A DNA stretch of 64,000 bases from Synechococcales cyanobacterium GL140_1_metabat_312 (lineage in GTDB: Bacteria > Cyanobacteriota > Cyanobacteriia > Leptolyngbyales > Leptolyngbyaceae): positions 1-64,000 of the forward strand of contig JANXWB010000086.1 of NCBI GenBank assembly GCA_025351345.1. Reading direction: 5' to 3'. Each line of letters begins with the position of its first letter. Positions within the stretch are counted from its first letter, which is position 1. A model generated the notes under the pieces. That model ran no database searches, was not told where the DNA came from, and saw only the letters and a list, made by a program, of their open reading frames with translations. The position numbers and the translations under genes are program-made. Shown here piece by piece: positions 1 to 64,000 of this stretch.

Positions 1-272
1 ATAACCGTGGGAATTCGCTGTCTGCATTAGGCCGAAAAGAAGAGGCGATCGCGTCCTACGAAAAAGCGATCGAAATCAAACCCGACAAACACGAAGCTTT
101 CTACAATCGCGCCTGTTGCTATAGCCTGATGGGAAATCTGGAGTTATCCTTTGAAGACCTTACGATCGCCTTCCGTCTGGCCCCCGAGGAATATCGTCAG
201 CTTGCCTCAACCGACAGCGATCTTGATTCATTACGTGGGGAAGCGGGGTTTGTTGCTTTAATTGAGAATTGA
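1..272 (+). CDS. TPR-repeat protein, C-terminal part (5' end outside window)
   Basis: An open frame runs from the window edge to a TGA at 270-272. It has a TPR unit (NRGNSLSALGRKEEAIASYE) followed by a second helical pair starting AFYNRACCYSLMGNLE and a tail containing YRQLASTDSDLDSLR. That tail recurs in the fragments at 951-1298 and 2914-3144, so this is one of several related TPR copies. The first 74 bases are identical to 2113-2186. TPR proteins are protein-interaction scaffolds, and no specific partner is visible. Whether the complete gene is intact upstream cannot be judged here. Confidence 0.7.
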   Translation, partial: NRGNSLSALGRKEEAIASYEKAIEIKPDKHEAFYNRACCYSLMGNLELSFEDLTIAFRLAPEEYRQLASTDSDLDSLRGEAGFVALIEN

Positions 273-306
273 GAAAAAGGCGATCGGCCTATCGGTTCAA
301 ATACAA

Positions 307-618
307 CTATTCATCCCCTAACAACTTCTCCAACATTGTGTAAATATCTCGCTTGTCCCCTTCCTTCCGTCGCCCAACACCAATCACAAAAACAATAACT
401 TTTTCTGCATCAATCTTGTAAATGATTCGATACCGTTGCCCAACAGCTCGTACACTCCGAAATCCAGTCAAATTATCAACCAGAGCCTTCCCTTGCTTTT
501 CAGGCTCAGTTTTTAATTTATCGATCCGATCGCCCAATTTTACTTTCTCTCTTTCATCTTTCACATCCCCCAACATTTCAAGTGCCAATGGCGTCAGTTG
601 AATTTCATACTCAGTCAC
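307..618 (-). CDS. RelE/ParE-superfamily toxin of a type II toxin-antitoxin pair
   Basis: Small basic protein of about 103 aa starting TEYEIQLTPLALEML after a GTG at 616-618. A longer ATG start at 657 would overlap the upstream gene and add residues unlike the family. The core (RSVRAVGQRYRIIYKI, then VIVFVIGVGRRKEGDKRDIY) matches the beta-sheet core of RelE/ParE toxins, which are usually ribosome-dependent mRNA interferases or gyrase poisons. Its partner is the Phd-like gene immediately upstream (624-887), antitoxin first as usual. The two are presumably cotranscribed and autoregulated by the antitoxin. Which target the toxin attacks cannot be told from the sequence. Confidence 0.8.
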   Translation of the reverse strand: MTEYEIQLTPLALEMLGDVKDEREKVKLGDRIDKLKTEPEKQGKALVDNLTGFRSVRAVGQRYRIIYKIDAEKVIVFVIGVGRRKEGDKRDIYTMLEKLLGDE

Positions 619-623
619 GCTAC

Positions 624-887
624 TTATAATCCCAATGCCACTTTTGCAGATACCCAAGAAATCGTTTGACCGTTTTCCACTTGTTCAATGCTTTGGCGCA
701 ACTTTGCCGTGAACGCGGTATCACTCAAAATATCTAAAGTCTCTAATAACTCAATCAAACGATCGTAGCTCATCGCCGCCATCACAGGAATTCCATCTTC
801 AGTAATGATGGCAGGCTCATCTGCCAACTCCCGAGATATTTTAGGTAAATTTGCTTGAGCTTCCGCGATCGTAAATTGTTTTGACAT
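624..887 (-). CDS. Phd/YefM-family antitoxin
   Basis: 87-aa protein starting MSKQFTIAEAQANLPKIS, followed by EDGIPVMAAMSYDRLIELLE. This is the usual Phd/YefM N-terminal DNA-binding fold (T-I-A-E-A, L-P-K-I, then P-V-A-x-x-S-x-x-x). The C-terminal part would wrap the toxin. It ends 5 nt before the GTG start of the RelE-like gene, a typical antitoxin-toxin operon. In this family the antitoxin-toxin complex represses its own promoter. The pair sits between two TPR-coding fragments, suggesting it inserted into that repeat region. Confidence 0.8.
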   Translation of the reverse strand: MSKQFTIAEAQANLPKISRELADEPAIITEDGIPVMAAMSYDRLIELLETLDILSDTAFTAKLRQSIEQVENGQTISWVSAKVALGL

Positions 888-950
888 TTTGATTTAAATG
901 TTTAGCTAGACCACTCTGACACTGTAGCCTAGTTTTAATTGGAATTCTAG

Positions 951-1298
951 ATTGAAAAAGCGATCGTGTCCTACGATAAAGCGATCGAAATCAAACCCGA
1001 CTACCACGAAGCTTGGTCTAACCGTGGGAATTCGCTGGATGATTTAGGCCGAAAAGAAGAGGCGATCGTGCCCTACGAAAAAGCGATCGAAATCAAACCA
1101 GATTACGCCAATGCTTTCTACAATCGCGCCTGTTGCTATAGCCTGATGGGAAATCTTGAGCTAGCCTTGGAAGACCTTACGATCGCCTTCCGCCTCAATC
1201 CTAAGCATTATCGTCAGCTTGCCGCAACCGATCGCGATCTAGATCCATTACGGGCGTTGACGGAGTTTATTAGCCTTATGGAAACTACAGAGACATGA
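951..1298 (+). pseudogene. TPR-repeat gene fragment lacking its 5' end
   Basis: The frame opens immediately after a TAG at 948-950. It reads through two TPR units (AIVSYDKAIEIKPDYHEAW, then NRGNSLDDLGRKEEAIVPYE) into the same C-terminal tail as the gene at 1-272 (YRQLAATDRDLDPLR). No good start codon exists; only a GTG at 966 lies inside a TPR helix, and no ribosome binding site is apparent. I read it as the truncated 3' half of a TPR gene separated from its 5' part by the toxin-antitoxin cassette at 307-887. Expression of a 110-aa product from the GTG cannot be excluded. Confidence 0.65.
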
Positions 1299-1439
1299 AC
1301 TAAGATTGAACGATCGGCTATCGCGTGGGTGTTGCGATCGTCCAGTCTTCGATCGTAACTCTGTGAAAGTCTGTAGAATATTACTGCGGTAGCAATACAG
1401 TAATCCGACTGGTTTCTGTCTAAGCTGGTTGCCTACAGT

Positions 1440-1739
1440 ATGATAAAAGTACGAGTTCATTTTGACGATGAGGGCGCGATGGTAAGTTCTGTGGCGATGA
1501 CGATTATGGAGAAGCTGAAAGCCCTGCCATCCCAGAAACAGCAGGTTGTTCTGGAGATGGTAGAGATGTTGGAGCTAGATGAATTGAAAGAAATTTATCA
1601 GGGACGTTTTTTGGAGTTGCAGCGCGAGATTCAGATTGGATTGGATGCGTCAACGCGGGGTGAAGTCATTCAGGATGATGTGATGTTTTCAGAGCTTCGG
1701 GAAAAACTTCAGCGACGTAAAGCTACAACGGAACTATGA
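1440..1739 (+). CDS. Antitoxin-like protein (DUF2281/ParD-like) paired with ParE toxin
   Basis: 99 aa from the ATG at 1440. A second in-frame ATG at 1479 is preceded by GAGGG with suitable spacing and may be the real start (86 aa). The segment MEKLKALPSQKQQVVLEMVE resembles the N-terminus of DUF2281-type antitoxins. The C-terminus (REIQIGLDASTRGEVI, then ELREKLQRRK) resembles the toxin-binding tail of ParD proteins. Its stop overlaps the start of the downstream toxin gene (ATGA at 1736-1739), so translation is probably coupled. Family assignment is from motif resemblance only. Confidence 0.65.
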   Translation: MIKVRVHFDDEGAMVSSVAMTIMEKLKALPSQKQQVVLEMVEMLELDELKEIYQGRFLELQREIQIGLDASTRGEVIQDDVMFSELREKLQRRKATTEL

Positions 1740-2056
1740 CTCGAATTTGTCAATTTACAATTCCAGCGAGTCGTGACATTGAACACATTATGGATTCGAT
1801 CGCAGACACCAGGAGTTTTGATGCAGCAGAGCAGTTTCTGTCTGATTTAAATGCGAAGTGCATGAAATTAGTTCAATTTCCAGGTATGGGACGACAACGA
1901 GATGAACTCTCTCTAAGATTACGGAGTTTTCCGATCGGCCAATATTTAATCTTTTACTGTTCCATCGAAGCTGGGATAGAAATTACTCGGGTTGTGAGTG
2001 GTTATCGGGATCTTGAGAGGCTTTTTGAGGATGAGGATGATCGACCTTCACTGTAG
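1736..2056 (+). CDS. ParE/RelE-family toxin
   Basis: 106-aa protein with the ParE pattern: an N-terminal P-A-S-R-D-I-E-x-I helix, then FPGMGRQRDEL, then LRSFPIGQYLIFYC, and the terminal strand IEITRVVSGYRDLERLF. ParE-type toxins commonly inhibit DNA gyrase, but related RelE proteins cleave mRNA, and the sequence does not decide which. It overlaps the upstream antitoxin-like gene by four bases. The cassette lies between TPR fragments 951-1298 and 2070-2204, repeating the arrangement of the first toxin-antitoxin pair. Confidence 0.8.
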   Translation: MTRICQFTIPASRDIEHIMDSIADTRSFDAAEQFLSDLNAKCMKLVQFPGMGRQRDELSLRLRSFPIGQYLIFYCSIEAGIEITRVVSGYRDLERLFEDEDDRPSL

Positions 2057-2069
2057 TCATCAGAATTAG

Positions 2070-2204
2070 CAATCGGCGATCGAAATCAAACCCGACAAAC
2101 ACGAAGCTTGGTATAACCGTGGGAATTCGCTGTCTGCATTAGGCCGAAAAGAAGAGGCGATCGCGTCCTACGAAAAAGCGATCGAATCCAAGTCTGATTA
2201 CTAA
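2070..2204 (+). pseudogene. Isolated TPR unit fragment
   Basis: The frame between a TAG at 2067-2069 and a TAA at 2202-2204 encodes about 1.3 TPR units (AIEIKPDKHEAWYNRGNSLS, then ALGRKEEAIASYEKAIE) with no start codon. Bases 2113-2186 are identical to window bases 1-74, and 2076-2109 match 66-99, so this is a recent duplicate or displaced piece of the TPR gene at the window start. It overlaps the 3' end of the minus-strand gene at 2201-2416 by four bases. Confidence 0.7.
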
Positions 2205-2416
2205 TAGCGCGGCTTACAATCCATAAAACTCAAACTTTCACCATCTAAAAATCCTGCGATCGCCATTTCCAGAACAGCTTCTACTGGATAATCAATCTTC
2301 TGTGCCCGTCGTTCAAAGGCCGATCGAATATGCTCAGGCAAAGCCGCTAACATCATTCGTGCAGCGACAGGACTTAAATGTTCGATTGTTTCAGATTCAG
2401 CACTTGGCAACATCAT
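2201..2416 (-). CDS. Small protein paired with a GIY-YIG protein, function unknown
   Basis: 71-aa protein with a central helical segment (MMLAALPEHIRSAFERRAQ) and a hydrophobic stretch VEAVLEMAIAGFLDG. I do not recognise the family. Its size, and a four-base ATGA overlap with the upstream GIY-YIG gene (2413-2416), suggest the two proteins work as a pair. A ribbon-helix-helix or other antitoxin-like role is possible but unproven. Its 3' end runs into the TPR fragment 2070-2204. Confidence 0.55.
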   Translation of the reverse strand: MMLPSAESETIEHLSPVAARMMLAALPEHIRSAFERRAQKIDYPVEAVLEMAIAGFLDGESLSFMDCKPRY

Positions 2417-2787
2417 AGATCATTCCTCATCGGTATCCGAATATTGAACGGTGGCTTACTCCAGACTAAAATAATGCCCTCTAAATCTGATGATAGCAAA
2501 CGCCACTGCCGAAAATCGATCGGATGCGTCGCGATCGCCACATTTCGATGATTATAATCTTCGAGCCAAGACCAAGTGATTGCCTTATGTCCTCCTCGAA
2601 ATCTTTCCTTAATGTCTTGAGCCTTTCCCACATACAATAATCCCTCATTGCGATGACGAACGGCATAAATTCCCGGCTGAGTCGTCAGATTCGCAAAACC
2701 TCTGGTAATCGGCACACAATCAGAAAATGGTCGCTGCATCAATGAATCTAAAATTGCACGTGCTTGAACCTCGATCGAATCTGTCAT
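2413..2787 (-). CDS. GIY-YIG nuclease-domain protein
   Basis: 124 aa. Residues from about 38 form a GIY-YIG domain: PGIYAVRHRNEGLLYVGKA gives the G-I-Y and Y-V-G signatures, KERFRGGHK the conserved Arg/His region, and SSDLEGIILVWSKPPFN a catalytic Glu followed by the K-P-P-x-N element. The catalytic residues expected of the family therefore appear present. GIY-YIG domains occur in UvrC, homing endonucleases, restriction enzymes and stand-alone small proteins. This one is minimal and is followed by a small overlapping gene. Substrate unknown; a role in selfish or defence-type DNA cleavage is only one possibility. Confidence 0.8.
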   Translation of the reverse strand: MTDSIEVQARAILDSLMQRPFSDCVPITRGFANLTTQPGIYAVRHRNEGLLYVGKAQDIKERFRGGHKAITWSWLEDYNHRNVAIATHPIDFRQWRLLSSDLEGIILVWSKPPFNIRIPMRNDL

Positions 2788-2913
2788 GGTAATTCTTTAT
2801 CACTACTCTAAAGTCAAGGGATTCACGAATTATAGCTGACTCGCATAGCATTGAGATAATAAGAGGGCTTTTGTATGAACCTGATCATAGATCTTACAAT
2901 CTAAATAGCGTAT

Positions 2914-3144
2914 GAAAAGGCGATCGCGTCCTACGAAAAAGCGATCGAAATCAAACCCGACTACCATAAAGCTTAGTATAACCGTGCTTGTTTTTATTCT
3001 CTCCAAGGCGATTTCGATCGTACAATTTCCGACCTATCAGAAGCCATCCGACTACAACCCGAACATTATCGAAAGCTAGCCGCGACGGACAGCGATTTTG
3101 AGCTATTACGTGAGGATTCAAGATTTTTGAGAATGTTGAATTGA
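2914..3144 (+). pseudogene. TPR gene fragment with in-frame stop
   Basis: The reading frame carries KAIASYEKAIEIKPDYHKA, then a TAG where the other copies have the TGG of A-W-Y-N-R. It continues open through a variant second unit (NRACFYSLQGDFDRTISDLS) to the shared C-terminal tail (YRKLAATDSDFELLR) and a TGA at 3142-3144. There is no start codon in this frame. The nonsense codon and missing 5' end make it a decayed copy. It is the fourth TPR fragment in the first 3.2 kb. Confidence 0.75.
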
Positions 3145-3207
3145 GAATGATTTTGGAGAGGGACGATCGGCATTTAGCCAAACTTGCACAGATTCAATAA
3201 GTTTGAG

Positions 3208-4107
3208 TTACGGGACTTGAACAATATAGGATTGTTTTCGCCCCAGTGGTGTCGTGGACAGCAATGACAAACGCCGATCGTTTGGCAAGGGAACCGTCAC
3301 ATTAAAATTGCCCGTGCGATCGGTCTCAAGAGTGGTCTCTCCAATCAAAAGCAAATTAACCGAATCTGTTTGCCCCACCAATTGCACCGATCGTCCACCA
3401 TCACGAGCTGCAATCACATATAACCTAACACCAGGATCATTTATTAATCGTGACGGGGATGATGGTGGCTCATTCATACCCACCGTACTTTGAAGCCCCC
3501 GACCAACCTTTGCGATCACGGACTGCGCTTCTAGAGTCACCATTCCATTCAAAGTCGCCAGTCCAGTCTTTCCGCTGGGCAACACATTCATCCCAAACTC
3601 AGTTCCCCGAACACCAGCGACCCCAGCGGGCGTAATAATTTCGATTTTGGAATTAGGATTATTAAATGGACGGATTTTAAAACGGACTTGACCGCCATTG
3701 ATTTTGAGCTGAGTCACATACCCAGCACGATCCTTGTACAATCGTTCTATTGAAAGTTCTGTTTTTTCACTCACCTGAATTGTGCCAATCCCTTCATCAA
3801 TTGCAAGCGTCACCGATGATTGCTTCCCCGTAATAACAGCATCCCCAACCTCCGTTAGTCGTTGTCCCACTCGTGCGGTGTTTGTGGAGTTTCCAGTCCG
3901 ATAGCGAACTGTTCCAGCAAGATTGCTTATAGAAATAAATCGTTTAATCCGAAGTTGGAGGGGCGGCTGGGCGTTAGTGCTTGCCGTACTCGTGAGAATA
4001 CCTGTGAAAATGACGCTGCTTAAAACGATCGATTTAAAAACGGCATACTTAATCAATTGCAATGGATTAGATTGGAAAATATTTGTTTGAATTGTGGCGA
4101 TCGTCAT
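3208..4107 (-). CDS. Secreted FecR-domain protein
   Basis: 299 aa. A hydrophobic signal segment (about residues 22-46, ending near STASTNAQ) is followed by a FecR domain: VRYRTGNSTNTARVGQRL, GDAVITGKQSSVTLAIDEG, and EIITPAGVAGVRGTEFGM, the last being the most diagnostic motif. A beta-rich C-terminal region of about 80 residues follows. Stand-alone FecR proteins of this sort are common in cyanobacteria and are thought to be periplasmic or cell-surface. They lack the TM-anchored anti-sigma architecture of classical FecR, and no sigma factor or TonB receptor is adjacent. It lies 49 nt downstream of the SPOR-like gene on the same strand, so the two may be cotranscribed. Confidence 0.8.
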   Translation of the reverse strand: MTIATIQTNIFQSNPLQLIKYAVFKSIVLSSVIFTGILTSTASTNAQPPLQLRIKRFISISNLAGTVRYRTGNSTNTARVGQRLTEVGDAVITGKQSSVTLAIDEGIGTIQVSEKTELSIERLYKDRAGYVTQLKINGGQVRFKIRPFNNPNSKIEIITPAGVAGVRGTEFGMNVLPSGKTGLATLNGMVTLEAQSVIAKVGRGLQSTVGMNEPPSSPSRLINDPGVRLYVIAARDGGRSVQLVGQTDSVNLLLIGETTLETDRTGNFNVTVPLPNDRRLSLLSTTPLGRKQSYIVQVP

Positions 4108-4156
4108 CCTATTACCTTTGAAATATAACTATTAATCTTGAAATTAGGGAATGAAA

Positions 4157-4546
4157 TCAAGGGAAATAGACAACTCGTGCTCTAGATTCGTGAAGCGATC
4201 GCAGAAAATTATCAGCCTCGTAACGCTGCTTGAAACTTGCAACATAGATATAAGCACCGAGAGAATGTGATGAAACAAATACCGTCTGACTATAAGGGCT
4301 AACTTTTGCCCGAATTGAACTTAAATACGATCGGGCTTCCTCAAGGCTAGAGGTTGGAATAATCACAACATAGGGACTGACCGATCGATGTCCTAAAAAA
4401 ATCGGTGGCAGGTCTTTAGTGCTACTTAAGGGAACAAATTGGGCATTAGCGCTACTATCAAGGGCGATCGTTGGCTCAACCCGCAGAAAAGCCAGGGTGC
4501 AAAACGCGATAGTACAATAAAGAGATGGAGAATAGACACGCCGCAT
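4157..4546 (-). CDS. Secreted SPOR-like protein
   Basis: 129 aa with an N-terminal hydrophobic signal (YCTIAFCTLAFLRV). The C-terminal half resembles the SPOR-like module common in cyanobacterial secreted proteins: PYVVIIPTSSLEEARSYL, then GAYIYVASFKQRYEADNFL, then ESRARVVYFP. SPOR domains bind denuded septal peptidoglycan. The match here is by pattern (two short repeats of beta-alpha, final R-V-V-Y-F-P) and the domain is short. The 298 bases upstream (4547-4844) separate it from the divergent gene at 4845; I see no clear regulatory element there. Confidence 0.6.
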   Translation of the reverse strand: MRRVYSPSLYCTIAFCTLAFLRVEPTIALDSSANAQFVPLSSTKDLPPIFLGHRSVSPYVVIIPTSSLEEARSYLSSIRAKVSPYSQTVFVSSHSLGAYIYVASFKQRYEADNFLRSLHESRARVVYFP

Positions 4547-4844
4547 GAAAAAAACTCACGATGATAATGGTGAAATAAAACACTAAAAAGTCATAAATCG
4601 ATCAGCATCAACCTCTCAAAACCTAGCCAGGAAAAACCACACTATTTCGTCTCTTATTTTGATTTCAATAAACCACTAGAAATGCGATCGTTTGCCTCAG
4701 TTTAAGTTTAGATTTAGCTCTTTATTTAGCCTAACAATAGCTCAAAATTAAATAACGTGACGTTTTCCGAAATTGGTCTTATCCTGCGAGTATCTAGCGT
4801 AGAGATCCGCAGTTTTTTATTGATTTTACGGTACGCATTGCCCT

Positions 4845-6080
4845 ATGACCACAACCTCTTTACCGGAACTAGATGCGCTTCTCAAGGATTGGCAGCAAAA
4901 AATTGGGTATATCAGCCAAAACCTCTTTGAGCTATATGAGTTGCCAACCTATCAACGACTCATGGGTGAAGGTGGGATGCCTAAAGCGGTGTTGACGGGG
5001 GAAACTCAACACCAAGTGACGCTAGCCATTGGCGACTTGACCCAGCTTTTTCAGTTGTTTGAACTCTTGCGGGAGACGATCGATCGGGCAAAAAGTCTCC
5101 GATCGCAAATCCCAAAACGAGGGGGCGATGGACTAGTGCTAGAAATAATGACGCTATTAACTACACCGTCTATTCTGTTGCCGCAACAGCTTGTACCGCT
5201 GCAATCCCGTGATTTGATTAGCTCGTCTACTCAGGGCGACTCAGTGACGGCTGAGGCATTATTAGGAAGGATGGCAGTATTATTTTCCCGCGCAAAAAAT
5301 ATTGTACTGGGGGTGGATGCAGCTTGGAACCAATTGGAAACTTCGTTGATTGAGTTTCAGAAACAAGCGGTCCCCATTCTTAATGAACTTACGGCCCTAC
5401 TTCAAAGCGCTCCGGCAAGTGTCCCGATCGCAATTCAGCAACAAATAGATAAATTCCAGACAGAGTTTGCAGCGGTGCATCAGGCGATCGATACCGATCC
5501 ATTAACCGCAAAAAATAGTTTAATTCAGCAGCTAAAGCCCAGTCTCGATGCGATGACGCAGCACTTAACAGATCTTGCTGCACAGCGAAACGCCATGGAA
5601 CGTCGTCTAGATGATGCGTTGCGAGGGATGGGGGAATTACGATCGGCCCATCAAACTGGATTAGTTGTTTTTGCGGAATGGCAGGACAAGGTGTTGAATC
5701 TTCCCGTAGCAACCCTGCCGTCCGTCGAGATTATTTCAGAACTGACTCAATGGCTCCACCGACTCTCCGTAGCCTATCAAAATGACAATCATTCTGCCGT
5801 TCATGTGGGATTAACGCGATGGCAAGTACAATTCGAGCAAACAATGTCGCAACTTCAGACCGCCACAACTCAAGCCAAACGCGGCTTACAATCTCGCATA
5901 GAACTGCGGGGACAACTGACGGCAATGAAGGCAAAAGCAGCGGCACTAGGCCGATCGGAAGATTTGAGGTTAGGGGCGATCGAAGCCGAAGCGAAACAAT
6001 ATTTGTATACTCGCCCTACGGATCTATCTGCCGCCCAGCGATTAGTTTGTGAGTATGCACAAATTCTAAACTGTCGATAA
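4845..6080 (+). CDS. Alpha-helical cytoplasmic protein at head of kinase cluster, unknown function
   Basis: 411 aa, almost entirely predicted helical, with long Gln/Leu/Ala-rich stretches (for example around IQQQIDKFQTEFAAVHQAI and LDAMTQHLTDLAAQRNAMER). It has no signal peptide, no TM segment and no catalytic motif that I recognise. It precedes the PknG-like kinase gene by 195 nt on the same strand and may be the first gene of the signalling cluster or have its own promoter. A scaffold or regulatory partner of the kinase is a guess from position only. Confidence 0.7.
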   Translation: MTTTSLPELDALLKDWQQKIGYISQNLFELYELPTYQRLMGEGGMPKAVLTGETQHQVTLAIGDLTQLFQLFELLRETIDRAKSLRSQIPKRGGDGLVLEIMTLLTTPSILLPQQLVPLQSRDLISSSTQGDSVTAEALLGRMAVLFSRAKNIVLGVDAAWNQLETSLIEFQKQAVPILNELTALLQSAPASVPIAIQQQIDKFQTEFAAVHQAIDTDPLTAKNSLIQQLKPSLDAMTQHLTDLAAQRNAMERRLDDALRGMGELRSAHQTGLVVFAEWQDKVLNLPVATLPSVEIISELTQWLHRLSVAYQNDNHSAVHVGLTRWQVQFEQTMSQLQTATTQAKRGLQSRIELRGQLTAMKAKAAALGRSEDLRLGAIEAEAKQYLYTRPTDLSAAQRLVCEYAQILNCR

Positions 6081-6275
6081 TGAAGCGAGTGGACGATTAG
6101 TTCAATCTCTCTTCATTATTAAACGTTAATCTCTTAATAATAAATTAATACTGAGCTAATACAAGTTCAATTGAGGCTAACTTAAATAAGCCAATACGCA
6201 TATCATTAAAACCAACATCGATCACGCGCCATTATCTTAATCCATAAATACATACAGATTGACTCAGCAGGATTT

Positions 6276-8570
6276 ATGAGTAACTCCAATTCCCCACTCT
6301 CCAATTGCGCCCACTCAAACTGTTCTGGGACGATCGAAGATGGCTACTGCAACGTGTGCGGCATGTCAGCCCCCAAATCTAGTGCTAAGTCCAGTGCCGC
6401 GATCGCACCGCCTTCGAGTCTAAGCCAAAAAACGGGGATTCTAGGGAATGACCTGAGCCATAATATGAGTCGTGCCAATAGTGGAGTATTGAGCCGTCGT
6501 AGTGGTTTGGGAGTGTTGGGAAGCTTAGGGAGCGGAATCTCTAGCAGCGTAACAGGTAGCAGCACCGGAACCCGCCGATCGTCTGTGAGTAGCCGTAGCA
6601 GCCGCAAAAAATTGGGAGCCGGATTGATTACGTTGCCGGATTTGCCTTCGACTGCACCGGAAGATGTGCTGCTGGCAGAAGCTGTGGTTCCTGAACATAA
6701 ACGTTTTTGCTCGAACTGTAATCATGCCTTAAAACGAGAATTCGGATTTTGTCCAAAATGTGGAGTGAAATTTTCGTTTGTAGCCTCACTAAAATCAGGC
6801 GATCGGGTTGCGGGACAATATGAAGTCAAAGGTGCGATCGCATTTGGTGGATTGGGTTGGGTGTATTTAGGATTTGATTTAACCCTCTCGCGCTATGTTG
6901 TATTGAAAGGATTACTCAACACCGAAGATGCTTCCAGTGCAGCCGTTGCTGTTGCCGAAAAGCAATTCCTTGCCTCGGTAAAACACGCCAATATTGTCGG
7001 GATTTATAACTTTGTAAATCATAATGGTGAGGGATTCATTATTATGGAATATGTGGGCGGGAAAACGCTAAAAGATATCCGTAAAGAACGAGGAATATTG
7101 CCCGTTGCCGAGGCGATCGCTTACATTCACCGAGTCTTAGGGGCATTTTCCTATTTGCATTCTCAAGGCTTAGTCTATTGCGATTTCAAACTCGACAATA
7201 TGCTGATTGAAGGGGATGACATTAAGTTAATTGATCTGGGCGGGGTTCGTCGCATTGACGATCCAGAGGGTGATATTTATGGCACCGTTGGCTATACCGC
7301 GCCAGAAGCCGGAGAAGGGCCAACCGTTGTAACCGACTTATATACAGTGGCGCGGACATTATTAATTTTGGTTTGTGCAGTTAAAGGCTTTACTAAAGAA
7401 CTTCAATATAAATTGCCCAGTCCTCAAGACGAGCCATTGTTTGCCCAGCAAGAATCCCTCTATCGTTTTCTCCTCCGCGCCACTGCAACGGATCCAAATG
7501 CTCGATTCCAATCGGCGGACGAAATGGCCGATCAGCTTTTGGGGATTCTTCGAGAAGTGGTTGCAAACGATCGTAATTCACCTTGCCCATCGACCAGTAA
7601 TTTGTTTAGTGGCGATCGGTTGTCCTATTTAATTAAAAGCGCCCTCGATCCAATTTTGGTGGATGCACAACAAGTTCCATTGGCACTAATGGAACAGAAT
7701 GATGTGGCTCTACGAGAGATTGTGGGGGCTATGAGCATTACAGATGCTCAACAACGATCGGAGCGTCTCGCGGAAATCACAAAACAATATCCTCAATCCA
7801 CCGGAGCACAATTGCAATCAGTTGATTTTTGGTTCACTCCAGAATTAAGCTCAAAAATCGAACCTTTGCTTCAAATCGTGGAGAAGATAGATCCATGGGA
7901 ATGGCGCGTCACCTGGAATCGGGGCCGTACTGCACTTCTGAATGGTAAATCAAAAGATGCGATCGTCCATTTCGATCGGGTCTATACTGATTTGCCCGGA
8001 GAACTTGCTCCCCAACTCGCCTTGGCATTAGCATTAGAACAAAACAAAGACTATTCCGAGGCAATCTTCTACTACCAGCGCGTTCTTCAAACCAATCCAG
8101 ATTATCCAACAGCAGCTTTTGGGCGGGCACGCTGTCATATGGCGCTTCAGACCAAAGAATTAGGCCAACGAGATGCAGCAGTAGAAGCTTTAAAACAAAT
8201 TCCGCCGACCTCCAGTTTGTATATCCGATCGCAAGCACAGGCTATACAAACTTGGACTAGTAATGAGACTACATCGCCAAATATTCAAGACTTAGTAGCT
8301 GCCTCAAAAATCATGGATCAACTATCATTACAAGGACTAGAGCGCTATCAATTAATGTATGCTCTATTCAATAATGCCCTTCAGATAGTCCAAAAAAATC
8401 CGCAAATGGCGACCAGTACCACTAAAGTCATGAATCGCCCATTAACACAGCCAGAAATGCAAATGGGGCTTGAGTCGGTACTCCGATCGATGGCGCATTT
8501 GTCTGAGGGCAATGAAAAAATTCGGTTAGTTGATGAAGCCAATCGCGTGAGACCCATGTCTTCGAGATGA
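6276..8570 (+). CDS. pknG: PknG-like serine/threonine protein kinase with zinc ribbons and TPR domain
   Basis: 764 aa with the domain order of actinobacterial PknG. An extra N-terminal zinc ribbon (C11, C16, C25, C28) and a Ser-rich linker (30-115) come first. A rubredoxin-like two-CxxC motif follows (C145/C148, C159/C162), then the kinase domain from VAGQYEVKGAIAFGGLGWVY, with Lys211 (VVLKGL), catalytic Asp303 in YCDFKLDN and Asp320 in the LIDLGG loop. A C-terminal TPR domain has GELAPQLALALALEQ, AAFGRARCHMA and the terminal VRPMSS also seen in mycobacterial PknG. PknG phosphorylates FHA regulators (GarA/OdhI) controlling 2-oxoglutarate dehydrogenase and glutamate metabolism. Here PP2C, VWA, FHA and GlnX-like genes follow at 30-45 nt spacings, strongly suggesting one operon. 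AGGA precedes the ATG. Confidence 0.93.
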   Translation: MSNSNSPLSNCAHSNCSGTIEDGYCNVCGMSAPKSSAKSSAAIAPPSSLSQKTGILGNDLSHNMSRANSGVLSRRSGLGVLGSLGSGISSSVTGSSTGTRRSSVSSRSSRKKLGAGLITLPDLPSTAPEDVLLAEAVVPEHKRFCSNCNHALKREFGFCPKCGVKFSFVASLKSGDRVAGQYEVKGAIAFGGLGWVYLGFDLTLSRYVVLKGLLNTEDASSAAVAVAEKQFLASVKHANIVGIYNFVNHNGEGFIIMEYVGGKTLKDIRKERGILPVAEAIAYIHRVLGAFSYLHSQGLVYCDFKLDNMLIEGDDIKLIDLGGVRRIDDPEGDIYGTVGYTAPEAGEGPTVVTDLYTVARTLLILVCAVKGFTKELQYKLPSPQDEPLFAQQESLYRFLLRATATDPNARFQSADEMADQLLGILREVVANDRNSPCPSTSNLFSGDRLSYLIKSALDPILVDAQQVPLALMEQNDVALREIVGAMSITDAQQRSERLAEITKQYPQSTGAQLQSVDFWFTPELSSKIEPLLQIVEKIDPWEWRVTWNRGRTALLNGKSKDAIVHFDRVYTDLPGELAPQLALALALEQNKDYSEAIFYYQRVLQTNPDYPTAAFGRARCHMALQTKELGQRDAAVEALKQIPPTSSLYIRSQAQAIQTWTSNETTSPNIQDLVAASKIMDQLSLQGLERYQLMYALFNNALQIVQKNPQMATSTTKVMNRPLTQPEMQMGLESVLRSMAHLSEGNEKIRLVDEANRVRPMSSR

Positions 8571-8613
8571 ATTAAGAACTGAGGATGTTTGGAATTCTAT
8601 TGGTGTGATTATT

Positions 8614-9663
8614 ATGAAAAATTGTTCGGCTTGTCATGAACCTGTTGACGTTAGCGATCGCTTTTGTGAGACCTGTGGGTTTTTGTTAATCAAAGATTCG
8701 AGTGCGATGGCGACGTTTCAAGCGTTAACTGAACCGATTTTTCCGAATTGTCAAAAGTGTGACAGCATCAATTTAGAAGCAGATGGATTTTGTAATCAAT
8801 GTGGATTTAGGAATCCGATTCATCGCGATCGGTTTGAACAAATTTTACAGCCTGGTTTTGCAGCCCTTAGCGATCGGGGCATTCGACATTCTCAAAATGA
8901 AGATTGCTTTGCGATCGCACAATTGGCGGATGGACGATCTATCATTGTGGTTTGTGATGGTGTATCGAGTTCGATGAATCCCGGCATGGCCTCACAAAGT
9001 GCCTCTCAATCTGCCTGTGAATCTGTTCAAGAATCCTTAAAAGCTAATCTCGATCCTGAAGCGGCATTAGTTCAAGGCATTCACCAAGCCCAATTAGCAG
9101 TTGCTAAATTAGCCTCAATTAGCAAAGGAGAACCGCCATCGACCACCATTGTTGCCGCAATTATTTCTGACTGTCATTCAAATCTATCCAATTCAGATCC
9201 ATCCAATTCACGCATCTCATCAGTACAAGTCACGATCGCATGGCTGGGCGACAGTCGGGCCTATTGGCTGGGTTCAACGCCCGAAACCTCGTGTCAACTT
9301 ACCCAAGATCATTCATGGTGTGAAGACGTAGTGGCGGCGGGGGAACTGTCTCAAGAACAGGCTGAACGATCGCCTCAAGCCCATGCAATTACCCGATGGC
9401 TAGGGGTTGATGCGGAGGATGTTGTTCCGAGTTTGGTGACGATCGATTTAGCGGGACCTGGTCGATTGGTTTTGTGTAGTGATGGACTTTGGAATTACGC
9501 GAGCGGCGTGCCAGAATTCTATCAAGCCTTGCATCACCCACCCGGTACGGAAGCTAAGGTGATTGTTCGTCAGGGGGTTGAATTTGCGCTCCGATGTGGT
9601 GGACAAGACAACATTACAATAGCGCTGCTAGAACTACAATCCAAAGGTCCAGAGACCAGTTAA
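8614..9663 (+). CDS. PP2C-type serine/threonine phosphatase with N-terminal zinc ribbons
   Basis: About 349 aa from the ATG at 8614; an in-frame GTG at 8605 would add three residues. Two CxxC zinc ribbons open the protein (CSACHEPVDVSDRFCETC, then CQKC with CNQC). The PP2C domain follows: ALSDRGIRHSQNEDCFA, the metal-binding VCDGVSSS, STTIVAAIIS, WLGDSRAYWL, LVLCSDGLWNY and GGQDNITIALL. Together these carry the aspartates expected to bind two Mn/Mg ions. It sits 43 nt after the PknG-like kinase, so it is presumably the antagonist of that kinase. The ribbon pair is shared with the kinase and the FHA protein and may bring them to a common partner. Confidence 0.92.
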   Translation: MKNCSACHEPVDVSDRFCETCGFLLIKDSSAMATFQALTEPIFPNCQKCDSINLEADGFCNQCGFRNPIHRDRFEQILQPGFAALSDRGIRHSQNEDCFAIAQLADGRSIIVVCDGVSSSMNPGMASQSASQSACESVQESLKANLDPEAALVQGIHQAQLAVAKLASISKGEPPSTTIVAAIISDCHSNLSNSDPSNSRISSVQVTIAWLGDSRAYWLGSTPETSCQLTQDHSWCEDVVAAGELSQEQAERSPQAHAITRWLGVDAEDVVPSLVTIDLAGPGRLVLCSDGLWNYASGVPEFYQALHHPPGTEAKVIVRQGVEFALRCGGQDNITIALLELQSKGPETS

Positions 9664-9706
9664 TTTACTCTATTCTCAATTCCTAATTCTCTATTTTCAA
9701 ACTACC

Positions 9707-10999
9707 ATGACTACTCAATTTAATGCTCAAGTCTATCAAAATGCTTACCTCCCCGAAGGAAGTCAAGAAGTCAATGCCATTATGACCATCACCACCGATA
9801 GCGAATCAGATGGGCAAACTGGATCGCGCATCTCAGGGACTTCGGGTACGCCTCGGGTCTTTGGTGTTATCTGTGATACTTCCGGTTCAATGGAAGGAGT
9901 CAAAATTCAATCCGCCAAACACGCGATCGCCAAAGTCATTGAACTTCTGCCCTCCGATGCTTATTTCTTCATCGTAACGGGATCTAGCCAAGCCACACTC
10001 CTATCGGGACTCACTTTAGCTACCGACAGCGCCAAGAACACGGCACTCGCAGCACTCCGAACCGTCACCGCCAATCGCAGCACAGCCATTTCCACTTGGC
10101 TTAATCTCGCATTGCAGCAATTCAAACTTATGCCGGGTGCGATCGCTCAAGCGCTGTTGCTAACCGATGGCCAAAATGATAGTTCTGATTTGAATGCGTT
10201 GGACAAAGCTTTGAATGCTTGTGAAAACCAATTTCAATGTGACTGTCGCGGGGTCGGGACTGAATGGCGCGTAAGTCAATTACAGACGATCGCCCGCAAG
10301 CTGCTCGGGACGGCGGATATCATTGCTGATGCGAGTGCCATGGAAGACGATTTTCGCGCCATTCTTGGTCAAGCCATGAGCAAACAGGTCAGTGATATTG
10401 CCTTGCGGTTGTGGACTCCTCAAGGGGCAAAGGTTCTGTTCTGTAAACAGGTGAGTCCGGAAATTTTAGATATTACTAATAAGGCCAAGGCGGTCAGTGG
10501 ACAGATTGCAGACTACCCAACAGGGGCATGGGGAAATCAAGAATCTCGCGATTACCATTTCTGTATTCAAGTTAATGCTGGAAATGTTGGAGATGAAATG
10601 CTAGCAGGTCGAGCTAGCTTGGTTTATAGCCAAAATGGAGTCGAGACCAAAGTTGCTGAAACTCGAATTCTGGCTATCTGGACTGATGACGAGGTGAGAT
10701 CGGCCAAAATCGATCGGACGGTCGCCCATTACACCGGACAAGCGGAACTCGCTCAAGTAATTCATGAAGGCATGGAAGCCCGTGCCCAAGGCAATTTTGA
10801 AGTCGCAACGGCCAAACTATCCAAAGCGGTACAGCTTTCGGACGAATCCGGTAACGAAGCCACCATGAAGCTTTTGCGAAAAGTGGTAGATATCGAAGAT
10901 GCAGCGACCGGAACCATTCGTATTCGTCGTGAAGTTCGTAAAGAGGACGAAATGGCTCTCGAAACCCGATCGACCAAAACCACTCGAATCAATCGCTAG
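9707..10999 (+). CDS. VWA-domain protein of kinase cluster
   Basis: 430 aa. The von Willebrand A domain begins near residue 50 with an intact MIDAS: ICDTSGSM (D57, S59, S61), a Thr in the ANRSTAISTW region and LLLTDGQND. A C-terminal helical region (about 330-430) ends KLLRKVVDIEDAATGTIRI, then a Ser/Thr/Arg tail ETRSTKTTRINR. Such tails are candidate phosphoacceptor sites, and FHA domains read phosphothreonine. VWA-PP2C-kinase triads are known (for example TerY-P modules), where the VWA protein binds metal and partners. No signal peptide, so cytoplasmic. No clear Shine-Dalgarno sequence; the intercistronic gap is pyrimidine-rich. Confidence 0.88.
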   Translation: MTTQFNAQVYQNAYLPEGSQEVNAIMTITTDSESDGQTGSRISGTSGTPRVFGVICDTSGSMEGVKIQSAKHAIAKVIELLPSDAYFFIVTGSSQATLLSGLTLATDSAKNTALAALRTVTANRSTAISTWLNLALQQFKLMPGAIAQALLLTDGQNDSSDLNALDKALNACENQFQCDCRGVGTEWRVSQLQTIARKLLGTADIIADASAMEDDFRAILGQAMSKQVSDIALRLWTPQGAKVLFCKQVSPEILDITNKAKAVSGQIADYPTGAWGNQESRDYHFCIQVNAGNVGDEMLAGRASLVYSQNGVETKVAETRILAIWTDDEVRSAKIDRTVAHYTGQAELAQVIHEGMEARAQGNFEVATAKLSKAVQLSDESGNEATMKLLRKVVDIEDAATGTIRIRREVRKEDEMALETRSTKTTRINR

Positions 11000-11035
11000 T
11001 TTGTACTCTAATTTTAGAACACCCTGAGCTACGCC

Positions 11036-11755
11036 ATGCTTCATAACTGTCCCAAAGGCCATTCCTCTACTGATTCAGATTTCTGTTCTGTCTGTGGAAC
11101 TCGTATAGACGCTAGTGTTATTTCTAGTGCAAGTTCTAGCGTTGGTATTAGTAGCTCAACGTCTTCTAGTTCAAGTACTCCCTGCCCTGACTGCGGTACG
11201 ATCCATGAGATTAGCGAAGGAAAATTTTGCGAAATCTGCGGTCATAATTTTGAAACTGGTAAATCAGGTGGATTGCCGATGGATTTGCCGCTCATGGATT
11301 TACCGCCGATCGTTATCCCCTCTCTCGACCTTCCTACGATCGTACCCCTCTCCCCACCGCCCGCCGATGGCCCGCCGCCCCCCGTTCAAACGGCAACAAC
11401 TTGGACCATCACCGTCACCATAGACCCAACGATTGCCTCGGAGGAAAGCCCACCCGCACCGACTACCCAACCCGATCGCACATTTAAGCTTCAACCCGGT
11501 ACTACAAATTTAATTGGTCGCAATAGTGCAGCCCGAGCGATCGCCCCTGAAATTGCTTTAGACTCCGACACCGCCGTTTCCACGCGTCATGCCCTACTTG
11601 ATGCTCAGATCGACGGACAACTCGTGTTACGAGACATCGGGTCATCCAATGGAACTCAGATTAATGGTGTTGATTTGGTGCCTCTGAAAGACTACCCCTT
11701 AAAATCCACCGATCGCATCACTATCGGCCACTGGACTGCGATCGTAATCAATTAG
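11036..11755 (+). CDS. FHA-domain protein with double zinc ribbon (GarA/OdhI-like reader)
   Basis: 239 aa. The N-terminus has two CxxC ribbons (CPKG with CSVC, then CPDC with CEIC) joined by a Ser-rich linker. A Pro-rich spacer (about 80-125) follows, then a C-terminal FHA domain with LIGRNSAARAI, AVSTRHALLD and DIGSSNGTQING, the loops that bind phosphothreonine. In actinobacteria the FHA protein GarA/OdhI is the main PknG substrate and inhibits 2-oxoglutarate dehydrogenase. Here the FHA gene lies in the kinase operon itself. The ETTS phosphosite of GarA is not evident, although a Thr-rich segment (TTWTITVTIDPT) precedes the FHA domain. The true target is unknown. Confidence 0.9.
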   Translation: MLHNCPKGHSSTDSDFCSVCGTRIDASVISSASSSVGISSSTSSSSSTPCPDCGTIHEISEGKFCEICGHNFETGKSGGLPMDLPLMDLPPIVIPSLDLPTIVPLSPPPADGPPPPVQTATTWTITVTIDPTIASEESPPAPTTQPDRTFKLQPGTTNLIGRNSAARAIAPEIALDSDTAVSTRHALLDAQIDGQLVLRDIGSSNGTQINGVDLVPLKDYPLKSTDRITIGHWTAIVIN

Positions 11756-11785
11756 TTTTCTCCATTCTTCATTCCCCTATTTCCT

Positions 11786-13327
11786 ATGAATCGTGATCTT
11801 CAAAAATCTGCCAAGTCATTGAACGTTCCTCAAATCGCATCCATTACCACCATCGCTCCCACTGCATCATTACGACAAGTCAGTCTGCCATTACGATCGA
11901 AACTTTTAACCACGCCAGAAGTTTATAAAGCCGCAACTGTATGGATTCTAAGCAGTACTGTATTGCTAACGGGGGCGATCGCGAATGCTGTTATGAATCA
12001 ACGATCGGCAGTTAATGCAGTGGGTTTTGAGACGACACCGAGTATCTATCATGCGCAGCGAATTCGTGACAGTGTGGCAGATATGGATGCCAATGTTGCA
12101 AACCTTTTACTAGTGCCGATCGGTCAAAACCCCGATGCTGAAAAAGTATATCAAGATCGTAAGAAAAAGCTTTCAGTATTGCTAACTCGTGCTGCTGAAA
12201 ACATTACAATTCCCGGTGAACAAACACTAATTTCGGATATATCCCTGAACTTAAATAACTACATTGAAAAAGTTCAAGAAGCTAAAGTTTTTCATGGCCA
12301 GGGAAAAAATGAAGCTGCTCTACAAGCTTATCGTGAAGCAGAAAAAATTGTTGATGGTGTGCTGATGATCAAAGCTGATGAATTAGATCAAGTCAATTTT
12401 AAAGCGCTTCAGGAAAGCTATGACAGTGGTAATCGAATAATGGTGATTAATCAACTGATTGTGTTTTTCTTAGGTGCAGTGGTTGTGGGATCCTTAGTAG
12501 GATTTCAGATCTTATTAACTAAATGGACTAATCGTCGATTAAATGTGGGATTGTTAGCGGCGACCGTTATCGCTACAGTCTTTATCCTCGATACATTATT
12601 TCGTTTAGTATCCTCATCCAACTTATTAAAAGTCGCAAAAGTCGAAGCCTTTGACTCACTTCATGTATTACGCAAAGCCCGATCGACGGCCTATAGTCTC
12701 AATGCTGACGAAAGTCGCTATTTGCTGGATTCACAGTTTTCCACATTACATCAAGAGAATTTCTTTAGTAAAGTTACACAACTCACATTTATCCCCAATG
12801 GTCCCTTGCCGAAAACCCAACCCGATCGGTATTCTAGTGAACTCAGAAAGATTGTAAACATGCCCGATGCCCCATCCCAGTCGGTGATTAATGGTGCTTT
12901 TGCAACACAGCTTCAAAACATAACGTTTGACGGTGAACGTAAAGCAACTCAAACGATGATTAATGATTTTCTAAATTATTTTGATATTGACCAAAAAATT
13001 CGTACAACCAGTAAGCGAGAAGAGGCGATCGCACTATGTACCGTGAAGTCTAACCAAGCCTTTGATGTTTTTCTTGAATCCAATCAAAAGGTTATGGATA
13101 TTAATATAAATGCCTTTGATATATCAATTTATAAATCATTAACCTATCTAGATGTGAATGGAGTATCTAAAGAAATATTGCCCGTTGATATGGTCTCTGA
13201 TACAGCCCCCAATGGTCAAAATAAAGGATTAGACTTCTTCTGGATTAAAGCATTATTGATGACAGGCGCGATCGCTGGATTCACAGTTTATGGAATACGA
13301 TCGCGCATTGCTGAGTATGAAGCTTAA
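11786..13327 (+). CDS. Four-TM membrane sensor, GlnX-like
   Basis: 513 aa. Hydrophobic segments lie at about 51-70, 219-244, 253-275 and 485-503. This leaves two large, mostly helical extracytoplasmic regions (about 71-218 and 276-484), a short cytoplasmic loop at 245-252, a 50-residue cytoplasmic N-terminus and a very short C-tail. This TM-sensor-TM-TM-sensor-TM layout matches actinobacterial GlnX, which relays amino-acid sensing by the lipoprotein GlnH to PknG. Sequence similarity to GlnX could not be tested here. It is 30 nt downstream of the FHA gene and closes the cluster; no GlnH-like binding protein is present. Its stop overlaps the convergent purT stop by four bases. Confidence 0.75.
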
Positions 13328-14538
13328 TTTAGTTTGATGGTAATTGCACTAGAACAAGCCATAGCCCGATCGCGAGCTTCTTTAATCGTGTTTCCTGTGG
13401 CAAGTGCCACCGCCATCCGACGATTTTTATGACAGATCGGTTTGCCGAAAATGCGAAGTTTACTCGTGGGCACTTTCAATGATTCATTCACTCCTAAAAA
13501 TATAGGACTATTACTGTTCCCAGTTGCCAATATTACCGATGACGCACTAGGGTTTAGTAATTCAATTGCACCAATAGGCAATCCCGCGATCGCCCGCACA
13601 TGCAACTCAAACTCTGACATATTCTGGCTGATCATCGTCACCATTCCCGTATCGTGAGGGCGCGGACTCACTTCACTGAAATAAACAGTTTGATCTCCAT
13701 CCGGTGAACCCTCAATAAACAATTCCACTCCAAACAATCCCCAACCGCCCAGCGCGCCCGTAATCTGATCTGAAATTGTTTGACATTGCTCTAAGGTGTG
13801 GTCTGATAAGGCGCAAGGCTGCCAAGATTCTCGGTAGTCCCCATCGATTTGTACATGGCCAATAGGTTCACAAAAATGAGTGCCATCGATCGCCCGCACT
13901 GTCAATAATGTAATCTCAGTTTCAAAGGTCACAAACCCTTCAATAATGACCCGATCGTTCTGGGTTCGTCCTTTATCGTGGGCATAGTTCCAAGCGGGCA
14001 ATATATCAGCCTCTGTTTTAATCGTACTTTGGCCCTTCCCCGATGAACTCATCACAGGCTTCACCACACAGGGCAGCCCAATCTCTTGAATCGCCTTTAA
14101 ATACTCTTCTTGAGTATCTGCAAACCGATAGGGCGATGTTTTAAGTCCTAATGTTTCCCCTGCAAGTCGACGAATACCTTCTCGGTTCATAGTCAGAAAT
14201 GTAGCCTGAGCCGTAGGGATTATATTCCAGCCTTCTTTTTCTAATTCAACCAATGTGTCCGTGGCGATCGCTTCAACTTCTGGAACAACCAAACTCGGTT
14301 TTTCCACTTCAATTAACGATCGTAATGCCTCACCGTCAAGCATATTAATCACATGCGATCGATGGGCAATTTGCATGGCAGGCGCATTAGCATAAGAATC
14401 GACCGCCACCACCTCAATCCCCAACCGCATCGCCTCGATCGCCACCTCACGACCTAATTCTCCAGATCCCAATAATAATAGTCGATGCGAATCCGGGTTG
14501 CCCGGTGTCGTCCATTCAGTCCAAGCAGAAAGCGACAT
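13324..14538 (-). CDS. purT: Formate-dependent phosphoribosylglycinamide formyltransferase (GAR transformylase 2)
   Basis: 404 aa, full length for PurT. The N-terminal pre-ATP-grasp motif [20 protein letters not shown] is followed by [16 protein letters not shown], the ATP-grasp loop [34 protein letters not shown] and the metal-binding [16 protein letters not shown]. The enzyme makes formyl-GAR from GAR, formate and ATP in step 3 of purine synthesis, independent of folate. It reads convergently with the membrane sensor gene and shares four bases with it. purM is also in the window but is not linked to it. Confidence 0.97.
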
Positions 14539-14678
14539 GATTTAAGATTCCTTACGGTAGAACTCCTAAGAACTATAGCGAGTTGCTGGGTAATACATGG
14601 ATAATACAACTAGATAATTAATTGATGAGATTGATTGGAGGCTTCTAGAAGTTGAAGCGAAAATTCCTAGGCTGTGGC

Positions 14679-15602
14679 TTAGATATTGGAACGATCGGTA
14701 AGCCAGCGATCGAGATCTGCCGATGATCCAAAATCGAGAAGCGCCTCTGACAAATCATCGAGTTGGTTGATAGAAAGTTTTCGTACAGTTGCTTCAAGTG
14801 ACTGATTCAGCAATCCAATCCGACGGTAGAGTTGGCGGAGCACAATAGACAATGCCTTATCTTTGGCTCCGCGTGCTTCACCGCGTGCTTCACCGCGTGC
14901 TTCGGTAGCCGCTTCCCATTCGAGGAAAACTTTTGGATAAGCCATAATTGTTGCCTCTGAAGATTCAAAAATGGATGGATTTGTTTCTATAGTAACAATT
15001 TTCCAGGCACAGAGCATTCGTAGCAATGTGGCTCGTCGCGGATCATCTAGCGGTAGGGCAATGACTTCTAAAATCGCATTGGTTTGGGTATTGCCACGAC
15101 CAAGGACACGTAACCAAAGAGTTTCGGGAATATTTGGGAGATCTCTGATGGAGACTATTGTGGTGCGGATGATGGTGTTTGGAAAACGGTAAACACCGGG
15201 GATACGGCGGGTTTGACGAATGAGCGCGCATTCTTTTTTGAGCGGTTCGGGTAACGTCGGCGTTAAAATCCATAGCCGAGGTAAATCGTTATCAGTAAGT
15301 TTACGTTTTTCGGCGTTTGCTTTTCGAGTAATTTCTTCCCGGAGCCAGAATAGTTTTAGCAGGCAAGTGGAAACGTCTTCACTAGAAGGCGCGTTACTGT
15401 AGACTTCTAAGACGCTGGGAGTGGCGATGACTTGATGCAGCAGTCCTTTTTCTTTGGAGTTGATAATTTCCGTGGGGTGGAAGAGGAGGTCGATGTATTT
15501 GGATTCGCCGGGGACTTCAAACGATCGCTCGACGGTGCCGAAGGGCGCGAGAAGATCTGCAAGAAATTCTTTGGAAAATGCATCAAAGGGGGCTTGGGTC
15601 AT
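14679..15602 (-). CDS. DUF4351-type protein, putative nuclease-like family
   Basis: 307 aa. The N-terminal region (DAFSKEFLADLLAPFGTVER, then ESKYIDLLFHP) is typical of a large cyanobacterial family with a PD-(D/E)XK-like fold. The C-terminus (VLRQLYRRIGLL, then LDDLSEALLDFGSSADLDRW) is the DUF4351 domain, also present in the protein at 46446-47357. The expected second catalytic E-x-Q/K is not obvious, so nuclease activity is doubtful. Just before DUF4351 a 12-bp tandem repeat encodes EARG units. The genes are often multicopy and spread horizontally; the biological role is unknown. Confidence 0.75.
   Translation of the reverse strand: MTQAPFDAFSKEFLADLLAPFGTVERSFEVPGESKYIDLLFHPTEIINSKEKGLLHQVIATPSVLEVYSNAPSSEDVSTCLLKLFWLREEITRKANAEKRKLTDNDLPRLWILTPTLPEPLKKECALIRQTRRIPGVYRFPNTIIRTTIVSIRDLPNIPETLWLRVLGRGNTQTNAILEVIALPLDDPRRATLLRMLCAWKIVTIETNPSIFESSEATIMAYPKVFLEWEAATEARGEARGEARGAKDKALSIVLRQLYRRIGLLNQSLEATVRKLSINQLDDLSEALLDFGSSADLDRWLTDRSNI
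14871..14906. repeat. 12-bp tandem repeat inside DUF4351 gene
   Basis: Two exact copies of GCGTGCTTCACC and a third with a changed end encode the E-A-R-G repeats of the protein. A unit of 12 bp keeps the frame when copy number changes, so it could vary the linker length. The homologous gene at 46446 carries a different 12-bp repeat at the matching place. Confidence 0.85.
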
Positions 15603-15651
15603 GGGGCGATCGTCTAAGTCCTAAAATCAATTACACCTGTTATGAATTGGC

Positions 15652-16125
15652 CTAAGCATCGGCGGGATTAAGCCCCATCATTTGCCAAGTCACCCAAGTT
15701 CCGATCGGACTCCACAATAGATAAGGCACTAGTAATAACGCAGCTAGCTGTGAAACCTGTAAGACTAAAAGAGTAAGTCCGATCGCCACAAAAAATCCCG
15801 TTGCCCCTAAAATCACACCGACTCGAAGCTTCTTAAAAAAGCACATCACCGAGGTATACGACAAGGTAACAACTTCTAAAAGGGCATAGAGTGCCATCAG
15901 AACGATCGATCGACAACTCCCCGGCTCTGCTTCCCACACCACATAGGCCGACCATGCTGCCGCTACAAAAATAATGGTCCAAATCACTGGAATTGCCCCT
16001 TCAAAGGTGAGCCATGCGGGACGACGCAATCTAAAAAACCAGCGTTGATCGCTCTTAATCAGTTGGTTCAGCCCAACCCCGATGACGATCGCAACGATTC
16101 CAATGACTAACCATGTGGGGAGCAT
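15652..16125 (-). CDS. tspO: TspO/MBR-family membrane protein
   Basis: 157 aa with five hydrophobic segments. TspO/MBR hallmarks are RRPAWLTFEGAIPVIWTIIF (the R-P-x-W and conserved Trp region), AAWSAYVVWE, and LLVPYLLWSPIGTWVTWQMM with the final L-N-P. TspO proteins bind or transport tetrapyrroles and respond to stress, and in cyanobacteria they are linked to heme/bilin metabolism. It stands alone on the minus strand between the DUF4351 gene and the HHL1-like gene, so context adds nothing. The sequence is somewhat divergent at the N-terminus but of full family length. Confidence 0.85.
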   Translation of the reverse strand: MLPTWLVIGIVAIVIGVGLNQLIKSDQRWFFRLRRPAWLTFEGAIPVIWTIIFVAAAWSAYVVWEAEPGSCRSIVLMALYALLEVVTLSYTSVMCFFKKLRVGVILGATGFFVAIGLTLLVLQVSQLAALLLVPYLLWSPIGTWVTWQMMGLNPADA

Positions 16126-16308
16126 CTCAATACCTCTACAACATACAAAAATAATGGATTTAATGGATTTCTGATATCACTTCCAATAGCATAGAGGACG
16201 AATTGCCCTGCCGTCCTTTTCAAGCTTTATCTGTTCTTCAGGTCATAATCCTGATAAAATTGAGTAGAACGCTGTTCATTTCATCCAATACTCCTTCACC
16301 AAAAACTC

Positions 16309-16752
16309 ATGACTAAGGGATTCGGGCCGCAGAAAGAAGTTAAAAAACCGCCTTCTGAAACTAGTAAAAAGCGGGTAGAAGCCTCGAAGCAGATGGATGA
16401 AATGAAGGCTCAAGGTTTGCCTGAATTTGAAATCTATCTCCGAATCAAGGATCAAAAGACTTGGTTCCCAGTTGGCGCAATTACTGTGCAACGAACCAAT
16501 CAAGTGAGTGCGGCTATTTACGCGAATGAACAAAGCCTTCGTCAAGGTGCATTCCGCATTTTCCCTGTGCTGAAAAAGGCTGCTCAGAATTTGGAATATG
16601 GCTATCGCGATAAGGAATTTAAGGAAGAACCTATTACAGTTGCAGTCAAACCAGCACCGGGTGTTCAGGGCGCTGTGAATGCGATCGTGAGCAATATGTC
16701 TGAAGCAGTGACGGGTTTGTTTAAAAAGAAAAAAAGAAATAGAGAATCATAG
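16309..16752 (+). CDS. HHL1-like thylakoid-associated protein
   Basis: 147 aa. A charged N-terminus is followed by GLPEFEIYLRIKDQKTWFPV, GAITVQRTNQVSAAIYANE, and FPVLKKAAQNLEYGYRDKEF. This matches my recollection of the HHL1 (hypersensitive to high light 1) family shared by cyanobacteria and plastids, where the plant protein helps protect or repair photosystem II. A Lys-rich C-terminus follows. There is no signal or TM segment, so any membrane association would be peripheral. A strong intrinsic terminator follows at 16778. The family assignment rests on motif memory. Confidence 0.65.
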   Translation: MTKGFGPQKEVKKPPSETSKKRVEASKQMDEMKAQGLPEFEIYLRIKDQKTWFPVGAITVQRTNQVSAAIYANEQSLRQGAFRIFPVLKKAAQNLEYGYRDKEFKEEPITVAVKPAPGVQGAVNAIVSNMSEAVTGLFKKKKRNRES

Positions 16753-16777
16753 TTGTTACGAAAATCGTTAAGAAAAG

Positions 16778-16802
16778 CCCTCTAATTTGTTGAGGGTTTT
16801 TT
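16778..16802 (+). terminator. Rho-independent terminator after HHL1-like gene
   Basis: CCCTC (16778-16782) pairs with GAGGG (16792-16796), with flanking A/T pairs extending the stem. A run of six T residues follows. It lies 26 nt after the stop codon. Confidence 0.8.
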
Positions 16803-16816
16803 AATCGCAATTTTAG

Positions 16817-17878
16817 TTAAAAAGCCGTAAAAATAGCCTTCGCACGAGGACCAAAAACAATTAAATCCTGATTGTTCAGAAAGGCTCGTGTTACAGGTTT
16901 CCCATTTATCGAAATGCCGTTTGTACTGGCTTTCCCCTTGATACTGCCGTCTTGTATTTCAAAAACAACGTCGCCCGCTTCAGTTATGAGACGGCGGATA
17001 ACGGCGTGAAATCTGGATGAAAACTGCGATCGTAAACAAATTTTGTTATCTAAATCTCGACCGATCGTATAGATATCGTCCACTAACTGAATAAAACTAC
17101 AATTTGCATCGTCTTCCAATAGAAGTGATGCCCCACTGGTGCGATCGGCGGACGCGTCTGGAGGGGTTGAGTTGGATTGGTCAATCGACTGGTTACAAAC
17201 ATCAGGATTTTGCACTTCAGTCAAATCTGGCGCTAACCAAGCAGGCTGGGTCTCTGGGGTTTGAATGATCAGTCCGAGTTCTTGTTGGGCCTGATATCTA
17301 GCTTGGGTCGCAATTTCGTCATTTGGAGAAATCGCAAGGGAATGGTCATAGGAAACAATTGCATCCGAATAACGCATCAAATCCATCAATGCATTGCCGT
17401 GATTACGCCAGGTCAATGCCAGTTGCGAGTCTATGTCGAGGGCACGACGATAGCAAATAATAGCGGTTTCAGGTTGATGGTAGCCATACAAGAGGGCATT
17501 CCCTCGGTGGTGCCAGCCTTGGACTTGCTCAGGTTGGAGCTGAAGCACCCGATCGTAGCAAGTGAGTGATGCATCGTATTCACCTAGACCATATTGAAAG
17601 ACATTTCCGCGCCGCAGCCACAAATTTGCTAATGCTTCTCGGTTAGGTTCGAGCGTTAGGGCCTTGTCATAACTGACGATCGCATCCGCAAAACGTCCTA
17701 AATCTTCTAGGACCGTACCTCGCTCATACCAAGCCTCCCAAAAGTCTCCTCGCGACCTTAGAAGACGATCGTAACATTCGACTGCCTCACTTAATGAGCC
17801 TGTCGCCGCCGCCGAAATTCCTTGGCGATACAGGTCAAGTTCAATATTAGATAAAGGAACGCGGCCCGTATCGATCAT
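16817..17878 (-). CDS. TPR protein with C-terminal FHA domain
   Basis: About 353 aa from the ATG at 17876-17878; a GTG nine bases upstream is possible. Residues 1-200 contain five or so TPR units (AVECYDRLLRSRGDFWEAW, AIVSYDKALTLEP, SLTCYDRVLQLQP, AIICYRRALDID, AIVSYDHSLAISP). After a Ser/Thr/Asp-rich linker comes an FHA domain (YTIGRDLDNKICL, FSSRFHAVIRR, ING with T-N-G). FHA domains bind phosphothreonine, so this is a second phospho-reader about 3.5 kb from the kinase cluster. It is on the other strand and not part of that operon. Confidence 0.88.
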   Translation of the reverse strand: MIDTGRVPLSNIELDLYRQGISAAATGSLSEAVECYDRLLRSRGDFWEAWYERGTVLEDLGRFADAIVSYDKALTLEPNREALANLWLRRGNVFQYGLGEYDASLTCYDRVLQLQPEQVQGWHHRGNALLYGYHQPETAIICYRRALDIDSQLALTWRNHGNALMDLMRYSDAIVSYDHSLAISPNDEIATQARYQAQQELGLIIQTPETQPAWLAPDLTEVQNPDVCNQSIDQSNSTPPDASADRTSGASLLLEDDANCSFIQLVDDIYTIGRDLDNKICLRSQFSSRFHAVIRRLITEAGDVVFEIQDGSIKGKASTNGISINGKPVTRAFLNNQDLIVFGPRAKAIFTAF

Positions 17879-18022
17879 GACGATCACTCAACGAAGTACT
17901 TTCTAGTGTGTATAGTTACTAATGGTTTAGCGTCTTTCTTAAGAGATATACATAATTTTACATCTTAATATTTGGCGCTCAACTTCAACACGATCATAAC
18001 CTACAGTGAAATCACTAGACTT

Positions 18023-18169
18023 ATGATGAAATTTTCGTGTTTTTTAACTCCGTTCTTCATTAAGTATTTTACAAAAAATACTGCTAGTTTGTCTTCAGAA
18101 GCCATCTATGAGGAATATGAGTCACTAGTGCAATCTATCCGCATAATAAATGAGCAGTTGGGACCATGA
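18023..18169 (+). CDS. Possible small protein, 48 aa
   Basis: An ATG-started frame encodes a short protein with a hydrophobic N-terminus (FSCFLTPFFIKYF) and an acidic amphipathic C-terminus (YEEYESLVQSIRIINEQLG). No Shine-Dalgarno sequence and no recognised family. It lies in the roughly 300-base gap between the TPR-FHA gene and the M23 peptidase gene, where nothing else is visible. It may be spurious. Confidence 0.25.
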   Translation: MMKFSCFLTPFFIKYFTKNTASLSSEAIYEEYESLVQSIRIINEQLGP

Positions 18170-18184
18170 AGGATCGAAGCGAGG

Positions 18185-19330
18185 ATGGTGAATTTGTTAC
18201 GGTTTGGGATGATTTGTATTATTTCATTGGTGTGCTGCATTTTAATGGGTACGTCTGCAATTTTTGCCCAGAGCGAAGTAGATGTTTTGCAACAACAACG
18301 TCAGCAAGTTGAACAACAACGCCAGCAAGTTGAACAACAACGCGATCAACTTAAAAAGTTAGAAACCACCGCCGAAAAAGAACGATCGGGCCTACAAAAA
18401 CGACTGAAATCGACAGAAACAACCCTGCAATCTCAAGAAGCAGAACTGGATAAATCCACCAAGTCGCTAAAATCTCTTGAACAATCTCTTACAAAAACCG
18501 AAGCAAGTTACCGTCAACAACAGTTGGCCGTGGTGGCGCGACTACAATTTTTACAACGACAACGCGATCGGCAAGGGCTTTCACTGTTACTCAAAAGCAG
18601 TAACTTAAATGATTTACTGGATAAACGCTATCGCCTCAAAAAGCTGTTTGATTCCGATCGTAAATCCTTAGCCACACTTCAAGAGCAGGCCACAACGTTA
18701 CAAGCCCAGCGATCGCAAGTGGAGATGAAAAAGAATGAAATCTCTCTCATTATGCAGCAGCTTTTAGCTCAAAAAAATGAACTCAATGCCCAATCATCCT
18801 ATCAAAAAGAATTTATTAAACATCTCAAAACTAACCGTGAAGCCTTAGAATCTGCCCTGATTCAGCTAGAACGCGACTCCACCAGTATCGGCCAAATCAT
18901 CCGGCAGCGCAGCATTGGCGACAGTCGCGGCATCATCATCACGGGACGCGGAGTCATGACGGCTCCGGTGGATGCGGAAATTACTAGTGGATTTGGCTAC
19001 CGAATGCACCCGATTTTGGGCTATCAAAAATTCCACTCCGGTCTCGACTTCGGCGCAGATGCAGGCAGCACCATCCGAGCGGCGGCGGCGGGTGTGGTGA
19101 TTTATGCTCAATGGTATGGCGGCTATGGCAATGCGGTGATTGTGGATCATGGCAGCGGAATTACGACACTGTACGGTCATACCGAGGGCTTTTATGTTGC
19201 AGAAGGGGCTACGGTGCAAAAGGGCCAACCGATCGCCGCTGTGGGTTCTACCGGACTTTCCACCGGACCTCATCTACACTTTGAAGTCCGGCAAAATGGG
19301 GAACCGATCGATCCAGCTCCCTACCTTTAA
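18185..19330 (+). CDS. Secreted M23-family peptidase (EnvC/NlpD-like murein hydrolase or activator)
   Basis: 381 aa. A signal peptide (ICIISLVCCILMGTSAIFAQ) leads into about 210 residues of coiled coil, starting with three near-identical Q-Q-R-Q-Q-V-E heptads encoded by 21-bp repeats. The C-terminal M23 (LytM) domain has the zinc ligands H and D in KFHSGLDFGA and the HLHFE motif, plus DHGSGITTLYGH. The EnvC-like layout suggests a periplasmic factor that cleaves peptidoglycan or activates amidases at division. The catalytic residues look intact, unlike true EnvC, so it may be an active endopeptidase. Confidence 0.9.
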   Translation: MVNLLRFGMICIISLVCCILMGTSAIFAQSEVDVLQQQRQQVEQQRQQVEQQRDQLKKLETTAEKERSGLQKRLKSTETTLQSQEAELDKSTKSLKSLEQSLTKTEASYRQQQLAVVARLQFLQRQRDRQGLSLLLKSSNLNDLLDKRYRLKKLFDSDRKSLATLQEQATTLQAQRSQVEMKKNEISLIMQQLLAQKNELNAQSSYQKEFIKHLKTNREALESALIQLERDSTSIGQIIRQRSIGDSRGIIITGRGVMTAPVDAEITSGFGYRMHPILGYQKFHSGLDFGADAGSTIRAAAAGVVIYAQWYGGYGNAVIVDHGSGITTLYGHTEGFYVAEGATVQKGQPIAAVGSTGLSTGPHLHFEVRQNGEPIDPAPYL

Positions 19331-19419
19331 GTACCGATCGAAGGACACGATCGAAGAACAATTGAATGCCGATCGTCGCTCCCGGATTCTTGTAAAATAG
19401 TTATAAAGACAACCTTATA

Positions 19420-20415
19420 ATGTCGTCAAAAATCCCCATGTCTACCTCCGCCATCAAATCAGGTTTCGTCGGTGCCGTGGGCAATACGCCCTTAATTCGG
19501 CTTAATAGTGTCAGTGATGAAACGGGCTGCGAAATTTTGGGAAAAGCAGAATTCCTCAATCCCGGTGGTTCCGTCAAAGATCGGGCCGCACTCTACATCA
19601 TCGAAGACGCAGAACGGAAGGGCTTACTGAAACCAGGGGGCACTGTTGTTGAAGGAACAGCAGGCAACACAGGCATCGGCCTAGCTCATATTTGCAATGC
19701 GAAAGGCTACAAATGCCTGATTATCATTCCGGATACTCAATCCCAAGAGAAAATTGATTTACTGCGAACTCTCGGGGCCGAAGTCCGCACGGTTCCCGCC
19801 GTTCCCTACAAAGACCCCAATAACTACGTTAAACTATCGGGCCGAGTCGCCGCCGAACTCGACAACGCCATCTGGGCTAACCAATTTGACAATCTAGCCA
19901 ATCGCATTGCCCACTACGAAACCACTGGAGCTGAAATCTGGACCCAGACCGAGGGTAAGGTGGACGTCTGGACTACTTCGACAGGAACGGGCGGAACCTA
20001 TGCGGGGGTTGCGCTTTATCTAAAGGAAAAGAATCCAAATGTGAAATGTATTCTCGCGGATCCGATGGGGAGTGGTCTCTATAGCTATTTCAAAACGGGC
20101 GAAGTAAAAATGGAGGGATCCTCAATTACAGAGGGCATTGGCAACAGTCGAGTCACGGCTAACATGATGGATGTCCCGGTAGATGATGCGCTGCAAATTG
20201 ACGATCGGGAGGCAGTTCGGATGGTTTATCAGTTATTGGAAAAAGACGGGATTTTTGTGGGTGGATCTGTTGGGATTAATGTTGCAGCCGCCGTGAAAAT
20301 TGCCCAAAAAATGGGACCGGGACATACGATCGTGACGGTGTTGTGCGATGGCGGCAGTCGGTACCAATCTAAGCTGTTTAACCGGAAATGGTTAGCGGAA
20401 AAAGGGTTGTTATAA
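19420..20415 (+). CDS. cysK: Cysteine synthase (O-acetylserine sulfhydrylase)
   Basis: 331 aa from the ATG at 19420. A second ATG at 19438 (MSTSAIKSGFVGAVGNTP) may be the real start, since a TATAAT at 19416-19421 touches the first one. PLP-dependent fold type II motifs are FLNPGGSVKDRAALYIIEDA (Schiff-base Lys), EGTAGNTGIGLAH, and TSTGTGGTYAGVA for the PLP phosphate. The enzyme makes cysteine from O-acetylserine and sulfide. Whether it should be named cysK or cysM cannot be decided from sequence. It ends three bases from the convergent coiled-coil gene. Confidence 0.92.
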   Translation: MSSKIPMSTSAIKSGFVGAVGNTPLIRLNSVSDETGCEILGKAEFLNPGGSVKDRAALYIIEDAERKGLLKPGGTVVEGTAGNTGIGLAHICNAKGYKCLIIIPDTQSQEKIDLLRTLGAEVRTVPAVPYKDPNNYVKLSGRVAAELDNAIWANQFDNLANRIAHYETTGAEIWTQTEGKVDVWTTSTGTGGTYAGVALYLKEKNPNVKCILADPMGSGLYSYFKTGEVKMEGSSITEGIGNSRVTANMMDVPVDDALQIDDREAVRMVYQLLEKDGIFVGGSVGINVAAAVKIAQKMGPGHTIVTVLCDGGSRYQSKLFNRKWLAEKGLL

Positions 20416-20418
20416 GGC

Positions 20419-21918
20419 TTAGGCTTCAGATTGGGCTTTTAGGGTGCGATCGTAGGTTCGTAAGATGGCCTGAATCGCGCCTTCATATTCTTGAGCAATG
20501 ATGGGCACACCGGGTTGGGCACTGGGTTCTAGGAGGATGTCTCCGACGACTTCTAATGCCCTTTCGTTGATGGAGTCAATTAATAATTCAGGCATAGTCA
20601 GGTTGGCTTCAGCAATTTGTTTGAGGCGCTGGGCGGGGCTGGCATGACGGGCGATCGCGGTGAGGGCTTGGACTTCATAGTCTGGTAACAACGTCGCAAA
20701 CTTAACCCAGGTTGCATCCAGGTTGGGTTCTTGGCTGAAATCTAGTTCAGCGGGCGCAGTGGAGTCTGAGGGTGAATTAGATGAGCCGTTGGATTTGCCG
20801 TTAGGAGATCTGCCATTAGCTTTGTTATTGACGACAACTGCATCCTGCCATGGGTCCAAACTCACTAGATTAATCGCCTCGATGTTTTCTTTTTGAGTCC
20901 GAAGGGTAACGAGTTCAAGATCAAGGCTGTTCTTTTGGGTCCGCCGATCGAGAATCTGCGTTTCCAGGGTTTCGAGTTCACCGTGCAACGAGCTAATTTG
21001 GTCTTGGAGTTGGGTAATAGCGGTTTGCAATGATGCGGTTCCGGCGGTGACTTGATCTTGTACAGGCTCGGCAGATTTAGCAAGGCGAGTGAGTTCCTGG
21101 CGATAAAGATCTAAGGACTGAACCTCAGCTTGCAGGGTTTCGAGTTCTTTTTTAATCGATTTACGATCGGTTTCGAGTTGCGTTATCTCGTTCAGAATTT
21201 GAGTTTTATTCGCCTTTTGTTCCGCTACCTGAGCCATGATCTGATTGAGTTCAGTGGTGGTATTGATGAGCTGAGCTTCGGCCCACTGTTGGGTGGAAAG
21301 GGTGGCGGAGAGCGATCGGGTCAGATCAGCTTCTTCCCGTTCCAGACTTGTTATTTGGGCTTCGGAATTTTTGATTAACGCTTCAGACGACTGAATTTCA
21401 GCCATGGTGCGTCGCGTCGATGGCTTAGAAAGATTCCAGCTTGGGGAAACGGGCTGACTTAGGTTAGTACTTAGAGTGCTGCTTGGATTACCACTTAGAT
21501 TACCACTTAGATTATTTCTTGATTGCAACTGATGCATTTGGCCTTGCAATGCCCGCAATGTCGCGCTGACCCGATCGCGTTCTTGAGAAAGCTGAGTCAG
21601 ATCGTTATAAGCGTCTGCCCGACGGTTTTGTAACGATCGAATGTGGCCGCGTATTTCCTCAATCCGCCAGCCCAGTTCCTCATCATCCGAATCGGTGGGT
21701 TGACGGGAGGCGATGATGCAACCGATTTGGCTAGATAGAAAGGTTAGACTGCCGGATCCGATCGCCCCTAGAAGGCTGCCCTGACTCAATCCCAAGGTAA
21801 TTCCAAAACTAACGCCAAAGGCAATAGAACTTAATGTGAATCGATTTCCAGTCATGGGCATAGGGTGCGATGGAGTAAGGCTGAGAAAAGGCGCAGAGAT
21901 TTGTGTAATGTAACGCAT
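20419..21918 (-). CDS. Coiled-coil protein with TerB-C-like C-terminus
   Basis: 499 aa. Hydrophobic Gly/Ser-rich N-terminal segments (SIAFGVSFGITLGLSQGS, then LTFLSSQIGCIIA) may form a membrane hairpin. About 270 residues of coiled coil follow, interrupted by an N-L-S-G-N repeat. A compact C-terminal helical domain has MPELLIDSINERALEVVGD followed by EYEGAIQAILR, a pattern I associate with tellurite-resistance TerB C-terminal domains. Start uncertain: ATGs encoding M20 and M22 also precede the hydrophobic segment. Function unknown; a membrane-tethered scaffold is possible. Confidence 0.7.
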   Translation of the reverse strand: MRYITQISAPFLSLTPSHPMPMTGNRFTLSSIAFGVSFGITLGLSQGSLLGAIGSGSLTFLSSQIGCIIASRQPTDSDDEELGWRIEEIRGHIRSLQNRRADAYNDLTQLSQERDRVSATLRALQGQMHQLQSRNNLSGNLSGNPSSTLSTNLSQPVSPSWNLSKPSTRRTMAEIQSSEALIKNSEAQITSLEREEADLTRSLSATLSTQQWAEAQLINTTTELNQIMAQVAEQKANKTQILNEITQLETDRKSIKKELETLQAEVQSLDLYRQELTRLAKSAEPVQDQVTAGTASLQTAITQLQDQISSLHGELETLETQILDRRTQKNSLDLELVTLRTQKENIEAINLVSLDPWQDAVVVNNKANGRSPNGKSNGSSNSPSDSTAPAELDFSQEPNLDATWVKFATLLPDYEVQALTAIARHASPAQRLKQIAEANLTMPELLIDSINERALEVVGDILLEPSAQPGVPIIAQEYEGAIQAILRTYDRTLKAQSEA

Positions 21919-22166
21919 CTTCTTGCAGTTGAAACGGATATTTAATAGTTCATGTGAACTACTGCAAGGCGGTTTTGCCCTTACTAGAGAATGGAGAATT
22001 TGTAAATGAGACTTCTTTCTGCAATATGGGGTATCCTCACATAGTCTTTACCAAAAATCTTAGGCTCTCCTCTTACTAGAGTTAATGACTAGAGCAATTG
22101 CTAGAGCTTTTCGATGAATGGTCTTGCCTCGTAACTGAACTTTTATTTATTTTCAGAATAGTTCCC

Positions 22167-22970
22167 ATGAAATCAACCACCTCAGCCCTGTCAGCCCCGT
22201 TTGTCCTCAAAGTCATTGGCTATACCTTATTGGTATCCACGATTATTATTTACCTGACATTTTTGATTCCGCTGCAATGGCAGGACGATCAGTGGGTCTT
22301 TACTACCGTGCCTCAATTGTTCGATCGGGGAATGATGCCGCTGATTGGATTAGGCTTCATTTACATGTCCAGTTTCTTGGAAACCGGATCTCTTCGAGCG
22401 GAAGGACGTAATCCATTTTTGACGGGGCGCTTTTTTGCCATTGTGCTTTCGGGACTGTTGGGGTTGGGATTTCTGATTGCAGGTCCGGCGTACTTTGTTA
22501 AGAGCACACAGCTTGAAACTACAGGAATCGATCGTCTGGCCCAACAGGCAAAACAACAAGAGCAACAGATTTCCGCTCAAGTCCAACAGCGTTTAATGCA
22601 GTTGCAAGAACAAGTCAAAGATAAGACAAAGCTAGAAGCAGAGTTAAAACAAATCAGCGATGTGATCGCAAGTGGTCAGATGAATGGGAAGAAAATTGAA
22701 GGAAAAGAACTAGAGTTTCTCCAAAAATCTCAGAAAGATCTTCAAAAATTAAAGGATGACCCCAACTACTTACAGGTCATGGCCAAAGATGCCACGGACC
22801 AAGAGTTGCAAAAGCTCCGCGAAAGCGCAAAGAAGACTGAAGATGGTGCGCGTGGTGAAGCGACGAAGGCTCGCCTAAGAACTGGTTTGGGCAGTTTGCT
22901 GTACGCGATCGCATTCAGTTTGATCTCCTGGTTGGGATTGGCTGAAATGGGTGTCTTTAGTAGACGATAA
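22167..22970 (+). CDS. hpsJ: HpsJ-family membrane protein
   Basis: About 267 aa from the ATG at 22167. Upstream frame extension to 22098 adds non-homologous residues. TM segments are APFVLKVIGYTLLVSTIIIY, PLIGLGFIYMSSFLE, FAIVLSGLLGLGFLIAGPAY and a final LLYAIAFSLISWLGLAEMG. A long coiled coil (about 125-240) lies between the last two. HpsJ proteins are needed for hormogonium polysaccharide production or motility in Nostoc and are widespread in cyanobacteria. Here the gene stands without other hps genes, although a GT2 gene follows 160 nt downstream behind a terminator. Confidence 0.8.
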   Translation: MKSTTSALSAPFVLKVIGYTLLVSTIIIYLTFLIPLQWQDDQWVFTTVPQLFDRGMMPLIGLGFIYMSSFLETGSLRAEGRNPFLTGRFFAIVLSGLLGLGFLIAGPAYFVKSTQLETTGIDRLAQQAKQQEQQISAQVQQRLMQLQEQVKDKTKLEAELKQISDVIASGQMNGKKIEGKELEFLQKSQKDLQKLKDDPNYLQVMAKDATDQELQKLRESAKKTEDGARGEATKARLRTGLGSLLYAIAFSLISWLGLAEMGVFSRR

Positions 22971-23052
22971 GAATAAGCGATCGGCTCGTCAGATCTATGA
23001 CGGAACTAAAGGTTGATCGATCGGCTTTTAATTTGATCGATTTGAAGAAATA

Positions 23053-23096
23053 AGTCTAGATTAGGGAACTATAAACCCTAGCTAGACTCTTTTTTT
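23053..23096 (+). terminator. Rho-independent terminator after hpsJ
   Basis: AGTCTAGATTAGGG (23053-23066) pairs with CCCTAGCTAGACT (23076-23088) except for a small internal bulge. A run of seven T residues follows after CT. It separates hpsJ from the glycosyltransferase gene. Confidence 0.8.
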
Positions 23097-23132
23097 GATC
23101 ATTTTTCCTGCACTCTTTTAACCCTAAATTCT

Positions 23133-24086
23133 ATGAGTTTAAATTTTATGAGTTTCTCAATCTATATCCTTACTTTTAATGAAGAACTCGACATTGCACC
23201 CTGTATTGAATCAGTGATTCACTCTGCTCGCCGATCAGAAATTAATACGAACACTTTGGATATTGTAGTGATTGATTCATTGAGCAGCGATCGGACCTGT
23301 GAAATAGCCGATCGATATAGTTTAAATTATCCCGTACGGGTGATTCCCCACAAATTTGAAAGCCACGGGTTACAACGCACTTGGATGATTCGCGAAGTAG
23401 AAACCCGCTATGAATGGGCCTACATTTTAGAAGCCGATGAACGAATGACTCCGGAGTTATTTCGTGAATGTTGCAAGACGGTAGCCAATCCTGAACATGG
23501 CGGATACTTTGCAGCAGAACGCGTGATGTTTATGGGAACCTGGATTAAACACAGCACGCAATATCCGCGTTATCAAATGCGGCTTTTTGATAAGCAAAAG
23601 GTTTGGTTTAGTGACTATGGTCATACTGAACGCGAAGAATGCGAATGTACGACAGGTTATCTTAAATCAACCTACCCACACTTTACCCAAGGCAAAGGCT
23701 TTGAGCGGTGGTTTGATAAGCACAATACTTACTCTACTAATGAAGCGAAAGAGACAGTAAACCAATTACAAAATGGTCGAGTGAATTGGCGTGATTTAGT
23801 ATTTGGGAAAAGCGAAATCGATCGTCGCCATGCCTTAAAAGATTTATCCCAACGTGTTCCATTTCGACCTATGTTGCGTTGGTTCTATATGTATTTTGTG
23901 TTGGGCGGTATTCGGGATGGTCGGGCAGGATTTGCCTGGTGTACGTTGCAAGCATTTTATGAATATATGATCGTCTTGAAAGCTTGGGAAATTGAGAATC
24001 TTCCGGTACCGACATTGGATGATACCTTAGCGGCATTAGAACAGTCATTAAATCAGCCTGCGATCGAAACTCGGAATAGATATTAA
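23133..24086 (+). CDS. Family 2 glycosyltransferase
   Basis: 317 aa; ATG at 23148 is an alternative start. The GT-A fold motifs are IYILTFNEELDIAPCIES, IVVIDSLSSDRTCEIA, WAYILEADERMTPEL (the D-x-D-like metal site, here E-A-D-E) and YPRYQMRLFDK. The C-terminus (FYMYFVLGGIRDGRAGFAW) is typical of the WaaE/KdtX-like branch, which adds sugars to lipopolysaccharide core or other glycans. A role in envelope or exopolysaccharide synthesis is likely; the donor and acceptor are unknown. Confidence 0.85.
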   Translation: MSLNFMSFSIYILTFNEELDIAPCIESVIHSARRSEINTNTLDIVVIDSLSSDRTCEIADRYSLNYPVRVIPHKFESHGLQRTWMIREVETRYEWAYILEADERMTPELFRECCKTVANPEHGGYFAAERVMFMGTWIKHSTQYPRYQMRLFDKQKVWFSDYGHTEREECECTTGYLKSTYPHFTQGKGFERWFDKHNTYSTNEAKETVNQLQNGRVNWRDLVFGKSEIDRRHALKDLSQRVPFRPMLRWFYMYFVLGGIRDGRAGFAWCTLQAFYEYMIVLKAWEIENLPVPTLDDTLAALEQSLNQPAIETRNRY

Positions 24087-24111
24087 AATTTGGTGAAATC
24101 ATTTAATTATT

Positions 24112-24229
24112 TCGTTGGGTTTGGGGCACGGCAAGCTATTCCCCGTACGGTATCTTGAACTCGGATCTCTACGGTATCTTGAACCCGGATCCGTAGGGAC
24201 ATGGCCTGCCGTGTCCTAAAACCCAACGA
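24112..24229. repeat. Palindromic intergenic repeat element
   Basis: Left arm 24112-24133 (TCGTTGGGTTTGGGGCACGG and two more bases) is the imperfect inverted copy of 24207-24229. The 70-base interior holds two near-identical 22-bp direct copies, starting at 24146 and 24170, of the core TACGGTATCTTGAAC followed by CGGATC. The sequence GTAGGGACA-GGC with GCCGTGTCC resembles small dispersed palindromic repeats common in cyanobacterial genomes. No ORF inside. It could be a MITE-like element or act as a terminator for the upstream gene. Confidence 0.65.
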
Positions 24230-24364
24230 GAAGATTTAGAGTATTCAGCTTAACGATTAAAAGCCGATCGTATTAAATCCTAGTTCCTTAAAGAATTACA
24301 TGAATTAGTTTTCAGTCCGTTAAACCTGACTTTGGTTATTAGGCTAGGATTTTAATCTCAGAAA

Positions 24365-24916
24365 CTAAACCGTTACGATCGTCACCGTAAATTTCTTATT
24401 TTTCACAACTTCTTTAGTCGTCACTTTTACGCCAGGACCAAAGAATTTTGTCATTTGTTCTTCCTTTGCTTGCCACATTTCATTCGGGATTTCCAACGAC
24501 CCAAAGGTCAAAATTAAGGCATAGTTATCGTCGATTGCCGCTTCTTCCAAACTAAGCAAGGTGGGATGTTGGTTGTCTTCTTCAGACTCTAAACCCAGTT
24601 TCTCTAGCACAGGTTCCAAATGAACCGACATGCCGTACTGATATCGAGTCACATCTAAAATAATTTGATTTTGCGTTTCCGTGGCTTTACTGCGAACAGC
24701 TTCCACCTCAGGGGCCGGAACCACGATCGGGACGGGTGGCAATTCAGTGCCCTTCAACCCCAACCCCACCACACTCATAGGCACACCAATCAGTAATGCC
24801 ACGGTGGAGGGAATAGTCGTATTTTTTAGGGCATAGCAGCCCCCGACAAAGGCGATCGTTACGCCGATGGATAAAAATACGACCGCCCAACGAATTTTAC
24901 GAATAAAGCTAAGCAT
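24365..24916 (-). CDS. DUF2854 membrane protein
   Basis: About 183 aa from the ATG at 24914-24916; an upstream TTG at 24997 is unlikely. Two adjacent TM segments (WAVVFLSIGVTIAFVGGCYA and TIPSTVALLIGVPMSVVGLG) precede the signature LKGTELPPVP. A soluble C-terminal domain follows, with VTRYQYGMSVHLEPVLEKLG and LEIPNEMWQAKEEQMTKFF. The DUF2854 family is confined to cyanobacteria and plastid-bearing eukaryotes and is presumed thylakoid-associated, with no established function that I know of. It lies downstream of gap1 on the same strand but 155 nt away. Confidence 0.88.
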   Translation of the reverse strand: MLSFIRKIRWAVVFLSIGVTIAFVGGCYALKNTTIPSTVALLIGVPMSVVGLGLKGTELPPVPIVVPAPEVEAVRSKATETQNQIILDVTRYQYGMSVHLEPVLEKLGLESEEDNQHPTLLSLEEAAIDDNYALILTFGSLEIPNEMWQAKEEQMTKFFGPGVKVTTKEVVKNKKFTVTIVTV

Positions 24917-25071
24917 GGGGTGCAGGAGAAAAAGACCTCCCAAATTATCCAATATTCTCGTAATTTTATCTGGAATCTTACTCAGATCAATTCCCAACCG
25001 CGAGAAAACTCATCCCAGCGATCGGGCCTAAATCTTTTCCAAACCCGATCTACGCCGTACCTACACTTTAA

Positions 25072-26631
<1,560 letters not shown>

Positions 26632-28353
26632 ATGAACGCGCAAACTTTGTTGAAAAAACTGAAAGCTTCTCCTTTGCTCCTACCCATCGGTGGGATCGTT
26701 GCGCTCATTGCTGTCGGCAGCATCGCATTCTGGGCACTCACCCGATCGAATTTTGCACCGGGCACGCTCCCGACTGGATCAAATGTGATTCCCGAGGATG
26801 CCTTGATGGTGGTATCTACAACCACAGAACCGGAACAGTGGAAGCAATTGCGTTCATTTGGGACTCAGAAAAGTCAGGAATTTTTAGATCAAAACATTGC
26901 CCAAGCGCGCGATCGTTTTTTGTTTGATAATGGCTTAGATTATCAACGCGATATTCAGCCTTGGGTCGGCGGTGAAGCGAGTTTTGCCTTGCTTTCTCCC
27001 CAAGCTGAAACCGAGCCTCCGGCAGACGGATCATCTGTTCGTCCCGCTAATTCTCAGCCTGCACTGTTGATTTTGCCGATTCAGGATGGCCCAAAGGCGA
27101 AGGAAGTCTTAGGTAAATCTCGCGACGGGCAACAATGGACTAAACGAACCTATAAGAATGTAGAAATCCAGGAGGGCCAAGTTGGGAAGGCGAATAAATC
27201 CCTAGCGATCGCAGTCCTAGATGGGAAATTGGTTGTGGTTGCGAATAGTCCAAAAGCCATCGAACAGGCCATCGAAACTTATAAAGGCAGCAAAGCGATC
27301 GCCACTTTACCGGGGTACAGCCATGCCCTTGGCCAAATTCAAACTGGACCCAGCTTTTCAACTATTTATCTGAATTTGCCAGCAATGGCCCAACAGGGTG
27401 GACGGCTGATGCGGCCCAATCCAAAAAAAGAAACGCTAACCCAAGGCTGGGTCATGACCACCACGCTGCAAAATGATGGCATTCAGTTCAAGAGTATCCT
27501 GTGGCTCAAGCCCGATAGTCAAATCAAATTTTCCACGGACAATAATGCCAAAACCATGGCGGCTCGGCTTCCGGCAGATTCGGTCATGACTTTAGCGGGT
27601 GGAAGCTTTAAACAATTCTGGACCGATTACAGCCGGGACTACGCCACAAATTCAATTAAACTTTTAGACCCGAACAGCTTTAAACAGGAAATCCGGGGCG
27701 CAATTGGGATGGATTTGGAGCAGGACTTCGCAAATTGGATGGATGGTGAGTTTTCTTTAGCCCTACTTCCCGTGCCGTCGGGGAGTTCACCGCTTAATCC
27801 AGTGGGTGTCACCATGATGGTGCAGGCTAGCGATCGGCGGGCGGCGGAAAAAGCGTTGACCCAGCTTGATGAAACGATGGCCCGTAAATATAATTTTAAA
27901 ATCGAACCCAACAAAGTCGCGAATCAAGATGTTGTTCTGTGGAAAATGTCCAATGGCGAAATCAGTGTCACGCGAGGCTGGTTGGACAATAATATTGCGT
28001 TTCTGACCTTAGGCGGCCCTGTTGCGACAACATTTTTACCGCGTCCGGCCAATCCTTTGAACAATCAACCGATGTTCAAACAGGTCATAGATGCAAAGGC
28101 GGCGAAAAGTGGGGAGATTTTTATTGATCTTGAAAAGGCCGCAACCTATAAAGATCTGCCATTATTACGATCGCCCTTAAGTAATTTACTCTGGATTGAA
28201 GCCATTCGATCGATCGGTATTACCACGGCCAACACCAGCGATCGGACCATTCGTTACGATGCCACTGTGCTATTAAAAAAAGGCGAACCCCCCGCCGTTC
28301 TGCCTAGCCCCACAGCCTCAGTCATCCCAACACCGACGACGACGAAAAAATGA
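26632..28353 (+). CDS. DUF3352 membrane-anchored protein
   Basis: 573 aa. A short cytoplasmic N-terminus is followed by one TM segment (LLLPIGGIVALIAVGSIAFW) and a large extracytoplasmic region. This region has the DUF3352 features IPEDALMVVSTTTEPEQW, LDYQRDIQPWVGGEASFALL, and ARLPADSVMTLAGGSFKQFW. A Pro/Thr-rich tail ends the protein. DUF3352 proteins are widespread in cyanobacteria, with no established function. The start is preceded by the duplicated CATGTAATGAA, and an ATG 12 bases upstream runs into a stop. Confidence 0.85.
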   Translation: MNAQTLLKKLKASPLLLPIGGIVALIAVGSIAFWALTRSNFAPGTLPTGSNVIPEDALMVVSTTTEPEQWKQLRSFGTQKSQEFLDQNIAQARDRFLFDNGLDYQRDIQPWVGGEASFALLSPQAETEPPADGSSVRPANSQPALLILPIQDGPKAKEVLGKSRDGQQWTKRTYKNVEIQEGQVGKANKSLAIAVLDGKLVVVANSPKAIEQAIETYKGSKAIATLPGYSHALGQIQTGPSFSTIYLNLPAMAQQGGRLMRPNPKKETLTQGWVMTTTLQNDGIQFKSILWLKPDSQIKFSTDNNAKTMAARLPADSVMTLAGGSFKQFWTDYSRDYATNSIKLLDPNSFKQEIRGAIGMDLEQDFANWMDGEFSLALLPVPSGSSPLNPVGVTMMVQASDRRAAEKALTQLDETMARKYNFKIEPNKVANQDVVLWKMSNGEISVTRGWLDNNIAFLTLGGPVATTFLPRPANPLNNQPMFKQVIDAKAAKSGEIFIDLEKAATYKDLPLLRSPLSNLLWIEAIRSIGITTANTSDRTIRYDATVLLKKGEPPAVLPSPTASVIPTPTTTKK

Positions 28354-28509
28354 TGCGATGTAATAGGTCTTCGACTTCTATCCTCATTATTAAGGGGGAT
28401 CTGGGAGTTTTTAATTCCTACATAATCGCTCTTAATATCTATATGACCTATACAACGACACTAGATGTATAGGGCTACTATGGAAAGATCTAGGAAAACC
28501 AAAAATTTC

Positions 28510-29547
28510 CTATTTCCAGGACTTATCCATCAAATTTGCCAGCTTATAAACAACTCTCGCACCCACATTTCCATCCCATTCCGCATTCCCTACTTCACAC
28601 AGATCGTATCCAATAATTTTGCGCCCACTTTTCACCAATTCCCGAAACAAACAATAGGTTTGCTCTAGCTCTAATCCACCGGGGACAGGGGTTCCAGTAT
28701 TAGGACAAAGTTTCGGATCAAGGCCATCTATGTCAAAACTAATATGAACATTTTGGGGCAATGGTGCAATAATTTCACGACAAATTTCAATCCAAGATTT
28801 ACCTGAATACAATTGTTGCTGAATCGCTGAATCATAATGAGCAATGACCCGATCGTTACTGCCATTGATTAAATTCACCTCATCTTGGCAAATATCCCGC
28901 AGTCCGACTTGAACCAGTTTGGTGATTTGAGGAATTTCTAAGGCATTGAACATAATGGACGCATGAGAATACTTGAATCCTTCGTATCCATTTCGTAAAT
29001 CAGCATGAGCATCAATATGTAAAATGCCAAAATCATCATACTGTTCAGCCAACGCTCGAAAACACCCTAACGGGGCACTGTGATCGCCGCCGATGACTGC
29101 CACTCGTTTACCTAATTGCAAGGCTGCACGAGTACAGTTGTATAACCAAATATTTACGCTTTCACAAACTTGATTGATATCCGCTAAAACCTGAGTTAAA
29201 TCAGGCCATTCACTTAGCGTTCTTCCCAGTTCTAATCGTTCAATAACTTGCGCCGCTTGCGATCGGTAATAAACATTTTTATCTAGAATATCTTGGGGAA
29301 TTTCCGCCATAAAAATGCCTTGCTTCCAGCCCTCCGAATTGTCAAAATCAAACAGATCCAATTGAGGAGAGGCCGCTAAAATCTGAGATGGACCTTGAGC
29401 TGTTCCGGCTCGATAGGACACCGTGACCTCCCAAGGCACTCCAAACACAATTAGATTTGCAGAATCATAATCAAATGGCAATCCATAGAGGTTTCCATTC
29501 ACTTGCCCAATGCCGTTGGGGTCGTAATTATTTAATTGACTTGTCAT
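28510..29547 (-). CDS. speB: Agmatinase-family ureohydrolase
   Basis: 345 aa with the ureohydrolase metal ligands: VIGGDHSAPLG (His), ILHIDAHADLR (Asp-His-Asp), and ISFDIDGLDPKL (two Asp). The N-terminal YDPNGIGQVNGNLYGLPFDY marks the long agmatinase-like subgroup. Agmatinase yields putrescine and urea, which fits its position 39 nt downstream of the speE coding region. Related cyanobacterial proteins annotated as agmatinase include nickel-dependent guanidine hydrolases, so the substrate is not certain. AGAGG lies 5 nt before the ATG. Confidence 0.85.
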   Translation of the reverse strand: MTSQLNNYDPNGIGQVNGNLYGLPFDYDSANLIVFGVPWEVTVSYRAGTAQGPSQILAASPQLDLFDFDNSEGWKQGIFMAEIPQDILDKNVYYRSQAAQVIERLELGRTLSEWPDLTQVLADINQVCESVNIWLYNCTRAALQLGKRVAVIGGDHSAPLGCFRALAEQYDDFGILHIDAHADLRNGYEGFKYSHASIMFNALEIPQITKLVQVGLRDICQDEVNLINGSNDRVIAHYDSAIQQQLYSGKSWIEICREIIAPLPQNVHISFDIDGLDPKLCPNTGTPVPGGLELEQTYCLFRELVKSGRKIIGYDLCEVGNAEWDGNVGARVVYKLANLMDKSWK

Positions 29548-29586
29548 AAAACCTCTATGAATAGATTTAATTATTCCTAATTATCT

Positions 29587-30483
29587 TTACTGATTAATCA
29601 TGTTGCGAATGTAGGTTGGCAAACTAAACGCAGCAGTATGAACATCTTCATTGTAATAACGCAACCCATGCTGTTTTGCGAATGTCGCCGACTTAGCCGC
29701 ATCGAATTGTTTCAGTGGATGGGGACCCTCTTTAGAACAATAGGTCAAACTCCACAATCCCGTTGGGTAAGTAGGAATGAACACTAAGTAACAATGCACT
29801 TGATCTTCGCCAAAAACTGCTTTTAAACAGGGATTCAGCTCAGTAAAGGCTTTGGGATTGAACGATGGGGATTCACTTTGAACAGTAATAACGCCGCCGG
29901 GACGAAGAATTCGATGAACATCTTCGTAGAATGATTTTGTAAATAATCCTTCTGAAGGACCCACAGGATCCGATGAATCAATAATCACTAAATCGTAGGA
30001 TGCATCCGCCGCATCACTTACAAATTTAATTCCATCATCAATCAATAGCGTCAACTTAGGATTATCAAACGCTGATGAAATGGTCGGTAAGAATAATTTA
30101 GAGGCCCGCACGACTGCCTCATCAATTTCGACCATCACCACTTTTTCAATGCTGGAATGGCGCATTAGTTCGCGAATTGTTCCACCGTCACCCGCACCGA
30201 TGACCAATACATCCTTAATTTCTGGATGGGTCAACATTGGCACATGGGTGATCATCTCGTGATAGGCCGCTTCGTCCCATTCGGTACACATCACCATGCT
30301 ATCGATCGTCAACATTCTCCCGCAGCTACGGGTATCAAATACTTCAACGGTCTGATACGGCGACTGTTCTTGAAAAAGACGATCGCCCTTGAACCGAATC
30401 GACAATGCAAGTTCGCCATTGCTATCGGTTAGCCATTCATTGGGCTGGTTTTGAGGAGATGCAGGGTGATCAGGATGGGGCAT
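29587..30483 (-). CDS. speE: Polyamine aminopropyltransferase (spermidine synthase)
   Basis: About 298 aa from the ATG at 30481-30483; the longer frame starts with TTG. Motifs are QSPYQTVEVFDTRSCGRML, DEAAYHEMITHVPMLTHP, VLVIGAGDGGTIRELMRHS (decarboxylated-SAM binding), VVMVEIDEAVV and YDLVIIDSSDPVGPSEGLF. It transfers aminopropyl to putrescine or a similar diamine. It lies upstream of speB and downstream of rsmA, all on the minus strand, in a probable purM-rsmA-speE-speB transcription block. Confidence 0.94.
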   Translation of the reverse strand: MPHPDHPASPQNQPNEWLTDSNGELALSIRFKGDRLFQEQSPYQTVEVFDTRSCGRMLTIDSMVMCTEWDEAAYHEMITHVPMLTHPEIKDVLVIGAGDGGTIRELMRHSSIEKVVMVEIDEAVVRASKLFLPTISSAFDNPKLTLLIDDGIKFVSDAADASYDLVIIDSSDPVGPSEGLFTKSFYEDVHRILRPGGVITVQSESPSFNPKAFTELNPCLKAVFGEDQVHCYLVFIPTYPTGLWSLTYCSKEGPHPLKQFDAAKSATFAKQHGLRYYNEDVHTAAFSLPTYIRNMINQ

Positions 30484-30550
30484 GTTAGGGTCGTCGCCTC
30501 GAGTGAAATAAAATACCAACGCTTAAGCATACGATGCCAGTGGTCTGGAC

Positions 30551-30580
30551 TCAAGACGTCGTGACGACAAAATGTCTTGA
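30551..30580. repeat. Inverted repeat between rsmA and speE
   Basis: TCAAGAC (30551-30557) and GTCTTGA (30574-30580) form a 7-bp stem. The interior GTCGTGACGAC is itself a palindrome. There is no T tract, so it looks more like a cruciform, operator or RNA-processing site than a terminator. Confidence 0.5.
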
Positions 30581-30591
30581 TACTCTACACT

Positions 30592-31485
30592 TTAGTCCAC
30601 ATCTTCTGCTATTTCCTCCATTTCTGGAAGTGAATCCACTAAATTTGGCTCAGATTGGGGATGATCTAGAACATAGGCTTTTAACCGATCGCTCAATGCA
30701 ACCCACTGCGACAAACTCAATTGTTCAGCCCGTGATTGTCCGCTTTCGCCCAATGTTTCAAGCAACTGGCTCAGTTCTTCCGTATTAACAATGCTTTTCA
30801 GATTATTTCGCATCATCTTACGTCGGCTAGAGAATCCCATTTTTAAGATCCGTTCTAGATACAATGGATCTTGAGCTGGAATTGAGATGGGCCTTGGTTT
30901 AATCCGAATTACCGCTGAATCTACCTTAGGTGCTGGCACGAAGGACTTCGCCGGAACATCAAATAAGAATTCACAATCGGCCAGATATTGAACGCGAATG
31001 GACAATGCGCCGTAGTTGGAGTTATTGGCTTTGGCACAGAGTCTTAGGGCTACTTCCTTTTGAACTAATAAAACAATTGAATCAAAGGGATTTGGGTTTG
31101 GATTTGAAATAGTGCCTAGGAGCTTTTCGAGAATTGGTCCGGTAATGTTGTAGGGAATATTTGCAACGACTTTTCTAGGATTCCTAAAGGCAGGTAGTGA
31201 TTCCAGCATACTAGGCAAATCCATCGTTAAAAAATCGCCCTGAAGTAGCAGGAATTTTTCGACTTTACCCAACGATTTCGTCAGTCGCTCGCACAGGTTT
31301 CGATCGACCTCAACCCCAATCACTGAATCGGCCCCATCCAGCAAAGGACGAGTTAGAATTCCGGTTCCTGGACCAATTTCTAAGACCCGATCGCCTGCTT
31401 GCAACTCAGCCGCTAATACGATTTTAGCGAGCGCTTTTTCACTTCTAAGCCAATGTTGGCCAAACTGTTTTTTTGTTTTGATCAC
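30592..31485 (-). CDS. rsmA: 16S rRNA dimethyladenosine transferase
   Basis: 297 aa starting with GTG. Motifs are KKQFGQHWLRSEKALAKIV, RVLEIGPGTGILTRPLL (SAM binding), VIGVEVDRNLCERL, the catalytic VVANIPYNITGPIL and SFVPAPKVDSAVIRI. RsmA/KsgA dimethylates two adjacent adenosines near the 3' end of 16S rRNA during small-subunit maturation. The acidic C-terminal tail (EPNLVDSLPEMEEIAEDVD) is a little longer than in E. coli. The gene follows purM by 111 nt. Confidence 0.95.
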   Translation of the reverse strand: MIKTKKQFGQHWLRSEKALAKIVLAAELQAGDRVLEIGPGTGILTRPLLDGADSVIGVEVDRNLCERLTKSLGKVEKFLLLQGDFLTMDLPSMLESLPAFRNPRKVVANIPYNITGPILEKLLGTISNPNPNPFDSIVLLVQKEVALRLCAKANNSNYGALSIRVQYLADCEFLFDVPAKSFVPAPKVDSAVIRIKPRPISIPAQDPLYLERILKMGFSSRRKMMRNNLKSIVNTEELSQLLETLGESGQSRAEQLSLSQWVALSDRLKAYVLDHPQSEPNLVDSLPEMEEIAEDVD

Positions 31486-31596
31486 TGGTTTGTTTTGATC
31501 ACGGTATTGTGATTTATCCTCGTTTAGTGTTTATCGCTTGCTAATCTTCATAGTCAGTTTTATGGCTAGTTTGACTAGTCCCTAACTAATACTTAA

Positions 31597-32652
31597 TTAA
31601 TCACCTGATTTATAAAGTCCCAGCACTTCACCATTCCCCTGAATAATTTCGCCAATTCGATAGGTCGGCAATTTTTGCTCTTGAAAAAAGTCGATCGTTG
31701 CCGTTACATCCTCGGGCGACACAATCACTACCATTCCAAGCCCCATATTAAAGGTATTGAACATCGCTTCTGCATTGACGCTTCCGACCTCAGCTAGCCA
31801 CTTGAAAATAGGCAAAATATGCCAGGATGTTGGATCCACTTGGACCGATCGGCCCGCTCCCAAACATCGAGGTAAATTTTCAGGTAAGCCGCCCCCCGTA
31901 ATGTGAGCCATCCCTTTTATATTCAGGTTTGATTTCAATGCGGCCAGCACAGGTTTGACGTAGAGCTGGGTGGGAGTCAGCAAAACATCGCCTAAACTTG
32001 CGCCGCTCAGACACGAGGGCCGATCGTTCCAGTCAAATCCACCATCGCTGATAATTTTGCGGACCAAACTAAATCCATTACTATGAACACCGCTACTGGC
32101 TAGGCCGATCGCCACATCTCCCACCTGAATTTTTTCGGGATCCAGGATTTTACTTTTTTCCACAATTCCAACACAAAATCCAGCTAAGTCATATTCTCCA
32201 ACTTGATAAAATCCTGGCATTTCCGCCGTTTCGCCACCTAAAAGTGCCGTTCCCGAAAGCTCGCAACCTTTAGCAATTCCTTCGACGACTTGAGCTAACT
32301 GTTCCGGTTCAAGCTGCCCCGTTGCTAGATAATCCAGGAAGAACAACGGCTCAGCACCACAACACAGAACATCATTCACACACATGGCGACGAGATCAAT
32401 CCCAACGGTATCGTGCCGATCGAGCTGATGGGCTAGTTTTAATTTAGTGCCCACCCCGTCAGTCCCAGAAACCAATACAGGCTCGTGATACCCCGTCGGT
32501 AAGCTAAACATGCCGCCGAAGCCGCCTAATTTACCCAGAACTTCAGGCCGATAGGTTTTTTCAACGGTCTGGGTGATGCGCTTAACAAAATCGCGTCCTG
32601 CTTCGACATCCACTCCGGCTGACTTGTAGTCCATGGTTTGGGAACTGTCCAT
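31597..32652 (-). CDS. purM: Phosphoribosylformylglycinamidine cyclo-ligase (AIR synthetase)
   Basis: 351 aa, full length. The PurM pattern is visible: [87 protein letters not shown] and [15 protein letters not shown]. It performs the ATP-dependent ring closure that forms aminoimidazole ribotide in purine synthesis. The coding start is an ATG. It is the first gene of the minus-strand block that includes rsmA, speE and speB. Confidence 0.96.
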
Positions 32653-33294
32653 TTTTGTGCGCTAGCAATTGTACTGTGCTTATCGCCTTGGTTTCAAATT
32701 AAAGTCCATAACTGCAATATTCATTACCCACCTAATTTATTTCCAGATCACTATAAGTCCTTTAGTCCTGACCATTGGGCTGATATTAGATAGATATGAA
32801 AGTAAATTTGTCGCCTCCGTATCTTTTTTGGTCAAAAGTATTCTCTTTAAATCCGCACCTCAGTTTAGGGTTATTAAAATTATAAGTTCTAGCCGTAACT
32901 TAAATAATTCGGCTCATAACTCCTCCGATCGACTCCCAAATTTGCGAATTCTAATATAAATTTTCCATAAAGTTGAACTAATAATTTTTTGCTCTAATCG
33001 CCAGAGTGTCTTGACTAGATTACTTTTCTGGGTATACTACTTTGTGAAGATAAGATAAAGTTTTGTCAGTTGCGTACCCTCACTAGATACACGATCGTAA
33101 AACTTCATGCTAGTCTTGTGCAGATCCGAACTCAGAGAATGAATGTGGATTGGGTATGAATGTGGGATTTGCCGTTTATAGTTTGGCAATGATCTCCGAT
33201 GAATGGTTCTGGTGGCTTTGTTTTAAAGCGTTCTAGGTTTAAATTGTTCGATCGCATACACCAGTCCCAAGTGCTTCTTCACACTAAGGACAGT
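32653..33294. other. Intergenic region between divergent purM and rlpA
   Basis: About 640 bases, AT-rich (notably 32700-33060). They hold no convincing gene; short frames here lack homology and ribosome sites. AAGGA at 33286-33290 is the ribosome binding site of rlpA. The length suggests upstream regulation or an unseen small RNA, but I see no specific element. Confidence 0.55.
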
Positions 33295-34323
33295 ATGAAC
33301 AACTCAATTTCTGGTAGTTTAGGCTTAGTTGCAACCTTGTTTTCAATTACTGCCGTCACTACACAACCCCAAGTTGGTCTAGCGCAAGCCACCCCAACCC
33401 CCCACTCTGACAGCAATGAGCAAGTCAAGATGGGTGAGCAACCAGCGACGACATCATCGCAGGTCCAGGATACAACAATCGCGAAGGTGCAGACCTACAT
33501 CAATGCTGGAGTACAAACTGCTACAGTTTATGTCCGCAATATTCCGGTTATCAACTTTACGATGCCTCAAGCCTCTGCAATCAATGAGACCAAATTGGGG
33601 ACTCAGCAGCGCTCACTCGTAATTCAGAAATCGAAGGCCATATCCAGTGAGACCGCAGCGTCTACTGATGGCGCTTCATATAAAATTTCTGGTTCTAATG
33701 TATCTATGGATCCTACGGCGCGGGCCAGTGCGATCGCAGCAAGGATAAATCAGCTCCACCGTGATGGTGTTGATGCGAATAAGATTTCTGTATCTTGGAA
33801 GTCTGAGAAAACTGAGCAATATACGGTTAAGGCCGATGGTAACGAGATCGTTGTTATTAATGCTCAGACCTTTTCTCCGGACACCAGCAAAAATCTAGAA
33901 CGTGATGCATTGCAAGTAACTAATCGCTTGCGTCGTCTCTTAGGGGATGCCTCCCCCATGGGGCAAGTGGAAGGCAAGCCGAAAAATGCGATCGTTTCGA
34001 CCACACTAATACCCTCTAGCACCGTATTATCATCGGTTCAAGGAATGGCATCCTGGTATGGTCCCGGTTTTGATGGAAACTATACGGCCAGTGGTGAAGT
34101 ATTCAATCAAAATGCTTTGACAGCGGCTCATCCTTCCTTGCCTATGGGAACTCGCGTTCGGGTGACAAACTTGGATACAGGTCGTATGGTATTGGTCCGA
34201 ATTAACGATCGTGGTCCTTACCATGGTGGCCGTATTTTAGATCTTTCGGCAGGTGCTGCGCGCATTATTGGTGTGATGGACTCGGGCGTTGCTCCCATTC
34301 GTTTGGAAGTGATGGGTCGTTAG
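33295..34323 (+). CDS. rlpA: RlpA-family septal ring lytic transglycosylase
   Basis: About 342 aa from the ATG at 33295, chosen because AAGGA lies 4 nt upstream and a signal peptide (SGSLGLVATLFSITAV to VGLAQA) begins there. The longer frame from 33199 adds a non-signal prefix. The C-terminal double-psi beta-barrel domain shows GMASWYGPGFDGNYTASGEV, the catalytic-region FNQNALTAAHPSLPMGTRV and RINDRGPYHGGRILDLS with the conserved Asp. RlpA cleaves peptidoglycan lacking stem peptides at septa. The middle region (about 60-240) is not a recognised domain, and no SPOR domain is present. Confidence 0.9.
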   Translation: MNNSISGSLGLVATLFSITAVTTQPQVGLAQATPTPHSDSNEQVKMGEQPATTSSQVQDTTIAKVQTYINAGVQTATVYVRNIPVINFTMPQASAINETKLGTQQRSLVIQKSKAISSETAASTDGASYKISGSNVSMDPTARASAIAARINQLHRDGVDANKISVSWKSEKTEQYTVKADGNEIVVINAQTFSPDTSKNLERDALQVTNRLRRLLGDASPMGQVEGKPKNAIVSTTLIPSSTVLSSVQGMASWYGPGFDGNYTASGEVFNQNALTAAHPSLPMGTRVRVTNLDTGRMVLVRINDRGPYHGGRILDLSAGAARIIGVMDSGVAPIRLEVMGR

Positions 34324-34400
34324 AGTTTTTTTGGTGGTGTTGAGCTGACCCGTTCTCCATCGTCAATATACAAACGGGCCTGAATCGGAATTCAGAATAT

Positions 34401-34435
34401 ATCGGCTTGGAAGGTTTTCTATGCCGATTTTTTTT
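34401..34435 (+). terminator. Rho-independent terminator after rlpA
   Basis: ATCGGC (34401-34406) pairs with GCCGAT (34423-34428) across a 16-nt loop. A run of eight T residues, including the last stem base, follows. Confidence 0.7.
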
Positions 34436-34481
34436 GGCTTCTTTATTTTTGATTTAGTTGTTATTTTACTTGTTGTGAGGC

Positions 34482-35648
34482 TCAGAATCGTTCTGGAATA
34501 GTCAACCCGCGTAACGATCGGCTTGATTCTGTTGTACTTAGATTTTTAGACTGAATTAATATGTAAAAGTTCCCGAGACCTGTGGGATCAATTAATTTAT
34601 GAAGGGCAGCGCGAGTTTGAAGTCTATCGTTTATTTCTTGGATATTTTGTGTCTCTGTTTGACTTAAGGCCGCAATCCGATCGCCTAGCCCCAACGCCAT
34701 TAAAAAATATGCCTGCTGCGTCAGTCCTAATGCAGTCAACTCAGCGTCTTCGCCTCGCTTCGCTAACGTTGTGAAATCAACATGAGCCGTAATATCCTGC
34801 AATCCTATATTTAGGTAAGGATTTGAGTTGGTTTGATGCTGGTAGTAGCATTGAAGCGTTCCGCTCGTTCGACGGGTATTGTAATATCGATCGGCGCTAT
34901 AGCCATAATCTATTGTTAAGACATAACCCTGGTGAAGTCGATTGGCAAGTGTTTGAATCCAATCCGTCGCATTTAAATTCACTTCGGTTCGATAGCCATC
35001 GGGGTAATGTTCAAAATTAATGCCCAATCGATCGAAATATTCCTGTAATTCTGGCGTTGAGAGTGGTCCCAGTTCTTCCTTTACACGATCGCCGTCAAGT
35101 CCGACATAAACTTCCTGAAGTGCCTGGTCTTGCCAAACCACTTGATGAACCGGAAACGCATCGACTAATTCATTAGAAATAAAGCAGCCTTGGATTGACG
35201 CAGGTTCAATCGTTTCCCACTCTCGCCATTGAACGATCGATCCCCAGGCTGCAAGATGATGACGTTGGGCTAATTTGAGAGATTGCGATCGTTCAATAAT
35301 GCTATAGGTCAAATGTTCAGAGAGTTTAGGACAGATTTGAGCGATTGCCTGAAGAATATCTGCTGCGAGAATTCCTTGTCCTGCACCCATCTCAATCAGT
35401 TCAAAGGCGATCGGTTGCCCCATGATTTCCCAACAATCGATCACCTGACGCGCTAGACATTCCCCAAACAGTGGACTCAAGTGAGGCGAAGTATAAAAAT
35501 CGCCCCGTGCCCCAATATTCATAGCTTGAGTGACGTAATACCCATTAACTGGATGGTAGAGGGCCAACGCCATAAATTCAACAAAAGGCATCAACGATCG
35601 ATTGCCTAATGCCTTTTGTATCCACTTCCATTCATTATCCATATTCAT
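34482..35648 (-). CDS. MidA/NDUFAF7-like SAM-dependent methyltransferase
   Basis: About 388 aa from the ATG at 35646-35648; ATGs at 35696 and 35642 and a TTG at 35747 are alternatives. The COG1565 pattern is clear: PFVEFMALALYHPVNGYYV, GARGDFYTSPHLSPLFGECL, ELIEMGAGQGILAADIL (SAM site), GCFISNELVDAFPVHQVVW and VLTIDYGYSADRYY. The eukaryotic relative NDUFAF7 dimethylates an arginine in complex I subunit NDUFS2, whose bacterial and cyanobacterial homologue is NdhH. ndhH is 1.0 kb downstream-facing on the same strand, which makes the proximity suggestive, though functional linkage is inference. Confidence 0.85.
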   Translation of the reverse strand: MNMDNEWKWIQKALGNRSLMPFVEFMALALYHPVNGYYVTQAMNIGARGDFYTSPHLSPLFGECLARQVIDCWEIMGQPIAFELIEMGAGQGILAADILQAIAQICPKLSEHLTYSIIERSQSLKLAQRHHLAAWGSIVQWREWETIEPASIQGCFISNELVDAFPVHQVVWQDQALQEVYVGLDGDRVKEELGPLSTPELQEYFDRLGINFEHYPDGYRTEVNLNATDWIQTLANRLHQGYVLTIDYGYSADRYYNTRRTSGTLQCYYQHQTNSNPYLNIGLQDITAHVDFTTLAKRGEDAELTALGLTQQAYFLMALGLGDRIAALSQTETQNIQEINDRLQTRAALHKLIDPTGLGNFYILIQSKNLSTTESSRSLRGLTIPERF

Positions 35649-35798
35649 ATCAATATATTCATAGAAATGACGTAGACAGAAATTTGCCCACGTCATAAAT
35701 TTATTCAAGTTAGAGTGATTAACTTGTAAGCTAGCTGACAGCTCCAAAAAGCAGTTTCATGAACAACTAAAGAATCGAACAAATGAAATTGAATAAGC

Positions 35799-36011
35799 CT
35801 ATGCCAATGCAGGTTCAGCAGCTTTTACTTTTTTTGCAAAACTTGCTGAATCAAACTCAACCATAAAATCAGAATCAGGCTTTTTATTGCGCAGAACCTT
35901 GATATAAGCATCTGCATCATTACGGCGGCGAAAACGACTGACTGGGTTGCGAAGCGTCTCAGATTCAACTAAATAGACGATCCAAGGAGTCAACTGGGCT
36001 TGGTATTGCAT
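35799..36011 (-). CDS. Conserved small cyanobacterial protein, 70 aa
   Basis: 70 aa: QYQAQLTPWIVYLVESET, then VSRFRRRNDADAYIKVLR, and an acidic to basic tail. Similar short proteins with the W-x-V-Y and F-R-R-R-N-D-A-D core occur widely in cyanobacteria as hypothetical proteins. No signal or TM segment. It lies between ndhH and the MidA-like gene on the same strand, separated by a 650-base gap from ndhH. Function unknown. Confidence 0.7.
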   Translation of the reverse strand: MQYQAQLTPWIVYLVESETLRNPVSRFRRRNDADAYIKVLRNKKPDSDFMVEFDSASFAKKVKAAEPALA

Positions 36012-36602
36012 GGAAAATCACCAATTGTGTAAGTGTGCTTAAACTAAGATTCGGGAGAGAAAGTACAACAGAAATAATTGACATCAATCAGTCATTACCC
36101 TCTAGAGCTTCAAATTCATATCTTGCCTAAGACATACCCAAGGCACTTTTCAAAGCTCTGGGTAAAATAGAGACGAGATATTTTTGATACTTGCAACACC
36201 AGAACCTGAAAGGATAAAAAACAATAATTTAGATCCTGTAATAATCCATGCCGTTAGGTATGGTTCACAGTGACTTAGATAAGGATGGATAACATCAAGG
36301 ATCAGTATTTAGAATGCCTAAAGTTGATGCTTTAAACGGTTACACTCATGTTTCTCTTGAAGTTTTTAAAGCATTGATTTAAGGCGGTATTAGGTCTGAT
36401 TAAATCGCAGTCTAGTAGTTTCCGCAAGAAGTATGCATGTACTAATTAATCGATATCGGATGATTTTGTGGTTTTTTAGATCGAATTTTTATTTGATTTT
36501 AAAAAAATGATGTGGGGATCAGCTGTCCTCGTTCATTAGGACACCAGATTTTGAGAAGATTAAGCTTTTCAGTACATTTCTAATTCTTGATTCAAATATC
36601 AC
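36012..36602. other. Intergenic region upstream of 70-aa gene
   Basis: About 590 AT-rich bases between the 70-aa gene and the ndhH terminator. They contain only trivial frames (for example 22 codons from 36315). Promoter for the 70-aa gene is presumably here. No repeat or RNA element is recognised. Confidence 0.5.
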
Positions 36603-36636
36603 AAAACATCGGCCTAATTAGCTAGACCGATGTTTT
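36603..36636 (-). terminator. Hairpin terminator downstream of ndhH
   Basis: AAAACATCGG (36603-36612) and CCGATGTTTT (36627-36636) form a perfect 10-bp stem with a 14-nt loop. The T-rich end lies on either strand, so it can act bidirectionally. It is 24 nt past the ndhH stop. Confidence 0.8.
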
Positions 36637-36659
36637 ATGACGCAATATTTTCAATAGTC

Positions 36660-37844
36660 CTAACGATCGACTGAACCCATGACTACATCTACACTGCCCA
36701 AGGTAATAAACAAGTCAGCGACCTTTAGACCTTGAACCATCTTGGGGAAGGCTTGCAGGTTATTGAAGTCGCCAGGACGAATTTTTAAACGCCAAGGGAA
36801 CATATTGTCGTCTCCCATGATAAAAATCCCCATTTCACCCCGTCCAGCTTCAAGACGAACGTAATGTTCACCCTTAGGGATTTTAAAGGTGGGCGCAATC
36901 TTCTTGGAGATATATTGGAACTCAGGCGCATCCCACGCAGATTTTGGACCTGCCATCATTCGTTGTGCTTCCAGGTTTTCATACGCGCCACCGGGAATAG
37001 CTGCGATCGCCTGCTGAATGATTTTGGTAGACTCGCGCATTTCTTGAATCCGAACGGTATAGCGAGCTAAACAATCGCCCTCCGTTGCCCAAGCGACTTC
37101 CCAATCAAAGTCGTCGTAGCATTCGTAATGATCGACCTTACGCAAATCCCACTTCACGCCAGATGCTCGAAGCATTGGCCCAGAACAGCTATAGTTAATC
37201 GCATCTTCACGGGACAACACGCCCACGCCTTCAAGACGACGACGGAAAATTGGATTGTTAGTAATTAACTTTTCGTATTCATCCAATGCTGGAATGAAAT
37301 AGTTACAAAAATCGGCACACTTTTCAAACCAGCCGTAGGGAAGGTCTGCCGCTACACCGCCAACTCGGAAATAGTTATTGTTGACCATGCGGTAGCCCGT
37401 TGCCGCTTCAAATAAATCCAGAATCATTTCCCGTTCGCGTAACGTGTAGAAAAACGGGGTCGCGCCGCCAAGGTCCGTAATAAAAGGCCCCAGCCAGAGC
37501 AGATGATTCACTAGACGGCAGAGTTCGAGCATAATGACCCGAATGTAACTGGCCCGACGAGGGACGGGAATTCCCGCGAGTTTTTCAACGGCGTTTACGG
37601 TGATAGCTTCGTTGTACATCCCACCGTAGTAGTCCCAACGACTGGTGTAGGGCACGTACATGATCGTCGTCCGGTTTTCGGCAATTTTTTCCATCCCACG
37701 ATGGAGGTAGCCCAACACAGGCTCACAATCGATTACATTTTCGCCATCCAACGTGACGACTAACCGAAAACATCCGTGGGTCGCTGGATGGTGTGGCCCC
37801 ATATTAATGACCATGGGTTCGGTCTTGGTTTCGATCATTGGCAT
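36660..37844 (-). CDS. ndhH: NAD(P)H-quinone oxidoreductase subunit H
   Basis: 394 aa, standard length for NdhH. Motifs are [77 protein letters not shown] and [19 protein letters not shown]. NdhH is the 49-kDa subunit at the quinone-binding junction of the NDH-1 complex, working in cyclic electron flow, respiration and CO2 uptake. It stands alone here. The MidA-like methyltransferase about 1 kb away is a homologue of the factor that modifies the equivalent mitochondrial subunit. Confidence 0.97.
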
Positions 37845-37896
37845 GACTGGTCTTCTCCGCTTCGATCGTGTTCGCTATAATCAAATAATTATACGA

Positions 37897-38874
37897 TTAG
37901 GCGAGATGAAAGTGGCATTGGATCGATCGGGGCAGAGTATTGGTATCAACATTGGTATCCATATCGGTATTGCTATTGACGCATAGCGAGATTCCCATAA
38001 TGCTCAGCAATTCTCGTGCTAACAAAAGCCGAAATGATGGACTGAATTCCATGACGATCGGCGCTGGCTTAGTTGCTGATCGTTCACGTTCAGTCGCCAA
38101 GATCTCAGGTGTTAAGATCCCAGGCAATTGCAGTAATGAAGAATTCGGGTTAGTCAACACATTTAAAGTCTCTTGCCACTGTGCTTCGGGTAATTCATCT
38201 TGCAAGGTGAGCGTAATCTGTTTACCTTGAGTGCTGAGAGAAAGAATAATACTTCCTCCATCCATGGCGGCGATCGAGCGAGTGACGAGGATGGTGAGCG
38301 CCTGTTGCAAATAGGTTGGATCGGCTTGGATTAAAATTTCGCTGTCCACTATGGGGATCTGAAGCCGCAGATTACGATTGGCCGCAAGGTGACGGGTCAT
38401 AAAATAGACTTCTTGCAACACGCTGGCTAAATCGACTTCTGTTTTAGTAATATCCAGGCTACTGGACTGAAGGTTTGAGACTTTCAGCACTTCATCTAAT
38501 AAACCAATGAATTTGAGTGCTCCATCATGGGCAAAGCCAATATATTCCTTTTCTTCTTCAACATCGTCACAAAGCCCAGCTTGGATCATTTGCAGACTGC
38601 TGATTAAGGCATTCAAAGGCGATCGTAACTCGTGGGACGTTCGTGATAGGAAACTACCTTTAAATTGAGCTAAATCTAAGGCTGCATAGTAGGCGATTCG
38701 GCAATCTATTTGGACGATGGTCTCCGACCGACCTTTGGTCATCGGATTGGGCGATGGGATGGGATTAGGTGAACTTATAGGTTCTTTTTTAAGTGCTTTC
38801 TTCTCAGGTCGGCCACGTAGAGTAATCAACAATAATCCAATTCCAATTCCAGTTATGGTCGAAAACCAATCCAT
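37897..38874 (-). CDS. Degenerate histidine kinase-like protein
   Basis: 325 aa. An N-terminal TM segment (WFSTITGIGIGLLLITL) precedes a HisKA domain with an intact H-box (LSRTSHELRSPLNALISSLQ). The following ATPase-like region keeps secondary-structure hallmarks (ADPTYLQQALTILVTRSI) but lacks the N-box Asn, and the G-box Gly-rich loops are replaced (SFRLLLARELLSIMG where G-L-G-L is expected). I infer it cannot bind ATP normally and may be a phosphoacceptor or a dominant regulator of another kinase. No response regulator is adjacent. It reads away from ndhH by 52 nt on the same strand, upstream of it. Confidence 0.8.
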   Translation of the reverse strand: MDWFSTITGIGIGLLLITLRGRPEKKALKKEPISSPNPIPSPNPMTKGRSETIVQIDCRIAYYAALDLAQFKGSFLSRTSHELRSPLNALISSLQMIQAGLCDDVEEEKEYIGFAHDGALKFIGLLDEVLKVSNLQSSSLDITKTEVDLASVLQEVYFMTRHLAANRNLRLQIPIVDSEILIQADPTYLQQALTILVTRSIAAMDGGSIILSLSTQGKQITLTLQDELPEAQWQETLNVLTNPNSSLLQLPGILTPEILATERERSATKPAPIVMEFSPSFRLLLARELLSIMGISLCVNSNTDMDTNVDTNTLPRSIQCHFHLA

Positions 38875-38970
38875 ACGATCCTCAGTTAGGGGTAAGCAGC
38901 AAATATGATCAAATATGATTATTTGTATGATTTAGGGCGAAAATCGATCGCAGTTCTGATAAATACTATC

Positions 38971-38998
38971 TTGACAAATTTTTGTGAAATTTGATACT
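38971..38998 (+). promoter_or_regulatory. Possible promoter of the HTH/GrpE-like gene
   Basis: TTGACA (38971-38976) is a perfect -35, followed after 16 bases by GATACT (38993-38998), a 4-of-6 match to the -10. The inferred transcript start falls at or a few bases after the ATG at 39003, implying a leaderless or downstream start if this promoter is real. Confidence 0.35.
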
Positions 38999-39002
38999 AA
39001 CT

Positions 39003-39689
39003 ATGGCCGAATCGAATTACAAATTAGCCCAAAACGTGACGCACAATGCTGTCAGTCAAGCACTTCGCCAACTCATGACGGATTGCGACATCGATACATT
39101 TAAAGTACTGAGTCTCCGATCGCAGGTTTCTCTCGGGGCAATAAAGCGACTCCAGCAGGGTCATATTCTGACGATGCAGGTGCAGACGGTGAGGAAGATT
39201 GCGGAAGTTCTACAAATTTCGGTGGATGATTTGGTGCGATCGCTGACGGCTGAATCGATCCCTATTCCACAGTCCACAGCCTCAAATTCCGAGTTACAGC
39301 AAGAGTACGATCGCTTAGCTCAGACGCTTAAACATCAAGAAACAACGTGTCGTGAGACCTTTCAGCACGAAGCTCTCCAAACCCTAGAACCTTGGTTAAT
39401 TCAATGGTCTGCTGCTGCCCACGCTGCTCAAACTAATCCGCAATTGATGGCTAGCAAACTGCTGCCGCTGCTCAGCCCGATCGATCGACTTCTAATGGAA
39501 TGGGGAGTTAGTCCGATCGGGACTATTGGCGAAGAGTGTGACTATGATCCCGCGCTACATCATGGAATGAATGGTGATTTTCAATTGGGCGATCGGATTC
39601 GGATTCGATTTTTGGGATACCGCTATCAAAATTCAACTGGAAACCACGTTTTACATCGGGCCAAGGTGATGCGGCTGGATTCACTCTGA
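39003..39689 (+). CDS. HTH domain fused to GrpE-like domain
   Basis: About 228 aa from the ATG at 39003. The N-terminal region (about 20-85) is an XRE-like helix-turn-helix: TFKVLSLRSQVSLGAIKRL, then TVRKIAEVLQISVDDLVRSL. A short coiled coil (ELQQEYDRLAQTLKHQE) follows. The C-terminal 90 residues match GrpE: LLMEWGVSPIGTIGEECDYD, then PALHHGMNG (GrpE D-P-x-x-H-H-A), then GYRYQNSTGNHVLHRAKV. GrpE is the nucleotide exchange factor of DnaK. Fusion to a DNA-binding domain suggests coupling of chaperone state to transcription, but activity is unproven. Confidence 0.8.
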   Translation: MAESNYKLAQNVTHNAVSQALRQLMTDCDIDTFKVLSLRSQVSLGAIKRLQQGHILTMQVQTVRKIAEVLQISVDDLVRSLTAESIPIPQSTASNSELQQEYDRLAQTLKHQETTCRETFQHEALQTLEPWLIQWSAAAHAAQTNPQLMASKLLPLLSPIDRLLMEWGVSPIGTIGEECDYDPALHHGMNGDFQLGDRIRIRFLGYRYQNSTGNHVLHRAKVMRLDSL

Positions 39690-39837
39690 TCAGTTCACTC
39701 AAATAAATCCCTCTGAATAAAGTCATGCCAATAACTAACCAATAACTAAACCGTAAACTAAGCTCCCTATGGCTCAAACTTTTCGATACAATAACAACCC
39801 TAGGAAAAACTGATTTACACTTATCCGGCATTAAATT

Positions 39838-41244
39838 ATGAGTCAGCGCACGCTTTTCGATAAGGTTTGGGATTTGCATACTGTTGGCACATTGCCCTCT
39901 GGTCAAACTCAGCTTTTTATCGGACTTCACCTGATTCATGAAGTGACCAGCCCCCAAGCTTTTTCTATGGTGCGCGATCGGGGTTTAACTATTCCCTTTC
40001 CCGATCGGACTGTTGCGACGGTAGACCACATCATCCCGACCGACAACCAATCGCGACCGTTTAAAGATGCTATGGCTGAAGAAATGCTTCAGGAACTTGA
40101 AAAAAATACGGCTGAATATGGCATTCGTTTTTACAACGCGGGATCGGGCAATCAAGGCATTGTCCATATCATTGCGCCAGAGCAAGGACTGACTCAACCT
40201 GGAATGACCATCGTTTGCGGAGACAGTCACACCTCCACCCATGGGGCCTTTGGTGCAATTGCGATGGGCATTGGGACGAGTCAAGTCCGAGACGTTCTGG
40301 CGTCCCAAACCCTAGCGCTGGCTAAGCTTAAAGTTCGTAAAATTGAAGTCAATGGTCAGCTTGCTCCCGGCGTATATGCTAAGGATGTGGTCTTGCATAT
40401 CATTCGGAAATTGGGAATTAAGGGCGGCGTTGGCTATGCTTATGAGTTCGCCGGAACGACGTTTGAGGCGATGTCAATGGAAGAGCGGATGACGGTGTGC
40501 AATATGGCGATCGAGGGCGGTGCACGCTGTGGCTATGTCAATCCAGATCAAGAGACCTATGACTATTTAAAAGGGAGAGATTTTGCACCTAAGGGTGAAG
40601 ATTGGGAGCAGGCGGTGGCGTGGTGGACCAGTTTGGCGAGTGATGACGATGCTGAATATGATGATGTCGTGGTGTTCGATGCAGCAAACATTGCACCGAC
40701 GGTGACTTGGGGAATCACGCCAAGCCAAGGGGTTGGGGTAGATGAACAGGTTCCAGCCCCCGAGGATATGCCCGAGGATGAGCAAGCTTTGGCCGAAGAT
40801 GCCTATGTCTATATGTCGTTAAAGCCCGGTCAACCGATGGAAGGAACTGCGATCGATGTTTGTTTTATTGGAAGCTGCACAAATGGTCGTATTTCTGACT
40901 TGCGAGAAGCCGCAAAAATTGCCGAGGGAAAACATGTTGCAAATAATGTAAAAGCATTTGTGGTCCCCGGTTCTGAGCGGGTCAAGCTGCAAGCTGAGGC
41001 TGAAGGATTAGACAAGATCTTCACGGCTGCCGGGTTTGAGTGGCGGGAACCAGGATGTTCAATGTGTTTGGCGATGAATCCCGATAGGTTAGAGGGTCGT
41101 CAAATGAGTGCATCGTCATCCAATCGTAATTTCAAAGGTCGTCAGGGTTCCTCCTCAGGACGGACGTTGTTAATGAGTCCGGCCATGGTCGCGGCGGCGG
41201 CGATTAATGGCAAGGTGACCGATGTTCGTACTCTGATGACATAG
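39838..41244 (+). CDS. leuC: 3-isopropylmalate dehydratase large subunit
   Basis: 468 aa, full length. It has [20 protein letters not shown], the aconitase-family [20 protein letters not shown], and the iron-sulfur cysteines in [19 protein letters not shown] and [15 protein letters not shown]. LeuC with LeuD isomerises 2- to 3-isopropylmalate in leucine synthesis and carries a [4Fe-4S] cluster. leuD is not downstream here, so the subunits are encoded apart. The 3' hairpin at 41256-41297 is the likely transcript end. Confidence 0.97.
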
Positions 41245-41255
41245 AAAATTAAAAA

Positions 41256-41297
41256 TTAATTGCAAGGAATATGAGAAGTCTTGTTCCTTGCAATTAA
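41256..41297. terminator. Bidirectional hairpin between leuC and 41320 gene
   Basis: TTAATTGCAAGGAA (41256-41269) and TTCCTTGCAATTAA (41284-41297) form a perfect 14-bp stem with a 14-nt loop. The flanks are A-rich on the left and A-rich on the right, giving T-rich ends mainly for minus-strand transcription. It lies between convergent genes. Confidence 0.8.
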
Positions 41298-41319
41298 AAA
41301 TTGCTGTTGAAAAGTTTTG

Positions 41320-41970
41320 TTAAGCCAATCGCAACAGGCCGGAATAGGTTTGGTGAATTTCCTTAAGAGTGGTTTGCTGTTTCAGTGGCACATTGGGCGT
41401 GAATCCATTGAGGTCATCGCAACATAGTGTCGTCACCTTCAATTGATCGCAGGGGAAAATTAACATGTTGCCATTGTGATAATTCTCTTTCACTTGTTCT
41501 ACGGTAGATGGCAACACGCCAACCAACAAGGCTAATACTTCATTCGGCAAACTTATCACTACCGATCGGCCAAAAAAGCCTTCTAATCCGGCCAATAATT
41601 TTTCGACCCGATCGATCGGATTTTCTTGATCAGCAATGCGATACAGCCAACGACTCCATTGAATCCGTAATCCATAGGCACGCGACCTATCGATCGTATT
41701 GCTTGCCGCCCCAATATCGGGAGATCCTATAGCAATGATGGCTTTGTAGGGTTGTTCTGCTGGACTGCACAGCGCCGCACCAGGACCTGCGAATTCTGCA
41801 TGAAATTCTTTACAGAGGATAAGACCACTCTTTTTCTGTTCGCCCACCCTCAGGAGAGGCGTTGGACCTTCCAGAGGAAAAGTTTGGGTGAGCTGAGTCA
41901 CGCCGGGTCGAACCAAAAGAGAAGACAAACTATTCACAACGATTACCCTTAGAGGCTCACCACCAATCAA
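41320..41970 (-). CDS. Unrecognised protein, 216 aa
   Basis: 216 aa with no family I recognise. It begins VIVVNSLSSLLVRPGVTQL, continues PFLEGPTPLLRV-like (TFPLEGPTPLLRVGEQKKSG) and LEGFFGRSVVISLPNEVLAL, and ends with a basic tail. Mixed alpha/beta content and no signal or TM segment. It is probably a conserved cyanobacterial protein because it is well formed, has an open start and is flanked by a terminator. It could be a ferredoxin-free soluble enzyme or a regulator, but nothing in the sequence decides. Confidence 0.6.
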   Translation of the reverse strand: MIGGEPLRVIVVNSLSSLLVRPGVTQLTQTFPLEGPTPLLRVGEQKKSGLILCKEFHAEFAGPGAALCSPAEQPYKAIIAIGSPDIGAASNTIDRSRAYGLRIQWSRWLYRIADQENPIDRVEKLLAGLEGFFGRSVVISLPNEVLALLVGVLPSTVEQVKENYHNGNMLIFPCDQLKVTTLCCDDLNGFTPNVPLKQQTTLKEIHQTYSGLLRLA

Positions 41971-42463
41971 CTTCAGAATCTGAAATTAAGCCAAACCTAC
42001 GATCTTAAACTTCAGTTATCCTATTGATGGCAAACTTTTACTACATTACATATTCTAGGGTCAGTGTTCACCTCATCATAGTTTTGTAAGGTTGTCTTCG
42101 CAGAAACTACAAATAGGTTGCTGTTATTTTAAAGAATCTTAAAATTCTACGGATTTACCGTTAAAGCCTATGGGGCAAGACTTATGGACGCGATATTGTC
42201 GTAAAAGTAGGGATTTGAATAAATATTAGAAACATAAAAACTTAAAGAAGCAAAGATCAAACGTAAATATCGATCGGTTTATGAAGAATTTTTACGTCAG
42301 ATGAGGTTGAAGTTCTACTTATTTTTCTATATATAAAATTAAGGTCTATGACTGCCTCTAGATTATCAGCGCCGTCACATTTAGCGTGGAGAGACTGAGA
42401 CAGATAACGTCATACGATCGCCCACCGAGATTTGCTAGCTGAAAAGCTTATAGAGTAAGGAGA
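41971..42463. other. Intergenic region before rnpB 3' end
   Basis: About 490 bases, AT-rich, between the start of the unrecognised gene and the 3' end of rnpB. Both promoter and terminator signals must lie here, but I see no convincing pair or gene. Confidence 0.5.
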
Positions 42464-42884
42464 GAAGCAGAGTCAGACATAAGCCGGGTTCTGTTCTAGG
42501 AAATCGATCGAAATCAATGTCCCAGGGCTGTTATCTATCTGGGCAGTGAGTTACCCCACGCCTCAAGCGGCACTTTGTTGAGCGAACCCAACAATCTAGA
42601 GCAGGCAAAAAACCAACCTTTGCTCCGACGACCTTGCACCCAACCGGGGTTTACCGAGCCAGTTCCTCACGAAACTGCTGGTACGCTCTTACCGCACCTT
42701 TGCACCCTTACCCGAAGAATTGAGAATTTCCAGTCCTTCATTCCTCCGGGCGGTATTTTTCTGTGGCACTATCCTCACGATCGCTCGCACTGGGCGTTAC
42801 CCAGCAAGTTTGGTTTTTGGGGTGCCCGGACTTTCCTCAGAAGATGCAAGCACCTTCCGCAACTGCCTTCGCTGACTCTGCTTC
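42464..42884 (-). ncRNA. rnpB: RNase P RNA
   Basis: Read on the minus strand this has the universal P RNA core. GAGGAAAGTCCGGGC (complement of 42824-42838) is near the 5' end, and CAGAACCCGGCTTAT (complement of 42480-42494) is near the 3' end. The terminal P1 helix is a perfect 13-bp pair of 42872-42884 with 42464-42476. Size is about 420 nt, usual for bacterial type A. RNase P removes 5' leaders from tRNA precursors. A -10-like TACACT (complement of 42892-42897) gives an inferred start at about 42885, matching P1. It overlaps no gene; panB ends 18 nt upstream on the same strand. Confidence 0.95.
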
Positions 42885-42902
42885 GTTTGTTAGTGTAGGC
42901 GA

Positions 42903-43679
42903 TTATTCAGGAAATTCACCCGATCGGACTTCTTTACAATAGGTTTCAAATGCCTCACGCATGGTTTCACGCAGGTTTGCGTAGGCTTTGGAGAAGGGTG
43001 GACTCCAGCTTCCCATGCCTAAGAGATCGCTGGTGACGAGGATTTGTCCGTCACAATGGGGACCCGCGCCAATGCCGATCGTGGGAATGGCGATTTTTTG
43101 GGTAATGATTTGGGCGAGATCTGCGGGAATGTGTTCAAGCACTATTCCAAAGACTCCAGCTCTCTCTAGGGCGATCGCCTCCCTGATGATTTTGCTCTGA
43201 GCCGATTTAGTTTTTCCTTGTTGTTTAAAGCCAAGTTGATGGACGGATTGCGGCGTTAGGCCAATGTGCCCCATGACCGGAATGCCCGCTTGAACTAAAT
43301 GGGCGATCGTCGTGACCATTTCAGGATAGCCGCCTTCAAGTTTGACCGCATTAGCACCGCCCTCTTTCAGGGCCAATCCCGCCGATCTCATGGCTTGTTG
43401 AGGGCTTTCTTGATAGGTCAAAAAGGGCAAGTCCATCACGAGAAATGCATTTTTAATACCGCGCCTTACCGCTTTGGTGTGATGAATCATTTCCTCTAAC
43501 GTCACGGGCAATGTGGTCGCATGGCCCAAAACCGTCATAGCTAGAGAGTCCCCAACCAAAATTAAATCTACTTGTGCTTGATCCAGAACTTCGGCTATGG
43601 GAAAATCCCAAGCGGTCAGTGCCGTGATTCGTCGCTCTTGTTGCTTCCATTGTCGAAAGTGTTGAAGCGTAACCGCCAT
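42903..43679 (-). CDS. panB: 3-methyl-2-oxobutanoate hydroxymethyltransferase
   Basis: 258 aa, normal length. PanB motifs are [39 protein letters not shown] (metal-binding Asp), [46 protein letters not shown] and [15 protein letters not shown]. It makes ketopantoate, the first committed step of pantothenate and CoA synthesis, using methylene-tetrahydrofolate. The gene is immediately upstream of rnpB on the same strand, and the rnpB promoter is at its 3' edge. Confidence 0.96.
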
Positions 43680-43713
43680 AGGAAGACCTCTAAACCTTGC
43701 TAATTACTACGCG

Positions 43714-44811
43714 TTAACGATCGAGATTGCGATAGATCCGGCTGCGATAATCACTCATGCTGACCCAAGCCAAGCCTTCAGTAGTGCCGACCCACAGCTT
43801 ATTCCCCGTATCTGCTGATAATGCCAACACGCGACTGCTGGGCAATCCGGCAATTTGACCGACTATGGCACCATTGTAGGGATTCAATCGTACTAAACCC
43901 TGATCTGTTCCAACCCAGGCGCTGCCGACGCGATCGAATTTGAATGACAAAACATTCTGACCTTCAAGAGATTTCACGGTGCGAGCCACGCGTCCTGTAT
44001 CCGTTTTGATCTCATGAAGTCCGCCGGGAGTCCCCGCCCAAACCGAACCATGGTTATCTGTTGCCAAGGCTTGGACGGAGCCGCCGGGAACTTTCTCTAA
44101 GACATTCATCAAATATCCTGAAGCCGTATTCACCTGCACCACGCCTTCTAAGGTCCCAATCCAAAGATTGCCATTTTTATCTATTGTCAACGCATTAGCA
44201 CTAACTCCGGGCAAATCTTGAATCGTCGTCATCAACAAGCCTTGGTCGGGGCTAATCATCGCAACGCCTTTATCGGTGCCAACCCAGAGATAGCCGCGCC
44301 TATCAAGGGCAAGGGAGAGAATTTGGTTTGAGGGGAGGGAAAAATTTTGCGCCGTGACTTTTTTTGTTTTGGGATCGATGCGAACGATGCCTTCGTAGGT
44401 GCCGACCCAAATCCGACCGACTTTATCTTGGGCTAAGGCTCCGGTTAGGGGATTGGGAATGGGCACTCGGGCTAGAATTTTTCCAGTATTGGGGTCGAGT
44501 TGTGTTAAACCTTGCCATGTCCCAACCCACAAATTTCCACTGTAGTCCTGAAGAATAGTCGAAACCCGATCGTCGCGTTCTTGGGGTTGTTGTTGTCCGG
44601 GTAGCGGAATTCCGACGGGCGGAGGTGCGTTGCCGGGATAGGTGGGGACAGGATCGTTGGGGAATCGTGGAGATTTTTCAGGGAGTGGGATCGCGTACGC
44701 TGCGGTTGCCGTGAATAAGATTGTTGAGGAGATAGTAATCGTAGCGAGTCTTTGATAGAGGGTACGGTAAGCGATCGATTTTAGGTTTATCCCGTACATT
44801 CCAGCGTCCAT
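43714..44811 (-). CDS. Secreted beta-propeller protein (two-component regulator propeller repeats)
   Basis: About 365 aa from the ATG at 44809-44811; ATGs at 44799 and 44847 are alternatives. A signal peptide (LATITISSTILFTATAAYA) precedes a Pro-rich segment and about seven propeller blades of the form L-W-V-G-T-x-x-G-L. Examples are NLWVGTWQGLTQLDPNTGKI, GYLWVGTDKGVAMIS, NLWIGTLEGVVQVNT, SVWAGTPGGLHEI and KLWVGTTEGLAWVS. Such Reg_prop blades normally form the periplasmic sensor of hybrid kinases, but this protein has no kinase part. It may be a stand-alone surface or periplasmic binding protein. Confidence 0.85.
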   Translation of the reverse strand: MDAGMYGINLKSIAYRTLYQRLATITISSTILFTATAAYAIPLPEKSPRFPNDPVPTYPGNAPPPVGIPLPGQQQPQERDDRVSTILQDYSGNLWVGTWQGLTQLDPNTGKILARVPIPNPLTGALAQDKVGRIWVGTYEGIVRIDPKTKKVTAQNFSLPSNQILSLALDRRGYLWVGTDKGVAMISPDQGLLMTTIQDLPGVSANALTIDKNGNLWIGTLEGVVQVNTASGYLMNVLEKVPGGSVQALATDNHGSVWAGTPGGLHEIKTDTGRVARTVKSLEGQNVLSFKFDRVGSAWVGTDQGLVRLNPYNGAIVGQIAGLPSSRVLALSADTGNKLWVGTTEGLAWVSMSDYRSRIYRNLDR

Positions 44812-44908
44812 CCTCTTGTGTAATTTTTGATGCAATTTTTGGTGCAATTCTATCTTGCGTCTATGATACTGACGATCGTGGGAATGGTGAATCTATGACG
44901 GGTGAATT

Positions 44909-46039
44909 GTGACTTTAGATGTGAATCTAACTGAGGGGAAAGCGACATTTATAAGGGGTAGTGCGTTTTATCGTCCGCATAGTCAGACTTCACGAGATTT
45001 GGGCGTTTTGGCGGCGGCGGTCTATCGATCGAAACTTGGACGATTGCGGGTTCTCGATACGATGACGGGGTGCGGGCTGCGATCGTTGCGGTATGCCTTA
45101 GAGTCCGAGGCTGATTTGGTGTGGGCGAATGATGCAGACCCGGAGATTCATGGGGTTTTGAGAGAAAATTTGAATGCGTTAGATCCCCGTCAAGTTCGCA
45201 TTACTCAGCTCTCAGCGAATCAGATTTTTTGGCGCTGTGCGATCGACGGAGACTATTACGACTTGCTGGATATTGATTCCTTTGGCAATCCCGCTGCGCT
45301 GTTGGCTTCTTGCTTACAAGCGGTGTGTGATGGTGGATTAATCTATCTCACGAGTACGGATGGACGGACAATTTCGGGCCATTTCCCCCAGGACAGTTTG
45401 CGACTTTACGGCACTTATACCCGCGCTCACCCTTGTGTTCAGGAACATGCTCTGCGAATGTTGATTGGTAGTTTGGCACAGCAGGCGGCGATGCAGGGCT
45501 TTACGGTCATGCCTATTTTTTCCCTATACTCCGGCCAAATCTATCGCATTATGGTTCGGGTCACGCATCAGACTCCGAATTTGGAGAAAAATTATGGATT
45601 TGTTGGGTATTGCCCTCAATGTGGCGACTATTCAGTGCCCAGTTGGCGATATTTAAGCCGTACAAGTTGTCTGCATCACCGGGATGATGATCCTCGTAAA
45701 CCGATGGCGATGACGCTGGCGGGTCCGCTGTGGACGGGTGTTTTGCACGATCGGGATTATGTTCAGGCCATGGTTGAACGAGCAGATGATCTAAACTTGA
45801 GTTCACAAATTCCCTTGCTGGAGATCTTTCGAGACGAGAGTGATTTGCCGCCCTATCATTATCCGCTGGGGGAGGTGGGTCGGCGGGGCAAAATGGACAT
45901 TCCCAAACGCGGTCGGTTGATTGATGCGTTGCTTAAGTTGGGATACCGAGCGACGGTGACGCATTTGAGTTCTGCGGCGATTAAGACTAATGCGCCCTTG
46001 GATATTGTGGTGGAGACGGCACGGTTCTCGTCAACCTGA
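44909..46039 (+). CDS. trm1: tRNA (guanine26-N2) dimethyltransferase, Trm1-like
   Basis: 376 aa starting with GTG. The Trm1 features are EGKATFIRGSAFYRPHSQTS, RVLDTMTGCGLRSLRYALE (SAM site), VWANDADPEIHGVLREN, YDLLDIDSFGNPAALL (catalytic D-x-D-x-F-G), and LTSTDGRTISGHF. The C-terminal domain keeps a zinc ribbon, CPQCGDYSVP. Trm1 methylates guanosine 26 (and in Aquifex also 27) of tRNA. It is mostly archaeal and eukaryotic, occurring in a few bacterial groups including cyanobacteria. Neighbour to thioredoxin 45 nt on. Confidence 0.9.
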   Translation: MTLDVNLTEGKATFIRGSAFYRPHSQTSRDLGVLAAAVYRSKLGRLRVLDTMTGCGLRSLRYALESEADLVWANDADPEIHGVLRENLNALDPRQVRITQLSANQIFWRCAIDGDYYDLLDIDSFGNPAALLASCLQAVCDGGLIYLTSTDGRTISGHFPQDSLRLYGTYTRAHPCVQEHALRMLIGSLAQQAAMQGFTVMPIFSLYSGQIYRIMVRVTHQTPNLEKNYGFVGYCPQCGDYSVPSWRYLSRTSCLHHRDDDPRKPMAMTLAGPLWTGVLHDRDYVQAMVERADDLNLSSQIPLLEIFRDESDLPPYHYPLGEVGRRGKMDIPKRGRLIDALLKLGYRATVTHLSSAAIKTNAPLDIVVETARFSST

Positions 46040-46084
46040 GACCGGATTGCACTAGAATACATAATGATTTAATTCTTGGCTGAT

Positions 46085-46414
46085 ATGAGTACCCTTAAAG
46101 TCATCTCCGATTCCGAATTCGAGACCGAAGTTATTCGTGCGGATCAGCCTGTTCTTGTTTATTTTTGGGCGGCATGGTGTGGTCCTTGTCGTCTTATGGC
46201 GTCAGTTGTGGCGACGATCGCGGAAAATTATGGCGATCGGTTGAAGGTGATCAAAATGGAAATCGATCCAAATCCTTTAACAGTCGCGCAGTGGAAAGTT
46301 GAGGGCGTTCCAGCATTCCGAATTTTTGAAGACGGTGTTTTGAAGGCCGAAAGTGAAGGTGCAGTTTCAAAGGTGAAGCTAGAAGCGTTTATTGATGCGC
46401 ATTTACCGGGGTAG
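46085..46414 (+). CDS. Thioredoxin-family protein
   Basis: About 109 aa from the ATG at 46085; the longer frame from 46076 begins with TTG. It has the thioredoxin fold and active site WAAWCGPCRLMASVV, plus KVIKMEIDPNPLTVAQWKVE and GVPAFRIFEDGV. The redox-active WCGPC is intact, and the cis-Pro is in GVPAF. Such small thioredoxins keep cytosolic targets reduced, including Calvin-cycle enzymes. Sequence differs from classical TrxA, so it may be one of the cyanobacterial thioredoxin-like paralogues. Confidence 0.9.
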   Translation: MSTLKVISDSEFETEVIRADQPVLVYFWAAWCGPCRLMASVVATIAENYGDRLKVIKMEIDPNPLTVAQWKVEGVPAFRIFEDGVLKAESEGAVSKVKLEAFIDAHLPG

Positions 46415-46445
46415 GTGATTTTATTGAATTAGTCTTTTTGTTCTT

Positions 46446-47357
46446 ATGACCGACCACGATCGCCTCTTCAAAGAACTACTTTCGACATTTTTTATTGAGT
46501 TTCTAGAACTTTTCCTCCCAGAAATTGCCGAACAGATCGATCCTACTTCGATCCGATTTCTTCAGCAGGAATACTTTGCGGATCTCACATCTGGAGAAGA
46601 AAAAATAGTCGATTTATTGGTTGAAGTTCAGCAACTGGGAGCAACTGCTGCTTTCTTGATTCATCTCGAAGCACAATCTTTCAGTGAAGCTAACTTTGCC
46701 CGCCGAATGTTCTTTTATTTTTCAATCCTGCATCAACGCTATCTTCAGCGCATCTATCCGATCGTTATTTTTTCTTTTGACAAACCCGATCGTCAGGAAA
46801 ATAATCGCTACATGGTCAAATTTGGCGATCGGACCATTCTAGATTTCAACTTTGAAGCTATCCAACTGAATCGTCTCAATTGGCGCGACTACCTCAGTCA
46901 ACAGAATCCCGTTGCCGCCGCCCTCATGGCCAAAATGCGAATTGAGATCAACGATCGGCCCAAAGTCAAAGCTGAATGTCTACGATTGCTGGCAACCTTA
47001 CGCCTTGACCCAGCTCGTACTCGACTCATTTCAGGCTTTATCGATACCTATTTACGATTAAATACGCAGGAGGAACAGGTTTTTCAGAGCGAGGTTGGTA
47101 AACTAGAGACAACCGAACAGGAGCAGATCATGCAAATTACAACAACTTGGATGGAACAAGGGATTGAGCAAGGGATTGAGCAAGGAGAACGATCGCTTGT
47201 TTTACGACAGTTAACGCGCCGAGTTGGTGAATTACCCGAAGGAGTCCGATCGCAAGTTGAACTGTTTTCCCTGTACGAGATCGAAGCCTTGGGAGAAGCG
47301 CTACTGGATTTTACAAATCTGTCTGACTTAGAACAATGGCTGATTCAGCAGACTTAA
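46446..47357 (+). CDS. Rpn-family (PD-(D/E)XK) nuclease-like protein with DUF4351
   Basis: 303 aa. The N-terminal half has the Rpn/transposase-31-like pattern: DRLFKELLSTFFIEFLELFL, a catalytic Asp in EKIVDLLVEVQ and an E-x-Q in LIHLEAQSFSE. The YFADLTSGEEK segment also carries an Asp. The C-terminal 85 residues are DUF4351 (LVLRQLTRRVGELP, then IEALGEALLDFTNLSDLEQW). E. coli Rpn proteins promote recombination and cleave DNA. The catalytic residues look retained here, unlike at 14679. A 12-bp tandem repeat encodes G-I-E-Q units just before DUF4351. Often mobile or multicopy. Confidence 0.85.
   Translation: MTDHDRLFKELLSTFFIEFLELFLPEIAEQIDPTSIRFLQQEYFADLTSGEEKIVDLLVEVQQLGATAAFLIHLEAQSFSEANFARRMFFYFSILHQRYLQRIYPIVIFSFDKPDRQENNRYMVKFGDRTILDFNFEAIQLNRLNWRDYLSQQNPVAAALMAKMRIEINDRPKVKAECLRLLATLRLDPARTRLISGFIDTYLRLNTQEEQVFQSEVGKLETTEQEQIMQITTTWMEQGIEQGIEQGERSLVLRQLTRRVGELPEGVRSQVELFSLYEIEALGEALLDFTNLSDLEQWLIQQT
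47157..47189. repeat. 12-bp tandem repeat inside Rpn/DUF4351 gene
   Basis: Two exact copies of CAAGGGATTGAG (47157-47168 and 47169-47180) and a partial third encode Q-G-I-E repeats. As in the gene at 14679, they lie at the start of DUF4351 and keep the reading frame when copy number changes. Confidence 0.85.
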
Positions 47358-47389
47358 AAGTTATTTCGGTTGAATAAATTATAAGAACT

Positions 47390-48340
47390 CTAGCTCTCAA
47401 ACCGATCGAACAAATGCAACTTACAAATATTTGATAGATCTTCGCAAACTTTAACACCGCGAACACTACTGCCGTGACTATCCAAAGGTGGCGAAAATAC
47501 AGCAATCCCCATTTTCCCAGGGACAACAGCAATAATTCCACCCGAAACCCCACTCTTCGCCGGAAGCCCAACTCGATAGGCCCATTCGCCTGCAAAGTTG
47601 TACATGCCGCAGGTGTACATCACACTAAGCAAATCCCGCACGTATTTTGACTCAATGGCTCGATCGCCCGATCGCGGATTAACCCCATTGTTTGCCAAGG
47701 TCGCGGCCATCAATGCCAAATCTCGACAATCGACCAACAGCGCACATTGCTGAAAATATAAATCCAAGGTTTCATCAATCCGATCGTCCATCATTTCAAA
47801 ATGTCGCATCAGATATGCCAACGCGCGATTTCGATGTCCGGTGGTGCGTTCCGACATAAAAACCGATGAATCAACATACAGATCACGTCCCGCATAGGCT
47901 TTAAATGTATTCAAAATTCGATTGAGCCGATCGGTTGCCGTGTTGCCTTGAATTAGGTTGGTGGTGGCGATCGCTCCTGCATTGACCATAGGATTATCAG
48001 GGCGTTTTGAATTTTCATCAAGCCGGATGATCGAATTGAACAGATCACCCGTAGGTTCTACGCCAACTTTAGAAAGCAACATGTCTCGCCCTCTGTCTTC
48101 GAGTGCCATGCCGTAGGTAAACACTTTGGAAATGGATTGAATCGTAAACAGTTGCCGATCGTCGCCGACACTCAACAGATCACCATCCACGCTTGCCACG
48201 CAAATACTAAAAGCATTAGGATTCATTTTGGCAAGTTCAGGAATGTACCTCGCAACCGTTCCCGATCGGCAACTTTGGTAACGATCGTGTAATTGGGTTA
48301 GTAATTCTAGACTGATTGGATTTACAGAAAAATCAAGCAT
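47390..48340 (-). CDS. glsA: Glutaminase
   Basis: About 316 aa from the ATG at 48338-48340. The longer frame to 48505 adds unrelated residues. Serine-dependent glutaminase motifs are clear: [19 protein letters not shown] (the catalytic S-x-x-K), [39 protein letters not shown] and [17 protein letters not shown]. The enzyme hydrolyses glutamine to glutamate and ammonia and is a beta-lactamase-fold protein. It lies just upstream of the rbcS terminator, on the same strand as the rbc operon but after it. Confidence 0.95.
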
Positions 48341-48673
48341 AAGATTCAAAAAAATTGCGTTCTTACTATACAGAAGAAAATACGGCGCTATGTGAATATC
48401 CGAAGATAGGTTGGCGGGCGGACGCGTTATTATGCGAGAAATTCGGGTGGGCCAAGCGTGACAACCGACAGTTGTGTTGGAGCAAAATAGCCAGCGTGTT
48501 AACAAATCGATCGCACCGATCGATTCCGTATGACTTCATTTCGGGGCTTGTAAGAAGAAACGGCTAATCCAAGCTATGAATTAGCCAATGTCAATGATTA
48601 ACAGCCCAATAAGATGAATTATTGACATGTTTTCTGAATGCATACCGATCGCATATTTAGATACCTTACATAT
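48341..48673. other. Intergenic region between glsA start and rbcS terminator
   Basis: 333 bases. No gene or RNA is seen. Moderate GC in the left half with a clustering of CGATCG motifs; promoter for glsA is presumably here. Confidence 0.5.
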
Positions 48674-48710
48674 GAAAAAAGCCCTTAGAGAACTCAATCT
48701 CCAAGGGCTT
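48674..48710 (-). terminator. Rho-independent terminator of the rbc operon
   Basis: On the minus strand AAGCCCTTGGAG (complement of 48699-48710) pairs with CTCTAAGGGCTT (complement of 48679-48690) with a single mismatch. A six-T run follows. It is about 31 nt after the rbcS stop. Confidence 0.85.
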
Positions 48711-48741
48711 AAATTTAAATTGAACAAATCTAGTTTGTCAA

Positions 48742-49092
48742 TTAGTAACGATAACCGCTTCCGCCAGTTTGACCGGGCTTATAAACGATAAAGCTCATCA
48801 CCTGACATTGCTTGATGTTATCGAAAGCAACAACACGGATGAAGGACTTTGGAAACTCGGATTTGCACTGTTGCACTTCCGCAAGTACTTCCTGAGGAGA
48901 ACTGCACTTAAACAAAGGCAATTTCCACATCGTCCAATAGTACTGTTTTGGATCCGGGTTTTCATTGAACTCGATGCAAGGGAAGTATCCTTGTTCCATC
49001 GTGTATTCAATTTGACGAGCAATTTGTGCATCAGTCAAAGGAGGCAAGTACGAAAAAGTCTCGTAGCGCTTCTCAATAGGCAGAGTTTTCAT
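48742..49092 (-). CDS. rbcS: RuBisCO small subunit
   Basis: 116 aa, typical of cyanobacterial form IB small subunit. It begins [20 protein letters not shown] and has [40 protein letters not shown] and [20 protein letters not shown]. It caps the L8 core as eight copies to form L8S8. It is third in rbcL-rbcX-rbcS, 43 nt after rbcX, and is followed by the operon terminator. Its product is packed with rbcL in carboxysomes. Confidence 0.98.
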
Positions 49093-49135
49093 GAGTTCTC
49101 TCAGTTAAATCGTTCGGTTGAAGTTTTCGTCAATC

Positions 49136-49525
49136 TTAGAACAAGTCACCTTGCGGCATCTGCTGTTCGGGATGAGGCTCTTCTGTACTCACTTGAGTCA
49201 TGCGCTCCAACTGCTGCGATCGCTGCTTGAGATTGGACTGAGACATTTGCGATCGGAGCATATCCGGCAAAAAATCTGCAAGACTATCAGCCAACGCTTC
49301 CCGCACGGTCAATATCCGAAACGCAAGATCGGGTCGCTCTCTAAAAAGCTTCTCAATAAACCGATCGCCATCCTTTATGATTTCGCTAGAGGCAAACTGG
49401 TGTAACCAATAAGCTCGCTTCGGTTCCGTTTCGTCTAGTTGTTCATAAACAACCCTAACCGCTTGGTAAGTTAAATAGCTCACCAAAGTAGTTGTCGTAT
49501 CATTCGCAATCTTCTTAAGATCCAT
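49136..49525 (-). CDS. rbcX: RuBisCO assembly chaperone RbcX
   Basis: 129 aa, all-helical. RbcX pattern: MDLKKIANDTTTTLVSYLTY, QAVRVVYEQLDETEPKRAYW (hydrophobic groove that grips the RbcL C-terminal peptide), and FRERPDLAFRILTVREALA. It functions as a homodimer that assembles RbcL8 cores before RbcS binds. A flexible Gln/Ser-rich tail follows. The classic order rbcL-rbcX-rbcS is kept, with 152 nt to rbcL upstream. Confidence 0.95.
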   Translation of the reverse strand: MDLKKIANDTTTTLVSYLTYQAVRVVYEQLDETEPKRAYWLHQFASSEIIKDGDRFIEKLFRERPDLAFRILTVREALADSLADFLPDMLRSQMSQSNLKQRSQQLERMTQVSTEEPHPEQQMPQGDLF

Positions 49526-49677
49526 ATTTCAGGAAGGATGAAGTGGGAAGTATGAACGCTGAGGCTTAGAAATTTAATCTACCGTATTCCTACAGTATGC
49601 CGCATCTTCTCATTCCTCGCCCAAAATTCAGACTTCATCCCTTACAGAAAGGTCGCCCTTACACAGCAGTCCAACAA

Positions 49678-51108
49678 TTAAATGGTGTCTTGTGCTTCAA
49701 ATTCAAATTTGATTTCCTTCCACAGTTCGCAAGCGACTGTTAATTCAGGAGACCATTTACAAGCTTCACGAATGATGTCGCCACCTTCACGCATGAGGTC
49801 ACGACCTTCGTTACGAGCCTGGACGCAAGCTTCAAGTGCATCGCGGTTCGCTTTAGCACCCGGCGCATTACCCCAAGGGTGTCCGGAAGTACCACCACCA
49901 AACTGTAATACGGAGTCGTCGCCGAAGATGTCTACCAATGCGGGCATGTGCCACACATGGATACCACCGGATGCAACTGCCATCACCCCAGGCATGGATG
50001 CCCAGTCTTGAGTGAAGTACACACCACGAGAGCGATCTTGTTCAATGTAGTTCTCACGCAAGAGGTCGATGAAACCAAGGGTGACTGCTTTGTCACCTTC
50101 GAGTTTACCCACAACCGTTCCGGTGTGAATGTGGTCCCCACCCGACATCCGTAGGCATTTTGCCAAGACGCGGAAGTGAATACCATGATTTTTCTGACGG
50201 TCAATCACGGCGTGCATTGCACGGTGAATGTGCAGCAGAACACCATTATCGCGGCACCAATGAGACAACGTGGTGTTGGCGGTGAAACCAGCAGTCAAGA
50301 AGTCATGCATGATGATCGGCATTTCGAGTTCTTTAGCGTACTGAGCACGCTTCAGCATCTCTTCGCAAGTACCAGCCGTCACGTTTAGGTAGTGACCTTT
50401 GATCTCACCCGTTTCAGCCTGCGCTTTGTGGATTGCATCAGCAACAAATAAGAAACGATCGCGCCAGCGCTGGAACGGCTGGGAGTTGATGTTTTCATCA
50501 TCTTTGGTGAAGTCCAAACCGCCGCGTAGTGCTTCGTACACTGCACGACCGTAGTTCTTCGCCGATAGACCCAACTTGGGCTTAATGGTACAACCCAACA
50601 TCGGACGACCATACTTGTTAAGACGATCGCGCTCCACTTGGATACCGTGAGGAGGTCCTTGGAACGTCTTAAGGTAAGCAACGGGGATCCGTAGATCTTC
50701 CAAACGCAAAGATTTCAGAGCTTTGAAACCAAATACATTACCGACCAAGGAGGTCAGCAGGTTAGTTACCGAACCTTCCTCGAACAAGTCGAGAGGGTAG
50801 GCGATGTAACAGATGTATTGATTCTCTTCGCCAGGAACGGGTTCGATATCGTAGCAACGTCCCTTGTAGCGATCGAGGTCCGTCAGCAAATCAGTCCAAA
50901 CCGTTGTCCAAGTACCTGTCGATGACTCGGCGGCGACTGCTGCTGCTGCTTCTTCTGGCGGCACGCCAGGTTGAGGAACCATCCGGAACGCGGCTAGGAT
51001 GTCTGTATCCTTTGGCGTGTAGTCAGGCGTGTAATAAGTCAGCTTGTAGTCCTGGACTCCGGCATTGTACCCAGCTTTGGACTGAGTTTTCGCTTGCGCG
51101 TAAGACAT
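49678..51108 (-). CDS. rbcL: RuBisCO large subunit, form IB
   Basis: 476 aa, typical form IB length. Key sites: [20 protein letters not shown] (Lys201-region and substrate contacts), [16 protein letters not shown] (carbamylated Lys, metal-binding Asp and Glu), [27 protein letters not shown] (mobile loop 6) and [16 protein letters not shown]. It fixes CO2 to ribulose bisphosphate. A strong Shine-Dalgarno AGGAAGGGAG is 4 nt before the ATG, and a clear promoter lies about 50 nt upstream at 51152-51179. The C-terminal [12 protein letters not shown] is the RbcX-recognised tail. Confidence 0.99.
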
Positions 51109-51151
51109 AATCTCCCTTCCTGTGAAAATGTGAAATCATTCACCGACGATC

Positions 51152-51179
51152 ATTATAAATACCAGATTCTTGTTGCCAA
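51152..51179 (-). promoter_or_regulatory. rbc operon promoter
   Basis: On the minus strand TTGGCA (complement of 51174-51179) and TATAAT (complement of 51152-51157) are separated by 16 bases. Transcription would start near 51145, giving a leader of about 37 nt to the rbcL ATG that includes the strong ribosome binding site. Confidence 0.75.
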
Positions 51180-51549
51180 GTCATGGATTCTATAGCGATC
51201 GTAACTCAAGTGTCCGTCAGCCCGAATGTCTTACCCGATCTGTATATCTTATGTACTGGACAAAGACTACGTTCTGGACACGATTACGTTCTTCATGAAC
51301 AAGTTCTTAGGCATCATATCAGGAAGTCTATAAGCTTTGCTTGAGAGATCCTGTAGCGATTGATTAATCCTTCTTATGTTTTGTAACACAACCTAAAGAT
51401 AAAGCTTAGGACTCGTCCAGAACCACTAATTTGAGCAGTTTTGGCTTGATGCCGCTCTGAAATCAGAGATAATTTTTGATTGATCTTACTTATGGTGCTA
51501 TTCTTAATGATTGTGAGATTTTTTAGGCTCTCCCGAGTAGAGGAAGAAT
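51180..51549. other. Regulatory region between rbcL and small basic protein
   Basis: About 370 bases upstream of both divergent genes. No further gene. Likely binding region for RuBisCO regulators, but I could not identify a defined NtcA or RbcR box. AGAGGA precedes the ATG at 51550. Confidence 0.5.
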
Positions 51550-51735
51550 ATGGCTAAGCGCCGCAATTTGAAGAGAGAGAAAGCATTGCGCAACTTGGCG
51601 TATGCGCGTAAGTTCCGGAAGCGGACGACTAATGGACGGTACGGAAATCGTCGCCGTTTTGACGATAACCGTCTGGACGAAACAGAAGGTGAAGCTGGGA
51701 AGGGTGGTGCTGAAGAAGGCGCTGCTGCCGAATAA
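51550..51735 (+). CDS. Small basic cyanobacterial protein, 61 aa
   Basis: 61 aa. The N-terminal two-thirds is very basic (RRNLKREKALRNLAYARKF, then RKRTTNGRYGNRRRF), and the C-terminus is acidic and Gly/Ala/Glu-rich. I regard it as a conserved cyanobacterial small protein; RNA or ribosome binding is plausible from composition only. A strong ribosome site (AGAGGAAGA) lies just upstream, and an excellent intrinsic terminator follows at 51772, so it is expressed as its own unit. It is divergent from rbcL. Confidence 0.8.
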   Translation: MAKRRNLKREKALRNLAYARKFRKRTTNGRYGNRRRFDDNRLDETEGEAGKGGAEEGAAAE

Positions 51736-51771
51736 ATTTCGGACTCTAGTTTTAATTGATAACTCTGAGAG

Positions 51772-51798
51772 GGATGCAACATACTGCATCCTTTTTTT
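51772..51798 (+). terminator. Rho-independent terminator after small basic protein
   Basis: GGATGCA (51772-51778) pairs perfectly with TGCATCC (51785-51791) across a 6-nt loop. Seven T residues follow. Confidence 0.9.
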
Positions 51799-51849
51799 AT
51801 TCGTGAGTATTCCCAAAGAAACGCATCCTCCAATCAATGGTCTCGGCAA

Positions 51850-51963
51850 ATGATGCTCGATCGATATCAACAGGGGGAGCGAGGTTTCTCTGCGGTTAAT
51901 CCATATAAGGTCGATTTGTCTCGGGTGCAATTGCCGGGAATTATTCTGAAGGATGCGATTTAA
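51850..51963 (+). pseudogene. Probable pentapeptide-repeat protein remnant
   Basis: A 37-codon frame from ATG 51850 to TAA 51963 reads MLDRYQQGERGFSAVNPYKV and DLSRVQLPGIILKDAI. The opening (Y-x-x-G-E-R-x-F-S-x-V-N) resembles the start of cyanobacterial pentapeptide-repeat proteins (G-E-R-D-F-S-G-A-N-L), and D-L-S-R-V-Q-L is one degenerate repeat. It ends abruptly, so it is likely a truncated remnant rather than a functional protein. Confidence 0.35.
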
Positions 51964-52183
51964 ATAGTCATTAGCTAATCCTCAGGTTGACTCATTGGTT
52001 ATGCATTCAGTTCAACCTAATCAAACCCAGATTAGGCGTGCAAACTTGTTCATTACAAAACTTGTTCATTACAATTAGAGTCGATTTAATTATCTATTCA
52101 ATTCATGCTTTAGCATTTAAAGATACGATACAAAAAAGCCTTAACGCGGCTGCCGTTCGCCTCACCTTCACGGAGAATCGCGC

Positions 52184-52582
52184 ATGTTCAACACCATTCT
52201 TTTCCCCATCGATCGCAGTCTCGAATCTCGCGAAGCCGCCGAAGTTGTTTCCGATTTTGTTCAGCAACACAATAGTAGACTTGTTTTGCTTTCTGTGATT
52301 CAAAATGGTAGGTCAGCCCCAACTCTGATGTCTTCTCCTGAAGGCGTTGAGGAACTTCTTCAAGAAGCTCGATTTTTATTCACGCAGCAGGGCATTGAAG
52401 TTGAAACCATCGAACGGTCGGGAAAACCTGCATTCACGATTTGCGATGTTGCTGATGAGGTTGAGGCTGATCTAATTATTATGGGAACCCGAGGACTGGG
52501 TATCACCGACGACAGCTCCCACGAAAGTGTGACTCATCGTGTTATTAGTCTATCGCCCTGTCCTGTTTTGGTTGTGCCTTAG
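52184..52582 (+). CDS. Universal stress protein (UspA family)
   Basis: 132 aa. MFNTILFPIDRSLESREAAE gives the usual first strand and Asp. DLIIMGTRGLGITDDSSHES is the ATP-binding G-x-x-G region, here with altered spacing (G-T-R-G-L-G followed by D-D), and VISLSPCPVLVVP is the end of the fold. UspA proteins bind or do not bind ATP and are induced by stress. This one is single-domain and stands alone, 220 nt after the remnant at 51850. Confidence 0.92.
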   Translation: MFNTILFPIDRSLESREAAEVVSDFVQQHNSRLVLLSVIQNGRSAPTLMSSPEGVEELLQEARFLFTQQGIEVETIERSGKPAFTICDVADEVEADLIIMGTRGLGITDDSSHESVTHRVISLSPCPVLVVP

Positions 52583-52754
52583 TATCAGAGGTGATCGCTT
52601 TAATGCAAATTAGAAGAATTGTTAATTTATATCCATATAAAGTTGACCCTTTTAAAATGCACTAGGGTTTCGAATGAGGGCGAGGCTACAGTAAACTATT
52701 GGTATGCTTAAGGGCTAGCGAGTACATGGTGAGCTTAATCTGCGAGAAAATTGT

Positions 52755-53915
52755 ATGAGGCTAAAATCTCTCACATACCATGAACGCCAAAGCGATATAA
52801 AGGGATGGTCAGTTTCTGGTTTTACGCTTGCACCGATCAATTTAATTGTTGGTAAGAATGCGACTGGAAAGACCAGAACGTTGAGCGTCATTAATTTTCT
52901 AGGACTGCTCTTGTCGGGGACTCGAAAGCCTGGAGAGATTCCCACTGGTAACTATGAAGTGATTTTTGAGCATGAGGGACGTACGCTCAAGTATGTTCTG
53001 AATATTTCAGACTATGAGGTTATGTACGAGTTATTTTCAGATGACGATCGAGTCTTGCTTGAGCGCCGAGAAGGTGGTGTAGGAAGAATTTTCCACGAAA
53101 AAGAAGGAAGAGATCTTGAGTTTCAAACGCCGGAAACCGATGCAGCAGTTGTTGCAAGAAGGGATACAATTCAGCATTCTTTTTTGCGCCCGCTAGGTGA
53201 TTGGGGACTGGGGGTTCGTCACTATTCCTTTGGAGAGATGATGGGGCGTAATACGATCGGCCTCTCAGTAGAAGATGGTCCACAGCCGGATCCCAGAAAC
53301 CCTGATGACGTGGTTGGCTTATTCCGCAGAGGAATCGAACAATATTCAAATGATTTTAAGGATGCAGTCATCAATGCGATGAACGAGATGGGCTATGACC
53401 TGGAGGACATTCGCCTCATCACACCTTCCAAAATCAAGCTTCAAACAAATATTGGTTTTCTACCAACGGCCTTTTATCTGGGTGTAAAGGAACGTCAACT
53501 TGAAGAATTAACCGAACAAATTGAAATCTCTCAGGGTATGTTTCGAGCGCTTTCTGTGATTATTCATCTCCAATATGCCATCAGAGGAGAGCATCCTAGC
53601 TGTATTCTGATTGACGACATCGGCGAGGGGTTGGATTTCGATCGTTCCTGTCGGCTAATTGATATCATTCGTCGCCACGCAAAAGATTCCATCATCCAAC
53701 TTGTTATGAGTACGAACGATCGATTTGTCATGAACAACGTCCCACTTGAAGAATGGTCATTGTTGAGTCGTGAGAGTGGGATGGTTAAGGTCCATAATTT
53801 CCAAAACTCACGGACAGCCTTTGAAAATTTTAAGTTTACTGGCCTAAACAACTTTGACTTTCTTGCTATGGACTTCATCAATGAATCCGAGGCGTTTTTG
53901 GTTGGGGCTAATTGA
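52755..53915 (+). CDS. ABC-type AAA ATPase (OLD/PARIS-like) with decayed TOPRIM partner
   Basis: 386 aa. Walker A is INLIVGKNATGKTRTLSVIN, the ABC signature region is EISQGMFRALSVIIHLQ, and Walker B is CILIDDIGEGLDFDRS. An H/D-loop-like MSTNDRFVMNNVPLEEWSLL follows. The short insert-rich middle (about 85-230) is as in stand-alone AAA_15/21 ATPases. It is followed by a TOPRIM-like gene with a 49-nt gap. Such ATPase plus TOPRIM pairs occur in OLD, Gabija and PARIS antiphage systems, so a defence role is plausible. The partner is frameshifted, so the pair is probably no longer functional. Confidence 0.8.
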   Translation: MRLKSLTYHERQSDIKGWSVSGFTLAPINLIVGKNATGKTRTLSVINFLGLLLSGTRKPGEIPTGNYEVIFEHEGRTLKYVLNISDYEVMYELFSDDDRVLLERREGGVGRIFHEKEGRDLEFQTPETDAAVVARRDTIQHSFLRPLGDWGLGVRHYSFGEMMGRNTIGLSVEDGPQPDPRNPDDVVGLFRRGIEQYSNDFKDAVINAMNEMGYDLEDIRLITPSKIKLQTNIGFLPTAFYLGVKERQLEELTEQIEISQGMFRALSVIIHLQYAIRGEHPSCILIDDIGEGLDFDRSCRLIDIIRRHAKDSIIQLVMSTNDRFVMNNVPLEEWSLLSRESGMVKVHNFQNSRTAFENFKFTGLNNFDFLAMDFINESEAFLVGAN

Positions 53916-53964
53916 GCTAAGCCATGACTCGTTTTTTAGTACGTACGGTATCAGGTATCCATTG

Positions 53965-54397
53965 ATGAAAAAGATGGCAATTTTTGTCGAAGGTGAGACT
54001 GAGCTTTGTTTTGTCGATTGTCTATTGAGAAAAATAGCAGATGAGAGAAAACTTCAGATTGTATTGGTTAAAGCAACGGGTGGAACGCACAGTATTAGAA
54101 GATTCAATGTTATTGCTGATAGCGGTGAAGGTTCAGATAAGAAGTTCTATATCCAAATTATTAACTCATCAACCGATAATCGTGTTGGTTCAGACATCAG
54201 AGATAACTATGAGAGTACACCCAGCATCCGACCTTGATGAAATTTATGCCCTAGAGGGTTTTGCATACAAGAAAAAACGTAGCCAAGTACAGAGAACGAT
54301 CGAAGCTCTGGACTATGCTGAAATTTATCTAGCTCATCGGGTGAAGTTTCCGGATATCAATAAATTGATGGAAGAGATCGATCGATTCTTGGATTAA
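53965..54397 (+). pseudogene. TOPRIM-like effector gene, frameshifted and internally deleted
   Basis: The first frame from ATG 53965 reads MKKMAIFVEGETELCFVDCL (TOPRIM Glu motif), continues KFYIQIINSSTDNRVGSDIR, and stops at 54237. The second frame, ending at 54397, carries the expected C-terminus: HPASDLDEIYALEGFAYKKK, then RTIEALDYAEIYLAHRVKFP. The shift lies near 54210-54225. Full-length relatives, as I recall them, have about 100 residues between these parts, so a deletion of roughly 300 bp plus a frameshift is likely. The product would be a broken effector of the preceding ATPase. Confidence 0.75.
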
Positions 54398-54489
54398 TAA
54401 TTTTGTTGGGCTGATGACTACATAGATAGAACTCTGCTCGCGATAATCTGCTAGGGTATGTGGTCTAGCAGAAAAATTGTAGTACGCCC

Positions 54490-55443
54490 ATGTCAACGCC
54501 TCCCGTCCAGTGGTATCCCGGTCACATCGCCAAAGCGGAGCGACTGTTGACAAACCAACTCAAGAAAGTCGATGTGATCTTGGAAGTCCGAGATGCCCGA
54601 ATTCCTTTGGCCACCCATCATCCTAATGTTGATAAATGGATTGGAGCTAAGGGTCGAGTTTTGGTGATGAATCGGATGGATATGATTCCCGATGGGGCAC
54701 GATCGCTTTGGTTTGATTGGCTCAAGGAGCATGACGGCATCCCCCAATTTACTGATGGTCACAGCGGGCGAGGAATTAAAGAACTAGCCGGGGCCATTAA
54801 ACAAGCAGGCATTGCTGTTAATCGTCGCCGTCGCGATCGGGGTATGCTGCCGCGTCCGATTCGGTGCGTGATGATTGGGTTTCCGAATGTGGGAAAATCT
54901 GCGTTGATTAATCGGCTAATTGGTAAACGGGTGGTCGAGAGTGCGCGGAAGGCAGGGGTGACTCGATCGTTGCGGTGGGTAAGAATTTCAGATGAAGTCG
55001 AATTGTTGGATGCACCGGGAGTTTTGCCCAATAAACTAGAAGATCAAGCTTCAGCGGTTAAGTTGGCGATCTGTGACGACATTGGTCAAGCGGCGTACGA
55101 TCACCAGCGCGTTGGGTCGGCCTTGATTGATTTGTTGAAAAAACTAAGCCAGGAACGAATTCTGACCAATCAATACAAAATCAATGCTACTGAAATTACT
55201 GGCGAATCATTTTTAGAGGCACTGGGTGCATTGAAGTATCAAGGGGACAAAGAACGGGCTGCTAATTTAATTCTCAATGATTTTCGCATTGGTAAGCTCG
55301 GAGCTATTGCCCTAGAATTTCCGCCAGAAATGCCACCAGAATTAGCAGTATTACCCGCTGAGGAATCGATCGATTCCTCGATTGAGGAAGAATCTGATTC
55401 ATCGATCGAAGAATTGAGCGAGTCGGAATTGCTAGAGATCTAA
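54490..55443 (+). CDS. rbgA: Ribosome biogenesis GTPase YlqF/RbgA
   Basis: 317 aa. Circularly permuted GTPase: the G4 motif NRMDMIP comes first, then MIGFPNVGKSALINRLIG (G1), and the G3 motif LLDAPGVL. The N-terminus has VQWYPGHIAKAERLL, the family signature. A C-terminal helical domain (EITGESFLEALGALKYQGD) follows, with a variable acidic Ser/Glu tail. RbgA drives a late step of 50S subunit assembly. It precedes natD by 64 nt on the same strand. Confidence 0.95.
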   Translation: MSTPPVQWYPGHIAKAERLLTNQLKKVDVILEVRDARIPLATHHPNVDKWIGAKGRVLVMNRMDMIPDGARSLWFDWLKEHDGIPQFTDGHSGRGIKELAGAIKQAGIAVNRRRRDRGMLPRPIRCVMIGFPNVGKSALINRLIGKRVVESARKAGVTRSLRWVRISDEVELLDAPGVLPNKLEDQASAVKLAICDDIGQAAYDHQRVGSALIDLLKKLSQERILTNQYKINATEITGESFLEALGALKYQGDKERAANLILNDFRIGKLGAIALEFPPEMPPELAVLPAEESIDSSIEEESDSSIEELSESELLEI

Positions 55444-55507
55444 CGCAAGAAGCCTGAATGGCGTAAGATTTATGCGGTCTTGTGGTCTGAAGTGATTCTG
55501 AATTGAT

Positions 55508-56440
55508 ATGGAACAGCTAATTCAATCGGTGGTGAATGGTCTGTCATTGGGCAGCATTATGGCCTTAAGTGCGATCGCCCTCACGTTGACCTATGGTATT
55601 TTGCGCCTTTCCAATTTTGCCCACGGCGACTTTATGACCTTGGGCGCTTATTTAACCTTGTTATTCAATAGTTTTGGGTTAAATATTTGGGTGGCAATGG
55701 TGCTGTCTACCCTTTGTGTTATTGGGTTTGCATTATTTACAGAGCAAATTCTATGGGCTAGGATGCGCCGGGGCCGTACGACTTCGACGACGCTGATTAT
55801 TATTTCTATTGGTCTAGCGCTGACCCTACGAAATTCCATCATTCTGTTTTGGGGTGCAGGACCGCAAAATTACGATCTTCGGATTTCTGAAACGTTAAAT
55901 ATTAGCGGCATTCGAGTGCCCTTTAATAGCTTTGTTGTCATGGGCATGGCAATCGCAGCGATCGGGCTTCTGCATTGGGTTTTGCAATATACAAAAGTCG
56001 GTAAGGCGATGCGGGCAGTGGCGGATGATATTGATTTAGCGCGGGTGACGGGGATTGATGTCGATCGAGTGGTGGTCTGGACGTGGGTGCTGTCGGCGGG
56101 GTTGACTGGGCTGGCGGGGAGTATGTTGGGCTTGTTGGAAAAGGTGAATCCAAATATGGGTTGGTTTATGATTTTGCCGCTGTTTGCATCGGTTATTTTG
56201 GGGGGAATTGGCAATCCTTACGGGGCTATTGTTGGGGCGTTTATTATTGCGATCGCCCAGGAAGTGGGTGCCGGGATGAGCCAAACCTTGGGACCGTTGT
56301 ATGTGACGTTGTTAAAAAATTCGTTCCTATATCCGATCGTTCGATTGATGAGCGCGGATTACAAAATTGGGATTGCCTTGGTGATTATGGTGCTGGTTTT
56401 ATTATTCAAACCACAAGGACTGTTTAGAGGGACGATGTAA
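55508..56440 (+). CDS. natD: Branched-chain/neutral amino acid ABC transporter permease, LivH type
   Basis: 310 aa with about eight TM segments. LivH pattern: VVNGLSLGSIMALSAIALTL, YGILRLSNFAHGDFMTLGAY, LIIISIGLALTLRNSII and the cytoplasmic E-A-A-like loop TKVGKAMRAVADDIDLARVT. In cyanobacteria this corresponds to NatD of the N-I neutral amino acid system. The permease partner NatC and ATPase NatA are encoded 2.5 kb away (58942-60888), separated by pgi and a small gene pair on the other strand. NatB and NatE are not in the window. A urea-transport identity (UrtB) is less likely. Confidence 0.85.
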   Translation: MEQLIQSVVNGLSLGSIMALSAIALTLTYGILRLSNFAHGDFMTLGAYLTLLFNSFGLNIWVAMVLSTLCVIGFALFTEQILWARMRRGRTTSTTLIIISIGLALTLRNSIILFWGAGPQNYDLRISETLNISGIRVPFNSFVVMGMAIAAIGLLHWVLQYTKVGKAMRAVADDIDLARVTGIDVDRVVVWTWVLSAGLTGLAGSMLGLLEKVNPNMGWFMILPLFASVILGGIGNPYGAIVGAFIIAIAQEVGAGMSQTLGPLYVTLLKNSFLYPIVRLMSADYKIGIALVIMVLVLLFKPQGLFRGTM

Positions 56441-56456
56441 GCCAAAATCCCTCACT

Positions 56457-56486
56457 CAAAATCTCCCAAATTTTCAGGAGATTTTG
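56457..56486. terminator. Bidirectional hairpin between natD and pgi
   Basis: CAAAATCTCC (56457-56466) and GGAGATTTTG (56477-56486) form a perfect 10-bp stem with a 10-nt loop between convergent genes. T-rich stem ends exist in both directions; there is no long external T run. Confidence 0.55.
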
Positions 56487-56499
56487 GAAGGGAATCGAC

Positions 56500-58086
56500 T
56501 TATTTTAATAGCACTTTTAGCGATCGGACGTCAGCTAAATTTCCGAATAGCACAATGCCTCGATCGTTTGCAGCGAGATGGCGGAGTATTTTATAAATTG
56601 CCTCTACTTGATCGGGCATTTTAGCTCTAATGGCTAGATCCATCAGCCCGATCGGAGCCGTTTCTGTGCGAAGAATGGTCATAATCTGACTTTGCACATC
56701 CAGCACCATCGCTGCTGCTTTTTTCCCTGCTTCCACGCCGGGTTGGTGATAGGCATTCACATTAACCAGATAGCCATATAACCCTACAGCTCGCTCATAT
56801 AGAGCAATTAAGGCACCCACCGTTTCCGCCGTGACTTCATTGACGGTGATCGTAATAGAATCACGATCGTTCTCGTACAGCGCCGCCCGAGTGCCTTGGA
56901 TTAATCCCGATAAATAATCGCCGCTGGTTACCCCTGGATCCACCTCGATCGAATTTCCCGATCGATCTTTCAACACTTCAATGAAGGTCAGGAAGAAATT
57001 CGATACGCCTTCTCGCAGTTGTTGGACGTAGGCATGTTGATCCGTTGAGCCTTTGTTGCCGTAAACCGCAATGCCTTGATACACCAATTTGCCATCCAGG
57101 TCATACTGTTTGCCGATCGACTCCATGACTAACTGCTGGAGATAACGACTAAACAGAAGCAGACTGTCTTTATACGGCAGGACCACCATGTCTTTTTTAC
57201 CGCGCCCGTCTCCAGAAAAATACCAGCTCATGGCCAATAGTGCCGCTGGATTTGTTTTTATATCCTCGACTCGGGTGGCAATATCCATCTCGCAAGCGCC
57301 CGCCAACATGCCCCGAATATCGATACCTTGGAGCGCAGCAGGCAATAGGCCCACGGGAGATAATTCAGAGGTCCGGCCTCCCACCCAGTCATACATGGGA
57401 AATATGGCTAGCCAGCCGCCCCCTTTCGCCACGCCATCCAGCTGACTGCCTGCCATAGTAATGGCCACGGCATGTTCTGAAAATTTCAGCCCCGCTTTCA
57501 TATAGGCATTCTGGATTTCCAACATGCCATTACGGGCTTCGGGAGTACCACCGGATTTGGAAATGGTCAGGACTAACGTGCTGTTGAGCCGATCGCCCAA
57601 TTTTGCCAATACTCGATCGATGCCAGCGGGATCAGTATTATCAACGAAATGAATTGGCATGGGTGGCAAATCTGGCGACAATGCTTCAGCCACAAATTGC
57701 GGGCCAAGGGCCGATCCGCCGATGCCAATGGACAACACGTCTGTAAACTTTGCGGCTGTCGGAGGCTTGATAGCTCCGCTATGGATTTTGCTGACAAAAA
57801 GTTCGATCCGATCGATCGCATCCACAATTTCAGCCTTCATTTCCGGCGTTGGGGCCATCTGAGGCGCTCTGAGCCAGTAGTGGCCAACCATTCGATTTTC
57901 GTCGGGATTGGCGATCGCGCCTGCTTCTAGTGCGGCCATCTCGCGGAAGGCCCGATCGAATTTTGGCTGCATCTCAGTGACAAAACTAGAGTCAAATTTC
58001 ATCCGACTCACGTCTAGATAAAACGAGAGTCCTGGATGGTAGTAGAGCCAATCTTGATAGCGGTCCCAAAGTACAGTTGCGTTCAT
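56500..58086 (-). CDS. pgi: Glucose-6-phosphate isomerase
   Basis: 528 aa, normal for cyanobacterial Pgi. Motifs are [39 protein letters not shown] (phosphate loop), [20 protein letters not shown] and [20 protein letters not shown] (catalytic Glu). [15 protein letters not shown] carries the catalytic His. It interconverts glucose-6- and fructose-6-phosphate, feeding glycogen and oxidative pentose phosphate metabolism. It interrupts the nat permease genes, on the opposite strand. Confidence 0.96.
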
Positions 58087-58264
58087 AATTCTAAATACTC
58101 CTCTTTGAATCCACGTCCAGTGTATTCGGGGTCTAGCTTAGGGGGGATCGAAACGTGAGAAAGTATAGAAACGTTCAAAAGTGAACAATTCCTGACAATT
58201 TGCTCACGTTATTGTAGTAGTCGCCATTCTAATCGTCATTGTGATTCTGATATTGTTCACATTT

Positions 58265-58573
58265 TTAGATGTCAGGTTTGGGTAACACCCGTACAAATTT
58301 AATAATTTGTCCCGTAACTTCAATACAGATCAGATGCTCTTCTAAGGTAAACCGATAAAAAATTTGTGTTGCTCCCATGGGCCGAAAGTCAGGTAAATAT
58401 TGCAAATGCTTTGTCTCGAAAAAATCGCTAAACACAAACTGGCGGATCCGATCGCGCACTAGGCTAGTTGAAATAAGTTTTAAATCTATTATGAACGATC
58501 GTTCATAGCGAACCTGTAAAGCGGATGGAGACAGTAGCCCGCCTCGTCCTGGAATAAGGGGAATGCCTGTCAT
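58265..58573 (-). CDS. Possible toxin of a TA-like pair
   Basis: 102 aa. Mixed alpha/beta, ending with ATQIFYRFTLEEHLICIEVT and IIKFVRVLPKP, a strand pattern reminiscent of small RelE-like toxins, though not a clear match. ATGA overlap with the 75-aa upstream gene. No recognised family; toxin identity is inferred from pairing, size and position between transporter genes. Confidence 0.45.
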   Translation of the reverse strand: MTGIPLIPGRGGLLSPSALQVRYERSFIIDLKLISTSLVRDRIRQFVFSDFFETKHLQYLPDFRPMGATQIFYRFTLEEHLICIEVTGQIIKFVRVLPKPDI

Positions 58574-58797
58574 GGTGCGTCATCAAAAAGGGATGTTGAC
58601 AAAGGTTTAGTCAAAATAGCTAGCGCTTCTTCCCGAGAAAATACATCTCCCGGTTTAAAGTTTTCCTTGGCTGACTGCACTGCATTGAGCATATATAAGT
58701 CATAAAACTGAATCTGCATCAATGCCCACATAGTGACGAGTTCATCATCTGTGAGGACATTTAATAAATTGTGAGCACGATCGCGCAGAGCTTGCAT
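58570..58797 (-). CDS. Possible antitoxin of a TA-like pair
   Basis: 75 aa, helical: NLLNVLTDDELVTMWALMQ, then FYDLYMLNAVQSAKENFK, then DVFSREEALAILTKPLS. The last segment resembles the end of small cyanobacterial proteins annotated as antitoxin-like. It overlaps the following gene by four bases (58570-58573), so the two are translationally coupled. A TA role is inferred only from this layout. Confidence 0.45.
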   Translation of the reverse strand: MQALRDRAHNLLNVLTDDELVTMWALMQIQFYDLYMLNAVQSAKENFKPGDVFSREEALAILTKPLSTSLFDDAP

Positions 58798-58896
58798 ATA
58801 CCAGGCCAGAGAGCGACAAAAATGGTGAGCAGTTACAGGCTAGAATGCCCAAGGATTACGTGAATTTAACGGGGTCACCCTCATAAGGTACGCCTC

Positions 58897-58912
58897 AGTA
58901 AATTAATTTACT
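58897..58912. repeat. 16-bp perfect palindrome upstream of natC
   Basis: AGTAAATTAATTTACT lies 29 bases before the natC start. It could be an operator, but no regulator is known for it here. Confidence 0.5.
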
Positions 58913-58941
58913 CAAATTGTAATGATTTCCTTGGGTCGCCC

Positions 58942-60087
58942 ATGTTCAGCTATCTCTTTTCCTTTGATTCGGGAATTCTGACCTACGTTTCATTCCTGAT
59001 CACCAACATTGCCATTTACGCCATGCTCGGGCTGGGTCTCAATCTTCAGTGGGGTTTTACGGGGTTAATTAATTTTGGTGTGGCGGGTTTTGTGGCAGTG
59101 GGGGCTTATGGAACGGTGGTGCTTAGTATGAGGGGGGTTCCGCTGCCGATTGCGATGATGGTGGGCGGGTTGTTGGCGGCAATTTTTGGTTTGGGCTTGG
59201 GGATTGCGACGTTGCGATTGCGGGAAGATTATTTGGCGATCGTGACGATCGGGGCGGCAGAGCTGGTTCGGTTGGTTATCAATAATGAATCGTTAGTGGA
59301 TGGAAAACCGGGTGCGATCGGGATTAATGGATTCCCGTTGCCCTTGGCTAATTTTCGACCAGATATTTTTACGCGTTATGGCATGGTGTTGCTTTTGACG
59401 GGGGTGTTTGGGTTGGCGCTGTGGAAGTTGGGTGATTGGGGTCGGCGGCGATTGGGGTCGGTACGGGAATCGAAGAATAAAGTGTGGCTGACGGCGGTGA
59501 CAGGAGTGGGGGCTTTGGTTCTGGTGCGGGCAGATGTGGTGGTGACGATGGCGATGTTAAATTTTAGAGACAATCAAGTAGTGAATGGTCTTTTGTTTTG
59601 TTCGGTGTTGATGGCGGCGTTGGTATTTTTATTGGTAGAAACATTGGTCCGATCGCCGTGGGGACGAGTGTTGAAGGCGATTCGTGAGGATGAGGAAGTG
59701 GCGAAGGCATTGGGCAAAAATGTGTTTTCCTATAAGCTTCAGTCGTTGATGATTGGCGGGTTTATTACGGGAATTGCGGGTGCGTTTTATGCTTGGCAAC
59801 AGAGCAATGTTTACCCGGATAATTTCAAGTCTGATTTGACGTTTAATGTGTGGATTCTGATGGTTTTAGGCGGGGCGGGAAGTAATCCTGGAGTTGCGAT
59901 CGGAGCGGCAATTTTCTGGATTTACACAACATTAACGCGGGACTTAAGTAAGTTATTCCCCATGATTCCCACGTCCCAAATCGATGCGTTTCGGATGGTA
60001 TTTATTGGCCTATTGCTAATTGGATTAATGGTGTGGCGACCTCAGGGTTTGCTGGGCAATCGGGCTGAGTTGACGTTGGGGAAATAG
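58942..60087 (+). CDS. natC: Branched-chain/neutral amino acid ABC transporter permease, LivM type
   Basis: 381 aa with about ten TM segments. LivM features are LGLNLQWGFTGLINFGVAGF, LREDYLAIVTIGAAELVRLV and SPWGRVLKAIREDEEVAKAL (the cytoplasmic loop that contacts the ATPases). VYPDNFKSDLTFNVWILMVL is followed by GGAGSNPGVAIGAAIFW. An extra basic loop (DWGRRRLGSVRESKNKVW) is seen in cyanobacterial NatC. It pairs with NatD as the membrane core. natA follows after 42 nt. Confidence 0.88.
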   Translation: MFSYLFSFDSGILTYVSFLITNIAIYAMLGLGLNLQWGFTGLINFGVAGFVAVGAYGTVVLSMRGVPLPIAMMVGGLLAAIFGLGLGIATLRLREDYLAIVTIGAAELVRLVINNESLVDGKPGAIGINGFPLPLANFRPDIFTRYGMVLLLTGVFGLALWKLGDWGRRRLGSVRESKNKVWLTAVTGVGALVLVRADVVVTMAMLNFRDNQVVNGLLFCSVLMAALVFLLVETLVRSPWGRVLKAIREDEEVAKALGKNVFSYKLQSLMIGGFITGIAGAFYAWQQSNVYPDNFKSDLTFNVWILMVLGGAGSNPGVAIGAAIFWIYTTLTRDLSKLFPMIPTSQIDAFRMVFIGLLLIGLMVWRPQGLLGNRAELTLGK

Positions 60088-60129
60088 GTTTACATTTTTT
60101 AGAGTTATTTTTACTGTTAGGAAAGAGCG

Positions 60130-60888
60130 ATGTCTGCAATTTTATCGGCAACGGGATTAGTGAAATCATTTGGCGGGGTACAGGCGGTCGATCGAGCGGA
60201 TCTAGAGGTGATCTCCGGCAGTATTACTGGACTGATTGGCCCAAATGGAGCAGGGAAAACAACGTTTTTTAATTTGCTTTCTAACTTTATTACCCCTGAT
60301 GACGGAATTGTGCAGTTTAAGGGCGATCGGATTGATAAGCTGCAACCCCATCGGATTGCTCGTAAAGGCATGGTGAGAACCTTTCAAGTGGCTCGTGCCT
60401 TATCCCGACTGTCGGTGTTGGAAAATCTTTTGCTAGCGACTCAAAATCAAACGGGTGAAACGTTTTGGAAGGTCTGGACACAATCGAAACGGATTGCATT
60501 AGAAGAGAAACAAGCACGCGATCGGGCCATGGAAATCTTAGATTCGATCGGTTTGATTCAGAAGGCGAATGACTATGCGGGCGGATTGTCGGGCGGACAA
60601 CGAAAGCTCTTAGAAATTGGTCGGGCGATGATGAGTAAACCTGAACTAATTCTATTAGATGAACCTGCTGCGGGCGTAAATCCAACGTTAATTAATCAGA
60701 TTTGTGAATATATCCAATATTGGAATCGTCAAGGCATTTCATTTTTGATTATTGAACACAATATGGATGTAATTATGGGCCTGTGCGATCGGGTTTGGGT
60801 GTTGGCGGAAGGGCGAAACTTGGCTGTAGGAACTCCTGAAGAAATTCAGACTAACGATCAGGTTTTGGAAGCATATTTGGGTGCGTAA
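60130..60888 (+). CDS. natA: ABC transporter ATP-binding protein, LivG type
   Basis: 252 aa. Walker A GLIGPNGAGKTTFFNLLSNF, Q-loop region VRTFQVARALSRLSVLENLL, signature AGGLSGGQRKLLEIGRAMMS, Walker B ELILLDEPAAGVNPTL and the switch His in FLIIEHNMDVIMGLCDRV. LivG-type ATPases energise branched-chain or neutral amino acid importers with a LivF-type partner (NatE), which is absent here. The position directly after natC supports the NatA call. Confidence 0.9.
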   Translation: MSAILSATGLVKSFGGVQAVDRADLEVISGSITGLIGPNGAGKTTFFNLLSNFITPDDGIVQFKGDRIDKLQPHRIARKGMVRTFQVARALSRLSVLENLLLATQNQTGETFWKVWTQSKRIALEEKQARDRAMEILDSIGLIQKANDYAGGLSGGQRKLLEIGRAMMSKPELILLDEPAAGVNPTLINQICEYIQYWNRQGISFLIIEHNMDVIMGLCDRVWVLAEGRNLAVGTPEEIQTNDQVLEAYLGA

Positions 60889-60912
60889 AGTTAGAGATAA
60901 TATACACGTCAA

Positions 60913-62052
60913 TTAGTTTTGAACGATTTCCAATTGCGATCGACTATTAATCAACCGATCGATCCAAGCCGTAAAATGTTGACGATTCTCCGCTTTGTCT
61001 TGTGGATCAATACTATCTGTTGAATGCGGAGCTAATCCAATCATTGTGCCGCTAGTGACGCAAAACATTGACTTCTGAAAACTTATAATAGACTTCACAC
61101 ACAAATCAGTTTCACCTCGACTAAACGTGCGGTAATGATTCAGCAAGTAATCTGGCATGTGACGAATTAGGTCGCGGGCTAGCAAACTCGGCGGAACCCC
61201 AGCACTTCCAGCCGGAATCGGATCTGCATACAGCACACCATAAACAAACTCAGATTGCTCTGCCGGAAGCTGTTGAGCTTGGGCGTTATAGGACAGAATT
61301 CCCATGAAGGGGAGCGATCGGAAAAATACCGACTCGACATAAGGAATTGCAGCATCGACCAGAAAAGTCAATCCAACCGACTTGGGAATAATTTCGTAGG
61401 ACTCACCCTCAATATCAACACTGTAATAAATCGGCACCGCAGCCGCTGCAACCAAGCCATCTTTAACAAAATGAATCACATCGCGAATTGAGGTGATTTT
61501 GCCCTGATGATACCGATCGGCCAAGTCAAAAAACAGGTCAGCCATAATGTCCCAAAACTGACCTAATACGCGGTAGTAACAAAGCTGGCGAACTTGTTCG
61601 AGGAGAAAATCAGAAGATACAGTATTGAACCCTCGCACTAATAAATTTTTACTCGTTTTTGCCCCGATCGCCTGGTTTGCCAGTGCAATAAATTCTGGGG
61701 TATCGAGATAGGCATCCAACCCGCCGCCACCGTGATACATCATTCCTTTCATGCAATACTCGGCGAACTCATAATTAATCCGATCGTGCTGCCAATGTTG
61801 AAGCAAGCGCGCCCAAGTCACATTGCCATTCATGTACTTAAAAAACGGAAACAAGACTAAAAACTGTTGATCTGCAATATATCGAAGATTAATTTCATAG
61901 GCCCGAATCACATGGCCATAACTTTCTAAAATCCCCATCACTTCCAATAAATTCGTCTCCGATTCCGGGAGTAATCCATCTCCAACAGACAATCGCTGAA
62001 CAATCGATTCAAACGGATGGGGCACGATCGGGCTTAAGGGCTTGGTGGTCAT
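60913..62052 (-). CDS. CO2 hydration protein (ChpX/CupB-like)
   Basis: 379 aa. The ChpX/ChpY pattern is clear: GHVIRAYEINLRYIADQQFL, VLFPFFKYMNGNVTWARLLQ, YEFAEYCMKGMMYHGGGGLD (His-Gly-rich zinc-like site) and VLGQFWDIMADLFFDLADRY. These proteins bind NDH-1MS complexes and convert CO2 to bicarbonate. The Cup protein type is judged from length and from the absence of a CupS gene next door, favouring the constitutive CupB/NdhD4/NdhF4 set over CupA. It ends the ndhF-ndhD-chp unit; the gap to ndhD is 77 nt. Confidence 0.88.
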   Translation of the reverse strand: MTTKPLSPIVPHPFESIVQRLSVGDGLLPESETNLLEVMGILESYGHVIRAYEINLRYIADQQFLVLFPFFKYMNGNVTWARLLQHWQHDRINYEFAEYCMKGMMYHGGGGLDAYLDTPEFIALANQAIGAKTSKNLLVRGFNTVSSDFLLEQVRQLCYYRVLGQFWDIMADLFFDLADRYHQGKITSIRDVIHFVKDGLVAAAAVPIYYSVDIEGESYEIIPKSVGLTFLVDAAIPYVESVFFRSLPFMGILSYNAQAQQLPAEQSEFVYGVLYADPIPAGSAGVPPSLLARDLIRHMPDYLLNHYRTFSRGETDLCVKSIISFQKSMFCVTSGTMIGLAPHSTDSIDPQDKAENRQHFTAWIDRLINSRSQLEIVQN

Positions 62053-62129
62053 AGCAAATTTTTAAAGGATATTAACTGAAAAAACAGAGACAGGACTCCT
62101 ACTGGTCAAATCTATCAACCTTATCAACA

Positions 62130-63647
62130 TCACAAAGGCTGCACGGGAATACTATCTGAAGCCTCCTGTAAAAAGACCTGATGCTTCACAGTTGGAAAAT
62201 CTCGGACCAAGGCGATCGTCGTTACTTCTGTCCAGCGAGACATCCAACCCGGACTCAAGCCAAATACCACAATCAAAACCGCCAACAGCAAACCGGGCGA
62301 TCGTTCAGCCCAAGTCATCATTGGTAAATCAGAAAACTGGGGTGGCAATCGACCAAAAAAGGTATTATTCACCAACAACAAAAAGTACACCGCCGTCAGC
62401 CCCGTCCCCACCAAGCACAGCAACGTCTGCACTGGATAAGCCGCAAAACTCCCCCGAAAAATTAAAAATTCAGAAATAAAACCAACCATTCCAGGCATCC
62501 CTGCCGAGGCCATCACCGCCAACACCATTAAACTACCCACAATCGGCAAGCCGCGCTCTGGATTCAATAACCCTCGCAGCACCGTAATATCGCGGGTTCC
62601 AGTCTTTTTATAAACCAAACCAACCAACACAAACAACAACCCTGAAATCAGTCCATGGGCCACCATCTGAAACATCGCCCCCACCATCGAAACCGGAGTC
62701 GCCGCCGCTGCCGCCAGTAACACAAATCCCATATGTCCAATGGAACTATAGGCCACCATTTTTTTCATGTCTGTTTGGGCGATCGCCGCCAAAGCTCCAA
62801 ACAAAACACTCACCACCGCCCAACTCGCAAACCATGGAGCCGCTATCATCCAAGCTTCTGGAAATAAGCCAAGGCCAAAGCGCAGCAAGCCATAAGTGCC
62901 TAACTTCAACAACACGCCTGCCAACAGAACTGAAATAGGAGTCGAGGCTTCAACGTGGGCATCGGGAAGCCAAGTATGAAATGGAAACAGCGGAATCTTA
63001 ATCCCAAATCCGACCACGATCGCCCCCAACAACAAAAGCTGAGGTCCGATGGGTAGTCCTTGACTTAAGGCAGGATTATAGTCAAACGATGATGAACCAC
63101 TGAGCCAAGTCAAGCCTAAAAATCCGGCCAATACCAAAATTCCTGAAATGGCGGTATAAATCAAAAACTTTGTGCCCGCATACCCCCGTCTTGCACCGCC
63201 CCAAATACTAATTAGTAAATATAACGGGATTAATTCAAGCTCATAAAATAAGAAAAATAGAAGTAAGTTATGGGCCAAGAATGCACCCACGACACCGCTA
63301 TTCAGAAGAAAAATTAATGAATAGTAAAACCTCGGACGAGTCACAGTCGGTTCGGTGATGTAAATTGCGACGAGGGTCAACAGTCCATTCAGTACCACCA
63401 ACAACAGCGATAAACCATCCACACCCAGCCGATAGTCCAGCCCCAATTCCGAGAGCCACGGCAAGTTTTCTAAAAATTGTAATCCCGCGATCGTTGGATC
63501 AAACTGAACCATCAATACCAGGGTCAGTCCAAACAAAACACTCGCCAAAGTCAGGGCCGCTGCTTTCACCTGCCCGCCATTCAACGGTAGAAACCCAACC
63601 CCAACCGCCCCCACAATAGGCAGCACAATTAACGCACTCAACAGCAT
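62130..63647 (-). CDS. ndhD: NAD(P)H-quinone oxidoreductase subunit D, CO2-uptake type
   Basis: 505 aa, about fourteen TM segments. NdhD motifs are LLSALIVLPIVGAVGVGF, DYRLGVDGLSLLLVVLNGLL, FLFYELELIPLYLLISIWGG (the conserved Glu), FHTWLPDAHVEASTPISVLL and KKMVAYSSIGHMGFVLLAAA. It is the proton-pumping antiporter-like subunit that with NdhF and the CO2 hydration protein forms NDH-1MS or MS-prime. GGAG lies 8 nt before the ATG. It follows the ndhF gene by 10 nt. NdhD3 versus NdhD4 cannot be told from this sequence alone. Confidence 0.92.
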   Translation of the reverse strand: MLLSALIVLPIVGAVGVGFLPLNGGQVKAAALTLASVLFGLTLVLMVQFDPTIAGLQFLENLPWLSELGLDYRLGVDGLSLLLVVLNGLLTLVAIYITEPTVTRPRFYYSLIFLLNSGVVGAFLAHNLLLFFLFYELELIPLYLLISIWGGARRGYAGTKFLIYTAISGILVLAGFLGLTWLSGSSSFDYNPALSQGLPIGPQLLLLGAIVVGFGIKIPLFPFHTWLPDAHVEASTPISVLLAGVLLKLGTYGLLRFGLGLFPEAWMIAAPWFASWAVVSVLFGALAAIAQTDMKKMVAYSSIGHMGFVLLAAAAATPVSMVGAMFQMVAHGLISGLLFVLVGLVYKKTGTRDITVLRGLLNPERGLPIVGSLMVLAVMASAGMPGMVGFISEFLIFRGSFAAYPVQTLLCLVGTGLTAVYFLLLVNNTFFGRLPPQFSDLPMMTWAERSPGLLLAVLIVVFGLSPGWMSRWTEVTTIALVRDFPTVKHQVFLQEASDSIPVQPL

Positions 63648-63657
63648 CCCAATACTC

Positions 63658-64000
63658 CTAAATTCCTGGCAAAATCAACTTCGACCAAGACAAAAACAAC
63701 CCAATAAAGCCAACCCCCAATAAAATCGTCAGCATGTAGGCTTGAGACTTACCCGAGGCGCTGTACTTCAGACTTTCGCCACTGAACAGCGACGCAAATC
63801 CAACCAAATTCACCGCACCATCAACGATATAGCGATCGAACCACGACGTAAAACTAGACAGGGTTCGCACCGCCCACACCACTGTAACCATATAAAATTT
63901 ATCAACATAAAAATCGTAAGACAATAAATCCTGTACGAACCTCAAAGGTGCTTGAATCGGACGAAGCCAGACATGATTAAGTTGAATCAAGCTACCAATG
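63658..64000 (-). CDS. ndhF: NAD(P)H-quinone oxidoreductase subunit F, C-terminal part (truncated by window end)
   Basis: Open frame of about 114 codons entering from the right edge and ending at 63658. It contains a terminal amphipathic/TM region (QAPLRFVQDLLSYDFYVDKF, then YMVTVVWAVRTLSSFTSWFD) and a final TM helix (AYMLTILLGVGFIGLFLSW). This matches the C-terminal transverse-helix region of CO2-uptake NdhF proteins (NdhF3/NdhF4). The gene continues beyond the window. It is 10 nt upstream of ndhD, and the three genes ndhF-ndhD-chp form one unit. Confidence 0.88.
   Translation of the reverse strand, partial: IGSLIQLNHVWLRPIQAPLRFVQDLLSYDFYVDKFYMVTVVWAVRTLSSFTSWFDRYIVDGAVNLVGFASLFSGESLKYSASGKSQAYMLTILLGVGFIGLFLSWSKLILPGI

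Follow-up and report, generated by a model that had tools for sequence, protein, structure and literature searches.

Repressors tied to chaperones are represented by the HspR-DnaK and HrcA-GroEL pairs, and to our knowledge there is no named XRE family with a GrpE-derived effector domain; a literature search of limited scope for such a family found none. In Escherichia coli, the DnaJ-like protein CbpA belongs to the DnaK system and has DNA-binding activity (PMC4063869). For GrpE, the residues needed for contact with DnaK have been reported in Mycobacterium tuberculosis, where a joint mutant of R64, N71, R73, K74, R75 and R78 in the long helix loses DnaK binding and mutants of the bundle and of the beta domain retain it (PMC10803776). 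Here, we describe a cyanobacterial gene that places a GrpE-like domain behind a helix-turn-helix (HTH), and we consider what its family might do.

The gene lies in a stretch of 64,000 nucleotides, referred to as the window, from the first letter of which all window coordinates are counted (Table 1). A sequence-only reading of this DNA had described an XRE-like HTH fused to a GrpE-like C terminus, and both parts were borne out. The Pfam model HTH_26, which scored 20 bits against the window protein alone and thus fell slightly below the family cut-off of 22, was matched by 30 of 30 aligned relatives with a best E-value of 3.2e-14. The DPALHH and GYRY motifs named in that reading were also found, and they contain the beta-domain signatures D-P-x-x-H and G-Y at residues 182-187 and 205-206. 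These signatures recur in the family: of 122 members, 103 have [FY]D[PS]..H and 111 have GY. An alignment of relatives revealed that the window protein is family-like in sequence except for one hairpin insert. The predicted architecture of the protein family, an XRE-type HTH head followed by a GrpE-like C-terminal domain, was therefore confirmed by profile and motif comparison.

Table 1. Features of the HTH/GrpE-like gene and its upstream region, in window coordinates
Feature	Coordinates	Strand	Remarks
Weak FurC/PerR-box-like stretch	38912..38936	+	7.3 bits (2% of shuffles score at least this high); no significance left once multiple tests are allowed for
Promoter-like TTGACA-16-GATACT	38971..38998	+	TTGACA at 38971, 16-bp spacer, GATACT ends at 38998
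19-bp palindrome CAAATTTTTGTGAAATTTG	38975..38993	.	Overlaps ends of both promoter hexamers
Gene for HTH/GrpE-like protein	39003..39689	+	228 aa, ATG start, stop codon within coordinates
XRE/Cro-C1-type helix-turn-helix, residues 21-78	39063..39236	+	Pfam HTH_26, E 8.3e-4
Short helix, residues 97-124 (EYDRL...)	39291..39374	+	Replaces GrpE long helix; without DnaK-contact motif
Helical-bundle region, residues 125-168	39375..39506	+	Highest family conservation, mean column identity 0.70
GrpE-like beta domain, residues 169-225	39507..39677	+	DPALHH 39546-39563, GYRY 39615-39626

The relationship of the C-terminal part to GrpE was apparent from family profiles. With the window protein as the only query, the Pfam GrpE model (PF01025) gave no match at E<=10. 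Given that GrpE was invisible from the single sequence, its assignment from two motifs could have been due to chance, but the family evidence shows otherwise. The same model was matched by 26 of 30 relatives at E<=1 (best 7.4e-8), and in two genomes the score at the place of the family gene exceeded the Pfam cut-off of 25.8 (G224, 32.7 bits; G073, 32.6 bits). A search of the PDB with the family profile recovered Geobacillus GrpE (4ani) with an E-value of 1.8e-4; the match covered positions 79-212 of the 215 in the profile. Comparison of the family with 22 canonical cyanobacterial GrpE proteins by hhalign gave an E-value of 1.3e-4 and a probability of 54%, which became 3.9e-5 and 70% when the 122 C-terminal parts were used; control comparisons with reversed alignments gave E-values of 0.3-0.4. 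Judged by these profiles, the kinship to GrpE is remote but real. The canonical GrpE of the window genome is a separate gene on a different contig.

Structure prediction was of low confidence. The full-length model was poor (pLDDT 53.5), with GrpE at Foldseek rank 18 (E 1.4). For a model of the C-terminal part only (pLDDT 55.1), ranks 1-5 in a Foldseek search of the PDB were all GrpE or GrpEL1, with a best E-value of only 0.038, and in VIA-align the best GrpE comparison (Z 3.2, 4.2 Å over 89 residues) was tied by unrelated entries. Mean column identity across the family was 0.70 in the bundle, 0.65 in the beta domain, 0.60 in the coil and 0.54 in the HTH. The higher conservation of bundle and beta domain, compared with the HTH, indicates that the GrpE-like part is more than a scaffold and has kept a job of its own.

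The region that corresponds to the DnaK-contact patch was found to be greatly altered. In the 22 canonical cyanobacterial GrpE proteins, R..ADF.N.R.R is invariant, and the long-helix motif N-[FYL]-[RK]-[RK]-[RK] was found in none of the 122 HTH/GrpE relatives. When the alignment was anchored on Y-x-R-L, the window protein retained at most one of the six contact residues (R104). Anchored column counts comprise 85 of the 122 members, with the 37 that have no anchor excluded; given that the anchor itself requires Y-x-R-L, the R at the R64 position is present by construction in these 85 rows, and it is present in 90% of all 122. The R73 position holds R or K in 50 of the 85 anchored rows, and the positions of N71, K74, R75 and R78 are mostly occupied by Q, E, T or S. 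The hhalign comparison places a gap across the canonical DnaK-patch stretch. In three variants (L101-L103), the coil is absent and the HTH is joined nearly straight to the bundle, and in another (L098) the coil is shortened. Given the loss of the patch residues and the loss or shortening of the coil in these variants, the family is unlikely to act as an ordinary nucleotide exchange factor.

No chaperone genes were seen in the genetic surroundings. Within ∼4 kb of the gene, or to the contig end, none of the 122 loci yielded a DnaK or DnaJ gene in a motif scan run without a positive control, and phmmer revealed no canonical GrpE gene over the same distance. The sequence-only reading had suggested that a nucleotide exchange factor tied to DNA binding could link the load on DnaK to gene control, with heat-shock genes as the place to look. 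This suggestion is not supported: the patch motif was found in no relative, and the commonest same-strand neighbours are Dps and sulfiredoxin.

The family is widespread. Of 291 Cyanobacteriia genomes, 235 yielded relatives in a protein search, in which some matches were of partial length, and these represent 112 of 130 genera; no genome of one family with small genomes (f2) was among the matches listed. A plasmid search gave no match, and none of 102 pattern matches on viral contigs could be confirmed as a family member. The 122 loci used throughout comprise one member per genome (the window, its genus relative L002, 20 long-contig genomes and 100 more). They were picked from the higher-scoring listed matches, blind to neighbours, and some stop at a contig end. 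Proteins of a second cyanobacterial group (L086-L093, L099 and L100) carry the GrpE-like C-terminal part behind a hydrophobic N-terminal stretch that resembles a membrane anchor, without an HTH; one of these (L086) matched Pfam GrpE at E 4.8e-4, below the cut-off. In L097 (1373-2215, + strand), the GrpE-like part is preceded by an HTH as well as by a hydrophobic N-terminal stretch, and this type perhaps links the two groups. In one family outside Cyanobacteriia but within the same phylum (L094 and L095), the GrpE-like part lies behind an N-terminal region with no HTH match, which in L095 is coiled-coil-like.

Among the 122 loci, the commonest same-strand neighbours of the family gene were Dps and sulfiredoxin (srx). 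Dps proteins were identified by Pfam Ferritin matches above cut-off together with NCBIfam Dps models below cut-off. Sulfiredoxin was identified by a ParB_N match, by analogous Nostoc genes and by a GCHR motif, which we take to be a mark of this protein; no sulfiredoxin model was matched. Dps genes numbered 48, of which 33 lie upstream and 15 downstream, and were spread over 38 loci; srx was found in 32 loci, always upstream; every copy of either gene is on the same strand as the family gene. One or both are present in 47 loci, which by their genome labels span 14 families. Both occur in 23 loci, always in the order srx-dps-family gene, and srx without dps occurs in nine. In the 42 loci with srx or dps upstream, the gap is <=110 bp in 25 and <=300 bp in 36. 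The remaining 75 loci, including the window, have neither gene nearby. Other neighbours included PrxQ, 102-181 bp downstream in three loci outside the 47. A same-strand ferredoxin gene precedes the family gene in 20 loci, and 35 loci have a SpoIID/LytB-domain gene, for the most part upstream and on the opposite strand. Given that the gene often lies among peroxide-defence genes, and not among chaperone genes, it appears to belong to the control of oxidative stress.

A comparable arrangement is indicated by gene numbers in Nostoc sp. PCC 7120, where the number of all4144 is followed by those of all4145 (Dps) and asl4146 (SrxA), the same combination of genes that makes up the srx-dps clusters described here. 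In that strain, asl4146 and all4145 show a strong response to peroxide and head Table 2 of a report on that response, with values of 8.2 and 6.5 (PMC4518582), and all4144 has been labelled "probably a chaperon" with reference to STRING (PMC8147232). By gene position, all4144 would be the Nostoc 7120 member, or orthologue, of the family. A literature search of limited scope found no functional study of the family.

Analysis of the regions upstream of srx revealed a further common element. The dyad TCATA-N5-TATGA precedes srx in 23 of 32 srx-led clusters, compared with a maximum of three for any 5-base dyad in shuffled sequences, and a TTGCAA-17-TATGAT promoter overlapping the dyad can be picked out by eye. 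With a matrix derived from those 23 sites, the box was identified in 29 of the 32 srx-led clusters (the 23 included), in two of 10 dps-led clusters and in one of 80 stand-alone promoters (L189). The pattern TCATAAYGANTATGATT was present in 111 of the 291 genomes, mostly as a single site, and the reversed pattern in six, as counted from the listing. Thirty TCATAAYGANTATGATT sites were read, and 27 of them precede srx or dps within 1.5 kb; the family gene follows within 1.5 kb at 12. The published consensus for Anabaena FurC (PerR), of which srxA is a target, is CAAAATCATAACGACTTTG (PMC10406281), and it has TCATAACGA in common with the srx-promoter box. Given this match and the status of srxA as a FurC target, the box is most likely that of PerR, with the qualification that FurA also binds the srxA promoter (PMC4788461).

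The dyad was also considered as an operator of the family protein itself. This reading was dropped given the match to the FurC consensus, and also because the box precedes dps or srx at sites where the family gene is not within 1.5 kb. Moreover, the box occurs in two near-complete genomes (G035 and G120) in which the family gene was not found, so that it is most likely not the protein's own site. The family gene was present in 107 of 111 genomes with the site versus 128 of 180 without it (Fisher p 1e-8), as cross-listed by hand, an association not taken as evidence given that the genomes are related and that, among the four exceptions, G202 (E 2e-4) and G267 (E 1.6e-6) gave weak profile matches where a contig ends. 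A binomial figure for the adjacency of Dps was set aside as well, given the relatedness of the genomes and the gene numbers that it assumes. FurC/PerR-type boxes were also seen before other genes, named by eye: a ZIP-like metal transporter ORF in L266 (410-1183, − strand) and, in L242, one of the three read sites with neither srx nor dps behind it, between a closely adjoining, divergent thioredoxin-reductase-like ORF (100-1485, − strand) and a phosphatase-like ORF (1627-2949, + strand), the same downstream ORF being present in L243.

The window copy has no significant box of this type. The exact pattern was absent from the window genome and from two genus mates in a whole-genome scan, and a search of the window genome for sulfiredoxin, made without a positive control, gave no match. 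Two Dps genes lie elsewhere in this genome, one of which (locus L235, contig C25) is preceded by a palindrome, CATAGTCATTATGACTATG, that is FurC/PerR-box-like. The start codon of the window gene aligns with equivalent ATGs in the genus relatives L002 and L003. From the position of the promoter-like site, transcription would start at or near this ATG, as the sequence-only reading had suggested. The promoter with its perfect TTGACA is indeed present, and this hexamer is kept in both relatives; taken alone, the site is no better than chance, with one found versus 2.1 expected in shuffles. The palindrome within it is identical in L003, has its outer 6-bp arms kept in L002, and may be an autoregulatory operator of the protein; its arms (CAAATT-N7-AATTTG) occur at two places in the window genome.

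No operator common to stand-alone promoters could be identified in general. TTGCT-N-AGCAA, found in six of these promoters, was rejected as a candidate since it looks like a terminator of the preceding gene. In four genomes of one family (L134, L147, L151 and L163), the palindrome TCAGCAT-N9-ATGCTGA comes directly behind TACAAT, a -10-like hexamer, in the region ahead of the stand-alone gene. The four sequences are near-identical, and the candidate operators differ among clades, which leaves autoregulation a tentative proposal.

The reading that we favour, with moderate confidence, is that the family protein is a dimeric XRE regulator or a DNA-bound adaptor of the peroxide/iron response with a repurposed GrpE fold. 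The C-terminal domain descends from GrpE, minus the main helix patch that grips DnaK; it would hold the dimer together and carry a conserved surface for sensing or for a partner. The two HTH heads of the dimer would then bind a palindrome, and the protein would act as a regulator, probably an autorepressor, or as an adaptor on DNA, within a stress response commanded by PerR (FurC). The domains, their spread, the loss of the DnaK motif, the clustering with sulfiredoxin and Dps on one strand and the FurC/PerR-type box ahead of these clusters are observed; we infer the dimer, the DNA binding, the repression and the peroxide link of the window copy. Against a peroxide role stand the 75 of 122 loci without srx or dps, the single box among 80 stand-alone promoters, the recurrence of the ferredoxin and SpoIID/LytB-domain neighbours and, for the window, a box-like stretch that is not significant, a genome with no exact site and no sulfiredoxin match.

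Other readings give more weight to single lines of this evidence. The 48 Dps genes in 38 of the 122 loci, all on the same strand, would also suit a role in the nucleoid instead of gene-specific regulation, in which the protein would link Dps to DNA, or position it there, when cells are under oxidative stress; this is unlikely given the nine loci with srx alone and the 84 with no Dps nearby. Conservation raises another candidate, a DNA-tethered co-chaperone whose beta domain docks on a host DnaK, so that the state of the chaperone would govern binding to DNA, as with HspR/DnaK or, among J-proteins, CbpA. The beta-domain signatures are kept in most members, bundle and beta domain are the most conserved parts, GrpE structures take the first five PDB ranks for the low-confidence C-terminal model, and a DNA-binding co-chaperone of DnaK is already known in CbpA (PMC4063869). 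Such a role is nevertheless distinctly unlikely for a family that is missing the long-helix DnaK patch, that includes three variants without the coil and that has no chaperone gene in sight at 122 loci, with the canonical GrpE encoded elsewhere in the same genome.

An extended form of this proposal, improbable in our estimation, would have a GrpE-type co-chaperone with a DNA-binding head placed under PerR control with sulfiredoxin and Dps, using its beta domain alone to tie the state of a cyanobacterial DnaK to transcription or nucleoid packing in peroxide stress; if true, it would be the GrpE-side counterpart of CbpA. It is also highly improbable that the genus copy has drifted to a local role largely unrelated to peroxide, for example in controlling the adjoining leuC. 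The order ndhH, a divergent HisKA gene, family gene and leuC is found in all three genus members seen (the window, L002 and L105), and no terminator-like site was found ahead of leuC; however, leuC begins 148 bp downstream of the window gene, which makes co-transcription uncertain, and the window sequence follows the family apart from its hairpin insert. The divergent gene (37897-38874, − strand) encodes a HisKA domain and matched no other Pfam model, such as a kinase ATPase, at E<=0.001.

Under the favoured reading of a regulator or adaptor in the peroxide/iron response, a chaperone-cofactor fold would have been reused in a probable regulator, and such genes should not be read as encoding nucleotide exchange factors. 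A gene of most of the sampled Cyanobacteriia genomes (235 of 291) can now be placed by its commonest same-strand neighbours, Dps and sulfiredoxin behind a FurC/PerR-type box, and with this placement its role can be tested directly in Nostoc 7120.

In comparison with known systems, the family resembles GrpE (PF01025) in its C-terminal helical bundle and beta domain, in D-P-x-x-H and G-Y, and in a remote but significant profile match, and it differs from GrpE in having an N-terminal HTH, no long-helix DnaK patch and no dnaK neighbourhood that could be seen. With XRE/Cro-C1-type repressors (HTH_26) it has the N-terminal HTH in common, its effector domain being GrpE-derived. CbpA is a J-domain protein with an established link to DnaK, whereas contact of the present family with DnaK is hypothetical. 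HspR-DnaK and HrcA-GroEL recruit a chaperone, whereas here a domain like that of a co-chaperone is built into the protein, and the heat-shock setting was not seen. The parts are known, their combination was found described nowhere in a literature search of limited scope, and the setting moves from heat shock to peroxide defence.
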